Source: Anaerolineaceae bacterium
GTDB taxonomy: Bacteria; Chloroflexota; Anaerolineae; Anaerolineales; Villigracilaceae
DNA: 35,160 nt
Direction: 5' to 3'
NCBI GenBank assembly: GCA_009885525.1
Contig: VFKN01000154.1
Span: 1 to 35,160 of the forward strand
The stretch's first letter is position 1; every line of letters starts with the position of its first letter. The translations under genes and the position numbers were made by a program. Below the pieces are notes generated by a model, which saw nothing but the letters and a program-made list of their open reading frames with translations, was not told the DNA's origin and searched no databases. Of the stretch, positions 1 to 35,160 are shown piece after piece.

Positions 1-66
1 AAGCAATCTCGGTATTCATGAGGAGATTGCTTCGGGCGAGGAACAAGAGCGCCCTCGCAATGACAT
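1..66. repeat. Truncated palindromic dispersed repeat
   Basis: The first 66 bases hold GAGATTGCTTC and, further on, CTCGCAATGACAT. The same two modules occur in the same order inside the MITE-like element at 10729-10914 (from about 10839 to 10882). The copy has no recognisable inverted terminus before the window edge, so it is either truncated or continues to the left. No gene is seen between 1 and 598; the rest of that stretch is the repeat at 204-480 and the leader of the DUF5666 gene. Confidence 0.5.
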
Positions 67-203
67 GTTTTAGTTTAAGTGAGGGAACTTATATTTTTAC
101 GAACCCTTAAGAGGAGATTGCAAAGAAAAAAAATTTAAGAGGTCCGGCGCGCTTATTATCCTCCAGGCTGTATCTGCTTATGCAAAAGATCAAATTCGGC
201 TTT

Positions 204-480
204 GCCGTTTTTAACGGGAAAGAGCAAAAATCTATCCGTAGATTTCACTGATTAACTCACCTTACACAGTTTTTGTCTTTTCATATCTCCTTAAGCGGTA
301 GCGACACTTGCGCCGCACTGCGTTTGTTGCAGTGCAGGTGAGGGTCTCTGTGATAATCGTAGAGGTTCTTCGCTCAGATCAGAACGACTTGCGTAAGGTG
401 ACTGATTAAGCAGATTTGGTTTTAAAAATCAGCGAAATCGGCGTAATCTGTGGATAAATCCCGCCAGAAACGGGAGAGCC
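204..480. repeat. Dispersed repeat, copy A (interrupted)
   Basis: This copy begins with the small hairpin CCGTT-TTT-AACGG followed by AAAGAGCAAAA. It continues with ATCCGYAGATTTCAC...GATTAAGCAGATT, the arm AATCTGTGGATAAAT, and the tail CCAGAAACGGGAGAGCC. The same order of modules is found at 2462-2565 and 6415-6517. The left and right arms (CAGATT... and ...AATCTG) are partly complementary, so the unit can fold as an imperfect hairpin. This copy alone is split, by the element at 256-402. Confidence 0.75.
256..402. mobile_element. MITE-like element, copy 1, inserted in repeat A
   Basis: The left end is CTCACCTTACACA (256-268) and the right end TGCGTAAGGTGA (390-401), an imperfect terminal inverted repeat. 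It is flanked by direct copies of TGATTAA (249-255 and 403-409); the match extends to ACTGATTAA if the element is taken to end at 400. There is no coding capacity. The interior includes GACACTTGC, a GCAGTGCAGGTGAG module shared with the copy at 10729, and GGGTCTCTG...GTAGAGGTTCTTCGCT shared with the copy at 6530. The uninterrupted sequence exists at 2462-2565 and 6415-6517, which marks this as an insertion. Confidence 0.75.
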
Positions 481-598
481 TCAATTCTTAATCTGGAGTA
501 AAAGCAAAATGCCCGTAACCTTTTTGTTTATTTAGCGACATATCAGTAGGATTAGTCGCCAAATAAATAGATGTTTACAAAACCCAAGGAGAAATCTG

Positions 599-1822
599 AT
601 GATTAAAAAAACCGTTTATTTTTTCATGACCCTGTTCGTTGTCTTCGGTATGCTGGCCTTCGCATCGCCAGCATCCGCCTCTACAACCAGGCGTATTGTC
701 GGTGGCAGAATTATAGCCTCGAACGCCCAGGCAAAAACCTTGTTGATTAAACCTGTAACGGGTAAAGCCGTTCTGGTCAAGACCAATAAAAATACTGTGA
801 TCTATCGCAAGGGAAAAAGTGTAACTTTTCCAAAATTGCGCGTAGGTGATAAACTCAACATCAGTTTCGACGTCGCGACCAAACTCGCCAAGGATATCAG
901 CGCCGATTCCAGCCGCTACGAAATCCACGGCTCGATTGAGGCTGTCGATAGCGTTGCCAATTCTGTTACCATCGCCTCTGAAGAAGGCGGTAACAGCGTA
1001 ACGGTAAAAGTGAGCTCCACCACCATCATCACACGCCATGGCGTTGCAGCGACATTTGCCGATCTCGTCATAGGCGACAAAGTCGAAGCCAAATACAATT
1101 CAGCAACGATGCTCGCCAGCCTGATTAAGTTGGAAAGTGAAGATGGCGAATTTTACGGCACGATCGCGGCTGTGAATATTGCGGGCAATACGGTCACTGT
1201 TACACCGGAATTAGGCGGCGCGGACGTTGTACTCAAGATCGCACTCAGCACGGTCATTAAGCGCGCTGATAAAGTCGTCGCATTAGGCGCACTTCAAGTG
1301 GGCGATAGGGTCGAAGCCAAATATGATTCTCTCACCATGATTGCCAGCGTCATCGAATCTGAATCTGAAGGCGGCGAAGTTCACGGCACCATCGCAGCTG
1401 TGGATACCGTTGCCAGTACCGTGACCATCACCCCCGAGTTGGGCGGCGCGGATGTTGTGCTCAACATCAACCTGAGCACAGTTATTTTACGCAATGATGT
1501 ACCGGCGGCATTGGCCGATCTGTTGGCAGGCGATAAAGTCGAAGCCAAATATGACTCTGCAACGATGATCGCCAGCCTGATCAAAACCGAGATGGAAAAT
1601 GGAGAAATCCACGGCACCATTGCAGCTGTGGATACCGTTGCCAAAACCGTAACCATCACCCCCGAGTTGGGCGGCGCGGATGTTGTGGTCAACGTTGGCT
1701 TGAGCACGGTTGTTTTGCGCCATGATGCGCCGGTAACCCTGGCCGATCTCCTGGTAGGCGATAAGGTCGAAGCCAAATATGACTCTGCGACGATGGTTGC
1801 CAGCCTGGTCGATGCTGAGTAA
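599..1822 (+). CDS. Secreted DUF5666-type repeat protein
   Basis: This 407-residue protein has an N-terminal signal peptide: Lys-Lys, a hydrophobic core to about residue 22, and a likely cleavage after Ala-Ser-Ala near residue 27. The rest is five consecutive units of about 76 residues. Each follows the pattern HGTIAAVD..A.TVTITPELGG, then an S-T-V-I strand, then L..GDKVEAKYDSATMIASLI, which fits the DUF5666 beta-barrel family. The function of that family is unknown; it is usually extracytoplasmic. AAGGAG (586-591) lies 7 bases before the ATG. No enzymatic motif is visible. A weak promoter match (TTGTTT, 17 bases, TAGGAT at 524-552) lies upstream. The gene is followed by a receiver-like gene in the same direction after 157 bases. 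Confidence 0.8.
   Translation: MIKKTVYFFMTLFVVFGMLAFASPASASTTRRIVGGRIIASNAQAKTLLIKPVTGKAVLVKTNKNTVIYRKGKSVTFPKLRVGDKLNISFDVATKLAKDISADSSRYEIHGSIEAVDSVANSVTIASEEGGNSVTVKVSSTTIITRHGVAATFADLVIGDKVEAKYNSATMLASLIKLESEDGEFYGTIAAVNIAGNTVTVTPELGGADVVLKIALSTVIKRADKVVALGALQVGDRVEAKYDSLTMIASVIESESEGGEVHGTIAAVDTVASTVTITPELGGADVVLNINLSTVILRNDVPAALADLLAGDKVEAKYDSATMIASLIKTEMENGEIHGTIAAVDTVAKTVTITPELGGADVVVNVGLSTVVLRHDAPVTLADLLVGDKVEAKYDSATMVASLVDAE
926..1822 (+). repeat. 228-bp in-frame tandem repeats
   Basis: Units start at about 926, 1154, 1382 and 1610, exactly 228 bases apart (76 codons). The fourth and fifth protein units (1382 and 1610) are nearly identical at the DNA level over their first 80 bases, including the CCCCGAGTTGGGCGGCGCGG segment. 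The first protein unit, before 926, is the most diverged. This points to recent internal duplication of the last units. Confidence 0.8.
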
Positions 1823-1929
1823 TACCTGCTGTCTCAAATCTTTTCGGCTAATCCCTTCGTCCGCACCCGGTAATACGTCAGTGATCTTTACATATTGCCA
1901 TGAAGTAACCTGACAAAATTTAAACCAAC

Positions 1930-1959
1930 GGCGGTGGGGATCCGAAAATCTCCACCGCC
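1930..1959 (+). promoter_or_regulatory. Leader hairpin before receiver-like gene 1
   Basis: GGCGGTGGGGAT (1930-1941) pairs with ATCTCCACCGCC (1948-1959), a 12-bp stem with one G-U pair and a 6-base loop. It ends 20 bases before the ATG of the receiver-like gene and has no T-run, so it is not a typical terminator. The paralogous gene at 7649 also has a GGCGG/CCGCC hairpin in its leader. It could affect mRNA stability or translation. Confidence 0.5.
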
Positions 1960-1979
1960 GCCAATTCACAGGAACTGCC

Positions 1980-2360
1980 ATGCTTAATTTGAAACTCTCA
2001 ACCCGGCGCGTTTTTATCGTAGGTGATGCTTCGTTGTTCGAAGAAGGCATCACAAAATTGCTGTCATTTGGGGGGACGGAGTTGTTGGTATCAGGCGCAA
2101 AATATACGGATGATCCTGCTTTTTTGGAGGTCATTACGCAAAACCAGCCTGACGTGATTCTGTTGAACGAATCCACAGCGCTTGATTCCGCTCATATCCT
2201 TAATCTGCTTTTGTCAGCCCCATCCCTAACAGCCCTGTACATTATTATCATCCGCCTCAACAGTAACTTGGTGGATGTATATGAGATGCCGAAACGATTT
2301 GTCATTACGAGGCCGTGTGAGTTGGTGGATGTTGTCCAGGGGAATTTCCACGAGATGTAA
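1980..2360 (+). CDS. Receiver-like protein lacking the phospho-Asp
   Basis: This 126-residue protein resembles only the first part of a NarL-type response regulator receiver: RRVFIVGDASLFEEGITKLL, then QPDVILLNES. In true receivers the first strand ends in an acidic pair and the third in the phospho-acceptor Asp (LLD). Here these are Gly-Asp (15-16) and Asn63. No DNA-binding output domain follows. It is a paralogue of the protein at 7649-8041; the two share FEEGI..LL, KYT.D and NQPDVILLNEST. A weak AGGA precedes the ATG. It may be a phosphorylation-independent (pseudo-receiver) protein, possibly acting by protein contact; that role is inference. A strong terminator follows. Confidence 0.75.
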   Translation: MLNLKLSTRRVFIVGDASLFEEGITKLLSFGGTELLVSGAKYTDDPAFLEVITQNQPDVILLNESTALDSAHILNLLLSAPSLTALYIIIIRLNSNLVDVYEMPKRFVITRPCELVDVVQGNFHEM

Positions 2361-2386
2361 ATTAGACGTTGCTTACAAAGAATCGG

Positions 2387-2456
2387 CTTCCGCTTTGAAG
2401 ATCAGTCAGTTTGAAAGTTCCTTTCAACCGGCAGATCTTCAAAGCGGAAGTTTTTT
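2387..2456 (+). terminator. Long-stem rho-independent terminator
   Basis: A perfect 17-bp stem joins CTTCCGCTTTGAAGATC (2387-2403) with its complement at 2434-2450 and is followed by TTTTTT. The 30-base loop contains its own 7-bp hairpin, TTGAAAG-TTC-CTTTCAA. It ends transcription of the receiver-like gene. Confidence 0.85.
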
Positions 2457-2461
2457 GATTC

Positions 2462-2565
2462 TACCGTTTTTAACGGGGAAGAGCAAAACCCATCTGCAGA
2501 TTTCACAGATTAAGCAGTTTTGGTTTTAAAAATCGGCGAAATCTGCGTAATCTGTGGATAGATCG
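2462..2565. repeat. Dispersed repeat, copy B (uninterrupted)
   Basis: CCGTTTTTAACGGGGAAGAGC, then ATCTGCAGATTTCACAGATT, AAGCAG, TTTTAAAAATC and AATCTGTGGATAGATC. It lacks the insertion seen in copy A: here CAGATTTCAC reads straight through AGATTAAGCAG. It lies directly after the terminator, in a 518-base gap that has no gene. Confidence 0.75.
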
Positions 2566-2587
2566 GAATAGGCCGAACATTTTTTGC

Positions 2588-2645
2588 GCCACAGAGTTAC
2601 GGAGACACAGAGAAAAACAAGGATAAAACTCCGCGCTTTTGTGGC
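2588..2645. repeat. Imperfect hairpin repeat (GCCACAGAG type)
   Basis: GCCACA (2588-2593) pairs with TGTGGC (2640-2645), and an inner GGAG pairs with CTCC. The sequence CACAGAGTTACGGAGACACA is of the CACAGAG type of dispersed intergenic repeat met in many environmental genomes. Only this copy is in the window. Nothing else is recognised between it and the promoter-like site at 2752. Confidence 0.4.
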
Positions 2646-2751
2646 TACGCAGAAATTCCTGCCCGCCAGCGCTGCCCTGAGGCGGTTTCTGAGCCCGCTG
2701 AAAGGCTTATTTCCGTGCAGGCTGCGTAATACTAGGTCTTAAATTAAAATA

Positions 2752-2817
2752 GACTAAAGTCGGATATAACTTAACTACCAAAGGCCGTACTTCATTTGCG
2801 TGTTCCCCGTTATTATA
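2752..2817 (+). promoter_or_regulatory. Promoter-like site A (GACTAAAGT / TATTATA)
   Basis: GACTAAAGT (2752-2760, followed by CGGATATAA) lies 59 bases before TATTATA (2811-2817), which is itself preceded by TTCCCCGT. Two further sites, at 7360 and 8215, have the same two elements 58 bases apart. No good -35 box is seen 17 bases before TATTATA. This suggests an activator-dependent promoter with the activator bound around -65. It would start the multicopper oxidase mRNA about 55 bases before its ATG. Confidence 0.5.
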
Positions 2818-2878
2818 TTCATAACGTATTTTGCAGTCATTATGATTTTTTACGAACATCGAATTGGAGAAACCTATC

Positions 2879-5626
2879 ATGCCTAACAAAATAAATAACA
2901 ATACTCGATTTTCCCGCCGGGACTTTTTGAAGTTGGGCGTGGCTGGAACAGCGGCCGCTGCCATGGCAAGTTCAAAGTTGGCTAGTTCCATTAAAGATGC
3001 CAAAGCCGGTGGATTCTACACAGAAGACTATCCGACCAGCCCGTTGATCCTGACCCCGTTTGTCGACCCACTCCCGATCCCGAAGGCTATGGCTCCAACC
3101 CCCGAGTCTGCTTGGAATACCTGGGCATCCAAGCCTGGCCCGGGACCCGGCAAGCAAAACTCATACAGCAATGAACAGCATCAAATTTGGCCCAGCCAAA
3201 TCGGATATCCCGACCCGCTCGTGTATAGGATCGAACTCAAGGTCAATACCCATGACTTTACCTCATCTCAGGTACTGCCTATTGATAATAACGGACTGCC
3301 AACGATCTCCTTCGATGCGGCCGGGAACTCCTACCCGGCGGGTACTGTTCGATCTTTGCCTTCCAGCACTATTTATGGCTTCTCTCAACCGAATGCCATT
3401 GGTGAAATCCAAGCGACCTTCCCCGGACCTCTCATCAATGCCGAGTACGGCAAACCCGTGGTGCTCCGTTTGATAAACAAGCTCCATGAGAACCCGCTCA
3501 ACCTCGACCGCCAGGATTTTGGCTCGCCGGATTGGTCATTCCTGACCCATCTGCACAACGCTCACACTGCGCCGGAGAGCGATGGCAACCCGAACTACAG
3601 CATGAATTATGGGCCAAGAACCCACGGCTACCTGCCCGGAACATGGTGCGATAACCTGTATCTCAACTATCCGGCCGGCGGCGACTCGCGCGAGAAGCAA
3701 TCCTTCTTCTGGTTCCACGATCATCGCATGGATCATACCGGAGCCAATGTCTACAAGGGCATGGTCGGTCTTTATCCGATCTACGACCCCGAGAACAACA
3801 TGGATATGGGCGACGAGACCAAGGGGCTGCGCCTGCCCGGCGTACGCACGGACAACGCGGATGGCTCCTTCGATGTCGACTATGATATCCCGCTGGCTTT
3901 CTTCGACTGCGTTCTGGATGACGGCGTCACTATGCACAATGACATTCACGATGCCGAGTTCCCAGACGCCGGTAACCCGCGCATACACCCGGAATGGTGG
4001 GGCAAGACCTTCTTCAAGCATTTCCCCAGCCGCGGCTTCGTTGGTGACATCTTCACGGTCAACGGCAAGGCTTACCCGACGCTGGAGGTCAAACGCCGCA
4101 AGTATCGCCTGCGTTTCCTGGATGCCTCAGTTGCCCGCTGTTATGAATTCGTGTTGATGAAATCCGCAGGCGGCCCGGTGGCTGCCAAAGATCTCGGCTA
4201 CATTAATGAAGAACTTCAGGGACAATACCGCATTCAAGATGGAGAGAAGTGCATGCAGTTCACCCAGATCGCCACTGATGGCGGCTTGCTGCCCAACACG
4301 ATCGTCCGTGATTCTTTCGAGTTGTGGCCCGCCAAACGCCGCGAGTTCATTGTTGACTTCACAACGTATTCAGATGGAACGCCCACCCAAAAAGGCGATG
4401 TGATCTACTTGACGAACATCATGAAAATGCCGGACGGACGCATTATGACCGCTTCAACCCGCGAAAACCTCGATCCCAATTACAAGATCCCGGTCCTGAA
4501 GATTGTGATCGGCGACGATGCTCCCGATAACAGCCTGATGCCCAGCCCCACCACGGTACTGCGCGAACTTCCGCCCATGCCTGTGATCACACAGGAAATG
4601 CTGGATAACAGAATGATCTTCGAGGTACAACGCGGTGGTTTCGGCGGCGAGATCGAATGGCTCATCAATGGGATGCCCTTCGACCCCACCTTCCCTGCCG
4701 TAAGTTTAATGAACCCGGCGGGCAACAGCCCGCTCGCCCAAGAGGTAATTGGAAGTTCAGGAGTGTGGGAGATCCGCAACGCCAGCGGCGGCTGGGTGCA
4801 TCCGTTCCACCTGCATATGGAGGAACATCGCGTCATTATGCGTAATGGAAATGCCACCGTCCCTAGCGCTGACCACCCGGATGACAACTCGAAAGAGGAT
4901 TTGGTCAATCTCGACCCAAACGAGTCGGTATTCGTCTGGCGGCAGTTCAGAGACTTCGTGGGTCCCTACGTGGCGCATTGTCACAATCTGGCGCACGAAG
5001 ATCACGCCATGATGTTCGGCTGGGAGATACTCCCTGCTCCGGCCGTGGCGCCAGTCGCTAACGCGGGCGGTCCGTACACAGTCTCTTCTGCTGGGACAAC
5101 AACCCTGAATGGCAGCGCCAGCGGCTCAACGCCCATCACCTATCTTTGGAGCGCCAGTGCAGGCACCATCTCTAATCCTGCCATTGCCAACCCGGTCTAC
5201 ACCGCGCCTGCCGTAACCACCAGCACGATTATTTCCCTTATGCTCACGGCTACCAACGCGGCAGGTCCCCATTCTGCAAGCACAACCATTACGGTGAACC
5301 CGGTGGTAATTACCGACACTGTCACGATCACCACGTCAGTGTATAAGATCTCGAAGAAGACGTTGACTATCACTGCCACCACAAATCAAGCAGCGCCAGG
5401 GCAGTCTTTGAAACTCATGCCCTACCTTCCGAAAGGCATAGGCGCCGTCATGTTTGATCCTTCGCTTCTGGGCAATACTTTCAAATTGTCCAGAGGAAAA
5501 TGGAGCCTTACCTTGACTGGTGTGCCGCAACCCGCTCTTGGAATTGATGGAGATGCTGGGTTGCAAGTAAAATCCAGCCTCGGCGGAATCAGCCCGAAGA
5601 CCGCGCTGGGAAGTGTTACCAAATAA
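2879..5626 (+). CDS. Tat-exported multicopper oxidase with Ig-like C-terminus
   Basis: This 915-residue protein opens with a twin-arginine signal (SRRDFLKLG, then an Ala-rich hydrophobic stretch). Four copper-binding segments are visible: HLH at 224-226, HDH at 280-282, HPFHLH at 641-646, and HCH at 700-702 with H706 and M711, the last Met being the usual type-1 axial ligand. The catalytic part resembles the CotA/bilirubin-oxidase-like group. From about residue 723 come a PKD/Ig-like domain (GGPYTV...TYLWSA) and a further beta-rich domain of about 100 residues, probably for surface or matrix attachment. The ATG at 2879 is chosen because GGAGA (2866-2870) lies 8 bases before it. It oxidises a metal or phenolic substrate with O2; the substrate cannot be read from sequence. 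An SCO1-type copper protein lies downstream. Confidence 0.88.
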   Translation: MPNKINNNTRFSRRDFLKLGVAGTAAAAMASSKLASSIKDAKAGGFYTEDYPTSPLILTPFVDPLPIPKAMAPTPESAWNTWASKPGPGPGKQNSYSNEQHQIWPSQIGYPDPLVYRIELKVNTHDFTSSQVLPIDNNGLPTISFDAAGNSYPAGTVRSLPSSTIYGFSQPNAIGEIQATFPGPLINAEYGKPVVLRLINKLHENPLNLDRQDFGSPDWSFLTHLHNAHTAPESDGNPNYSMNYGPRTHGYLPGTWCDNLYLNYPAGGDSREKQSFFWFHDHRMDHTGANVYKGMVGLYPIYDPENNMDMGDETKGLRLPGVRTDNADGSFDVDYDIPLAFFDCVLDDGVTMHNDIHDAEFPDAGNPRIHPEWWGKTFFKHFPSRGFVGDIFTVNGKAYPTLEVKRRKYRLRFLDASVARCYEFVLMKSAGGPVAAKDLGYINEELQGQYRIQDGEKCMQFTQIATDGGLLPNTIVRDSFELWPAKRREFIVDFTTYSDGTPTQKGDVIYLTNIMKMPDGRIMTASTRENLDPNYKIPVLKIVIGDDAPDNSLMPSPTTVLRELPPMPVITQEMLDNRMIFEVQRGGFGGEIEWLINGMPFDPTFPAVSLMNPAGNSPLAQEVIGSSGVWEIRNASGGWVHPFHLHMEEHRVIMRNGNATVPSADHPDDNSKEDLVNLDPNESVFVWRQFRDFVGPYVAHCHNLAHEDHAMMFGWEILPAPAVAPVANAGGPYTVSSAGTTTLNGSASGSTPITYLWSASAGTISNPAIANPVYTAPAVTTSTIISLMLTATNAAGPHSASTTITVNPVVITDTVTITTSVYKISKKTLTITATTNQAAPGQSLKLMPYLPKGIGAVMFDPSLLGNTFKLSRGKWSLTLTGVPQPALGIDGDAGLQVKSSLGGISPKTALGSVTK

Positions 5627-5640
5627 GTTCTACCTAAAAG

Positions 5641-5679
5641 TGATTGACGGGCGGCAGGTTCACCGCCGCCCGTCAATCA
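5641..5679 (+). terminator. Perfect hairpin after the oxidase gene
   Basis: A perfect 15-bp stem (5641-5655 with 5665-5679, core GACGGGCGGC/GCCGCCCGTC) and a 9-base loop lie 14 bases after the oxidase stop codon. No T-run follows, so it may be an mRNA-stabilising 3' hairpin rather than a true terminator. Confidence 0.6.
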
Positions 5680-5794
5680 TTACATCAATAGGACAAGCCC
5701 CAGACAACACAATCCAACCAGGATTAGTTTTGTAGCGTAGGGCTTGTTTTTTCAAAGTAAATGCTCTTTTTCTTTGTTACTCTGAGAGGCTAAA

Positions 5795-6373
5795 ATGATA
5801 CTTAACACTTTCTCCAGAAAATTCGCCCTTGCAATTTTCATTGCCTTCGGCAGCGTCCTATGGCTCAATAAGTGGCATCAATATGTTTACACCCGCAGCC
5901 GGGTTGATTTTCCGCCAGTCTCGAATTGGTTGCGGGATTCGATGATCATCCTGCTCCCTGTTTTGCTCGCGGTCTGGATCGGCGTGGCGCTCACTGAATG
6001 GATCACAAACCGTTCCAATGGGCGCATGTCTGCTTCAACACAATCCATACTTGCGGCTGCCATTCTGGGAGGCATGACTTCCATAACGATCAGCCTGATT
6101 GAAAGTACCAGAGGCATTGGGACAGGGATCGGCAACGAATTTATCTTTTTAGCAAGTATTTGCAACAGGGTTTACCCGAACGGCAATTTACTGTTAAGCA
6201 TTCTAAAGTGGGCGGTTCCGGGCTCGCAAGCCTTGCGGCTTCACATCTTGTTGCGCGATGGGGCAAATCTGATGCTGTTCAACATGGCAATCGCTGTTCT
6301 TTTGATCATGCTCCTGGAAGGATTTGCGTATATAAAATTCGGGAATTCTTCCCACGCACAAGAAGCGAGCTAA
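5795..6373 (+). CDS. Hypothetical membrane protein
   Basis: This 192-residue protein belongs to no family I recognise. Hydrophobic stretches at about 10-26, 47-67, 82-103 and 155-178 suggest four membrane segments, with Arg-rich turns between them (TRSR near 33; TNRSNGR near 71). It has no Cys or His cluster that would point to metal binding. It lies between the multicopper oxidase and the SCO1-type gene on the same strand, so a link to copper or redox function is possible but unsupported by motifs. The start has only a weak GAGAGG before the ATG. A dispersed repeat follows 41 bases after the stop. Confidence 0.65.
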   Translation: MILNTFSRKFALAIFIAFGSVLWLNKWHQYVYTRSRVDFPPVSNWLRDSMIILLPVLLAVWIGVALTEWITNRSNGRMSASTQSILAAAILGGMTSITISLIESTRGIGTGIGNEFIFLASICNRVYPNGNLLLSILKWAVPGSQALRLHILLRDGANLMLFNMAIAVLLIMLLEGFAYIKFGNSSHAQEAS

Positions 6374-6414
6374 TCTTTCGCGGGGTTCATTACCAATTTA
6401 AGGTTCTCCAGTAG

Positions 6415-6517
6415 TTGACGGGAAAGAGCAAAAACCCATCCGCAGATTTCATAGATTAAGCAGATTTTTTTAAATCAGCGTAATCTGTAGATAAATTCCA
6501 CCAGAAACGGGAGAGCC
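6415..6517. repeat. Dispersed repeat, copy C (uninterrupted)
   Basis: GACGGGAAAGAGCAAAAACCC, ATCCGCAGATTTCATAGATT, AAGCAGATTTTTTTAAATC, AATCTGTAGATAAATTCC and CCAGAAACGGGAGAGCC. It matches copy A on both sides of that copy's insertion, and it reads CAGATTTCATAGATTAAGCAG where copy A is split. The tail CCAGAAACGGGAGAGCC is shared with copy A only. Confidence 0.75.
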
Positions 6518-6529
6518 AATTATTTTTAA

Positions 6530-6633
6530 CTTACCTTACGCACTCAAGTATGATTCCCTGAGCGTTAGCGAAGGGTCTCTGAGATAATTGTAGAGGTTCT
6601 TCGCTACGCTCAGAAAGACACTGCATAAGGTGA
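6530..6633. mobile_element. MITE-like element, copy 3 (diverged)
   Basis: Left end CTTACCTTACGCA (6530-6542), right end TGCATAAGGTGA (6622-6633). The interior shares GGGTCTCTGAGATAAT, GTAGAGGTTCTTCGCT and CAGAAAGAC with copy 1. No convincing target duplication remains (TTTTTAA left, TTAATTT right). It lies 24 bases before the SCO1-type gene and so forms part of that gene's upstream region. Confidence 0.55.
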
Positions 6634-6657
6634 TTAATTTCAGTCAGAAAAAACTCA

Positions 6658-7215
6658 ATGAAACGAATTTCTCTTTTTATCACACTTGCCTTACTCATTA
6701 TCGTTTTGACAACCTCCTGCAGCGGACTAAAAGGCGCTGTAGTTTCGTCAACAGTCCCTGCTGCAGAAATTAATCTGACCGACCATAATGGGCTGCCTTT
6801 TCAACTGTCCAATCAGCGCGGCAAAGTTGTGTTGGTCTTTTTTGGCTTTTCAAACTGCATTACCGAATGTCCCGCAACGATGGCTATTATAAGACAAGCC
6901 CTTGAAACACTTGGCGACCCATCAAAAGATGTTGTGGTTGTTATGGTTAGCACCGATCCTGACAACGACACCTCTCAGTCCATGAAAGAGTTCATGGGCA
7001 GGTTTAACCCCGCGTTTCTTGGCTTACTCGGCCCGTTTGATGAATTGGCAAAGGTCTGGCAGGATTACGGCGTAGCAGTTCTGGATGGCGGTGAAACACA
7101 CTCTAGCTTTACCTATGTTGTGGATAAAAAAGGCGCCCTGCGTGAAACCTTCCCGCCCGATACATCCTCCGATGATATTGCCTCTGATCTAAAAATTCTG
7201 CTGGCGGAAAAATAA
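6658..7215 (+). CDS. SCO1/SenC/PrrC-type copper chaperone lipoprotein
   Basis: This 185-residue protein has a lipoprotein signal (LTTSC, lipidated Cys21) and a thioredoxin-like SCO1 domain. The copper ligands are visible: C67-x3-C71 in FSNCITECP, and His148 in GGETHSSFTYVVD. SCO1 proteins deliver copper to the CuA site of cytochrome c oxidase or act as thiol reductants on the outer face of the membrane. No oxidase subunit gene is in this window; the nearest copper protein is the multicopper oxidase 1 kb upstream, which could be a partner (inference). There is no clear Shine-Dalgarno sequence, only A-rich sequence before the ATG. A strong terminator follows. Confidence 0.9.
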   Translation: MKRISLFITLALLIIVLTTSCSGLKGAVVSSTVPAAEINLTDHNGLPFQLSNQRGKVVLVFFGFSNCITECPATMAIIRQALETLGDPSKDVVVVMVSTDPDNDTSQSMKEFMGRFNPAFLGLLGPFDELAKVWQDYGVAVLDGGETHSSFTYVVDKKGALRETFPPDTSSDDIASDLKILLAEK

Positions 7216-7272
7216 GATAGGACTTACGCAAACTGAGATATTCAGTTTGTCCGAGTTGGAGATTGTGAATTT

Positions 7273-7306
7273 AACGCGGCTGTGATCCACAGCCGCGTTT
7301 TTATTT
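7273..7306 (+). terminator. Rho-independent terminator after SCO1 gene
   Basis: AACGCGGCTGTG (7273-7284) pairs perfectly with CACAGCCGCGTT (7288-7299) across a 3-base loop, followed by TTTATTTT. Confidence 0.9.
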
Positions 7307-7321
7307 TAACGTCAAATATAT

Positions 7322-7424
7322 CCGACTAAGGTCGGAGGGGTGTAAACCTGAATTTTTAGGACTAAAGTTGGGGATAAACCAATACCATTGCCCATTCTGT
7401 GATAACGGAATTCCCACTATTATA
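7322..7424 (+). promoter_or_regulatory. Promoter-like site B (GACTAAAGT / TATTATA)
   Basis: GACTAAAGT (7360-7368, within GGACTAAAGTTGG) is 58 bases before TATTATA (7418-7424). As in site A, TTCCC comes just before the latter. Upstream lies the dyad CCGACTAAGGTCGG (7322-7335), also present before site C. Transcription from here would give a leader of about 215 bases before the receiver-like gene at 7649. Confidence 0.5.
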
Positions 7425-7432
7425 GGATTTAA

Positions 7433-7573
7433 GAAAGAGCAGATGTAATAACAGGGCTAATTGTTGCCGGAGTATTGGCCAATTCAAAACTGGCTCAGGC
7501 TGCTGCTTCAAATGTCCGCACCTATTACGTTTCGGCATGGCCACCGCTTTGTCGTTATGTCATAACAATTTGA
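7433..7573 (+). pseudogene. Remnant of a secreted-protein gene
   Basis: This frame is open for 46 codons between stops, without a start codon. It reads as the end of a signal peptide and a mature N-terminus: hydrophobic VITGLIVAGVLA, then Ala-rich KLAQAAA, then NVRTYYVSAW. The last segment resembles the first strand of some exported cupredoxin or multicopper oxidases (VR.YY.A). No SD or start is visible and the frame ends at TGA 7571. Most likely it is a decayed gene fragment between site B and the receiver-like gene; a chance frame cannot be excluded. Confidence 0.3.
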
Positions 7574-7591
7574 AAATTCACAAGGCTGGCC

Positions 7592-7613
7592 GGCGGATAT
7601 TGGAATATCCGCC
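7592..7613 (+). promoter_or_regulatory. Leader hairpin before receiver-like gene 2
   Basis: GGCGGATATT (7592-7601) pairs perfectly with AATATCCGCC (7604-7613). The hairpin is 35 bases before the ATG and has no T-run. Its position and GGCGG/CCGCC base match the hairpin before the paralogous gene at 1980. Confidence 0.5.
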
Positions 7614-7648
7614 AGACCCGCAATCAAAATATTACTGGAGCCATTATC

Positions 7649-8041
7649 ATGCCATCCTTATTAACTAGACGAATCTTTATTTTAGGCGCATCAATTTTTG
7701 AAGAAGGGATCGCGCATTTACTCAAAGTTGCAACCGACTTGCAGGTAACGCGCACGAAATATACAAATGATATTAAATTTATGGAAGACATCAAACGTAA
7801 CCAGCCGGACGTCATCCTTTTGAATGAGTCCACCCCGCTGAATTTTGCATGTATGCTCGATATGTTATTTTCCATGTCGTCCCTGGCTGGAGGGCGCGTA
7901 ATTATTGTCCGGCTCGACAATAACATGATCGATGTTTATGACTTCCCAAAACAGGCTTATGTAAATAAGCCTCGCAAGAAGCGGCGGCAAGTCATCGTCA
8001 CAAAACGAGATGAACTGGTTGCTCATTGTGTGCGGGGGTAA
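7649..8041 (+). CDS. Receiver-like protein lacking the phospho-Asp (paralogue)
   Basis: This 130-residue paralogue of the protein at 1980-2360 starts RRIFILGASIFEEGIAHLL and carries NQPDVILLNEST. The acidic pair of a receiver is replaced by Gly-Ala (13-14) and the phospho-acceptor by Asn59, so phosphorylation at the normal site should be impossible. The C-terminus differs from the paralogue: a basic patch, KPRKKRRQ (about 107-114), then TKRDELV, with no HTH domain. The basic patch could contact nucleic acid (speculative). GGAG lies 9 bases before the ATG. Promoter-like site B and a leader hairpin precede it. Confidence 0.75.
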   Translation: MPSLLTRRIFILGASIFEEGIAHLLKVATDLQVTRTKYTNDIKFMEDIKRNQPDVILLNESTPLNFACMLDMLFSMSSLAGGRVIIVRLDNNMIDVYDFPKQAYVNKPRKKRRQVIVTKRDELVAHCVRG

Positions 8042-8119
8042 TTTTTGAGGCAGTAATTAATTTGTAAATGTCAGCGTTTTTTTCAACGCAAGTATCGTAC
8101 GAAACGCTGATTTACGCAC

Positions 8120-8155
8120 CAGGTAGTCGCTTCTTTTAGCGCCTGCCTGATTTTT
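8120..8155 (+). terminator. Terminator after receiver-like gene 2
   Basis: CAGGTAGTCGCT (8120-8131) pairs with AGCGCCTGCCTG (8138-8149), with one G-U pair and one mismatch, followed by ATTTTT. A further imperfect hairpin, TCAGCGTTT/AAACGCTGA, lies just before it. Confidence 0.6.
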
Positions 8156-8189
8156 AAGATACCGCGGTAATTAACTTGGCAGGAAAGCC

Positions 8190-8279
8190 GCCCGACTAAG
8201 GTCGGAAATTTATAGACCAAAGTTAGGTATTAATAAGCACTATTGCCTGTTATGAGGTAGTACTTTTTCGGCTAATATA
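8190..8279 (+). promoter_or_regulatory. Promoter-like site C without a gene
   Basis: CCGACTAAGGTCGG (8190-8203), then GACCAAAGT (8215-8223), and 58 bases from that TAATATA (8273-8279). The stretch after the box also resembles site B (ATTGCC about 20 bases on). No ORF with a start follows; a perfect 20-bp hairpin begins 28 bases after TAATATA. Confidence 0.45.
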
Positions 8280-8306
8280 CTTACATGCTGGTAAACCGTT
8301 GACAAT

Positions 8307-8350
8307 AAATAATAGACCTTGCAAAAAAACTTTTGCAAGGTCTATTATTT
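8307..8350. terminator. Perfect 20-bp inverted repeat, bidirectional terminator
   Basis: The arm 8307-8326 is fully complementary to 8331-8350, with a 4-base loop. The GC-richer core GACCTTGC/GCAAGGTC is followed by TATTATTT on both strands, so it could stop transcription from either side. It lies between the plus-strand receiver-like gene and the minus-strand DUF1684 gene. Confidence 0.7.
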
Positions 8351-8351
8351 A

Positions 8352-8492
8352 CACACCTTACGCAAGCAAAACTCCAAAGGAGTGAAATGATTATAGATTT
8401 GCATAAGATCGGCACAATAACCCTGAAGGGGTGTCATATTTTTATGGCACAAATTATGCCATCCCTTCGGGATTACAAACTGCATAGGTGAG
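8352..8492. mobile_element. MITE-like element, copy 4
   Basis: Left end CACACCTTACGCA (8352-8364), right end TGCATAGGTGAG (8481-8492), flanked by exact copies of TTATTTA (8345-8351 and 8493-8499). The interior differs from copies 1-3: it has CCCTGAAGGGGTGTCAT, a TGGCA/TGCCA hairpin and ATCCCTTCGGGAT. There is no coding capacity. It overlaps the edge of the preceding perfect hairpin through the target duplication. Confidence 0.55.
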
Positions 8493-8522
8493 TTATTTAT
8501 ATTTGTACGTTGGCTGGGTCTA

Positions 8523-9347
8523 TTATTGTTGGGGTTGATATATCTCGCCCGCAGTGACTTTGAAGTCCAAATGATTTTGTTCGGGCGCAAAGACACAAGT
8601 GGCAAAGTCGGTGAAGGCACAGGGTGGGGAGTAGGCTTTGTTGAAATCAATGAAGATGCTGCCATCCTTCTCTTGATCGGCATACAGGTAACGGCCTGTG
8701 CGATAGGTTTCGTCTTTGCTGGTTAAATCCCAAAAGCGGATGAAGAGCGCATTGTCTTCTTCTTTGTTGACGTCGAGCTGGTAGTGGTTTCCGCCAAACT
8801 CAAAAGCGAGATAGCCTTCCACAAGAATCTCAGATTTTTCACCGCTTAGATTGGGGAAGTAAGCCATCTTCGGGCGGGCGTAGGGGGTGTAGGTTGTGGG
8901 GATGCGAAAATTCTCGTCAATCTCATACCAGATGCGTGTGGGGAAGCTGCGTCGTTCTTCGCGTTGGTTGTCCCATATCCGCACGCCGAAGCGATTTCCG
9001 CGCTGGATCACGACCAGTTGAATATCCAGCAAATTAATGAAACTGGGTTTTTCGGCTTCATCGGTTTGCAGGATCATGAAGTCTGTTTTCTTGCTGTTGA
9101 CGTTTACGGTCTGATTAGGCGCAGCATGCAAGGTGACGGATTTTCCGTTGAAATCCAAATCCCCGATCATTGCGGGCGCGCGTTCGGGCAGCTGCACTTC
9201 GCATTTTGGATCGGAGCCGAATTTGTTCCTGCCCAGTTTCAGCCAGCACAAACCCACAAGCGAAAGCCATCCGTTTTCTTTGCGGATGGTTTCGTTCTTT
9301 TCCTGGCGCCATTCATTTATGATTTGACGGTATGTTTTATTTGGCAT
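8523..9347 (-). CDS. DUF1684 family protein
   Basis: This 274-residue protein has the conserved C-terminal DUF1684 signature: TYRTGRYLYAD, IDFNKAYSPPCAFTDFATCVFAPEQN and FKVTAGE. The N-terminal half has WRQEKN and GWLSLVGLCWL, also typical of the family. Its biochemical role is unknown; no signal peptide is present, so it is probably cytoplasmic. The ATG at 9347 is preferred to an in-frame TTG at 9362 because that TTG lies inside TTGTATAATCG, a good -10 box. With the box at 9354-9359 the message would begin at or next to the ATG, so the gene may be leaderless; no Shine-Dalgarno sequence is present. Confidence 0.85.
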   Translation of the reverse strand: MPNKTYRQIINEWRQEKNETIRKENGWLSLVGLCWLKLGRNKFGSDPKCEVQLPERAPAMIGDLDFNGKSVTLHAAPNQTVNVNSKKTDFMILQTDEAEKPSFINLLDIQLVVIQRGNRFGVRIWDNQREERRSFPTRIWYEIDENFRIPTTYTPYARPKMAYFPNLSGEKSEILVEGYLAFEFGGNHYQLDVNKEEDNALFIRFWDLTSKDETYRTGRYLYADQEKDGSIFIDFNKAYSPPCAFTDFATCVFAPEQNHLDFKVTAGEIYQPQQ

Positions 9348-9363
9348 GCGACGATTATACAAT

Positions 9364-9399
9364 AAAAAAGGCGAGTCGATCTATCGACTCGCCTTTTTT
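9364..9399 (-). terminator. Bidirectional-type terminator
   Basis: A near-perfect palindrome: GGCGAGTCGAT and ATCGACTCGCC around CT, flanked by A6 and T6. On the minus strand it ends the membrane-protein gene at 9422-10012, just before the DUF1684 gene's own -10 box. Confidence 0.9.
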
Positions 9400-9421
9400 A
9401 TTTAACGATTTTATGATATGT

Positions 9422-10012
9422 TTATACGGCGGGAAGAACGATAGGAACGCCCAAATAAGTAATTGTTCCATACACAAGCATGATGATCGCAAGTATGGCG
9501 AATACCAGCCGTAAATTGTTTTCCTCTTTGAGTAACGATGCCCAGGCGGCGAACGCCACGCCAAGCGCCATGATCGCCATGATGAGTTGAAGCAAGTCGC
9601 CGCGTTGATTCCAGTTTGCTCCAATTTTAAAGTAAGCCTCTGAATCATCGAATTTGGTAGTGGACTCGAGGTACATTTCATCGTAATATTTCTCGTCCCA
9701 CACGGTCTCACGGGCAATGGCGTCTTGTAACTGTTGTGAGAAATCGGCTTGGTAGTATTCTGCAACGTCGGGTTTCTCGTCCTGGTTTAGATACCAGTTG
9801 TCGTAGTAGTTATAATCCTGAGAGACGAACTGATTAGCGCTGAGATATTCAGTGTTGCCATCGTTGAGAGCTTGCATGCCGAGGATTTCTGCATTGTTCT
9901 GCTCGCCGTCTGCCAGGGCGCTCTGGTAGCTCGACCAGGCTGTAAGCACACTCAATATTGCGATCAACGAGCCTAGTAAAAGCTCATGTCCGAGAAGTCT
10001 AAGGTATTTCAT
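9422..10012 (-). CDS. Hypothetical membrane protein with acidic Tyr-rich loop
   Basis: This 196-residue protein has one N-terminal hydrophobic segment (about 9-31) and two near the C-terminus (about 141-158 and 167-190). Between them lies a strongly acidic loop rich in Tyr, Asn and Gln (for example DYNYYDNWYLNQDEKPD), probably extracytoplasmic. No family is recognised. GGAG in AAAAAGGAGATTTATCAA precedes the ATG. It has its own terminator and no close co-directional neighbour, so it is likely monocistronic. Confidence 0.75.
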   Translation of the reverse strand: MKYLRLLGHELLLGSLIAILSVLTAWSSYQSALADGEQNNAEILGMQALNDGNTEYLSANQFVSQDYNYYDNWYLNQDEKPDVAEYYQADFSQQLQDAIARETVWDEKYYDEMYLESTTKFDDSEAYFKIGANWNQRGDLLQLIMAIMALGVAFAAWASLLKEENNLRLVFAILAIIMLVYGTITYLGVPIVLPAV

Positions 10013-10083
10013 TTGATAAATCTCCTTTTTTAATTTGTCGTAAATTTTGAAACTCCGAGGCTATTATATAGTAAATTTGGGAA

Positions 10084-10111
10084 TTGCATATTTACATTTT
10101 TGTTATAAAAT
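10084..10111 (+). promoter_or_regulatory. Likely promoter of the dCTP deaminase gene
   Basis: TTGCAT (10084-10089), a 16-base spacer, then TAAAAT (10106-10111), about 45 bases before the SD and ATG of the deaminase gene. The flanking region is AT-rich. The match is moderate. Confidence 0.4.
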
Positions 10112-10158
10112 GATGGCAGTTTTTCAGAAAAATTCATGTTCGTCTAAGGAGAAATAGT

Positions 10159-10713
10159 ATGGGATTGAAACCCGACCACTGGATCCGTAAGATGTCGCTG
10201 GAGCATAGGATGATCGAACCGTTTGTGGATAAGCAAGTCCGCCAGGGTGTGATCTCCTACGGCGTTTCCTCATATGGTTATGATGTGCGCGTTGCGGATG
10301 AATTCATGATCTTTACCAATGTCCATTCCGCCATCGTTGACCCTAAGAATTTCGATACAAAATCTATGTTTGAATTTAAAGGCGATGTGTGCATCATCCC
10401 GCCTAATTCATTTGCGCTGGCGCGTACCATTGAATACTTCCGCATTCCGCGTAATGTGTTAACGGTTTGTCTTGGCAAATCCACCTATGCGCGCTGCGGA
10501 CTGATTGTGAACGTCACGCCATTTGAACCGGAATGGGAAGGTTTTGTCACGCTTGAAATTTCAAACACCACGCCTCTCCCCGCGAAAGTGTATGCCAATG
10601 AAGGACTCGCGCAAGTGTTATTCTTTGAAGCGGATGAAGAGTGCGAGATTTCATACGCCGATAAAAAAGGAAAATATCAGGGGCAGCAGTCCATCGTCTT
10701 GCCGAGATTGTAA
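10159..10713 (+). CDS. dcd: dCTP deaminase
   Basis: This 184-residue protein matches dCTP deaminase along its length: [17 protein letters not shown], then [52 protein letters not shown] and the C-terminal [11 protein letters not shown]. The catalytic Glu of the family corresponds to E133 in TLEISN; S108 and R112 lie in the substrate-binding GKSTYARCG. It converts dCTP to dUTP and ammonia for dTMP synthesis, in the cytoplasm. AAGGAG lies 7-8 bases before the ATG. It stands alone, between an AT-rich promoter region and a MITE-like element. Confidence 0.95.
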
Positions 10714-10728
10714 AATATCCATTAGTAA

Positions 10729-10914
10729 CTCACCTTACGCAAAATGATATGTCTTTGCGAGGACGCTCTTGTTCTTCGTCCGACACTTGCACCGCGCTGC
10801 GGATGCAGTGCAGGTGAGCAATCCGCTCTTGCCTGTCCGAGATTGCTTTGCCGCTAAAAGCAAGAGCGCGGCTCGCAATGACATCAACTTTTTAGCAAAA
10901 GTGCGTAAGGTGAG
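10729..10914. mobile_element. MITE-like element, copy 2 (best preserved)
   Basis: Exact 13-bp terminal inverted repeats, CTCACCTTACGCA (10729-10741) and its complement (10902-10914), are flanked by exact TTAGTAA direct repeats (10722-10728 and 10915-10921). The 186-bp body has no ORF of note. It contains the GACACTTGC...GCAGTGCAGGTGAG module of copy 1 and the GAGATTGCTT...CTCGCAATGACAT module seen at the left edge of the window. Confidence 0.75.
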
Positions 10915-10952
10915 TTAGTAATCTGGTGAACTCCAGAATTGGGGACGAATAC

Positions 10953-10987
10953 AAAAGGGCATGGAATTCCATGCCCTTTTTTTATAT
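10953..10987. terminator. Shared terminator between dcd and zwf
   Basis: A 28-base perfect palindrome (10953-10980; arms GGGCATGGAA and TTCCATGCCC between A4 and T4) continues on the plus strand as a run of seven or more T. It sits directly after the zwf stop (minus strand) and downstream of dcd (plus strand), so it serves both convergent units. Confidence 0.9.
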
Positions 10988-10989
10988 TT

Positions 10990-12474
10990 CTATTCTTCTT
11001 TGTCGAGCATCATACTGGCTTCTTCATTTAGCCAGCGACGCCCATCGCGGGCGAGCAGGTCGTAGCCTTCGAGCGGCCCCCAGCTCCCGGGTTTATAGGC
11101 AGTCAGCGGCGGAGTCTGATGCGACTCCCAGGTTTGCAGGATCGGGTCAATTAACGACCAGGCTGTTTCCACTTCGTCTGCGCGGGTGAAGAGCGACGCA
11201 TCACCCTGCAAGGCATCCAGCAGAAGACGCTCATAAGATTCGGGAATTGCGGTTTTTCCAAACGCTTCAGAATAGCGGAATTCCATATCCACCGAGCGGG
11301 TCTCTGCGACCGTATCGGGCGCTTTGGCTTCAAAGCGGACGTGCAAACCTTCGTCGGGCTGCAGGTAAAGTACGAGGATATTTGGCTTCATGGTTTGCAT
11401 GGGGAACATGGCCAGCGGCGGCTCTTTAAATTGGATAATGATCTGCGATTGTTTTTCGGCCAGATTCTTCCCGGAGCGCAAATAAAAAGGCACACCCTTC
11501 CAGCGCCAGTTGTTGATGTAGAGTCGTAATGCCGCGTAAGTTGGCGTAGTGGAATTTGGATCAACCTCCGCTTCGCTGCGATAGCCCTTATATTGTCCGC
11601 GTACCGTGTTCGCTGAAACTTGTTCAGGGCTCATGGGCTGGATCGCACTCAGGACTTTTACTTTTTCATTTCGTAAATGAGCTGCGCTAAATGACGCCGG
11701 CGGTTCCATGGCAACCAGGGTAAGCAGTTGCAAAAGATGATTCTGGAACATGTCGCGCAGCACGCCTATGCTGTCATAAAAGCCTGCACGGTGTTCCACC
11801 CCGACTTTTTCGGCGACAGTGATCTGCACATGGTCAATATAAGTGCGATTCCAGATCGGCTCAAAGATGGTGTTGGCAAAGCGCGTGAACAAAATGTTCT
11901 GTACAGTTTCCTTGCCAAGATAATGATCGATGCGATAAATCTGGGCCTCTGTCAAAGCCTTGTGTACTTGCTTGTTCAAGGTGATTGCTGAAGCCAGATC
12001 CGTGCCAAAGGGTTTTTCAAGCACCACGCGCCGCCAGGCACCGTTCTCGTGTAGCTGACCTGAAGTGTCGAGGTTGTCAATAATGGCAGGGAAAAGCGTG
12101 GGGGGCAGTGCCATATAAAACAAGCGGTTGGCTTCGCCGTTTTCCAATTTAGTGAGATGTTCAGCAAGTTTGGCAAAGTCACTTGCTTCTGTGTATTTAC
12201 CCGAAAGATAATATAAATTGGACGCGAAAATCGCCCACTCTTCATCTTTAAACGAGTAACCTGCATGATCTTTCATGCCTTGATATAAATGCTCGCGGAA
12301 CTGTTCATCGGTAAACGCAGTGCCGCCAAATCCGACGATTTGAAATTTTTTCGGCGTGCGTCGCTTGCGGAATAAATTAAACAACGAAGGAATCAACTTG
12401 CGCTGCGTTAAATCACCCGATGCGCCGAAGATGACAATTGTTGTTAGTAAACCATTATTGGAAGGGTTATTCAT
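10990..12474 (-). CDS. zwf: Glucose-6-phosphate 1-dehydrogenase
   Basis: This 494-residue protein is of normal family length. The dinucleotide-binding motif GASGDLTQRK is at 17-26, EKPFGTDL near 153, and the active-site signature RIDHYLGKE at 181-189 (catalytic-site His and Lys). It oxidises glucose 6-phosphate to 6-phosphogluconolactone with NADP+ (or NAD+), the first step of the oxidative pentose-phosphate pathway. It is the last gene of a minus-strand operon pgl-gnd-zwf. TAAGGT lies 9-10 bases before the ATG. The 78-base gap from gnd is filled by a heptamer-periodic dyad. Confidence 0.97.
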   Translation of the reverse strand: MNNPSNNGLLTTIVIFGASGDLTQRKLIPSLFNLFRKRRTPKKFQIVGFGGTAFTDEQFREHLYQGMKDHAGYSFKDEEWAIFASNLYYLSGKYTEASDFAKLAEHLTKLENGEANRLFYMALPPTLFPAIIDNLDTSGQLHENGAWRRVVLEKPFGTDLASAITLNKQVHKALTEAQIYRIDHYLGKETVQNILFTRFANTIFEPIWNRTYIDHVQITVAEKVGVEHRAGFYDSIGVLRDMFQNHLLQLLTLVAMEPPASFSAAHLRNEKVKVLSAIQPMSPEQVSANTVRGQYKGYRSEAEVDPNSTTPTYAALRLYINNWRWKGVPFYLRSGKNLAEKQSQIIIQFKEPPLAMFPMQTMKPNILVLYLQPDEGLHVRFEAKAPDTVAETRSVDMEFRYSEAFGKTAIPESYERLLLDALQGDASLFTRADEVETAWSLIDPILQTWESHQTPPLTAYKPGSWGPLEGYDLLARDGRRWLNEEASMMLDKEE

Positions 12475-12495
12475 AATAAATTGACCTTAGACTGC

Positions 12496-12551
12496 GGACA
12501 ATGGACGATGGAAAGTTTTCCACGGTTAATGATCTATCGTCTATTGTTCCG
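12496..12551. repeat. Heptamer-periodic dyad between gnd and zwf
   Basis: Eight consecutive 7-base steps: GGACAAT, GGACGAT, GGAAAGT, TTTCCAC, GGTTAAT, GATCTAT, CGTCTAT, TGTTCCG. The last units are approximate reverse complements of the first ones (GGACAATGGACGAT versus ATCGTCTATTGTTCC), so the array can fold as an imperfect hairpin. Confidence 0.5.
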
Positions 12552-12552
12552 T

Positions 12553-13464
12553 TTACTCAGATTTTTTGATGGCGTGCCCGCCGAATTGATTCCGCAGCGC
12601 CGCTAACATGCGCGCGGGATAATTCTCCTCGTCGCGGCTGGCGAAGCGCATTTGCAGCGCAAGTGTGATAACGGGTGCGGGTACATCCAGATCGATCGAT
12701 TCAAATACCGTCCAGCGGCCTTCACCAGAATCTGCGACCCACGGCTTAATGTCTTTCAGGTCGGCATCTTCGTCAAGCGCGTTTGCCGAGAGATCCAATA
12801 GCCACGAGCGGACTACACTTCCGTGCTGCCAGATGTGTGATATCTGAGCAAGGTCGAGGCCGAATTCTTTTTTGGCTTTCAGAATTCCATAACCTTCAGC
12901 AAAGGCTTGCATCATGCCGTATTCAATGCCGTTGTGAACCATCTTCACATAATGTCCCGCGCCATGCGGACCGACACGTCCCCAGCCAAGTTCTTTGGTG
13001 GGCGCAAGTGTTTCAAAAATTGTGCGCAGTTTTTCGGTCACTTCTTCGTTGCCGCCGATCATCAAACTGTAACCTTCAGCGAGTCCCCAAATGCCGCCGC
13101 TGGTACCGCAGTCAACAAAGTCAATGCCTTTCGCTTCGAGCATAGCCGCATGCGCGATTGTGTCTTTGTAATTCGAGTTGCCGCCGTCGATGATGATGTC
13201 GCCTTTGTTCAATAACGCCGCGACCTTTTCAATTGTTTCGGTGGTGGTCTTGCCGGAAGGAACCATCACCCAAACGATCTTGGGCGAGGATGTCAATTTG
13301 CCGATTGCTTCTTCCACCGAGTATGCGCCTTCCGCGCCAAGTTGAATCGCGGAGTCGACTGTCTCTTTGGTGCGCGCATATCCAATCACGCGATGACCGC
13401 CGCGCGTAAGACGCGTGGCCATATTCAATCCCATTTTGCCTAAACCAATCAATGCTAATTCCAT
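12553..13464 (-). CDS. gnd: 6-phosphogluconate dehydrogenase, short form
   Basis: This 303-residue protein belongs to the short (about 300 residue) 6PGDH subfamily, which is commonly NAD+-dependent; the long NADP+ form has about 470. Visible are GLGKMGLNMA (7-16), DGGNSNYKDT, CGTSGGIWGL and the catalytic GHYVKMVHNGIEYGMMQ with its conserved Lys and Asn. It decarboxylates 6-phosphogluconate to ribulose 5-phosphate. It is the middle gene of pgl-gnd-zwf, 24 bases after pgl. AAGGAG lies 9 bases before the ATG. The Lys and Ser of the signature are intact, so the enzyme should be active. Confidence 0.95.
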   Translation of the reverse strand: MELALIGLGKMGLNMATRLTRGGHRVIGYARTKETVDSAIQLGAEGAYSVEEAIGKLTSSPKIVWVMVPSGKTTTETIEKVAALLNKGDIIIDGGNSNYKDTIAHAAMLEAKGIDFVDCGTSGGIWGLAEGYSLMIGGNEEVTEKLRTIFETLAPTKELGWGRVGPHGAGHYVKMVHNGIEYGMMQAFAEGYGILKAKKEFGLDLAQISHIWQHGSVVRSWLLDLSANALDEDADLKDIKPWVADSGEGRWTVFESIDLDVPAPVITLALQMRFASRDEENYPARMLAALRNQFGGHAIKKSE

Positions 13465-13488
13465 GTTGTAAATCTCCTTGAGTAAAAT

Positions 13489-14226
13489 TTATTTTTTTAA
13501 TTTGCTTGCCGCGGCTTCATCTATTAGCCAGATCAAATTTCCATTTTGCGGGTTAATTCTTTGAGCGGGATAAACATCAGGTTTATATTCACCGCTTAAT
13601 ACATTAAGTAAAGTTTCTGCTTTGCCTGCACCAGTAACGAGGAAGAAAATATTTCTCGCGCTGTTAAAAACAATTTGAGTGATTGTGACTCGATTTGCAG
13701 GACGGTCTTGATAATTTGCAGTCACCGCAAGTGTGGGCACATCCACATTTACCGGCGAACCGGGGAACAGCGACGCGGTATGCCCGTCATCGCCCATGCC
13801 GAGCAGAACCAGGTCAAAGCGCGGCCACTCAAGCGGTGGCTCCGCAAATTCTTTCAGCGTTTGCGCGTAATTCTTTGATGCTTCATCTGGCGCAAGTTCC
13901 GACATGACACGATGCATATTTGTCATGTCGATTTTATCAAACAAAACTTTTTGGGTTTGCCCGTAACTATTGCCTGCATCATCCACGGGTACGCAGCGCT
14001 CGTCGCCCCAGAAAAAATGCACGCGCGTCCACTCCACTTTGGTGGAGTATGAATCGCCGAGCGCTTCATAAAGTTTCATGGGCGTATTGCCGCCCGCAAG
14101 TGAAACAAGAAAACGCCCGCGCTCCTCAATCGATTGATTCGCAATTTCAATAAATGAATTCGCCGCGTATTGACTTAACTCGCTGCTGTCTTTGAATATT
14201 TTTATCACTTTGCGATTGTAACTCAC
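13489..14226 (-). CDS. pgl: 6-phosphogluconolactonase (DevB type)
   Basis: This 245-residue protein is of the SOL/DevB-type 6-phosphogluconolactonase family (related to NagB). It shows LAGGNTPMKLYEAL, FFWGDERCVP, NSYGQTQ and LLGMGDDGHTASLFPGSP with the expected His. It hydrolyses 6-phosphogluconolactone and is the first gene of the pathway operon. The start is a GTG with no Shine-Dalgarno; GATAAT lies only 4 bases upstream, so the message may be leaderless. A second in-frame GTG lies 6 codons on (14208) and cannot be excluded. Confidence 0.92.
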   Translation of the reverse strand: MSYNRKVIKIFKDSSELSQYAANSFIEIANQSIEERGRFLVSLAGGNTPMKLYEALGDSYSTKVEWTRVHFFWGDERCVPVDDAGNSYGQTQKVLFDKIDMTNMHRVMSELAPDEASKNYAQTLKEFAEPPLEWPRFDLVLLGMGDDGHTASLFPGSPVNVDVPTLAVTANYQDRPANRVTITQIVFNSARNIFFLVTGAGKAETLLNVLSGEYKPDVYPAQRINPQNGNLIWLIDEAAASKLKK

Positions 14227-14298
14227 TTGGATTATCGCGTGTTTTGTTTAATTGATAATTTTTTGGTAAGTATCAAGATTAATAAACAAAGTTTTGAT

Positions 14299-14326
14299 TT
14301 GTAAATTATGCGATACCATGTAAAAT
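14299..14326 (+). promoter_or_regulatory. Promoter for a likely leaderless message
   Basis: TTGTAA (14299-14304), 16 bases, then TG-TAAAAT (-10 at 14321-14326 with an extended TG). The ATG at 14334 is only 7 bases after the -10 box and has no SD, so transcription would start at the initiation codon. The divergent pgl promoter lies in the same 107-base gap. Confidence 0.5.
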
Positions 14327-14333
14327 TAACCGC

Positions 14334-15182
14334 ATGACCATTAACTTGAAAAAACTGGACGCGCTTCGCAAATCGACCTTCAATCTACCGCCGCTTAAAC
14401 GGATATCTTCGCCGCCCCAGGCTTTGAAATTCGTCAACGCCCGCGGCTTTATCTATTTCTGGCCCATCAAAGATATTGACCTGCCCTCGCTGTGGACAAC
14501 GGTCGCCGGAGATCGCCCCGTCGCTGATAAACATGACGACCCGGGTCACATCACCTGGGGCTGGAAGGATGATGCGCTGAATAAAAAGATATGGTATTAC
14601 GCCAAAATATTACGCGGCAAAGCGACAATGATTTCCCTGGAAATTGCCCCGTATTTTTACGCGCTCTCCGAAAATTACGGCTCGCCTGAAGATGATTATT
14701 TAATCGCCTATCACGAAGGACGATTATCGCAATCTGCCAAACAAATTTATGAAACTCTGCTTGATAAAGGCGCATTGAATACATTGGATTTGCGTAAAGA
14801 AGCGAAATTGGCGAATGCAAAAGATTCTGAATTCAACAAAGCCTTGGGGCAATTACAAAAAGATTTCAAGATATTACCCGTCGGCGTGGCGCAAGCGGGC
14901 GCGTGGAAATATTCGCACGTGTATGATATTGTGACGCGGCATTATCCCGACCTGGCGGAACAGGCGCGCAAGATCACCGAGTCACAGGCGCGGGCGAAAC
15001 TATTGGAGTTATATTTCCAATCCGTCGGCGCGTCACAGTTGAGCGATGTGAATAAATTGTTTGGCTGGGGGAGTGAAGTAACAAAGAAAATAGTGAACAG
15101 ATTAGTAGAGAGTAGTTCTTTGATAAAGACGGAGCATCCCAAGTTTGCAGGGGAATACTTTGCGGTGAAGCAAGTCACCTGA
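14334..15182 (+). CDS. AlkZ/YcaQ-related winged-helix protein
   Basis: This 282-residue protein has PQALKFVNARGFIYFWPIKDIDLPSLWTTVAGDRPVADKHDDPGHITWGWKDD near the N-terminus and an apparent winged-helix region (about 130-200, with repeated Ala/Leu/Lys helices). This pattern matches what I know as AlkZ-related proteins, distant relatives of the YcaQ/AlkZ DNA glycosylases. The QxQ catalytic motif of true AlkZ is not visible, so glycosylase activity should not be assumed. It is probably leaderless (see the promoter at 14299). A terminator follows 5 bases after the stop, so it is monocistronic. Confidence 0.6.
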   Translation: MTINLKKLDALRKSTFNLPPLKRISSPPQALKFVNARGFIYFWPIKDIDLPSLWTTVAGDRPVADKHDDPGHITWGWKDDALNKKIWYYAKILRGKATMISLEIAPYFYALSENYGSPEDDYLIAYHEGRLSQSAKQIYETLLDKGALNTLDLRKEAKLANAKDSEFNKALGQLQKDFKILPVGVAQAGAWKYSHVYDIVTRHYPDLAEQARKITESQARAKLLELYFQSVGASQLSDVNKLFGWGSEVTKKIVNRLVESSSLIKTEHPKFAGEYFAVKQVT

Positions 15183-15187
15183 CCAGT

Positions 15188-15222
15188 CCCTCGAATTCTC
15201 AAAGAATGCGAGGGTTTTATTT
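15188..15222 (+). terminator. Terminator after the AlkZ-related gene
   Basis: CCCTCG (15188-15193) pairs with CGAGGG (15209-15214), extended by an inner ATTC/GAAT after one mismatch. It is followed by TTTTATTTT and abuts the -35 box of the next promoter. Confidence 0.85.
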
Positions 15223-15226
15223 TCTC

Positions 15227-15264
15227 TTGACAAAAATAAATAAACACTGTATATTTACACTGTA
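15227..15264 (+). promoter_or_regulatory. TetR-operon promoter with operator-like repeats
   Basis: A strong sigma-70-type promoter: TTGACA (15227-15232), exactly 17 bases, TATATT (15250-15255). ACACTGTA occurs twice, at 15244-15251 and 15257-15264, 13 bases apart; the second is part of the odd palindrome TACACTGTA. The copies cover the -10 box and start point, as expected for autorepression by the TetR protein encoded next. Confidence 0.7.
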
Positions 15265-15283
15265 AAGTAAATCAGGAGAAAAC

Positions 15284-15976
15284 ATGGTCAGACCGATTAA
15301 GAAAAAACAAATTTCCAATTTGCAGGAAGTAATAAAAGAAATCGCATGGAAGCAAGCCGCGGAATTTGGCGCGGCGGCTTTGTCTCTGCGAGCCATTGCG
15401 CGCGAATTGAATATCACTGCGCCTGCGATTTACAACTATTTTCCTAGCCGAGATGATTTGGTCACCGCGTTGATTGTGGATGCCTACACTTCATTAGGGG
15501 AGTCTCAAAAATCCACGCTTGAGAATAATTTGAAAAAGGGAAGTTTGGCGCGCTTTTCAGCGCTGGGTCTTGCGTACCGCGATTGGGCAGTGACCTATCC
15601 GCAGCGTTATCAACTTATCTTCGGTACGCCGATTCCTAATTACGATGCTCCAGAAGATAAATCCACGCCTGCCGCAGCCTGGGCGCTGCTGCCTTTGATT
15701 GAGACATTACAAGTTCTGTATAGCGAAGATAATTTGCGAGTGGAAAGACTTGCTACGTTATCGTCTAAATTAAAGTCCTTGCTGCAGACGTGGAGACAAT
15801 TTGCCGGAGACAGTGTTGAAATCGAAGCGCTATACATCGCGTATATTGTTTGGAGCAGGGTGCATGGATTGGTGATGCTTGAACTCGGCGGGCAGTTGCC
15901 GTCATTCTTTACCGACCCGGGCGAAATTTTCCGCCGCGAAGTCGCTACGATGATTAATCAGTATACAGGCAAATAG
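15284..15976 (+). CDS. TetR/AcrR family transcriptional regulator
   Basis: This 230-residue protein has an N-terminal TetR helix-turn-helix (about 12-58; LSLRAIARELNITAPAIYNYFPSRDDLVTALI). The ligand-binding half contains VWSRVHGLVMLELGGQLP, the WHG-type TetR C-terminal domain signature. It is the first gene of an operon with four downstream genes and probably represses its own promoter through the ACACTGTA repeats. AGGAG lies 5-6 bases before the ATG. The ligand is unknown; the linked genes are membrane proteins and an SDR enzyme, so a small lipophilic compound is a guess. Confidence 0.92.
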   Translation: MVRPIKKKQISNLQEVIKEIAWKQAAEFGAAALSLRAIARELNITAPAIYNYFPSRDDLVTALIVDAYTSLGESQKSTLENNLKKGSLARFSALGLAYRDWAVTYPQRYQLIFGTPIPNYDAPEDKSTPAAAWALLPLIETLQVLYSEDNLRVERLATLSSKLKSLLQTWRQFAGDSVEIEALYIAYIVWSRVHGLVMLELGGQLPSFFTDPGEIFRREVATMINQYTGK

Positions 15977-16040
15977 TTTTTTAGAAATATTTAGCATGTA
16001 CAACTTGTAGATTAAATAATAATTAATTGGAGATAACAAA

Positions 16041-16745
16041 ATGAATCGACCTAACTTTTTCAAAAAGAACTTCCCCTGGGGCTTGATGGCTTTCTTTGCC
16101 ATTGTAATAGCCGTTACCGCGCTCGCGCCATACGCTACCTTTAATTCTGCAAACTTTAATAACGCAACAATGCGTTTTGCAACCGAAACAAATCTTAAAT
16201 TTATCGGCTTGTTCGTGCATGCCTTTTCAAGCGGAATTGCCCTCGTCATCGGACCGTTTCAGTTTCTACAGCGATTACGTGACCGCCGCCCAATTCTCCA
16301 TCGCTGGATGGGACGCATCTATCTCACCTCAGTTCTGATCGGCGGACTATCGGCTTTTGTCATCGCCCCGGGCTTGATCTCAGGACTCGTCGGCGAGGTC
16401 GGTTTGATGTCGCTTGCGGCGCTCTGGCTGTGGACAGGCTTGATGGCATACATCAACATCCGCGCTGGGAATGTGGAAGTCCATCGCAATTGGATGACGC
16501 GCAACTATGCGTTGACTTTTGCAGGCGTAATGCTGCGCGTGTGGATGGGTATATTAATTACAACGCAAATGCCAATGCTTGAAACCAAATATGCAGGCGA
16601 CTTCAACAATCTGTTCGTCGAAGTCTATCGTGTGGTCATGTGGCTGTCATGGGTTCCCAATTTAATCGTCGCCGAGTGGATCATTCAACGTAGACAGGCT
16701 CTGCAAACATCGTTTGTAACGGCTAAAACACTGCCCCGATATTAA
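16041..16745 (+). CDS. DUF2306 family membrane protein
   Basis: This 234-residue protein has about six hydrophobic segments and the family's conserved motifs: GPFQFLQRLRDRRPILHRWMGRIYL, then VHRNWMTRNYALTFAGVMLRVW. The conserved His residues in these motifs are present. The function of DUF2306 is unknown; the fold is a multi-pass membrane bundle that resembles heme- or redox-type membrane proteins, which is inference. GGAG precedes the ATG by 9 bases. It is the second gene of the TetR operon, 64 bases after the regulator and 27 before the next gene. Confidence 0.82.
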   Translation: MNRPNFFKKNFPWGLMAFFAIVIAVTALAPYATFNSANFNNATMRFATETNLKFIGLFVHAFSSGIALVIGPFQFLQRLRDRRPILHRWMGRIYLTSVLIGGLSAFVIAPGLISGLVGEVGLMSLAALWLWTGLMAYINIRAGNVEVHRNWMTRNYALTFAGVMLRVWMGILITTQMPMLETKYAGDFNNLFVEVYRVVMWLSWVPNLIVAEWIIQRRQALQTSFVTAKTLPRY

Positions 16746-16772
16746 CTGTCACAGATTAACAAAAGGAAAAAA

Positions 16773-17465
16773 ATGAATAACAAATCTCATCGCATCTTTA
16801 CCGGCGTTTTACTGATTGCTACGCCCATTTTATTTATGACAGCATTTACCATGCTGCAAATCAACTTTGAATATCCCGATATTTTGCGCCAGCCCGCGAT
16901 GACCGTAATGCAGAAATTCGCAGCCGGTGGCAGCGGATTGATTATCAACTGGTATTTGATGGTCCTCTCATCTATTTTATTTATTCCCATCGCAGTCATG
17001 CTTCATTCATATTTAGCGCGGGAAGATGCGCCCTATATGAATGTCGCGACAACTTTTGGAGTCGTTGCGGGCATCGTGCAAATGCTGGGATTTATCCGCT
17101 GGCCTTTCCTTGTGCCGACTCTTGCTTCAACTTATCTCGACCCGTCCACAAGCGAAGCGACCCGCGCCGCGATTGAAGTAACCTTCACTGCATTTAATCA
17201 ATATGCGGGCGTGGGCGTTGGCGAACATCTTGGTTATCTTTTTACCGCGTTATGGAGTGTTCTCATCGGTTTTGCCATGATGAATTCCCCGCATTTTAGT
17301 AAATGGTTGGGGTGGACAGGAATTATCTTTGCGGCTGGAATTTTGGTTGGGACATTGGAATCTGCGGGCGTTCCTTTTGTTGGATTAGTCAACGCGGTTG
17401 CATATATCTTCTGGGCGGTTTGGATGATGGTTGCAGGCGTATATTTATTAAGGAGTAATGGATGA
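16773..17465 (+). CDS. DUF4386-like membrane protein
   Basis: This 230-residue protein has about six membrane segments. MLGFIRWPFLVPTLA, FNQYAGVGVGEHLGYLFTALW and FSKWLGWTGIIFAAGILVG are compatible with the DUF4386 family, whose function is unknown. An AAAAGGA lies 7 bases before the ATG. Its stop codon overlaps the start of the next gene (ATGA), so the two are translationally coupled. It is the third gene of the TetR operon. Confidence 0.72.
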   Translation: MNNKSHRIFTGVLLIATPILFMTAFTMLQINFEYPDILRQPAMTVMQKFAAGGSGLIINWYLMVLSSILFIPIAVMLHSYLAREDAPYMNVATTFGVVAGIVQMLGFIRWPFLVPTLASTYLDPSTSEATRAAIEVTFTAFNQYAGVGVGEHLGYLFTALWSVLIGFAMMNSPHFSKWLGWTGIIFAAGILVGTLESAGVPFVGLVNAVAYIFWAVWMMVAGVYLLRSNG

Positions 17466-17947
17466 CCGCAATATTTAATGGACGCTTTACAGCAAAAACC
17501 GACCAGCCTTTTGTCGTGTTCTTGGTCGGGATGCGCATCAATAAATGGTGGCGTGTGGATAAATGGATACCTGTAGCCTCCGCCATGCCGCCCATGATGC
17601 AAGCCCTATTTACGAATCCTGAAAAGGGATTTTTACACGCGGAGTCTTTTTGGAATTTTAGCGGCCCAGTCACGATTCAATACTGGCGTTCATTCGAAGA
17701 TCTTGAGAATTTTGCGCGCAACCCTTCAGACGCGCATCTTGGTCCGTGGAAAAAATTCAACCAAGCAATTGGCGCAGATGGAATCGTAGGCATTTGGCAT
17801 GAGACTTATACGGTGAACCCGAATCAATTTGAATGTATATATGGCAACATGCCGCGCTTTGGGCTCGCGGCTGCTGTGGAGCATGTGCAGGCAGTCGGGC
17901 GGCGCGAAACAGCGCGGATGAGACTTGCCGTGTCTGATTCGAAATAA
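17462..17947 (+). CDS. DUF4188 family protein
   Basis: This 161-residue soluble protein has FVVFLVGMRINKWWRVDKWIPVASAMPPMM near the start and LGPWKKFNQAIGADGIVGIWHETY, then YGNMPRFGLA, the signature of DUF4188. The family is thought to have a dimeric alpha/beta-barrel (ferredoxin-like) fold related to some heme-binding or monooxygenase-like proteins, but no activity is established. AAGGAG lies 8 bases before the ATG, which overlaps the previous stop. It is the fourth gene of the TetR operon. Confidence 0.82.
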   Translation: MTAIFNGRFTAKTDQPFVVFLVGMRINKWWRVDKWIPVASAMPPMMQALFTNPEKGFLHAESFWNFSGPVTIQYWRSFEDLENFARNPSDAHLGPWKKFNQAIGADGIVGIWHETYTVNPNQFECIYGNMPRFGLAAAVEHVQAVGRRETARMRLAVSDSK

Positions 17948-17967
17948 ATTAAATAGGAGAAAATAAA

Positions 17968-18918
17968 ATGTCTGCAAATCATGTTGTATTAGGAACGGGC
18001 GCGATCGGACGCGCGATTATGAATGAACTTGTCCAGCGCGGAGAATCTGTCCGCATGGTGAGTCGTTCGGGGAAGATGGACGAAGTCCCTGCCGGGGTGG
18101 AGGTAATTGCCGCCGATCTTTATGACCCTGCCCGAGTTAAAGAAGCGACGCGCGGCGCGAAGGTGGTGTATCAATCTGCGCAACCGAATTATTTCGAGTG
18201 GCCCACAAAATTCCCACCGCTGCAAAAATCCATTATAGAAGGTTTGACGGGCAGTGATGTTAAATTAGTGCTGGTTGAAAATTTATATATGTACGGTGAA
18301 TCAAATGGAAAGCCAATGAAGGAGGATTTTCCGCATAACACGCACACGCGTAAAGGTAAGACGCGCAGTGAAATGAGCAACGCCGCTTTTGAAGCGCACA
18401 AGGCTGGCAAATTAAAAGTGACCGCCGGGCGCGGTTCGGATTTCTTCGGCGCATGGGGATTGCCCACAGCAGTAATGGGCGAGCGCACGTTTTACCCGAT
18501 GCTGCATGGTAAGGCGGCTCAATTGATTGGGAATATTGATGTTCCGCACACGCATACATACATCGCTGATTTCGGAAAGGCGCTTGTGATTTTAGGCGAG
18601 CGCGCCGAAGCGGATGGTCAGGCGTGGCATGTGCCAAATGATAATCCGCGTGTGACGCAGCGTGAGATGGTCAAGATGATCGCCGCGGAAATGGGCATCG
18701 AGCCGAAGATGAGCGCGATGGGTAAGTTGATGATGCAAATTGGCGGTTTGTTTATCCCCGAAGCGAAAGAACAAGTGGAGATGATGTACGAATTTGAGCA
18801 GCCGTTTATTGTGGATTCAAGCAAGTTTGAGAAGACTTTTGGTATTAAAGCGACGCCGATGAAAGAGGCTATAAAAGAAACTGTTGCTTGGTATAAAAGC
18901 CATCCCGAAAAAAAATAA
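17968..18918 (+). CDS. NAD(P)-dependent SDR-type epimerase/reductase
   Basis: This 316-residue protein has a Rossmann fold with VVLGTGAIGRAIMNEL (glycine-rich loop at about 9-14) and VRMVSRSGK, which suggests a phosphate-binding Arg and a preference for NADPH. It is an atypical extended SDR; the normal Y-x3-K catalytic pair is not obvious, though VENLYMYGES occupies the usual active-site strand. The substrate is unknown. AGGAG lies 8 bases before the ATG. It is the fifth gene of the TetR operon, which suggests a reductase for a compound sensed by the regulator (inference). Confidence 0.82.
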   Translation: MSANHVVLGTGAIGRAIMNELVQRGESVRMVSRSGKMDEVPAGVEVIAADLYDPARVKEATRGAKVVYQSAQPNYFEWPTKFPPLQKSIIEGLTGSDVKLVLVENLYMYGESNGKPMKEDFPHNTHTRKGKTRSEMSNAAFEAHKAGKLKVTAGRGSDFFGAWGLPTAVMGERTFYPMLHGKAAQLIGNIDVPHTHTYIADFGKALVILGERAEADGQAWHVPNDNPRVTQREMVKMIAAEMGIEPKMSAMGKLMMQIGGLFIPEAKEQVEMMYEFEQPFIVDSSKFEKTFGIKATPMKEAIKETVAWYKSHPEKK

Positions 18919-18927
18919 GGAGAGAAG

Positions 18928-19158
18928 ATGTTAATTAATTCATTGATGGCGACATTACGTGCTATTGGTGATAATCGAGTTTATATAAGCAGAAAATTAT
19001 CTGAACAGCGAGCCGCGTTCCACTTTGCGTACGCGGCTTTGCTATTTAATTTGCGGACGAAGAAGCGCTTCGATCATAGACGCCCCAGTCTGTTCCTCAA
19101 AAAAAAATCAGTTTCTTCATCTCGAATAATCTCCACCGCTCTTGATGAATTTAGATAA
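18928..19158 (+). CDS. Short ORF after SDR gene, doubtful or degraded
   Basis: Seventy-six codons start with an ideally placed SD (GGAGAG, 18919-18924) directly after the SDR stop codon. The N-terminus (LINSLMATLRAIGDN) looks like coding sequence. From about codon 28, however, the frame runs through the terminator hairpin at 19011-19038 and becomes Arg/Ser-rich. Either only the start of a lost sixth operon gene remains or the frame is accidental. No family is recognised. Confidence 0.25.
   Translation: MLINSLMATLRAIGDNRVYISRKLSEQRAAFHFAYAALLFNLRTKKRFDHRRPSLFLKKKSVSSSRIISTALDEFR
19011..19047 (+). terminator. Terminator of the TetR operon
   Basis: AGCCGCGT (19011-19018) pairs with ACGCGGCT (19031-19038) across 12 bases, followed by TTGCTATTT. 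It lies inside the doubtful short ORF. Confidence 0.65.
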
Positions 19159-19173
19159 AATTAGTCGACTATA

Positions 19174-20571
19174 ATGAAAAACCTTATGCACAATACTATG
19201 ACTATCGCAGATACACCCGCACCAAACCAGCATGGAGTAATGCAAAAAATTGCATTTATGGCCAGGTTGGCATTCCTCTTAGCCGTTGTCACAATGCCTT
19301 TAAGTCTGCCCATTCTGCTTGTGAAGTTGTCAATTCCACATATCTGGCGCGGATATACGGATATCTCCTTGTTCATCCCGGATATATTTGTGATCGTTAT
19401 GCTTGCCTTGTGGGGAATTCAAATTTGGCTTGAAAAACGAAAAATAAAAGCAGGGAAAACTTACATCTGGATTCCACTTATTCTGATTACCATACTGGGA
19501 TGGCTGTCAATTTTTGTAAGCGTAAATCCGCTCATCTCCCTTTATCACGCTGTGCGGCTTTCCGTTTTGTTTCTTTTCTATTTGTATGTTGTAAACGAAG
19601 TTCGATCGTTTGAATGGCTCATCATTGGGGTTGCGCTGCAGGCATTGTTGCAATCAGGCGTAGCCATTGCTCAATATGCATCCCAACATTCCATCGGCCT
19701 GTCTTTTCTGGGCGAATATGATCTTGATCCACAAACATCAGGTGTAAGCGTAGTCTCGTCTGGCGGAGTGCGTTATCTGCGCGCGTATGGGTTGACCGAT
19801 CATCCAAACATTCTCGGAGGTTGTATTGCGTTTTGTTTGATATTGTTAATCGCATCATACCTGTATGGCACGGAGCGCTATGCGTATCGCACAATATCAA
19901 TGCTGGTGTTATTACCAACCGGCCTGGTGCTCCTTTTGACTTTTTCGCGTTCTGCGTGGACAGCTTTTCTAATGGGTCTCCTTTTTTTCTTCATCATAGC
20001 ACTTAAGAAAAAAGAAATTCTTTTAAAAATTTTACAAATTATAGCCATTTCACTTCTTCTTCTCTCACCTTTGATTTGGGCAAGTCGCGGGTTGTTTAAT
20101 ACACGATTGGGAATCGCTAGCTCGGATTCGGTACCTACCACCGAGAAGCAATCCATTAGCGAGCGCATTCTGCTATTGAAGTCTGCCAATGAAATATTTG
20201 TAAAGCACGCGCTTCTAGGAATTGGGCTGGGTGCTTCCCCCGTAGCCTTGAAGGAAAACTTTCCAGACTTTCCCTACAATTACCAGCCTCCGCATTTCAC
20301 GCTGCTTACCTCGGCTTTGGAGATTGGAGTTTTTGGCGCCTTGTTTTATTTTATTCTCCAGGTTGCTCCTTTCCTGGTTTTCTTAACTCAATATAAAAAA
20401 TATCTTGCAAACCCTCAAGCCCTGGCCATCATTGCTTTGTTGCTCTCCATTAATATAGTTGGCCTGTTTGATTACTACACATGGCTCCTTGTTCCCGGGC
20501 GCATGTGGCAATGGATGGCATGGGCCTTGTGGTCGGTTGTAATGGAAGAAGGTAATCATGAACTGGCTTGA
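19174..20571 (+). CDS. O-antigen ligase/polymerase (Wzy_C) family membrane protein
   Basis: This 465-residue protein has 10 to 12 predicted membrane segments. Two hallmarks of the family are seen: the first part of the Wzy_C domain (LTFSRSAWTAFLMGLLFFF, about 250-270) and, after the large periplasmic loop, QPPHFTLLTSALEIGVFGALF with the conserved His and Glu. It would polymerise lipid-linked glycan units or attach glycans. No SD precedes the ATG; TATAAT overlaps it (19170-19175), so a downstream ATG (19186 or 19198) may be the real start. It is the first gene of an eight-gene overlapping glycan operon. Confidence 0.85.
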   Translation: MKNLMHNTMTIADTPAPNQHGVMQKIAFMARLAFLLAVVTMPLSLPILLVKLSIPHIWRGYTDISLFIPDIFVIVMLALWGIQIWLEKRKIKAGKTYIWIPLILITILGWLSIFVSVNPLISLYHAVRLSVLFLFYLYVVNEVRSFEWLIIGVALQALLQSGVAIAQYASQHSIGLSFLGEYDLDPQTSGVSVVSSGGVRYLRAYGLTDHPNILGGCIAFCLILLIASYLYGTERYAYRTISMLVLLPTGLVLLLTFSRSAWTAFLMGLLFFFIIALKKKEILLKILQIIAISLLLLSPLIWASRGLFNTRLGIASSDSVPTTEKQSISERILLLKSANEIFVKHALLGIGLGASPVALKENFPDFPYNYQPPHFTLLTSALEIGVFGALFYFILQVAPFLVFLTQYKKYLANPQALAIIALLLSINIVGLFDYYTWLLVPGRMWQWMAWALWSVVMEEGNHELA

Positions 20572-22051
20572 GATTCTGTTTATCCCTGTAACGCTCTCAT
20601 ATTTTTTGATTCTTTCCGCATTGTTTGTTTACGGAATCAATTTTTTTTATCTCGGCTGGGCTGCATGGAAATTTCGAAAAGACATGCAAATTTCGGATAA
20701 TAAGCCGCTCGAAGAACTTCCATATGTCACTGTACAGTTGCCGATTTTCAATGAATGGTATGTAGCTCAGCGATTGATTGAAGCAGCTGCCCGGCTGGAT
20801 TATCCGCGCGAATTGCTCGAAATTCAGGTGCTGGATGATTCAGTGGATGAAACCACAACGCTGATCTCAGAGACCGTATCGCGTCTGCTTGAACAGGGTG
20901 TAAACATCGTGCATGTTCACAGAAAAGAAAGAAAGGGCTATAAGGCGGGCGCGCTTTCGGAAGGTCTTGATCAGGCGAAGGGAAAATTTGTCGCCATCTT
21001 TGATGCGGATTTTGTTCCTATCCCGAGTTTTTTACTCAAAACGCTGCCTTACTTTGACAACGAGCGCGTTGCTTTTGTTCAGACCCGCTGGGGACATATC
21101 AACCGTGAAAGTTCTCTTCTCACGCGTCTTCAAGCCCTGTCCATTGACAGTCATTTTGCTGTTGAACAATTGGCACGTTCTCGGCTTGGGTATTGGTTTA
21201 ACTTTAACGGCACAGCAGGCATCTGGCGCAAGGAGGCCATTTACGATGCCGGCGGATGGCAGGCGCAAACGCTCACAGAAGACCTTGACCTCTCCTATCG
21301 CGCTTTTATACACGGATGGGAGGCACGCTTTGCGCCTGAAATAGAAGTCGTTGCGGAATTGCCGGTAAGTTTTACAGCGTATCGCCGGCAGCAGCACCGT
21401 TGGGCGCAGGGCAGTATCGAATGCGCGATTCGATACGTGCCGCAAATATCGAATTTAAATATCTCCAACAGTAAAAAAATGGCGGCCGTTCTGCACCTCA
21501 CAGGATATTGCGTTCACCTTTTAATGATATCCCTTTCATTGATCTATCCAATTATCGTGATCATTTCCCTTCAATACCCCGGCTTGGGTAGCCTGTTTGG
21601 AATAGCCATATTATTTAATATAACTGCCCTGGCTCCCACGACTTATTTTGCCATCGCCCAATATTCCCTTGGACGACGCTGGTTTTTCAGTTTGCCCATG
21701 ATTATTTTTATGAGTATTTTAGGTGCGGGTATGATGGTAAATACGCTACGCGCCGCCTTGCAAATATTCACGTCCAAGCAGTCTACCTTTGAGCGCACAC
21801 CTAAATATGGAGTTACCCCGTCCCAAAAAAATTGGGATACCCAACGTTACCGCGTAAGCATTGACTATATTGTTATTTTTGAAATTCTATTTGCATTGTT
21901 TAATATCTGGACGATGAAAATTTCATGGCAGCAGCACAGCTGGCTCATCATGATTTATTCAGGCGTTTATGCTGCGGGACTTCTCTTTACGTCCGGCTTT
22001 ACAATCATTCAGGCTTTTCAAAAACAATCTTTTACTAATTCTGAAAATTAA
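20558..22051 (+). CDS. GT2 processive beta-glycosyltransferase (cellulose-synthase-like)
   Basis: This 497-residue protein has an N-terminal membrane segment (about 8-34), a cytoplasmic GT2 domain and three to four C-terminal membrane segments. The processive signature is complete: VLDDSVD (93-94), KGYKAGAL (126-133), DAD (149-151), TED (240-242) and QQHRW (278-282). It resembles the plant CslA / bacterial CESA-like group that makes beta-linked glucan or mannan; there is no PilZ domain, so direct c-di-GMP control is unlikely. It overlaps the upstream polymerase gene by 14 bases. It is the probable backbone synthase of the locus. Confidence 0.92.
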   Translation: MNWLEILFIPVTLSYFLILSALFVYGINFFYLGWAAWKFRKDMQISDNKPLEELPYVTVQLPIFNEWYVAQRLIEAAARLDYPRELLEIQVLDDSVDETTTLISETVSRLLEQGVNIVHVHRKERKGYKAGALSEGLDQAKGKFVAIFDADFVPIPSFLLKTLPYFDNERVAFVQTRWGHINRESSLLTRLQALSIDSHFAVEQLARSRLGYWFNFNGTAGIWRKEAIYDAGGWQAQTLTEDLDLSYRAFIHGWEARFAPEIEVVAELPVSFTAYRRQQHRWAQGSIECAIRYVPQISNLNISNSKKMAAVLHLTGYCVHLLMISLSLIYPIIVIISLQYPGLGSLFGIAILFNITALAPTTYFAIAQYSLGRRWFFSLPMIIFMSILGAGMMVNTLRAALQIFTSKQSTFERTPKYGVTPSQKNWDTQRYRVSIDYIVIFEILFALFNIWTMKISWQQHSWLIMIYSGVYAAGLLFTSGFTIIQAFQKQSFTNSEN

Positions 22052-22052
22052 G

Positions 22053-22964
22053 ATGCAAACGCTAATTCACCATATCAAGAATGAACTTGAAGATGCCATT
22101 TTGTGTACGCTTGCCTACTCGGATATATTTGATTACCCATTAACGTTGGATGAGCTGCATCGTCTTCTTGCCATACCCGCTGAAAGAGCGGATGTGGAGC
22201 AACGCGCTGCCAGGATGAAAAGCGTCTCTTCCAAAGACGGATATTATTATCTCGCGGGTCGTGGCGCGATTGTCGAACTCCGCAAGAAGCGCGAAACTGC
22301 TTCGCGAAAGATGTTTGAACGCGCCGTGACTTATGGACGAATTCTCGGTGCGCTGCCTTTCATCCGCATGGTCGCGTTGACCGGTTCTCTGGCCGTAAGA
22401 AATTGCGACAAAGACGCGGATTATGATTACATGATATCTGCCAAATCAGGCCGGTTATGGCTGGCGCGTGCATTTGCTTTGCTATTAAATCGATTCTCAA
22501 ATTTGTTTGGCGAAACATTATGCCCCAATTTAATTGTCTCTGAAAACGAACTGGTCTGGAAATCGAAAAACCTATACTCCGCACGGGAATTCTGTCAAAT
22601 GAAGTTGATCGCAGGCACGGCTGTATATGCGGAGTTGCGAGACTCCAATCGCTGGGTTGAATCTTATTTTCCAAATTGGAGTGATGAAATAAATTTAATG
22701 GATCATGAGAAGCAAATCAAAATTTCCGCGCTTATTAAAAAAATTATCGAATTCGTTTTGGATAATAGATTTGGCGATTATATTGAAGCATGGGAAATGA
22801 ATCGCAAAATTGCCCGATTTCAAAACCAAAGCGGATTCGGAGTTGAGACCCGCTTCAGTGCGGATATTTGTCAGGGAAATTTTAATCACCACGGCACGAT
22901 GACCATGAATAAACTCCATGAAAAACTGCAAACTCTGCATGTAGATTGTCCTGAGATTTTATGA
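22053..22964 (+). CDS. Nucleotidyltransferase-like protein with N-terminal winged helix
   Basis: This 303-residue protein contains TGSLAVRNCDKDADYDYMI: the GS dipeptide at 111-112 and D121, D123 and D125, the GSx..D.D pattern of pol-beta-type nucleotidyltransferases. The first 75 residues look like a small winged helix (YSDIFDYPLTLDELHRLL...YYYLAGR). The C-terminal half has no recognised domain. The substrate is unknown. The ATG at 22053 (1 base after the GT2 stop) is preferred to one at 21969 that would need an 83-base overlap and an extension without family features. Its stop overlaps the radical SAM start by 4 bases. Confidence 0.7.
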   Translation: MQTLIHHIKNELEDAILCTLAYSDIFDYPLTLDELHRLLAIPAERADVEQRAARMKSVSSKDGYYYLAGRGAIVELRKKRETASRKMFERAVTYGRILGALPFIRMVALTGSLAVRNCDKDADYDYMISAKSGRLWLARAFALLLNRFSNLFGETLCPNLIVSENELVWKSKNLYSAREFCQMKLIAGTAVYAELRDSNRWVESYFPNWSDEINLMDHEKQIKISALIKKIIEFVLDNRFGDYIEAWEMNRKIARFQNQSGFGVETRFSADICQGNFNHHGTMTMNKLHEKLQTLHVDCPEIL

Positions 22965-24379
22965 TTTCCAAAATACTTTTTGGCCAATCCTACTATCTGC
23001 GTTTTGATCCCAAGTTGTGGGATGCCATGCAGCCTTACCCGCCATTGGGAACGATGTACGCTGCGAGTTATATCCGCGCGCGTGGATATGATGTGGCGCT
23101 GTTCGATGCCATGCTGGCCGACTCAGAACAGGATTGGGAAAAATCACTGGATGAGCATCAGCCGCAATACGCAATAATTTTTGAGGATAATTTTAATTAT
23201 CTCTCGAAGATGTGTTTGCTCAGAATGCGCGAAGCCGCCTTCACGATGACCGCCATGGCGAAGCAGCGCGGATGTATTGTCATCGTATGCGGCGCGGATG
23301 CGACCGATCATTACGCCGAATATTTATCCCATGGCGCGGATTTTGTTTTGCTTGGCGAGGGGGAGGAAACACTCGCGGAATTACTGGATCAACTCGAGGC
23401 GGGGAAAGATGCGAGTCAAATCATCGGGTTGGCGACTCGCTCCACGCTGCATCCATCGCGGCGACCGGATATGACTAATCTCGATTTGCTCCCATTCCCC
23501 GCCTGGGATTTGATCGACGTTGAGAAGTATAAAAAAATATGGCTCGCACGTCACGGATATTTTTCGATGAACATGGTTACCACACGCGGCTGTCCGTATC
23601 ACTGCAATTGGTGCGCCAAACCCATTTGGGGTCAGCGTTATAACTCGCGTTCGCCTGAAAATGTGGCGGCCGAAATAAAATGGTTAAAAGAAAAATTTGC
23701 GCCCGATCATATTTGGTTCGCCGATGATATTTTAGGATTGAAGCCAAATTGGATTGAAAGATTTGCGGAGTTGCTTCTCGAGCAGGATGTGGTTATTCCC
23801 TTCAAGTGTTTGCAGCGCGCGGATCTGATCAATGAGAGAACCGTATCCGCGCTTGCGAAAGCGGGTTGTAAAACAATTTGGCTCGGCGCAGAGTCCGGCT
23901 CGCAAAAAATTCTGGACGCGATGGACAAAGGCGATAAGGTCGCAGATATTGTTCGCGCCGCTGACCTGTTGCACAAAAATAAGATTGAAGTCGGTTTCTT
24001 CCTGCAGTTTGGTTATCCCGGTGAAACGTGGGAAGATGTGCAAAAGACATTGCAAATGGTACGCGTGTGCGCGCCGGATGATATTGGCATATCGGTTTCC
24101 TACCCTTTGCCCGGCACAAAATTCTTCGAGCGTGTAAAAATGGAATTAGGCGAGAAAAAAAATTGGATCGATTCTAACGATCTCGCCATGTTGTATCGCG
24201 GCACATTTTCGCAGGAATTTTATCGCGTTCTGCATGGGCGTGTTCACCACGAATTCCGTCTGCGGCGCGCATGGCGTAAAAAAGATATGCGCGGAATGAT
24301 TCGCACGCCCTACTATTGGCTGGCCATGCTGGCTAGTGAAATAAAATTGAAGAAGATAAGAAGCCAGGGCCATGAATAA
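22961..24379 (+). CDS. B12-binding-domain radical SAM protein
   Basis: This 472-residue protein has an N-terminal Rossmann-like B12-binding domain (PPLGTMYAASYIRARGYDVALFDAM; HGADFVLLGEGEETL) and a radical SAM core with the cluster motif C211-x3-C215-x2-C218 in TTRGCPYHCNWCAKP. Further core features are WFADDILGLK, GAESGSQKILDAMDKG and GYPGETWEDV. The usual DxHxxG cobalamin-ligand motif is not visible, so cobalamin may be bound base-off or not at all. Such proteins carry out C-methylation or other radical modifications. In this glycan locus it could modify a sugar or lipid (inference). It overlaps both neighbours. Confidence 0.9.
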   Translation: MISKILFGQSYYLRFDPKLWDAMQPYPPLGTMYAASYIRARGYDVALFDAMLADSEQDWEKSLDEHQPQYAIIFEDNFNYLSKMCLLRMREAAFTMTAMAKQRGCIVIVCGADATDHYAEYLSHGADFVLLGEGEETLAELLDQLEAGKDASQIIGLATRSTLHPSRRPDMTNLDLLPFPAWDLIDVEKYKKIWLARHGYFSMNMVTTRGCPYHCNWCAKPIWGQRYNSRSPENVAAEIKWLKEKFAPDHIWFADDILGLKPNWIERFAELLLEQDVVIPFKCLQRADLINERTVSALAKAGCKTIWLGAESGSQKILDAMDKGDKVADIVRAADLLHKNKIEVGFFLQFGYPGETWEDVQKTLQMVRVCAPDDIGISVSYPLPGTKFFERVKMELGEKKNWIDSNDLAMLYRGTFSQEFYRVLHGRVHHEFRLRRAWRKKDMRGMIRTPYYWLAMLASEIKLKKIRSQGHE

Positions 24380-25193
24380 TTCGCAGCTCCCAGTAATTGC
24401 TGAAGCCTTTTCGCGAACGGCTGGGAAGTATGATTCCTTTGCAGACGACCATCCGCATTTGACGCGCATGCGCGGAAAGGTTTATAGCCACATCAGCAGG
24501 TTGTTGCCGCAGGGTTCGCGCATCCTTGAATTGAATGCAGGTACGGGCGTGGATGCAGTCGCGCTCGCGCAGCGCGGCTATTACGTCCATGCAACCGATA
24601 TTGCGCCGGGCATGTTGGAACGTTTGCAGGATAAAGTAAGCGGGTTGGGTTTGGAAAGCCGGATTACTTTTCAGCAATGCTCATTCACAGACTTAAGCAA
24701 TGTGCAGGGCGCGCCGTATGACGCGGTCTTTTCGGATTTGGGCGGTTTGAATTGCATTCCGGATCTGACGCCTGTTATCAAAGATTTGCCGCAAATATTG
24801 AAGCCCGGCGGGCTTGTCGTTTGGGTGTTGATGCCGCCTGTTTGTCTTTGGGAACTGGCTGAAATTTTCCGCGGAAATTTTCGGCTTGCATTTCGACGTC
24901 TTTCCAAAAACGGCGTTCGTTCACATCTTGAAGGCTTATATTTCAACGTCTATTATTTCACGCCGCGCAAAGTGATCGAATGGTTTGGTGTCAATGATTA
25001 TTCGCTCCTCGCGTTGGAGGGACTCTCTGTCATTACGCCAACCGCCGAAAGCAAAAATCTTGCGAAGCAGCATCCGCGTTTTTATCGCGCCCTGGCCTGG
25101 CTCGATGACCGCTTATCCGGCTCGCGTTTTTGGCGTGAATGGGGTGACTTCTATATTCTGTCGCTTCGTTATAGGGGCGCATCGGAAGAATGA
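24372..25193 (+). CDS. Class I SAM-dependent methyltransferase
   Basis: This 273-residue protein has the Rossmann methyltransferase motif I, ILELNAGTGVDAVAL (51-65), followed by VHATDIAPGMLERL (acidic ribose-binding Asp), QQCSFTDL and LKPGGLVVWVLMPP (motif III). The acceptor is unknown. The C-terminal part (FNVYYFTPRKVIEWFG) is typical of small-molecule methyltransferases. It overlaps the radical SAM gene by 8 bases and the flippase gene by 4, so it belongs to the glycan operon. SAM is consumed by both this enzyme and its upstream neighbour. Confidence 0.88.
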   Translation: MNNSQLPVIAEAFSRTAGKYDSFADDHPHLTRMRGKVYSHISRLLPQGSRILELNAGTGVDAVALAQRGYYVHATDIAPGMLERLQDKVSGLGLESRITFQQCSFTDLSNVQGAPYDAVFSDLGGLNCIPDLTPVIKDLPQILKPGGLVVWVLMPPVCLWELAEIFRGNFRLAFRRLSKNGVRSHLEGLYFNVYYFTPRKVIEWFGVNDYSLLALEGLSVITPTAESKNLAKQHPRFYRALAWLDDRLSGSRFWREWGDFYILSLRYRGASEE

Positions 25194-26383
25194 AGATTAC
25201 AAAAGACAGCTTGTGGTTATTAACTGCGCGGATCGGCACACAAGGAATGGCTGCTTTGTTTACCATCCTCCTCGCGCGCCGATTGGGGAGCGCAAAATTT
25301 GGCGAATACGCAGTCATCGCTGCGATCATTTTTATTGGAAATATGCTCACCACGTTTGGCACGGATATGTCTTTGATTCGCGAGATTGCCGCGCATGGTG
25401 AATTAACGCGGCTTTCGTCTGCGCTTGCCATTCAAATAATTTTGTCTTTTTTCTTCATCGCGTTGACATGGTTTATTGCGCCGGTCTTGATGAGCGGAAC
25501 TCTTGATGGAATTCGCGGACTGCGAATTTATGCCTTTGTATTGATTCCACTGGCGTTCTTTACTGTTTTTACAAGCGTCCTGCGCGGCAAACAATTTGCG
25601 GATGCGTATGCCTGGCTTAATTTGACCGGCTCCTCTTTACAGTTAATTTTTGTTTTTATTTTTATTCACCCCGGCGCGAGCGTTGAGGAGCTGTTTATTT
25701 TTCTTTTATTAGCTCAATCAATACTTGCGTTGATCGGCGCGGCGATCTGCCATTTGAAGATGCCGGGGTTTTGGCGTAACTGGCGTTTTGATTTAAATGA
25801 TATGGTTGATCTCTTAAAGGTGAGCTCTCCGCTTGCAGTGTTGACTTTGGTCATGATGATTTATCAGAAAATAAGTATTATGATTATTTCACTGATGAGC
25901 GGCGCGGCGATGGCTGGTTTTTTCTCCGTGGCGCAGCGGACTCTCGAAGCCGCGAAGACGGGACATGTTGCCATCTTTACCGCGCTGTATCCTGCCATGG
26001 CGCAAAATAAGGATGGCGATTTTCGTCAAACGTGGATTTTCCTGATGACTGGCGCGGCCGTTGGTTCGACGGTATTGTCGGCGCTGGCAATGCCCGTGAC
26101 GAGGATTCTATTTGGGGTCGAATATGAAGCGTCTATTCCTGCATTGCAAATCCTCGCGTGGATGTTGATCCCGTATACGGCAAGTACGTTTCTGACGCTA
26201 AAGTTTGTCGCAGCGAATCGTGAAGCGCCGGTTTTGCGTGCCTCGATGATTAGTTTGGTTGTTTTGATCTTTCTCAGCCTGTTATGGATTCCGCGCATGG
26301 GGTTGGCCGGCGCAAGCCTTTCAGCACTTTCGGCGGAATCAATTCAAGCGGCATTGTTATTTTTTCAATGGAGGGTGACGTGA
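25190..26383 (+). CDS. Wzx-type oligosaccharide flippase
   Basis: This 397-residue polytopic protein has about 12 hydrophobic segments and the family start DSLWLLTARIGTQGMAALFTILLARRLGSAKFGEYAVI. PLAVLTLVMMIYQKISIMIISLMSGAAMAGFFSVAQRTLE fits the central MATE/MOP flippase region, and YEASIPALQILAWMLIP is another recurring motif. It would move a lipid-linked oligosaccharide across the membrane for the O-antigen polymerase at 19174. It is coupled to the methyltransferase (ATGA overlap) and to the nucleoside phosphorylase. Confidence 0.9.
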   Translation: MKITKDSLWLLTARIGTQGMAALFTILLARRLGSAKFGEYAVIAAIIFIGNMLTTFGTDMSLIREIAAHGELTRLSSALAIQIILSFFFIALTWFIAPVLMSGTLDGIRGLRIYAFVLIPLAFFTVFTSVLRGKQFADAYAWLNLTGSSLQLIFVFIFIHPGASVEELFIFLLLAQSILALIGAAICHLKMPGFWRNWRFDLNDMVDLLKVSSPLAVLTLVMMIYQKISIMIISLMSGAAMAGFFSVAQRTLEAAKTGHVAIFTALYPAMAQNKDGDFRQTWIFLMTGAAVGSTVLSALAMPVTRILFGVEYEASIPALQILAWMLIPYTASTFLTLKFVAANREAPVLRASMISLVVLIFLSLLWIPRMGLAGASLSALSAESIQAALLFFQWRVT

Positions 26384-27150
26384 ACTTTCCAAATTATCCC
26401 GATAAACAAAATTTGAAAGCCTTGTTGCGCGCCGAAGATATTGTTGGCTATCGCAAACATCTTGGGCGTATGCCGAAGTTTCAAAAATTGGACGGCGTTT
26501 TATTTTGCCTTGAGCGTGGTCTGCCGCGGCGCATGCGCTGGCGAATCCCTGTGCGCCGGATTGGCGGCATGAATGCGGATATAGATGAAGTGAAGCGAAA
26601 TGGAGTTGTGGTCTTAACCGGTTTTGGCGGCGGCGCTCCCATCCTTGCCGAGCTGGCTGAAGAATTGGTTGTCATGGGTGCGCGCCGCATGGTGATCATG
26701 ACCTGGGGCGGTATTTTGCAGCCTGATATCAAGGCCGGGGATATTGTTGTCTGCAATCGCGCTATTCGCGATGATGGCACATCTCATCATTATTTGCCGC
26801 ACGAAAAATATATTGATGGCAATCAAGGCTTTGCGAATCAATTGGCCGACTCGCTTCGTGCGCGCGGCGCTGCCTGTACAATCGGCTCAACGTGGACGAC
26901 TGATGCGCCGTATCGTGAGACACTTGAAGAGATAAAACAATATCAGTCGGAAGGTGTAAAAGTGGTGGAAATGGAATCCGCGGGACTTTTTACCATTGGC
27001 AAAGTTCGCAATATTCCAACCGCTTCGATCGTCATTGGCATGGATAGTCTGGCTGATTACAAGTGGCGCGTCCCTGATCGTTTGGATGATATTATGCGCT
27101 CACTTGAAACTGTGTACGCAGCCTGTGTTGATGTGCTGGGCTCAAAATGA
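26380..27150 (+). CDS. Uridine/purine nucleoside phosphorylase family protein
   Basis: This 256-residue protein is of the PNP/UDP family. VVLTGFGGGAPILAELAEEL gives the phosphate-binding loop, AIRDDGTSHHYLP the nucleobase region of uridine phosphorylases, and VVEMESAGLF the ribose-binding Met-Glu-Ser. The GTG at 26380 is chosen because GGAGG lies 5 bases before it and the GTGA overlaps the flippase stop; starts further upstream (26284, 26368) lack this. It cleaves a nucleoside to base and ribose 1-phosphate. A nucleoside phosphorylase in a glycan operon is odd; salvage of 5'-deoxyadenosine or nucleosides from the SAM enzymes is one explanation (inference). Confidence 0.85.
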   Translation: MNFPNYPDKQNLKALLRAEDIVGYRKHLGRMPKFQKLDGVLFCLERGLPRRMRWRIPVRRIGGMNADIDEVKRNGVVVLTGFGGGAPILAELAEELVVMGARRMVIMTWGGILQPDIKAGDIVVCNRAIRDDGTSHHYLPHEKYIDGNQGFANQLADSLRARGAACTIGSTWTTDAPYRETLEEIKQYQSEGVKVVEMESAGLFTIGKVRNIPTASIVIGMDSLADYKWRVPDRLDDIMRSLETVYAACVDVLGSK

Positions 27151-28043
27151 ATTCTTTTATTTGTCCGCGCTGTAAAACAAAACTGAATATACTATCTGAT
27201 GAGGCGCGCTGCCCACAGGATGGTTTGCTCTTTCGATGTGTGGATGGCATTTGGAGATTTCTTCTGCCGGAGCGCGAATCTCATTACGCCCGCTTTATCG
27301 CGGACTACGAATCGATTCGGCGCTTCGAGAAGCGCGGCTCCCCGGATGTGAATTATTATCGCGCGTTGCCATTCAAAGACCTAAGCAGAAATTTCACCGC
27401 TGATTGGAAAATCCGCGCTGTCAGTTATAAATCGCTGAAATCATTGTTGTCCACACCTCAAAATATCCTTGATATGGGCACAGGCAATGGCTGGCTCTCC
27501 AATCGATTATCTGCGCTTGGGCATCACTTGTTCGCCGTTGATTTATTGATCAATCCGGAGGATGGGCTTGGCGCGTGGAAAAATTACGAAAATTCGTTTA
27601 CGCCAATTCAAGCAGAATTTATATGCCTGCCCATTCCAGACCAAACGGTTTCAACAGTAATTTATAACGCTTCATTTCACTATTCCGAAAATTACGAGCA
27701 AACGCTCACTGAAGCGTTGCGTGTGCTTTCTCCTGGCGGGCAGATCATCGTAATGGACTCGCCTGTTTATCACAGCGCCGAGTCTGGTGCGCAAATGGTT
27801 ACAGAAAGAAAAACGAATTTTCTCTTACGCTATGGTTTTGCATCTGATTCGATCCAAAGTGAAAATTACTTCACCTATAAACGGATGAAGGAACTTGGCG
27901 AAAAATTAGGCATACGTTGGAAACATATCCGCCCGTATTATGGAATCAAATGGATGCTCCGTCCGTGGATTGCATATCTGCGCGGCAGCCGCGAACCTGC
28001 TGAGTTTGGTTTATGGGTGGGCAATCCAAAACCTGAGTCTTGA
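27147..28043 (+). CDS. SAM-dependent methyltransferase with zinc ribbon
   Basis: This 298-residue protein begins with a zinc-ribbon-like segment (ICPRCKTKL: C6 and C9; then C22 and C31), as in Trm112-like N-termini. The Rossmann methyltransferase core has ILDMGTGNGWLSNRL (motif I, 107-121), FAVDLL and LSPGGQIIVMDSP. The acceptor is unknown. It overlaps the nucleoside phosphorylase stop by 4 bases and is the last gene of the glycan operon. No terminator is seen; only 13 bases separate it from the convergent lipoprotein gene. Confidence 0.87.
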   Translation: MNSFICPRCKTKLNILSDEARCPQDGLLFRCVDGIWRFLLPERESHYARFIADYESIRRFEKRGSPDVNYYRALPFKDLSRNFTADWKIRAVSYKSLKSLLSTPQNILDMGTGNGWLSNRLSALGHHLFAVDLLINPEDGLGAWKNYENSFTPIQAEFICLPIPDQTVSTVIYNASFHYSENYEQTLTEALRVLSPGGQIIVMDSPVYHSAESGAQMVTERKTNFLLRYGFASDSIQSENYFTYKRMKELGEKLGIRWKHIRPYYGIKWMLRPWIAYLRGSREPAEFGLWVGNPKPES

Positions 28044-28056
28044 TCAGTCGGACGTA

Positions 28057-28746
28057 TTATTTCCTCGCCTCACATTTCTTGCCGTCGCCATTCCACACAC
28101 AGGCAATGGAATTTTGCTCGCAGGTCGCCTTTTTTTTGTAGACACTGCAATCCACCAGACAACTGATCGTTTTGAGTTTGAGCACTGTGCAGTTCTGCAC
28201 AAGCTGCTGGAATCCCTGCATACAGCACCCTTGCCGATTGTTGTAGTTATATTCCGGCGGACATTGCGTGGTGCTTGCTTGAACTGTTGGGACAACACAA
28301 CTCGGATCGCACACGCTAACTTCAAATTGCGATGCCATCAGACCGGTGCACGTCACGATTTGTTTGTTATCTTTTATACCGTCATTTGAGCAGGTAAAAT
28401 CCTTGGTAAGCACATCATAAGTTAAGCCCTTATTGATGAAGATCAGGTTATACGGCCTTTTCTTTGCGCAAAAAGTGCCGCCTTCTTCGATGACCGGAAT
28501 CTGACATTGGACAGGTGGCACACTGGTCAGTTCGCAGAGTGGCGCTAGATCTTGCGTTGCAGAGGCGGTCGGGATAATCTCGCCGGGCGTGCTTACAGGC
28601 GTTGAGGTTTCTGTGGAACTCACAGCCGCTGTTGGTGTCTCTGTATTATTCTTTGGCGCTGAACTGGGTAAATTACAGGACGCTGTAATTTCTATCAACA
28701 AGAAGAAGAGGATTGGAAAGATGATGGGTTTTAGAGTTTTATTCAT
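28057..28746 (-). CDS. Cysteine-rich lipoprotein
   Basis: This 229-residue protein has a lipobox (ITASC, lipidated Cys24) and then a Thr/Ser/Pro-rich linker (about 25-65). The remaining 160 residues hold 16 Cys, enough for eight disulfides. The end, CLVDCSVYKKKATCEQNSIACVWNGDGKKC, has a spacing like PSI- or EGF-like small disulfide folds. No family is recognised. It is presumably on the outer face of the membrane. AAGGAGA lies 7 bases before the ATG. It is convergent with the glycan operon and probably monocistronic. Confidence 0.8.
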   Translation of the reverse strand: MNKTLKPIIFPILFFLLIEITASCNLPSSAPKNNTETPTAAVSSTETSTPVSTPGEIIPTASATQDLAPLCELTSVPPVQCQIPVIEEGGTFCAKKRPYNLIFINKGLTYDVLTKDFTCSNDGIKDNKQIVTCTGLMASQFEVSVCDPSCVVPTVQASTTQCPPEYNYNNRQGCCMQGFQQLVQNCTVLKLKTISCLVDCSVYKKKATCEQNSIACVWNGDGKKCEARK

Positions 28747-28842
28747 GTCTGGGTCTCCTTGATAATCGTTGATAAAATCATTTGCTGGACACTTTAGATT
28801 ATACAGGTTTCAAATCCGGATTTCTACTTGATAGAAAATACT

Positions 28843-28969
28843 GTGTGCACGCAAAACATGTCAGGCCGGGGTTGCTCCCTGCGCCGTCCCCGGCGCAGGG
28901 TTTCCTCGCAAAACGCCGCCGAGGACGGCGGCTGGAAGCATAGGTTAATGACAACCTTTGCGTGCACAC
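28843..28969. mobile_element. 127-bp MITE-like element with 8-bp target duplication
   Basis: Perfect 13-bp terminal inverted repeats GTGTGCACGCAAA (28843-28855) and TTTGCGTGCACAC (28957-28969) are flanked by exact AAAATACT repeats (28835-28842 and 28970-28977). The interior is GC-rich in an AT-rich gap. It has two perfect hairpins: CCCTGCGCCG/CGGCGCAGGG (28877-28900, 4-base loop) and GCCGCCG/CGGCGGC (28915-28932, 4-base loop). There is no transposase or other ORF. It is unrelated to the CTCACCTTACGCA family. The rest of the 28747-29085 gap holds the divergent start regions of the lipoprotein and LiaI-like genes. Confidence 0.75.
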
Positions 28970-29085
28970 AAAATACTCGTGCGCAACTTGTTACTGCTTT
29001 CATCGTATACATTCAAAGACTTTGCTTTTCATCTGAAAAGTAATACACTATTATCGAAATCACTTTTAAAGGAGATCATACAATT

Positions 29086-29616
29086 ATGAACAAACAAGGT
29101 CGTTCCCAACTTGCGCTTGGCGTTATTCTAATCCTTCTCGGCGCGTGGTTCCTGCTCGATAAGACCAATCCGCAGTTCCATTCTCTTTTTGCAAAATATG
29201 CTGCATGGCCTCTCAATATGTTCCTGATCGGCGGCGCGATTCTTATCATCGGTTTGGTGACAGGCCAGCCTGGTATGGCGGTGCCTGCTGCGATCGTTGC
29301 CGGACTTGGCGGAATTTTTTACTATCAGAAAATAACTGAGACTTCTGATTCCTGGTCATATATGTGGACGCTCATCCCCGGTTTCGTCGGCGTGGGGACT
29401 GTTGTTGCAGGCCTGCTTGGCGATAACACCGCGCGCAATCTCAAACACGGACTGAATCTAATGGTCATTAGCGCCGTGCTTTTTCTCGTCTTCTCATCGT
29501 TCTTCGGCGGCTGGGCATTGCTTGGCAGTTACGGCCCTTCCATTTTGTTGATCCTGCTCGGCTTGTGGGTGCTGGGCAACGGCATCTACCGCTCGTATCG
29601 CAACAAGGAGGAATAA
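29086..29616 (+). CDS. LiaI/DUF5668-like membrane protein
   Basis: This 176-residue protein has the start SQLALGVILILLGAWFLLDK and a closing block SYGPSILLILLGLWVLGNGIYRSYRN, both resembling the two-helix LiaI-LiaF-like unit (DUF5668). In total there are about six short hydrophobic segments. The function is unknown; homologues belong to envelope-stress systems, but no LiaR/LiaS partner is in this window. GGAG (AAAGGAGATC) lies 8-9 bases before the ATG. It is translated just before the related LiaF-like gene (1 base between stop and next start). Confidence 0.75.
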   Translation: MNKQGRSQLALGVILILLGAWFLLDKTNPQFHSLFAKYAAWPLNMFLIGGAILIIGLVTGQPGMAVPAAIVAGLGGIFYYQKITETSDSWSYMWTLIPGFVGVGTVVAGLLGDNTARNLKHGLNLMVISAVLFLVFSSFFGGWALLGSYGPSILLILLGLWVLGNGIYRSYRNKEE

Positions 29617-29617
29617 T

Positions 29618-30415
29618 ATGAAACGCAACCAATTGGTTTGGGGCGTGATCCTGATCCTGCTTGGCGGTCTTATGCTTGCCAATGCAATGGGAATTAAACT
29701 TCCCAACGGCACAGCGCTGACGGAACTCTTCTGGCCCGTGCTGCTCATCCTCGGCGGCGCTTGGGTTTTGATCGGCGTATTCTTTCGCGGTAAAGTTGAA
29801 ATGCAAAACGCATCCATTGAATTGCAGGGCGCAACTTCTGCAAGCGTTAAAATTAATCATGGCGCAGGTGAGTTGAAGATTCACAGTGGCGCAAGCGGAA
29901 ATGAATTCATGCGCGGCTCTTTCATGGGCGGCTTGGATCATAAATCCACTCGTAACGCTGATCAACTTGAGGTGAAGATGAGGCCCGCGAAGGACGTGAT
30001 GGATTTCCCGTTCTTCGGGCCGCGCACCCAACTCGATTGGGATGTCGCTTTGAATGCCGATATTCCCATCGCCTTGAATTTAAATCTCGGCGCAAATAAA
30101 TCCACGCTGGATTTACGCGATATCAAACTGACGAATTTTGACCTCGACACCGGTGCGAGTGAAACCACGTTGACTCTGCCCGCGCAAGGACGCTTCACAG
30201 CCGACCTCGATTTGGGCGCCGCGTCGCTGACAGTGATCGTCCCCGAAGGACTCTCCGCCCGTATCCGCGCGACACTTGGCGCTGCCGACCTTAAGATCGA
30301 CCAGTCGCGCTTCCCGCGCAACGGCAACTATTATCAATCTCCCGACTTTGACTCTGCTGTGAATGCGGTCGACATGACCATTGACGCAGGCGCGGCTTCG
30401 ATCAAAATAAGATAA
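29618..30415 (+). CDS. LiaF-like membrane protein with adhesin-like C-terminus
   Basis: This 265-residue protein has two membrane segments at the N-terminus (about 8-26 and 39-58; WGVILILLGGLMLANAMG) of the LiaI-LiaF type. The rest is beta-rich, with repeated G-A-(G/S/A)-x-L stretches (GAGELKIHSGAS, LGANKSTLDLRD, TGASETTLTLP, LGAASLTVIVP, AGAASIKIR). This looks like the toast-rack (DUF4097/DUF2154) domain. It may sense or respond to envelope stress (inference). AGGAGG lies 7 bases before the ATG; it is coupled to the preceding gene, and a terminator follows. Confidence 0.78.
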   Translation: MKRNQLVWGVILILLGGLMLANAMGIKLPNGTALTELFWPVLLILGGAWVLIGVFFRGKVEMQNASIELQGATSASVKINHGAGELKIHSGASGNEFMRGSFMGGLDHKSTRNADQLEVKMRPAKDVMDFPFFGPRTQLDWDVALNADIPIALNLNLGANKSTLDLRDIKLTNFDLDTGASETTLTLPAQGRFTADLDLGAASLTVIVPEGLSARIRATLGAADLKIDQSRFPRNGNYYQSPDFDSAVNAVDMTIDAGAASIKIR

Positions 30416-30419
30416 GATT

Positions 30420-30463
30420 GTGTGAATTTAAAGATATGGATTTTTAAATTCCACGCTTTTTTT
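30420..30463 (+). terminator. Terminator after the LiaF-like gene
   Basis: GTGTGAATTTAAA (30420-30432) pairs with TTTAAATTCCAC (30443-30454) with one bulged base, followed by GC and seven T. Confidence 0.75.
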
Positions 30464-30510
30464 GTTAGACAACGCACTTAGCCAAATGTTGAGGAGCAGT
30501 ATGGGTTGCT

Positions 30511-31380
30511 ATGAACAATAAAAAGAAAATTTCACGTCGGGATTTTTTTAGAATTCTAAAAGAGTTCTTTCTCTCGTTCATTGCAATAGGATCAGTTTTA
30601 TCTGTGGACGGCTATTTAATCGAACCGAACTGGATTGATGTCAATGAAGTGGATATCAAACTTCCCCATTTGCCAAAAGCATTTTCGGGTTTTCGAATTT
30701 TGCAGATCAGCGATGTTCATATAGGCGGCTGGATGAATAGCAAGCGACTTGCCGAGGTGATGAGGTTAGTGCGTGCGCAGCAGGCGGATTTGATTGTCCT
30801 AACCGGTGATTATGTGCTGGGTCTATGGGACAAGACTGTGGATTTGGAAGCGGCGGATTTTATTAAGGAAATATCAAACATAACCAAGGATCATCTGGTT
30901 TTAGGTGTTTTGGGAAATCACGATTATTGGACGGATGCCGCGCGTGTCCGCGAGATGCTGGCCGCCTCTGGTGTGATAGAACTTGAGAATGATGTTTATC
31001 CGCTTGAAAGAGACGGGCAGCGCTTGTTCATTGCCGGTCTGGATGATATATGGGAAAAGAAGTACGACCTCGACAAGGTGTTGAATAAACTGCCGCAGAA
31101 CAGCGCCGCGATCCTGCTCGCCCACGAGCCGGATTTTGCAGATACCAGCGCAGCGACCGGGCGCTTTGGGTTGCAATTATCAGGTCATTCACACGGCGGG
31201 CAGGTGGCAGTTCCATTTTTTGGTGCGCCCATACTGCCGCATTTAGGCAGAAAATATTATTCCGGTTTGTATAAAATCCGCGAGATGTGGCAATATACCA
31301 ATCGCGGCGTCGGGATGATCGAGCCGGCAGTGAGGATTAATTGCAGGCCTGAGATAACGGTTTTCACTTTGCTTTCGTAA
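30511..31380 (+). CDS. Metallophosphoesterase (YkuE-like)
   Basis: This 289-residue protein opens with a twin-arginine-like signal (SRRDFFRIL) and a hydrophobic helix (18-36), suggesting export or membrane anchoring. All calcineurin-type metal-binding motifs are present: D68-V-H70, GD at 99-100, GNHD at 135-138, H205 (AHEPDF) and GHSH at 225-228. YkuE-type enzymes hydrolyse phosphoesters such as UDP-sugar or lipid pyrophosphates outside the cytoplasm; the substrate here is unknown. GGAG is 15 bases before the ATG, too far, and fits instead an overlapping six-codon ORF at 30501-30521. Confidence 0.88.
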   Translation: MNNKKKISRRDFFRILKEFFLSFIAIGSVLSVDGYLIEPNWIDVNEVDIKLPHLPKAFSGFRILQISDVHIGGWMNSKRLAEVMRLVRAQQADLIVLTGDYVLGLWDKTVDLEAADFIKEISNITKDHLVLGVLGNHDYWTDAARVREMLAASGVIELENDVYPLERDGQRLFIAGLDDIWEKKYDLDKVLNKLPQNSAAILLAHEPDFADTSAATGRFGLQLSGHSHGGQVAVPFFGAPILPHLGRKYYSGLYKIREMWQYTNRGVGMIEPAVRINCRPEITVFTLLS

Positions 31381-31408
31381 AAGCAGAACAAAATAATTTT
31401 GTCACCTC

Positions 31409-31437
31409 TTGCCCAATCGCTCCGACCTGTGTATAAT
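31409..31437 (+). promoter_or_regulatory. Promoter of the ileS transcript
   Basis: TTGCCC (31409-31414), exactly 17 bases, TATAAT (31432-31437), an intact -10 box. Transcription would start at about 31445, directly before the T-box stem I. Confidence 0.7.
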
Positions 31438-31450
31438 TTATTTAATCAAA

Positions 31451-31740
31451 AGCAATGATGAGAACGAGTAAATTTGCAGAGACGTCAGCGAGTTCGTGAT
31501 TTGGTGTGAGGCGAACCTTCCAGGCAAATTGAAAATCATCTCGGAGCCGCGAGCGGAAATCAGTGGCCAGTTATCAGTAAACAGTGGTCAGTGAAAGTAA
31601 GCGAGCCGAAATTGTTCTTCGTTAGCGGAACAGGATGATGTTCGTCGTCCAAATGAGTGCCTATCCCTGTGATAGGAATCAGAGTGGTACCGCGTGAGCC
31701 TGGCTCTCGTCTCTGTATGAGATGAGAGTTTTATTTTTTA
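31451..31740 (+). promoter_or_regulatory. T-box leader of ileS (AUC specifier)
   Basis: The T-box sequence AGAGTGGTACCGCG is at 31681-31694. Stem I runs from about 31456 to 31543: AGTA on its 5' side and GAAA-ATC-A on its 3' side form the specifier loop with ATC (Ile) at 31535-31537. An apical GGTG lies in a GTTCG/CGAAC hairpin. Stem III is probably CCTATC/GATAGG (31660-31676). The antiterminator pairs AGAG (31681-31684) with CTCT (31711-31714). The rival terminator pairs 31704-31713 with 31719-31728, followed by TTTTATTTTTT. Uncharged tRNA-Ile would favour readthrough into ileS. Confidence 0.92.
31561..31595 (+). repeat. CAGT heptamer array inside the T-box leader
   Basis: Five adjacent 7-base units begin with CAGT: CAGTGGC, CAGTTAT, CAGTAAA, CAGTGGT, CAGTGAA. 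They lie between stem I and stem III, in the linker region of the leader. Confidence 0.6.
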
Positions 31741-31743
31741 AAT

Positions 31744-31812
31744 GGGTTGAAAGTTAGAAGGTTGAAAGTTTAAGGTTAAAACCTGCAACCTTAAACCTGT
31801 AACTCGTAACCC
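31744..31812 (+). repeat. Heptamer-periodic hairpin before the ileS SD
   Basis: GGGTT (31744-31748) and AACCC (31808-31812) bound a sequence made of GTT-xAA-type heptamers on the left and CCT-xxAA-type ones on the right. GTTTAAGGTT (31768-31777) pairs perfectly with AACCTTAAAC (31787-31796). It lies between the T-box terminator and the SD of ileS (GGAGG at 31816). Confidence 0.6.
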
Positions 31813-31825
31813 GCCGGAGGCACAA

Positions 31826-34800
31826 ATGTTCAAATCAGTATCATCCAAACTCGAAGTGGTTTCAATGGAAGAGAACGTCCTCAAGATGTGGAAGAAGCAG
31901 GACATCTTCAAGAAAACCATCGAGCAGCGCAAAGACAAACCCGAATATGTCTTCTATGAAGGACCACCCACTGCTAATGGGCGCCCGGGCGTGCATCATG
32001 TTCTTGCGCGTGCGTTCAAGGATATGTTCCCGCGCTATAAGATCATGCGCGGATATCACGTCTCGCGCCGCGGCGGCTGGGATACTCACGGTTTGCCGGT
32101 TGAGATTGAGGTTGAGAAACAACTCGGCTTCAATAACAAACAGCAGATCGAAGAATATGGCGTGGATAAATTCAACGAGCTGTGCAGAAATTCGGTATTC
32201 ACTTACATCCAAGAGTGGGAAAAACTCACAGACCGCATCGCCTTTTGGGTTGATCTCGAAACCGCGTATGTGACCTACGAAAATGACTACATCGAATCCG
32301 TTTGGTGGATTCTGAAAAACTTCTGGGAAAAGGATCTGCTTTTCAAGGGCTATAAAGTTGTCCCGTATTGCCCGAGATGCGGCACGCCGCTTTCCGACCA
32401 CGAAGTTGCGCTTGGTTACGAAGATGCTACCGACCCTTCGGTCTTTGTCCGCTTGCCGCTCGTCGATAAACCCGATACCTCGTTGTTGGTGTGGACGACG
32501 ACCCCGTGGACTCTGCCTTCCAATGTCGCCGTCGCTGCGCACCCTGATGTGGATTACGTCACCATCGAACGCGACAACGACGGCACAAAAGAGAAACTCA
32601 TCCTCGCGAAGAATCTGGTTGAAAAAGTTTTCAAGGATGAAGAAGTTAAAGTGCTTGAAACTTATAAGGGTAAAAAATTAAAGGGCGTGAAATATCAGCC
32701 GCTTTATACTTTTATGCCCGTGGATAAACCCGCATATTACGTCCTGCTTGCAGATTATGTCACCACCGAAGATGGTTCTGGTCTCGTACATCAAGCCCCC
32801 GCGTTTGGCGCGGAAGATATGGAGACTGGCAAAAAACATGACCTGCCAATCCTGCTCACCGTGCAGCCTGATGGAACTTTCATCCCCGAGATCACTCCGT
32901 GGAGAGGAATTTTCGTTAAAGATGCCGACCCGCTTATCATCAAGGATCTTGATGCGCGTGGTTTATTATTCCGCGCGGGGACGCTCGTACATACGTATCC
33001 ATTCTGTTGGCGCTGTCACACGCCGCTTTTATATTATGCACGCGATTCCTGGTACATCCGCACCAGCGCAAAGAAAGACCGCCTCGTGGATTTGAACAAG
33101 ACAATCAACTGGGTTCCCAATCACATCAAAGCGGGGCGCTTCGGCAACTGGTTGGAAAATAATATTGACTGGTCGCTCAGCCGCGAGCGTTATTGGGGCA
33201 CGCCGCTTCCCGTTTGGGAATGTGAAAATCAGGAATGTAAACATCGCGAGTGCGTTGGTTCTGTCGCGGAACTTTCTGAAAAAGTTGGCAAGGATTTAAC
33301 TGAGCTTGATCTGCATCGCCCGCATGTGGATAATGTTTTTTGGACATGCTCCGATTGCGGCGGTAGAATGGCGCGCGTCAAAGACTTGATTGATGTGTGG
33401 TTCGACTCTGGTTCAATGCCTTACGCGCAGTGGCATTACCCGTTTGAGAATCAGGAAAAATTCAAACAGCAATTCCCCGCCGATTACATCTGCGAAGCGG
33501 TGGATCAAACGCGTGGTTGGTTCTATTCGCTGCACGCCATCAGCACTTTGCTTAATGATGATGTGTCCTTCAAGAATGTCATCTGCCTCGGTCATATCCA
33601 GGATGTGGATGGGCGCAAGATGTCCAAGTCGTTGGGCAATATCGTCCAGCCGTGGGATGTGTTGAACGTCCACGGCGCAGATGCGCTGCGCTGGTATCTC
33701 TACACCGCCACGCCGCCCGGGCAGGAACGCCGCTTCTCTTCCGATTTGGTTGGCGATGTGATCCGCAGTTTTACATTGACGCTATGGAACGTTTACTCGT
33801 TCTTCATCACATACGCCAACCTCGATAAGCCGCAAGCGTTGACGGTTAACGTCGCGACCAATGAATTGGATCGCTGGCTGCTCTCCGAGTTGAACGTGCT
33901 CGTCCGCGATGTAACCAACGCCTACGAAGTTTATGATGTCACCAACGCGACTCGTCCCGTTGAAAAATTTGTGGAGTCGCTTTCCACTTGGTATGTGCGC
34001 CGTTCGCGCCGCCGCTTCTGGAAGAATGACTCAGGCGCGGATAAACAAGCCGCGTACTCGACTCTCTACACCGCTCTGGTCACCGTCGCCAAGTTGATCG
34101 CGCCCGCCATGCCTTTCCTCGCGGAAGAGTTGTATCAAAACCTTGTCCGCTCGGTGGATGAGACCGCGCCCGAATCGGTTCATCTCGCCGAATGGCCCGC
34201 AGTCATGGAAGAGTTCATCGACGAGTCCTTGAACCGCGATATGAACCTCGTGATGAAACTTGTCTCACTCGGTCACTCCGCGCGCCAGAAAGCGAATCGC
34301 AAAGTGCGTCAGCCGCTGGCCGCCGCCGCCTTCTCGGTTGGGACTGCCACCGAGCGCAAAGCGTTGATGAATAACATCGACACCATCGCAGATGAATTGA
34401 ACGTCAAGGAAGTGCGCCTGCTGGATTCCGCCACCGAGGCTGTTTCGCATACGGTCAAACCTTTCTCGAAACAACTCGGACAGAAATATGGCAATAAGTT
34501 CCCTGCCATTCAAAAAGCGATCTTCGCCATGAACGCTGAAGAAGTCGCGGCTACTTTCTTTGCCGGTAAAACACTTGAAGTTAACGCTGGCGGCGAAATT
34601 TTCCAGATCATCTCTGAAGAAGTGGAAGTGAAAGCGCAAGCCAAGGCAGGTTTTGCGGTCGCAGAAGATGGCGCGTATGTCGCTGCACTTGTCACCGACT
34701 TAACGCCCGAACTCATCGCCGAAGGTCTCGCCCGCGAATTTATCCGCCGCGCGCAGGATTTACGCAAAACCGCCGACCTCGATGTGGTGGATCGCATTGA

Positions 34801-34981
34801 GTTATATGTCGAAGCCACTCCGATCTTGAAGTCTGCGATTGAGACACATGCGGATTACATCAAAGCGGAGACGCTGGCGACAAAGTTGACATTTGAAATG
34901 CCGCCCGCGAACGCATCCGTGGTTGAAGATGAGTTTGAAGGGGAGAAGGTCAAGGTTGGGTTGGTGAAGGCGGAGAAGTGA
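31826..34981 (+). CDS. ileS: Isoleucine-tRNA ligase, IleS2 type
   Basis: This 1051-residue protein charges tRNA-Ile with isoleucine in the cytoplasm. It has the class I core followed by the editing domain, the KMSKS loop (KMSKSLGN at about 598) and a tRNA-binding C-terminus; Cys pairs in YCPRCGTPLSDHEV and CWRCHTPLL fit zinc sites. The length and sequence are of the IleS2 (eukaryote-like) type. The signature normally written HXGH is GVHH (residues 55-58, in GRPGVHHVLARAFKD), with the Gly and His exchanged. WDTHGLPVEIEVEKQLG follows as expected. GGAGG lies 5 bases before the ATG. Expression is controlled by the upstream T-box. Confidence 0.97.
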   Translation: MFKSVSSKLEVVSMEENVLKMWKKQDIFKKTIEQRKDKPEYVFYEGPPTANGRPGVHHVLARAFKDMFPRYKIMRGYHVSRRGGWDTHGLPVEIEVEKQLGFNNKQQIEEYGVDKFNELCRNSVFTYIQEWEKLTDRIAFWVDLETAYVTYENDYIESVWWILKNFWEKDLLFKGYKVVPYCPRCGTPLSDHEVALGYEDATDPSVFVRLPLVDKPDTSLLVWTTTPWTLPSNVAVAAHPDVDYVTIERDNDGTKEKLILAKNLVEKVFKDEEVKVLETYKGKKLKGVKYQPLYTFMPVDKPAYYVLLADYVTTEDGSGLVHQAPAFGAEDMETGKKHDLPILLTVQPDGTFIPEITPWRGIFVKDADPLIIKDLDARGLLFRAGTLVHTYPFCWRCHTPLLYYARDSWYIRTSAKKDRLVDLNKTINWVPNHIKAGRFGNWLENNIDWSLSRERYWGTPLPVWECENQECKHRECVGSVAELSEKVGKDLTELDLHRPHVDNVFWTCSDCGGRMARVKDLIDVWFDSGSMPYAQWHYPFENQEKFKQQFPADYICEAVDQTRGWFYSLHAISTLLNDDVSFKNVICLGHIQDVDGRKMSKSLGNIVQPWDVLNVHGADALRWYLYTATPPGQERRFSSDLVGDVIRSFTLTLWNVYSFFITYANLDKPQALTVNVATNELDRWLLSELNVLVRDVTNAYEVYDVTNATRPVEKFVESLSTWYVRRSRRRFWKNDSGADKQAAYSTLYTALVTVAKLIAPAMPFLAEELYQNLVRSVDETAPESVHLAEWPAVMEEFIDESLNRDMNLVMKLVSLGHSARQKANRKVRQPLAAAAFSVGTATERKALMNNIDTIADELNVKEVRLLDSATEAVSHTVKPFSKQLGQKYGNKFPAIQKAIFAMNAEEVAATFFAGKTLEVNAGGEIFQIISEEVEVKAQAKAGFAVAEDGAYVAALVTDLTPELIAEGLAREFIRRAQDLRKTADLDVVDRIELYVEATPILKSAIETHADYIKAETLATKLTFEMPPANASVVEDEFEGEKVKVGLVKAEK

Positions 34982-34984
34982 GTG

Positions 34985-35005
34985 GAGAATAGAGAATAGA
35001 GAATA
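34985..35005. repeat. GAGAATA heptamer tandem repeat
   Basis: Three exact copies of GAGAATA lie end to end just after the ileS stop and just before its terminator. Confidence 0.7.
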
Positions 35006-35007
35006 GT

Positions 35008-35045
35008 AAGACCTCGGAGATGGTGAATCTTCGAGGTCTTTTTGT
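35008..35045 (+). terminator. Terminator of ileS
   Basis: A 14-bp stem (AAGACCTCGGAGAT, 35008-35021, with 35027-35040, one G-U pair) and a 5-base loop are followed by TTTGTTTGTT. Confidence 0.9.
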
Positions 35046-35059
35046 TTGTTAGTAACTGC

Positions 35060-35160
35060 TCACACAGCAAAATCTGATTGAAGCAAGAAAGGCAAAACAG
35101 GCGAGCCCATCAACTGCACCAATTTTTGAAAGGCGCTTTCGCCATTGCGTTTTGCAGTGT
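35060..35160 (-). CDS. Possible C-terminal end of an unknown gene
   Basis: A minus-strand frame is open from the window edge to TGA (35060-35062). It encodes about 32 residues ending GSPVLPFLLQSDFAV. The residue composition looks protein-like, but the piece is too short to assign. A transposase end is possible because repeat-like sequence (TTAGTAACTGCTCAC at 35050-35064) lies at its 3' side, resembling the left end of the element at 10722. It is convergent with ileS. Confidence 0.3.
   Translation of the reverse strand, partial: TAKRNGESAFQKLVQLMGSPVLPFLLQSDFAV

Follow-up and report, generated by a model that had tools for sequence, protein, structure and literature searches.

An ISKra4-type MITE with a shared double-hairpin module in an uncultured member of the Anaerolineaceae

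We analyzed a 35,160-nt stretch of an Anaerolineaceae genome (contig VFKN01000154.1 of assembly GCA_009885525.1; hereafter the window), in which a 127-bp element occupies positions 28843-28969 between two divergently transcribed genes. The element is a MITE: it is short and non-coding, has inverted ends and a target duplication, and occurs in many copies. Its family, which the initial annotation could not assign, is ISKra4, as given by the ends that it has in common with a transposase-bearing element. We hold with high confidence that it is a non-autonomous MITE of the ISKra4 family, one that would be moved in trans by an ISKra4 transposase.

The left end, GTGTGCACGCAAA (28843-28855), and the right end, its exact complement (28957-28969), form perfect 13-bp inverted repeats, and terminal complementarity reaches 22 nt if imperfect pairing is allowed (86%). 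An exact 8-bp target-site duplication, AAAATACT, lies on either side at 28835-28842 and 28970-28977; by simple arithmetic, 8 bp at a set position would match perfectly by chance once in 65,536 cases. The left ISKra4-type arm, GTGTGCACGCAAAACATGTCAGGC (28843-28866, plus strand), begins with the 13-bp terminal inverted repeat, and the right one, TGACAACCTTTGCGTGCACAC (28949-28969, plus strand), ends with it. Between the arms lies a double-hairpin core module (28872-28939, plus strand) that runs from TTGCTCC to GGAAGC, the commonest family form of the latter being GGAGC; the module is common to several species and several kinds of ends, and its paired positions co-vary. Hairpin 1 (28877-28900, plus strand) pairs CCCTGCGCCG at 28877-28886 with CGGCGCAGGG at 28891-28900 in a perfect 10-bp stem with the loop TCCC, and hairpin 2 (28915-28932, plus strand), taken from the predicted fold, pairs GCCGCCG at 28915-28921 with CGGCGGC at 28926-28932 in a perfect 7-bp stem with the loop AGGA. 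Coordinates and sequence thus agree with the initial annotation, which had described a 127-bp MITE with perfect 13-bp inverted ends, an exact 8-bp duplication and two perfect GC-rich hairpins. It had also placed no gene inside the element, and we found no ORF of at least 80 aa overlapping the 127 bp; an Rfam search of these bases returned nothing at the gathering score. The strongly folded RNA expected upon transcription is borne out by the predicted fold, since the element out-folds all 200 dinucleotide shuffles as DNA and RNA alike (z ~ -6.9). Elsewhere in the window, the only Rfam match at the gathering score is a T-box (31446-31717), a leader that precedes the gene for a class I tRNA synthetase of 1051 aa (31826-34981).

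On the left, the element has been received by the upstream region of a divergent 229-aa ORF (28057-28746, minus strand) that has no Pfam match at E 0.001. A -10 box, TATAAT (28798-28803, minus strand), faces this gene at 39 nt from the left end. Downstream lies a gene for a LiaI/LiaF-like membrane protein (29086-29616, plus strand), with matches under curated cut-offs; its probable -10 box, TATACA (29006-29011, plus strand), is 36 nt from the right end and fails our -10 rule, and the alignment of relatives has CGTATA at the same place. LiaI-like proteins are present in 24 of 37 genomes, including the element's own. Using the window region including the element as the BLAST query against the window's own locus (L148) and 21 other LiaI-like loci, we found no match to the element at any of the 21, the earliest match starting at window position 28998. 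The element was likewise not seen in 14 aligned upstream regions of relatives, in which similarity runs from about 28983 on and includes the CGTATA block, the left flank being unalignable. The element is absent at this locus in the relatives compared, and the conservation that would have spoken for a functional RNA was looked for at the 21 loci and in the 14 regions and found in none. Recent movement, proposed earlier from the intactness of the structure, is supported by the many near-identical copies and by the lack of a counterpart at the locus in these relatives.

The genome itself (4.1 Mb in 206 contigs, 89% complete) holds at least 41 matches to the 127 bp, the window included, at identities of 88-100%; many are partial, and scores were computed for 40 of the 72 candidates. 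When 3 mismatches are allowed, a 27-base second-hairpin pattern occurs at 46 places and its reversed control at none; when one is allowed, the 13-base end occurs at 59 places versus 4 for its reversed control. Several contigs terminate within MITE copies, which makes the copy count a minimum and may mean that some flanks are wrongly assembled. More generally, the assemblies are draft metagenomes whose contigs often end in copies, and exact repeats could partly be assembly artefacts. Applied to the window and 32 further loci of this genome, our duplication script, which misses copies with a lost or changed left end, found both ends in the window copy and in 18 others. An exact 8-bp duplication flanks 12 of these 18 and an exact 9-bp one flanks two (L009 and L010); L017 has a 9-bp duplication with one mismatch, L018 and L022 have none, and L012 is cut by a contig end. 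For nine further left ends no right end was found, because of contig ends or altered right sides. Some copies may interrupt genes: when their flanks are rejoined, a frame without stops crosses the site at L009 (492 codons), L010 (257) and L025 (373), one base of the 9-bp duplication having been kept in the first two. A 43-bp miniature (L049:4233-4275; G000 C136:30232-30274) carries both ISKra4-type ends, one of them mismatched, without the hairpin core and with no obvious 8-bp duplication.

The search for a transposase bearing the 13-base end, suggested in the initial annotation, led to ISKra4 copies at L050 in the same genome and at L140 in the sister genome G008. In the former, a solitary end (C169, L050:1356-1368) closes a transposase gene, and the last 21 bp of this transposase copy (L050:1348-1368) are identical to the last 21 bp of the MITE. 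Two pieces of the gene match the NCBIfam ISKra4 model at 128.6 and 91.3 bits, and read as one they score 233 bits against a cut-off of 205, while a Pfam search of both pieces gave no match. This is the sole ISKra4 copy with these ends seen in the genome; it has an in-frame stop inside and starts at a contig end. The sister genome carries an intact 1495-bp ISKra4 element without stops (L140:995-2489), with the ends GTGTGCACGCAAA and a flanking 9-bp duplication, CCATAAGCA, and 92% identity to the L050 copy over 1217 bp. No solved structure resembling its L140:1058-2284 portion (minus strand) was found at E 0.01. ISKra4 genes occur in 5 of 37 genomes, above the cut-off in 2, and G005 and G017 have copies with these MITE ends yet no ISKra4 match.

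The MITE tends to sit at a fixed distance from -10 boxes, which matches the promoter targeting published for ISKra4 elements in the accessible part of PMC3942029, where 13 elements of the group have sigma-A promoters 13-17 bp from their ends, on both sides. At offsets of 33-41, -10-like hexamers were found at 23 of 52 MITE junctions in the genome, all of them actually at 37-40; a rotation control of 5000 trials averaged 4.0 and peaked at 13. Taken by themselves, 14 of 27 left ends (control mean 2.2) and 9 of 25 right ends (control mean 1.8, p 0.0002) show such a box, and 14 of the 19 two-ended copies, window included, have one on at least one side. The other 29 junctions are without a -10-like box at the offset. 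Since the flanks had already been viewed when the -10 rule was drawn up, junctions of other genomes served as a check: across 56 of them, 18 matches fell at offset 36-41, with a control mean of 2.0 and a maximum of 8 (2000 trials). With the usual spacer of 16-18 nt, a -10 box 37-40 nt from the end implies a -35 position at a distance of 13-18 nt. The -35 boxes themselves are weak, with at least 4 of 6 bases at 6 of the 23 junctions, and a combined -35/-10 score at right ends was not above shuffles. The trait of several ISKra4-group members, insertion at a fixed distance upstream of sigma-A promoters, is seen here for the -10 box, with weak -35 boxes.

The double-hairpin core extends beyond this MITE. 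The 127-bp probe matched 23 of 61 genomes, namely its own, 21 of 36 of the same genus and 1 of 24 of the same order, often with the core part only, and the core pattern was found in at least 109 stretches of genome contigs. Among the matches listed, 79 of 80 come from Chloroflexi, Anaerolineales, Anaerolineae or Anaerolineaceae, and one is named only 'bacterium'. Aligning 42 chosen cores (alignment A1; 12 from the same genome and 30 from relatives), RNAalifold gave a structure with 97.7% paired cells in which 4 of 20 pairs differ on both sides; none of 500 shuffles reached either figure, and relatedness alone may partly produce such values. From 190 copies, 28 were dropped for short flanks and more as duplicates, leaving 154 distinct cores, among which a motif script assigned ISKra4-type ends to 71, CTACCGTACA-type ends to 11, TATTACAGCGC-type ends to 11 and none to 56; two rarer kinds of ends belong to 3 and 2 of the 154. 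The core thus also occurs with other kinds of inverted ends, at least two and probably four, which makes it a module common to several kinds of MITE-like elements. Of 230 first hairpins, 55 have no second-hairpin match downstream on the same strand. A reverse transcriptase was considered as mover of the core: RVT_1 is present in 15 of the 22 genomes with a core, the element's own among them, versus 5 of the 15 same-genus genomes without one, a comparison made by hand and not clean. Spread of the core by phages was considered and rejected, with no exact core-pattern match in viral contigs.

Several individual loci merit description. MITE-like inverted ends surround the core as TTCTCTACCGTACA at L247, L263, L233 and L223, as TAGTATTACAGCGC at L096, L097, L235 and L236, as GGGCGCGCTAAAAGTTTGT at L100 and as TAGACTTCTTGC at L208. 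At L084, L087, L089, L090, L112, L240 and others, the loops of the core hairpins enclose extra nested palindromes, e.g. round TACCCATTCTGGGCA or CTTCGACAAGCTCAGT. At L105:980-1111, a solo core lies near an ORF start, and by reading, the 13-bp repeat there holds a possible start codon whose frame crosses the core. At L254:3190-3300, the stretch upstream of a half-core is tandemly repeated.

Cores without MITE ends, referred to as solo cores, are often directly flanked by repeats in direct orientation much longer than 8 bp: 103 bp at L014, 77 at L213, 65 at L043, 58 at L262, 57 at L111, 43 at L200, 42 at L045, 33 at L186, 28 at L107, 27 at L188, 13 at L105 and 11 at L046. After removal of the L090/L229 tandem duplication (3 rows), a repeat score of at least 20 was reached by 9 of 53 solo cores versus 0 of 2750 mispaired flank pairs, and a score of at least 10 by 13 of 53 versus 0.36% of mispaired flanks. 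The remaining 40 are without an adjacent repeat scoring at least 10, most of them, we assume, being too old. In the window's own genome, long repeats adjoin 6 of 11 solo copies. The edges of solo copies hold short leftovers (CTG, CTGT, GG, GTAAC and CAAG) that look like remnants of a MITE arm. At L213, the 77-bp repeat bridges two genes, taking in the end of one for an alpha-amylase and the start of one for a ROK protein. We compared 15 loci with the joined L213 flanks, of which five aligned well and the other ten were uninformative. In L309, whose amylase is 95% identical, the stretch is single and uninterrupted, i.e. an empty site for the 77-bp repeat; L311, L312 and L317 also lack the core, and L310 has a degraded half-core at the same junction. 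The L213 insertion is either newer than these splits or was lost elsewhere via recombination between the repeats, and both options fit a duplication made together with the insertion.

Between the full MITE and the solo core stand copies trimmed on one side. Repeats scoring at least 13 within 70 nt were found at 25 of 155 cores, a listing made without a mispaired control in which the L090/L229 tandem duplication is counted, as are several cases that are weak or nested. The right end adjoins the repeat exactly at L216 (49 bp, exact), L103 (23 bp, exact) and L037 (25 bp), and the left end does so at L031 (40 bp), while at L041 (26 bp) it is eight bases off; L039 is also one-armed, its repeat being under the threshold. 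In the clear cases, a lost left side ends 0-6 nt before TTGCTCC and a lost right side 0-14 nt past GAGC, L238 and L262 retaining more. A -10-like box lies 37-39 nt from the surviving end at L031, L037, L039 and L103 and is absent at L041 and L216. We infer that the surviving end was set by the transposase and that the opposite one was cut back to the hairpin before being joined at another place.

These arrangements can be brought together in a model. The MITE is composed of an ISKra4 left end of ~24 bp, the double-hairpin module of ~67 bp and an ISKra4 right end of ~21 bp. The ISKra4 transposase, a Mutator-like DDE enzyme, would move it in trans and leave 8-9-bp duplications, and may set the -10 box 37-40 nt from one MITE end; in the window, the copy inserted into the gap between the two divergent genes. 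With far less certainty than the MITE assignment, the hairpin module may protect or stall ends, and copies stripped of one or both arms near the hairpin base may be joined by host repair, giving repeats of 11-103 bp rather than 8. We propose tentatively that a module common to unrelated MITE families of one bacterial order stops end-trimming and thereby gives a transposase-light route of insertion, with duplications from 11 to more than 100 bp.

A serious possibility, to be held just as tentatively, is that the long repeats post-date a normal insertion, a template switch during replication or repair across the hairpin having swapped one arm for DNA from beyond the other end. The surviving ends at L216, L103, L037 and L031 are exact and abut the repeat, and 4 of 6 one-armed copies retain the promoter offset typical of normal transposition, so that arm replacement by template switching fits the one-armed copies about as well as trimming does. 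Copies trimmed on both sides would need two such switches, and the genome has six of these with an adjacent repeat versus three one-armed copies (L031, L037 and L041).

It is unlikely, in our view, that the core moves on its own as a palindrome of the REPIN/BIME type, with a Y1 (RAYT) transposase as its mover, and was merely captured by ISKra4 and other MITEs. In favour of this, the core resembles REP doublets in its pair of inverted hairpins, the outer bases of each being conserved, here as GCTC/GAGC, and like the REPIN/BIME elements described in the available portions of PMC3116915 and PMC3733652 it is dispersed. It is found alone and with several kinds of inverted ends, the hairpins of the 30 cores from relatives are 88-93% identical versus 49% for the spacer (a biased figure, as copies were found via hairpin similarity), 4 of 20 pairs changed on both sides, and Y1 genes occur in 35 of 37 genomes. 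However, among nine Y1 loci of the same genome (L054 and L178-L185, mostly with ~1.5 kb on each side), a core was found only at L180, as part of a full MITE that lies ~1.4 kb away from the Y1 match; the others gave only two weak matches of 17-18 bases, and the exact hairpin motif is missing from 20 Y1 loci of relatives. A RAYT as mover of the core was rejected, as no solo core was seen at these nine and 20 loci. Compared with the accounts in these two sources, the core has GCTC instead of GTAG/CGTC, with no linked RAYT found at the loci examined, and it sits inside MITEs and has long direct repeats; in alignment A1 no GTAG or CGTC tag stands at the hairpin foot, CGTC appearing only at the hairpin apex. 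The long repeats of solo copies and the leftovers that resemble a MITE arm also argue against it.

Less probable still is that the core is a non-autonomous relation of an insertion sequence whose duplications are long and variable, such as IS1549 or IS1634. Repeats of 8-514 bp are reported for these two in PMC2266710, in the part of that paper available, and resemble those of the core in being long, direct and variable in length; according to the same text, nobody had put forward a mechanistic model for them. The genome has one IS1634-family transposase gene above the cut-off. Both are insertion sequences with a transposase and other ends, whereas the core is non-coding, and the IS1634 element of this genome has ends (GCTGTCCATTCGCTGAA) unlike those of the core and no flanking repeat by eye; as its ends do not match, it was rejected as the mover. 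Across 306 loci, just two pairs of half-cores lie 0.5-4 kb apart, those at L254 and L266 (~1.5 kb), and by reading, the ORFs they enclose are not transposase-like; an autonomous element with core ends was rejected on this ground. Finally, a reading of the 127 bases as conserved functional RNA, or as a regulatory element that serves the LiaI-like gene, as the strong fold upstream of a gene might suggest, can be practically dismissed, being contradicted by the 40 other matches in the genome, the target duplications, the lack of an Rfam match at the gathering score and the absence of a match at the 21 other LiaI-like loci.

As far as the accessible text of PMC3942029 allows, the window MITE resembles the ISKra4 group in the transposase family of its partner, in its near-perfect inverted ends and in the promoter at a fixed distance on either side; its duplications are of 8-9 bp. 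It differs in having no transposase inside and in the double-hairpin module. A literature search, largely without subscription papers, found no paper on ISKra4 MITEs or on the double-hairpin repeat. It is well supported that the MITE adds a member to the known ISKra4 kind, the unusual part being the shared module and the long repeats round its trimmed copies, whose mechanism we infer. An orphan MITE is thereby assigned to ISKra4, and the results suggest a family of promoter-targeting MITEs among uncultured Chloroflexota; such a family would mean that the upstream regions of genes are preferentially altered. The trimmed copies with long repeats provide a concrete set of insertions for asking how long, variable duplications arise. 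If the proposed route is true, transposase-light insertions can span gene ends without breaking either gene, as at the alpha-amylase/ROK junction of L213.
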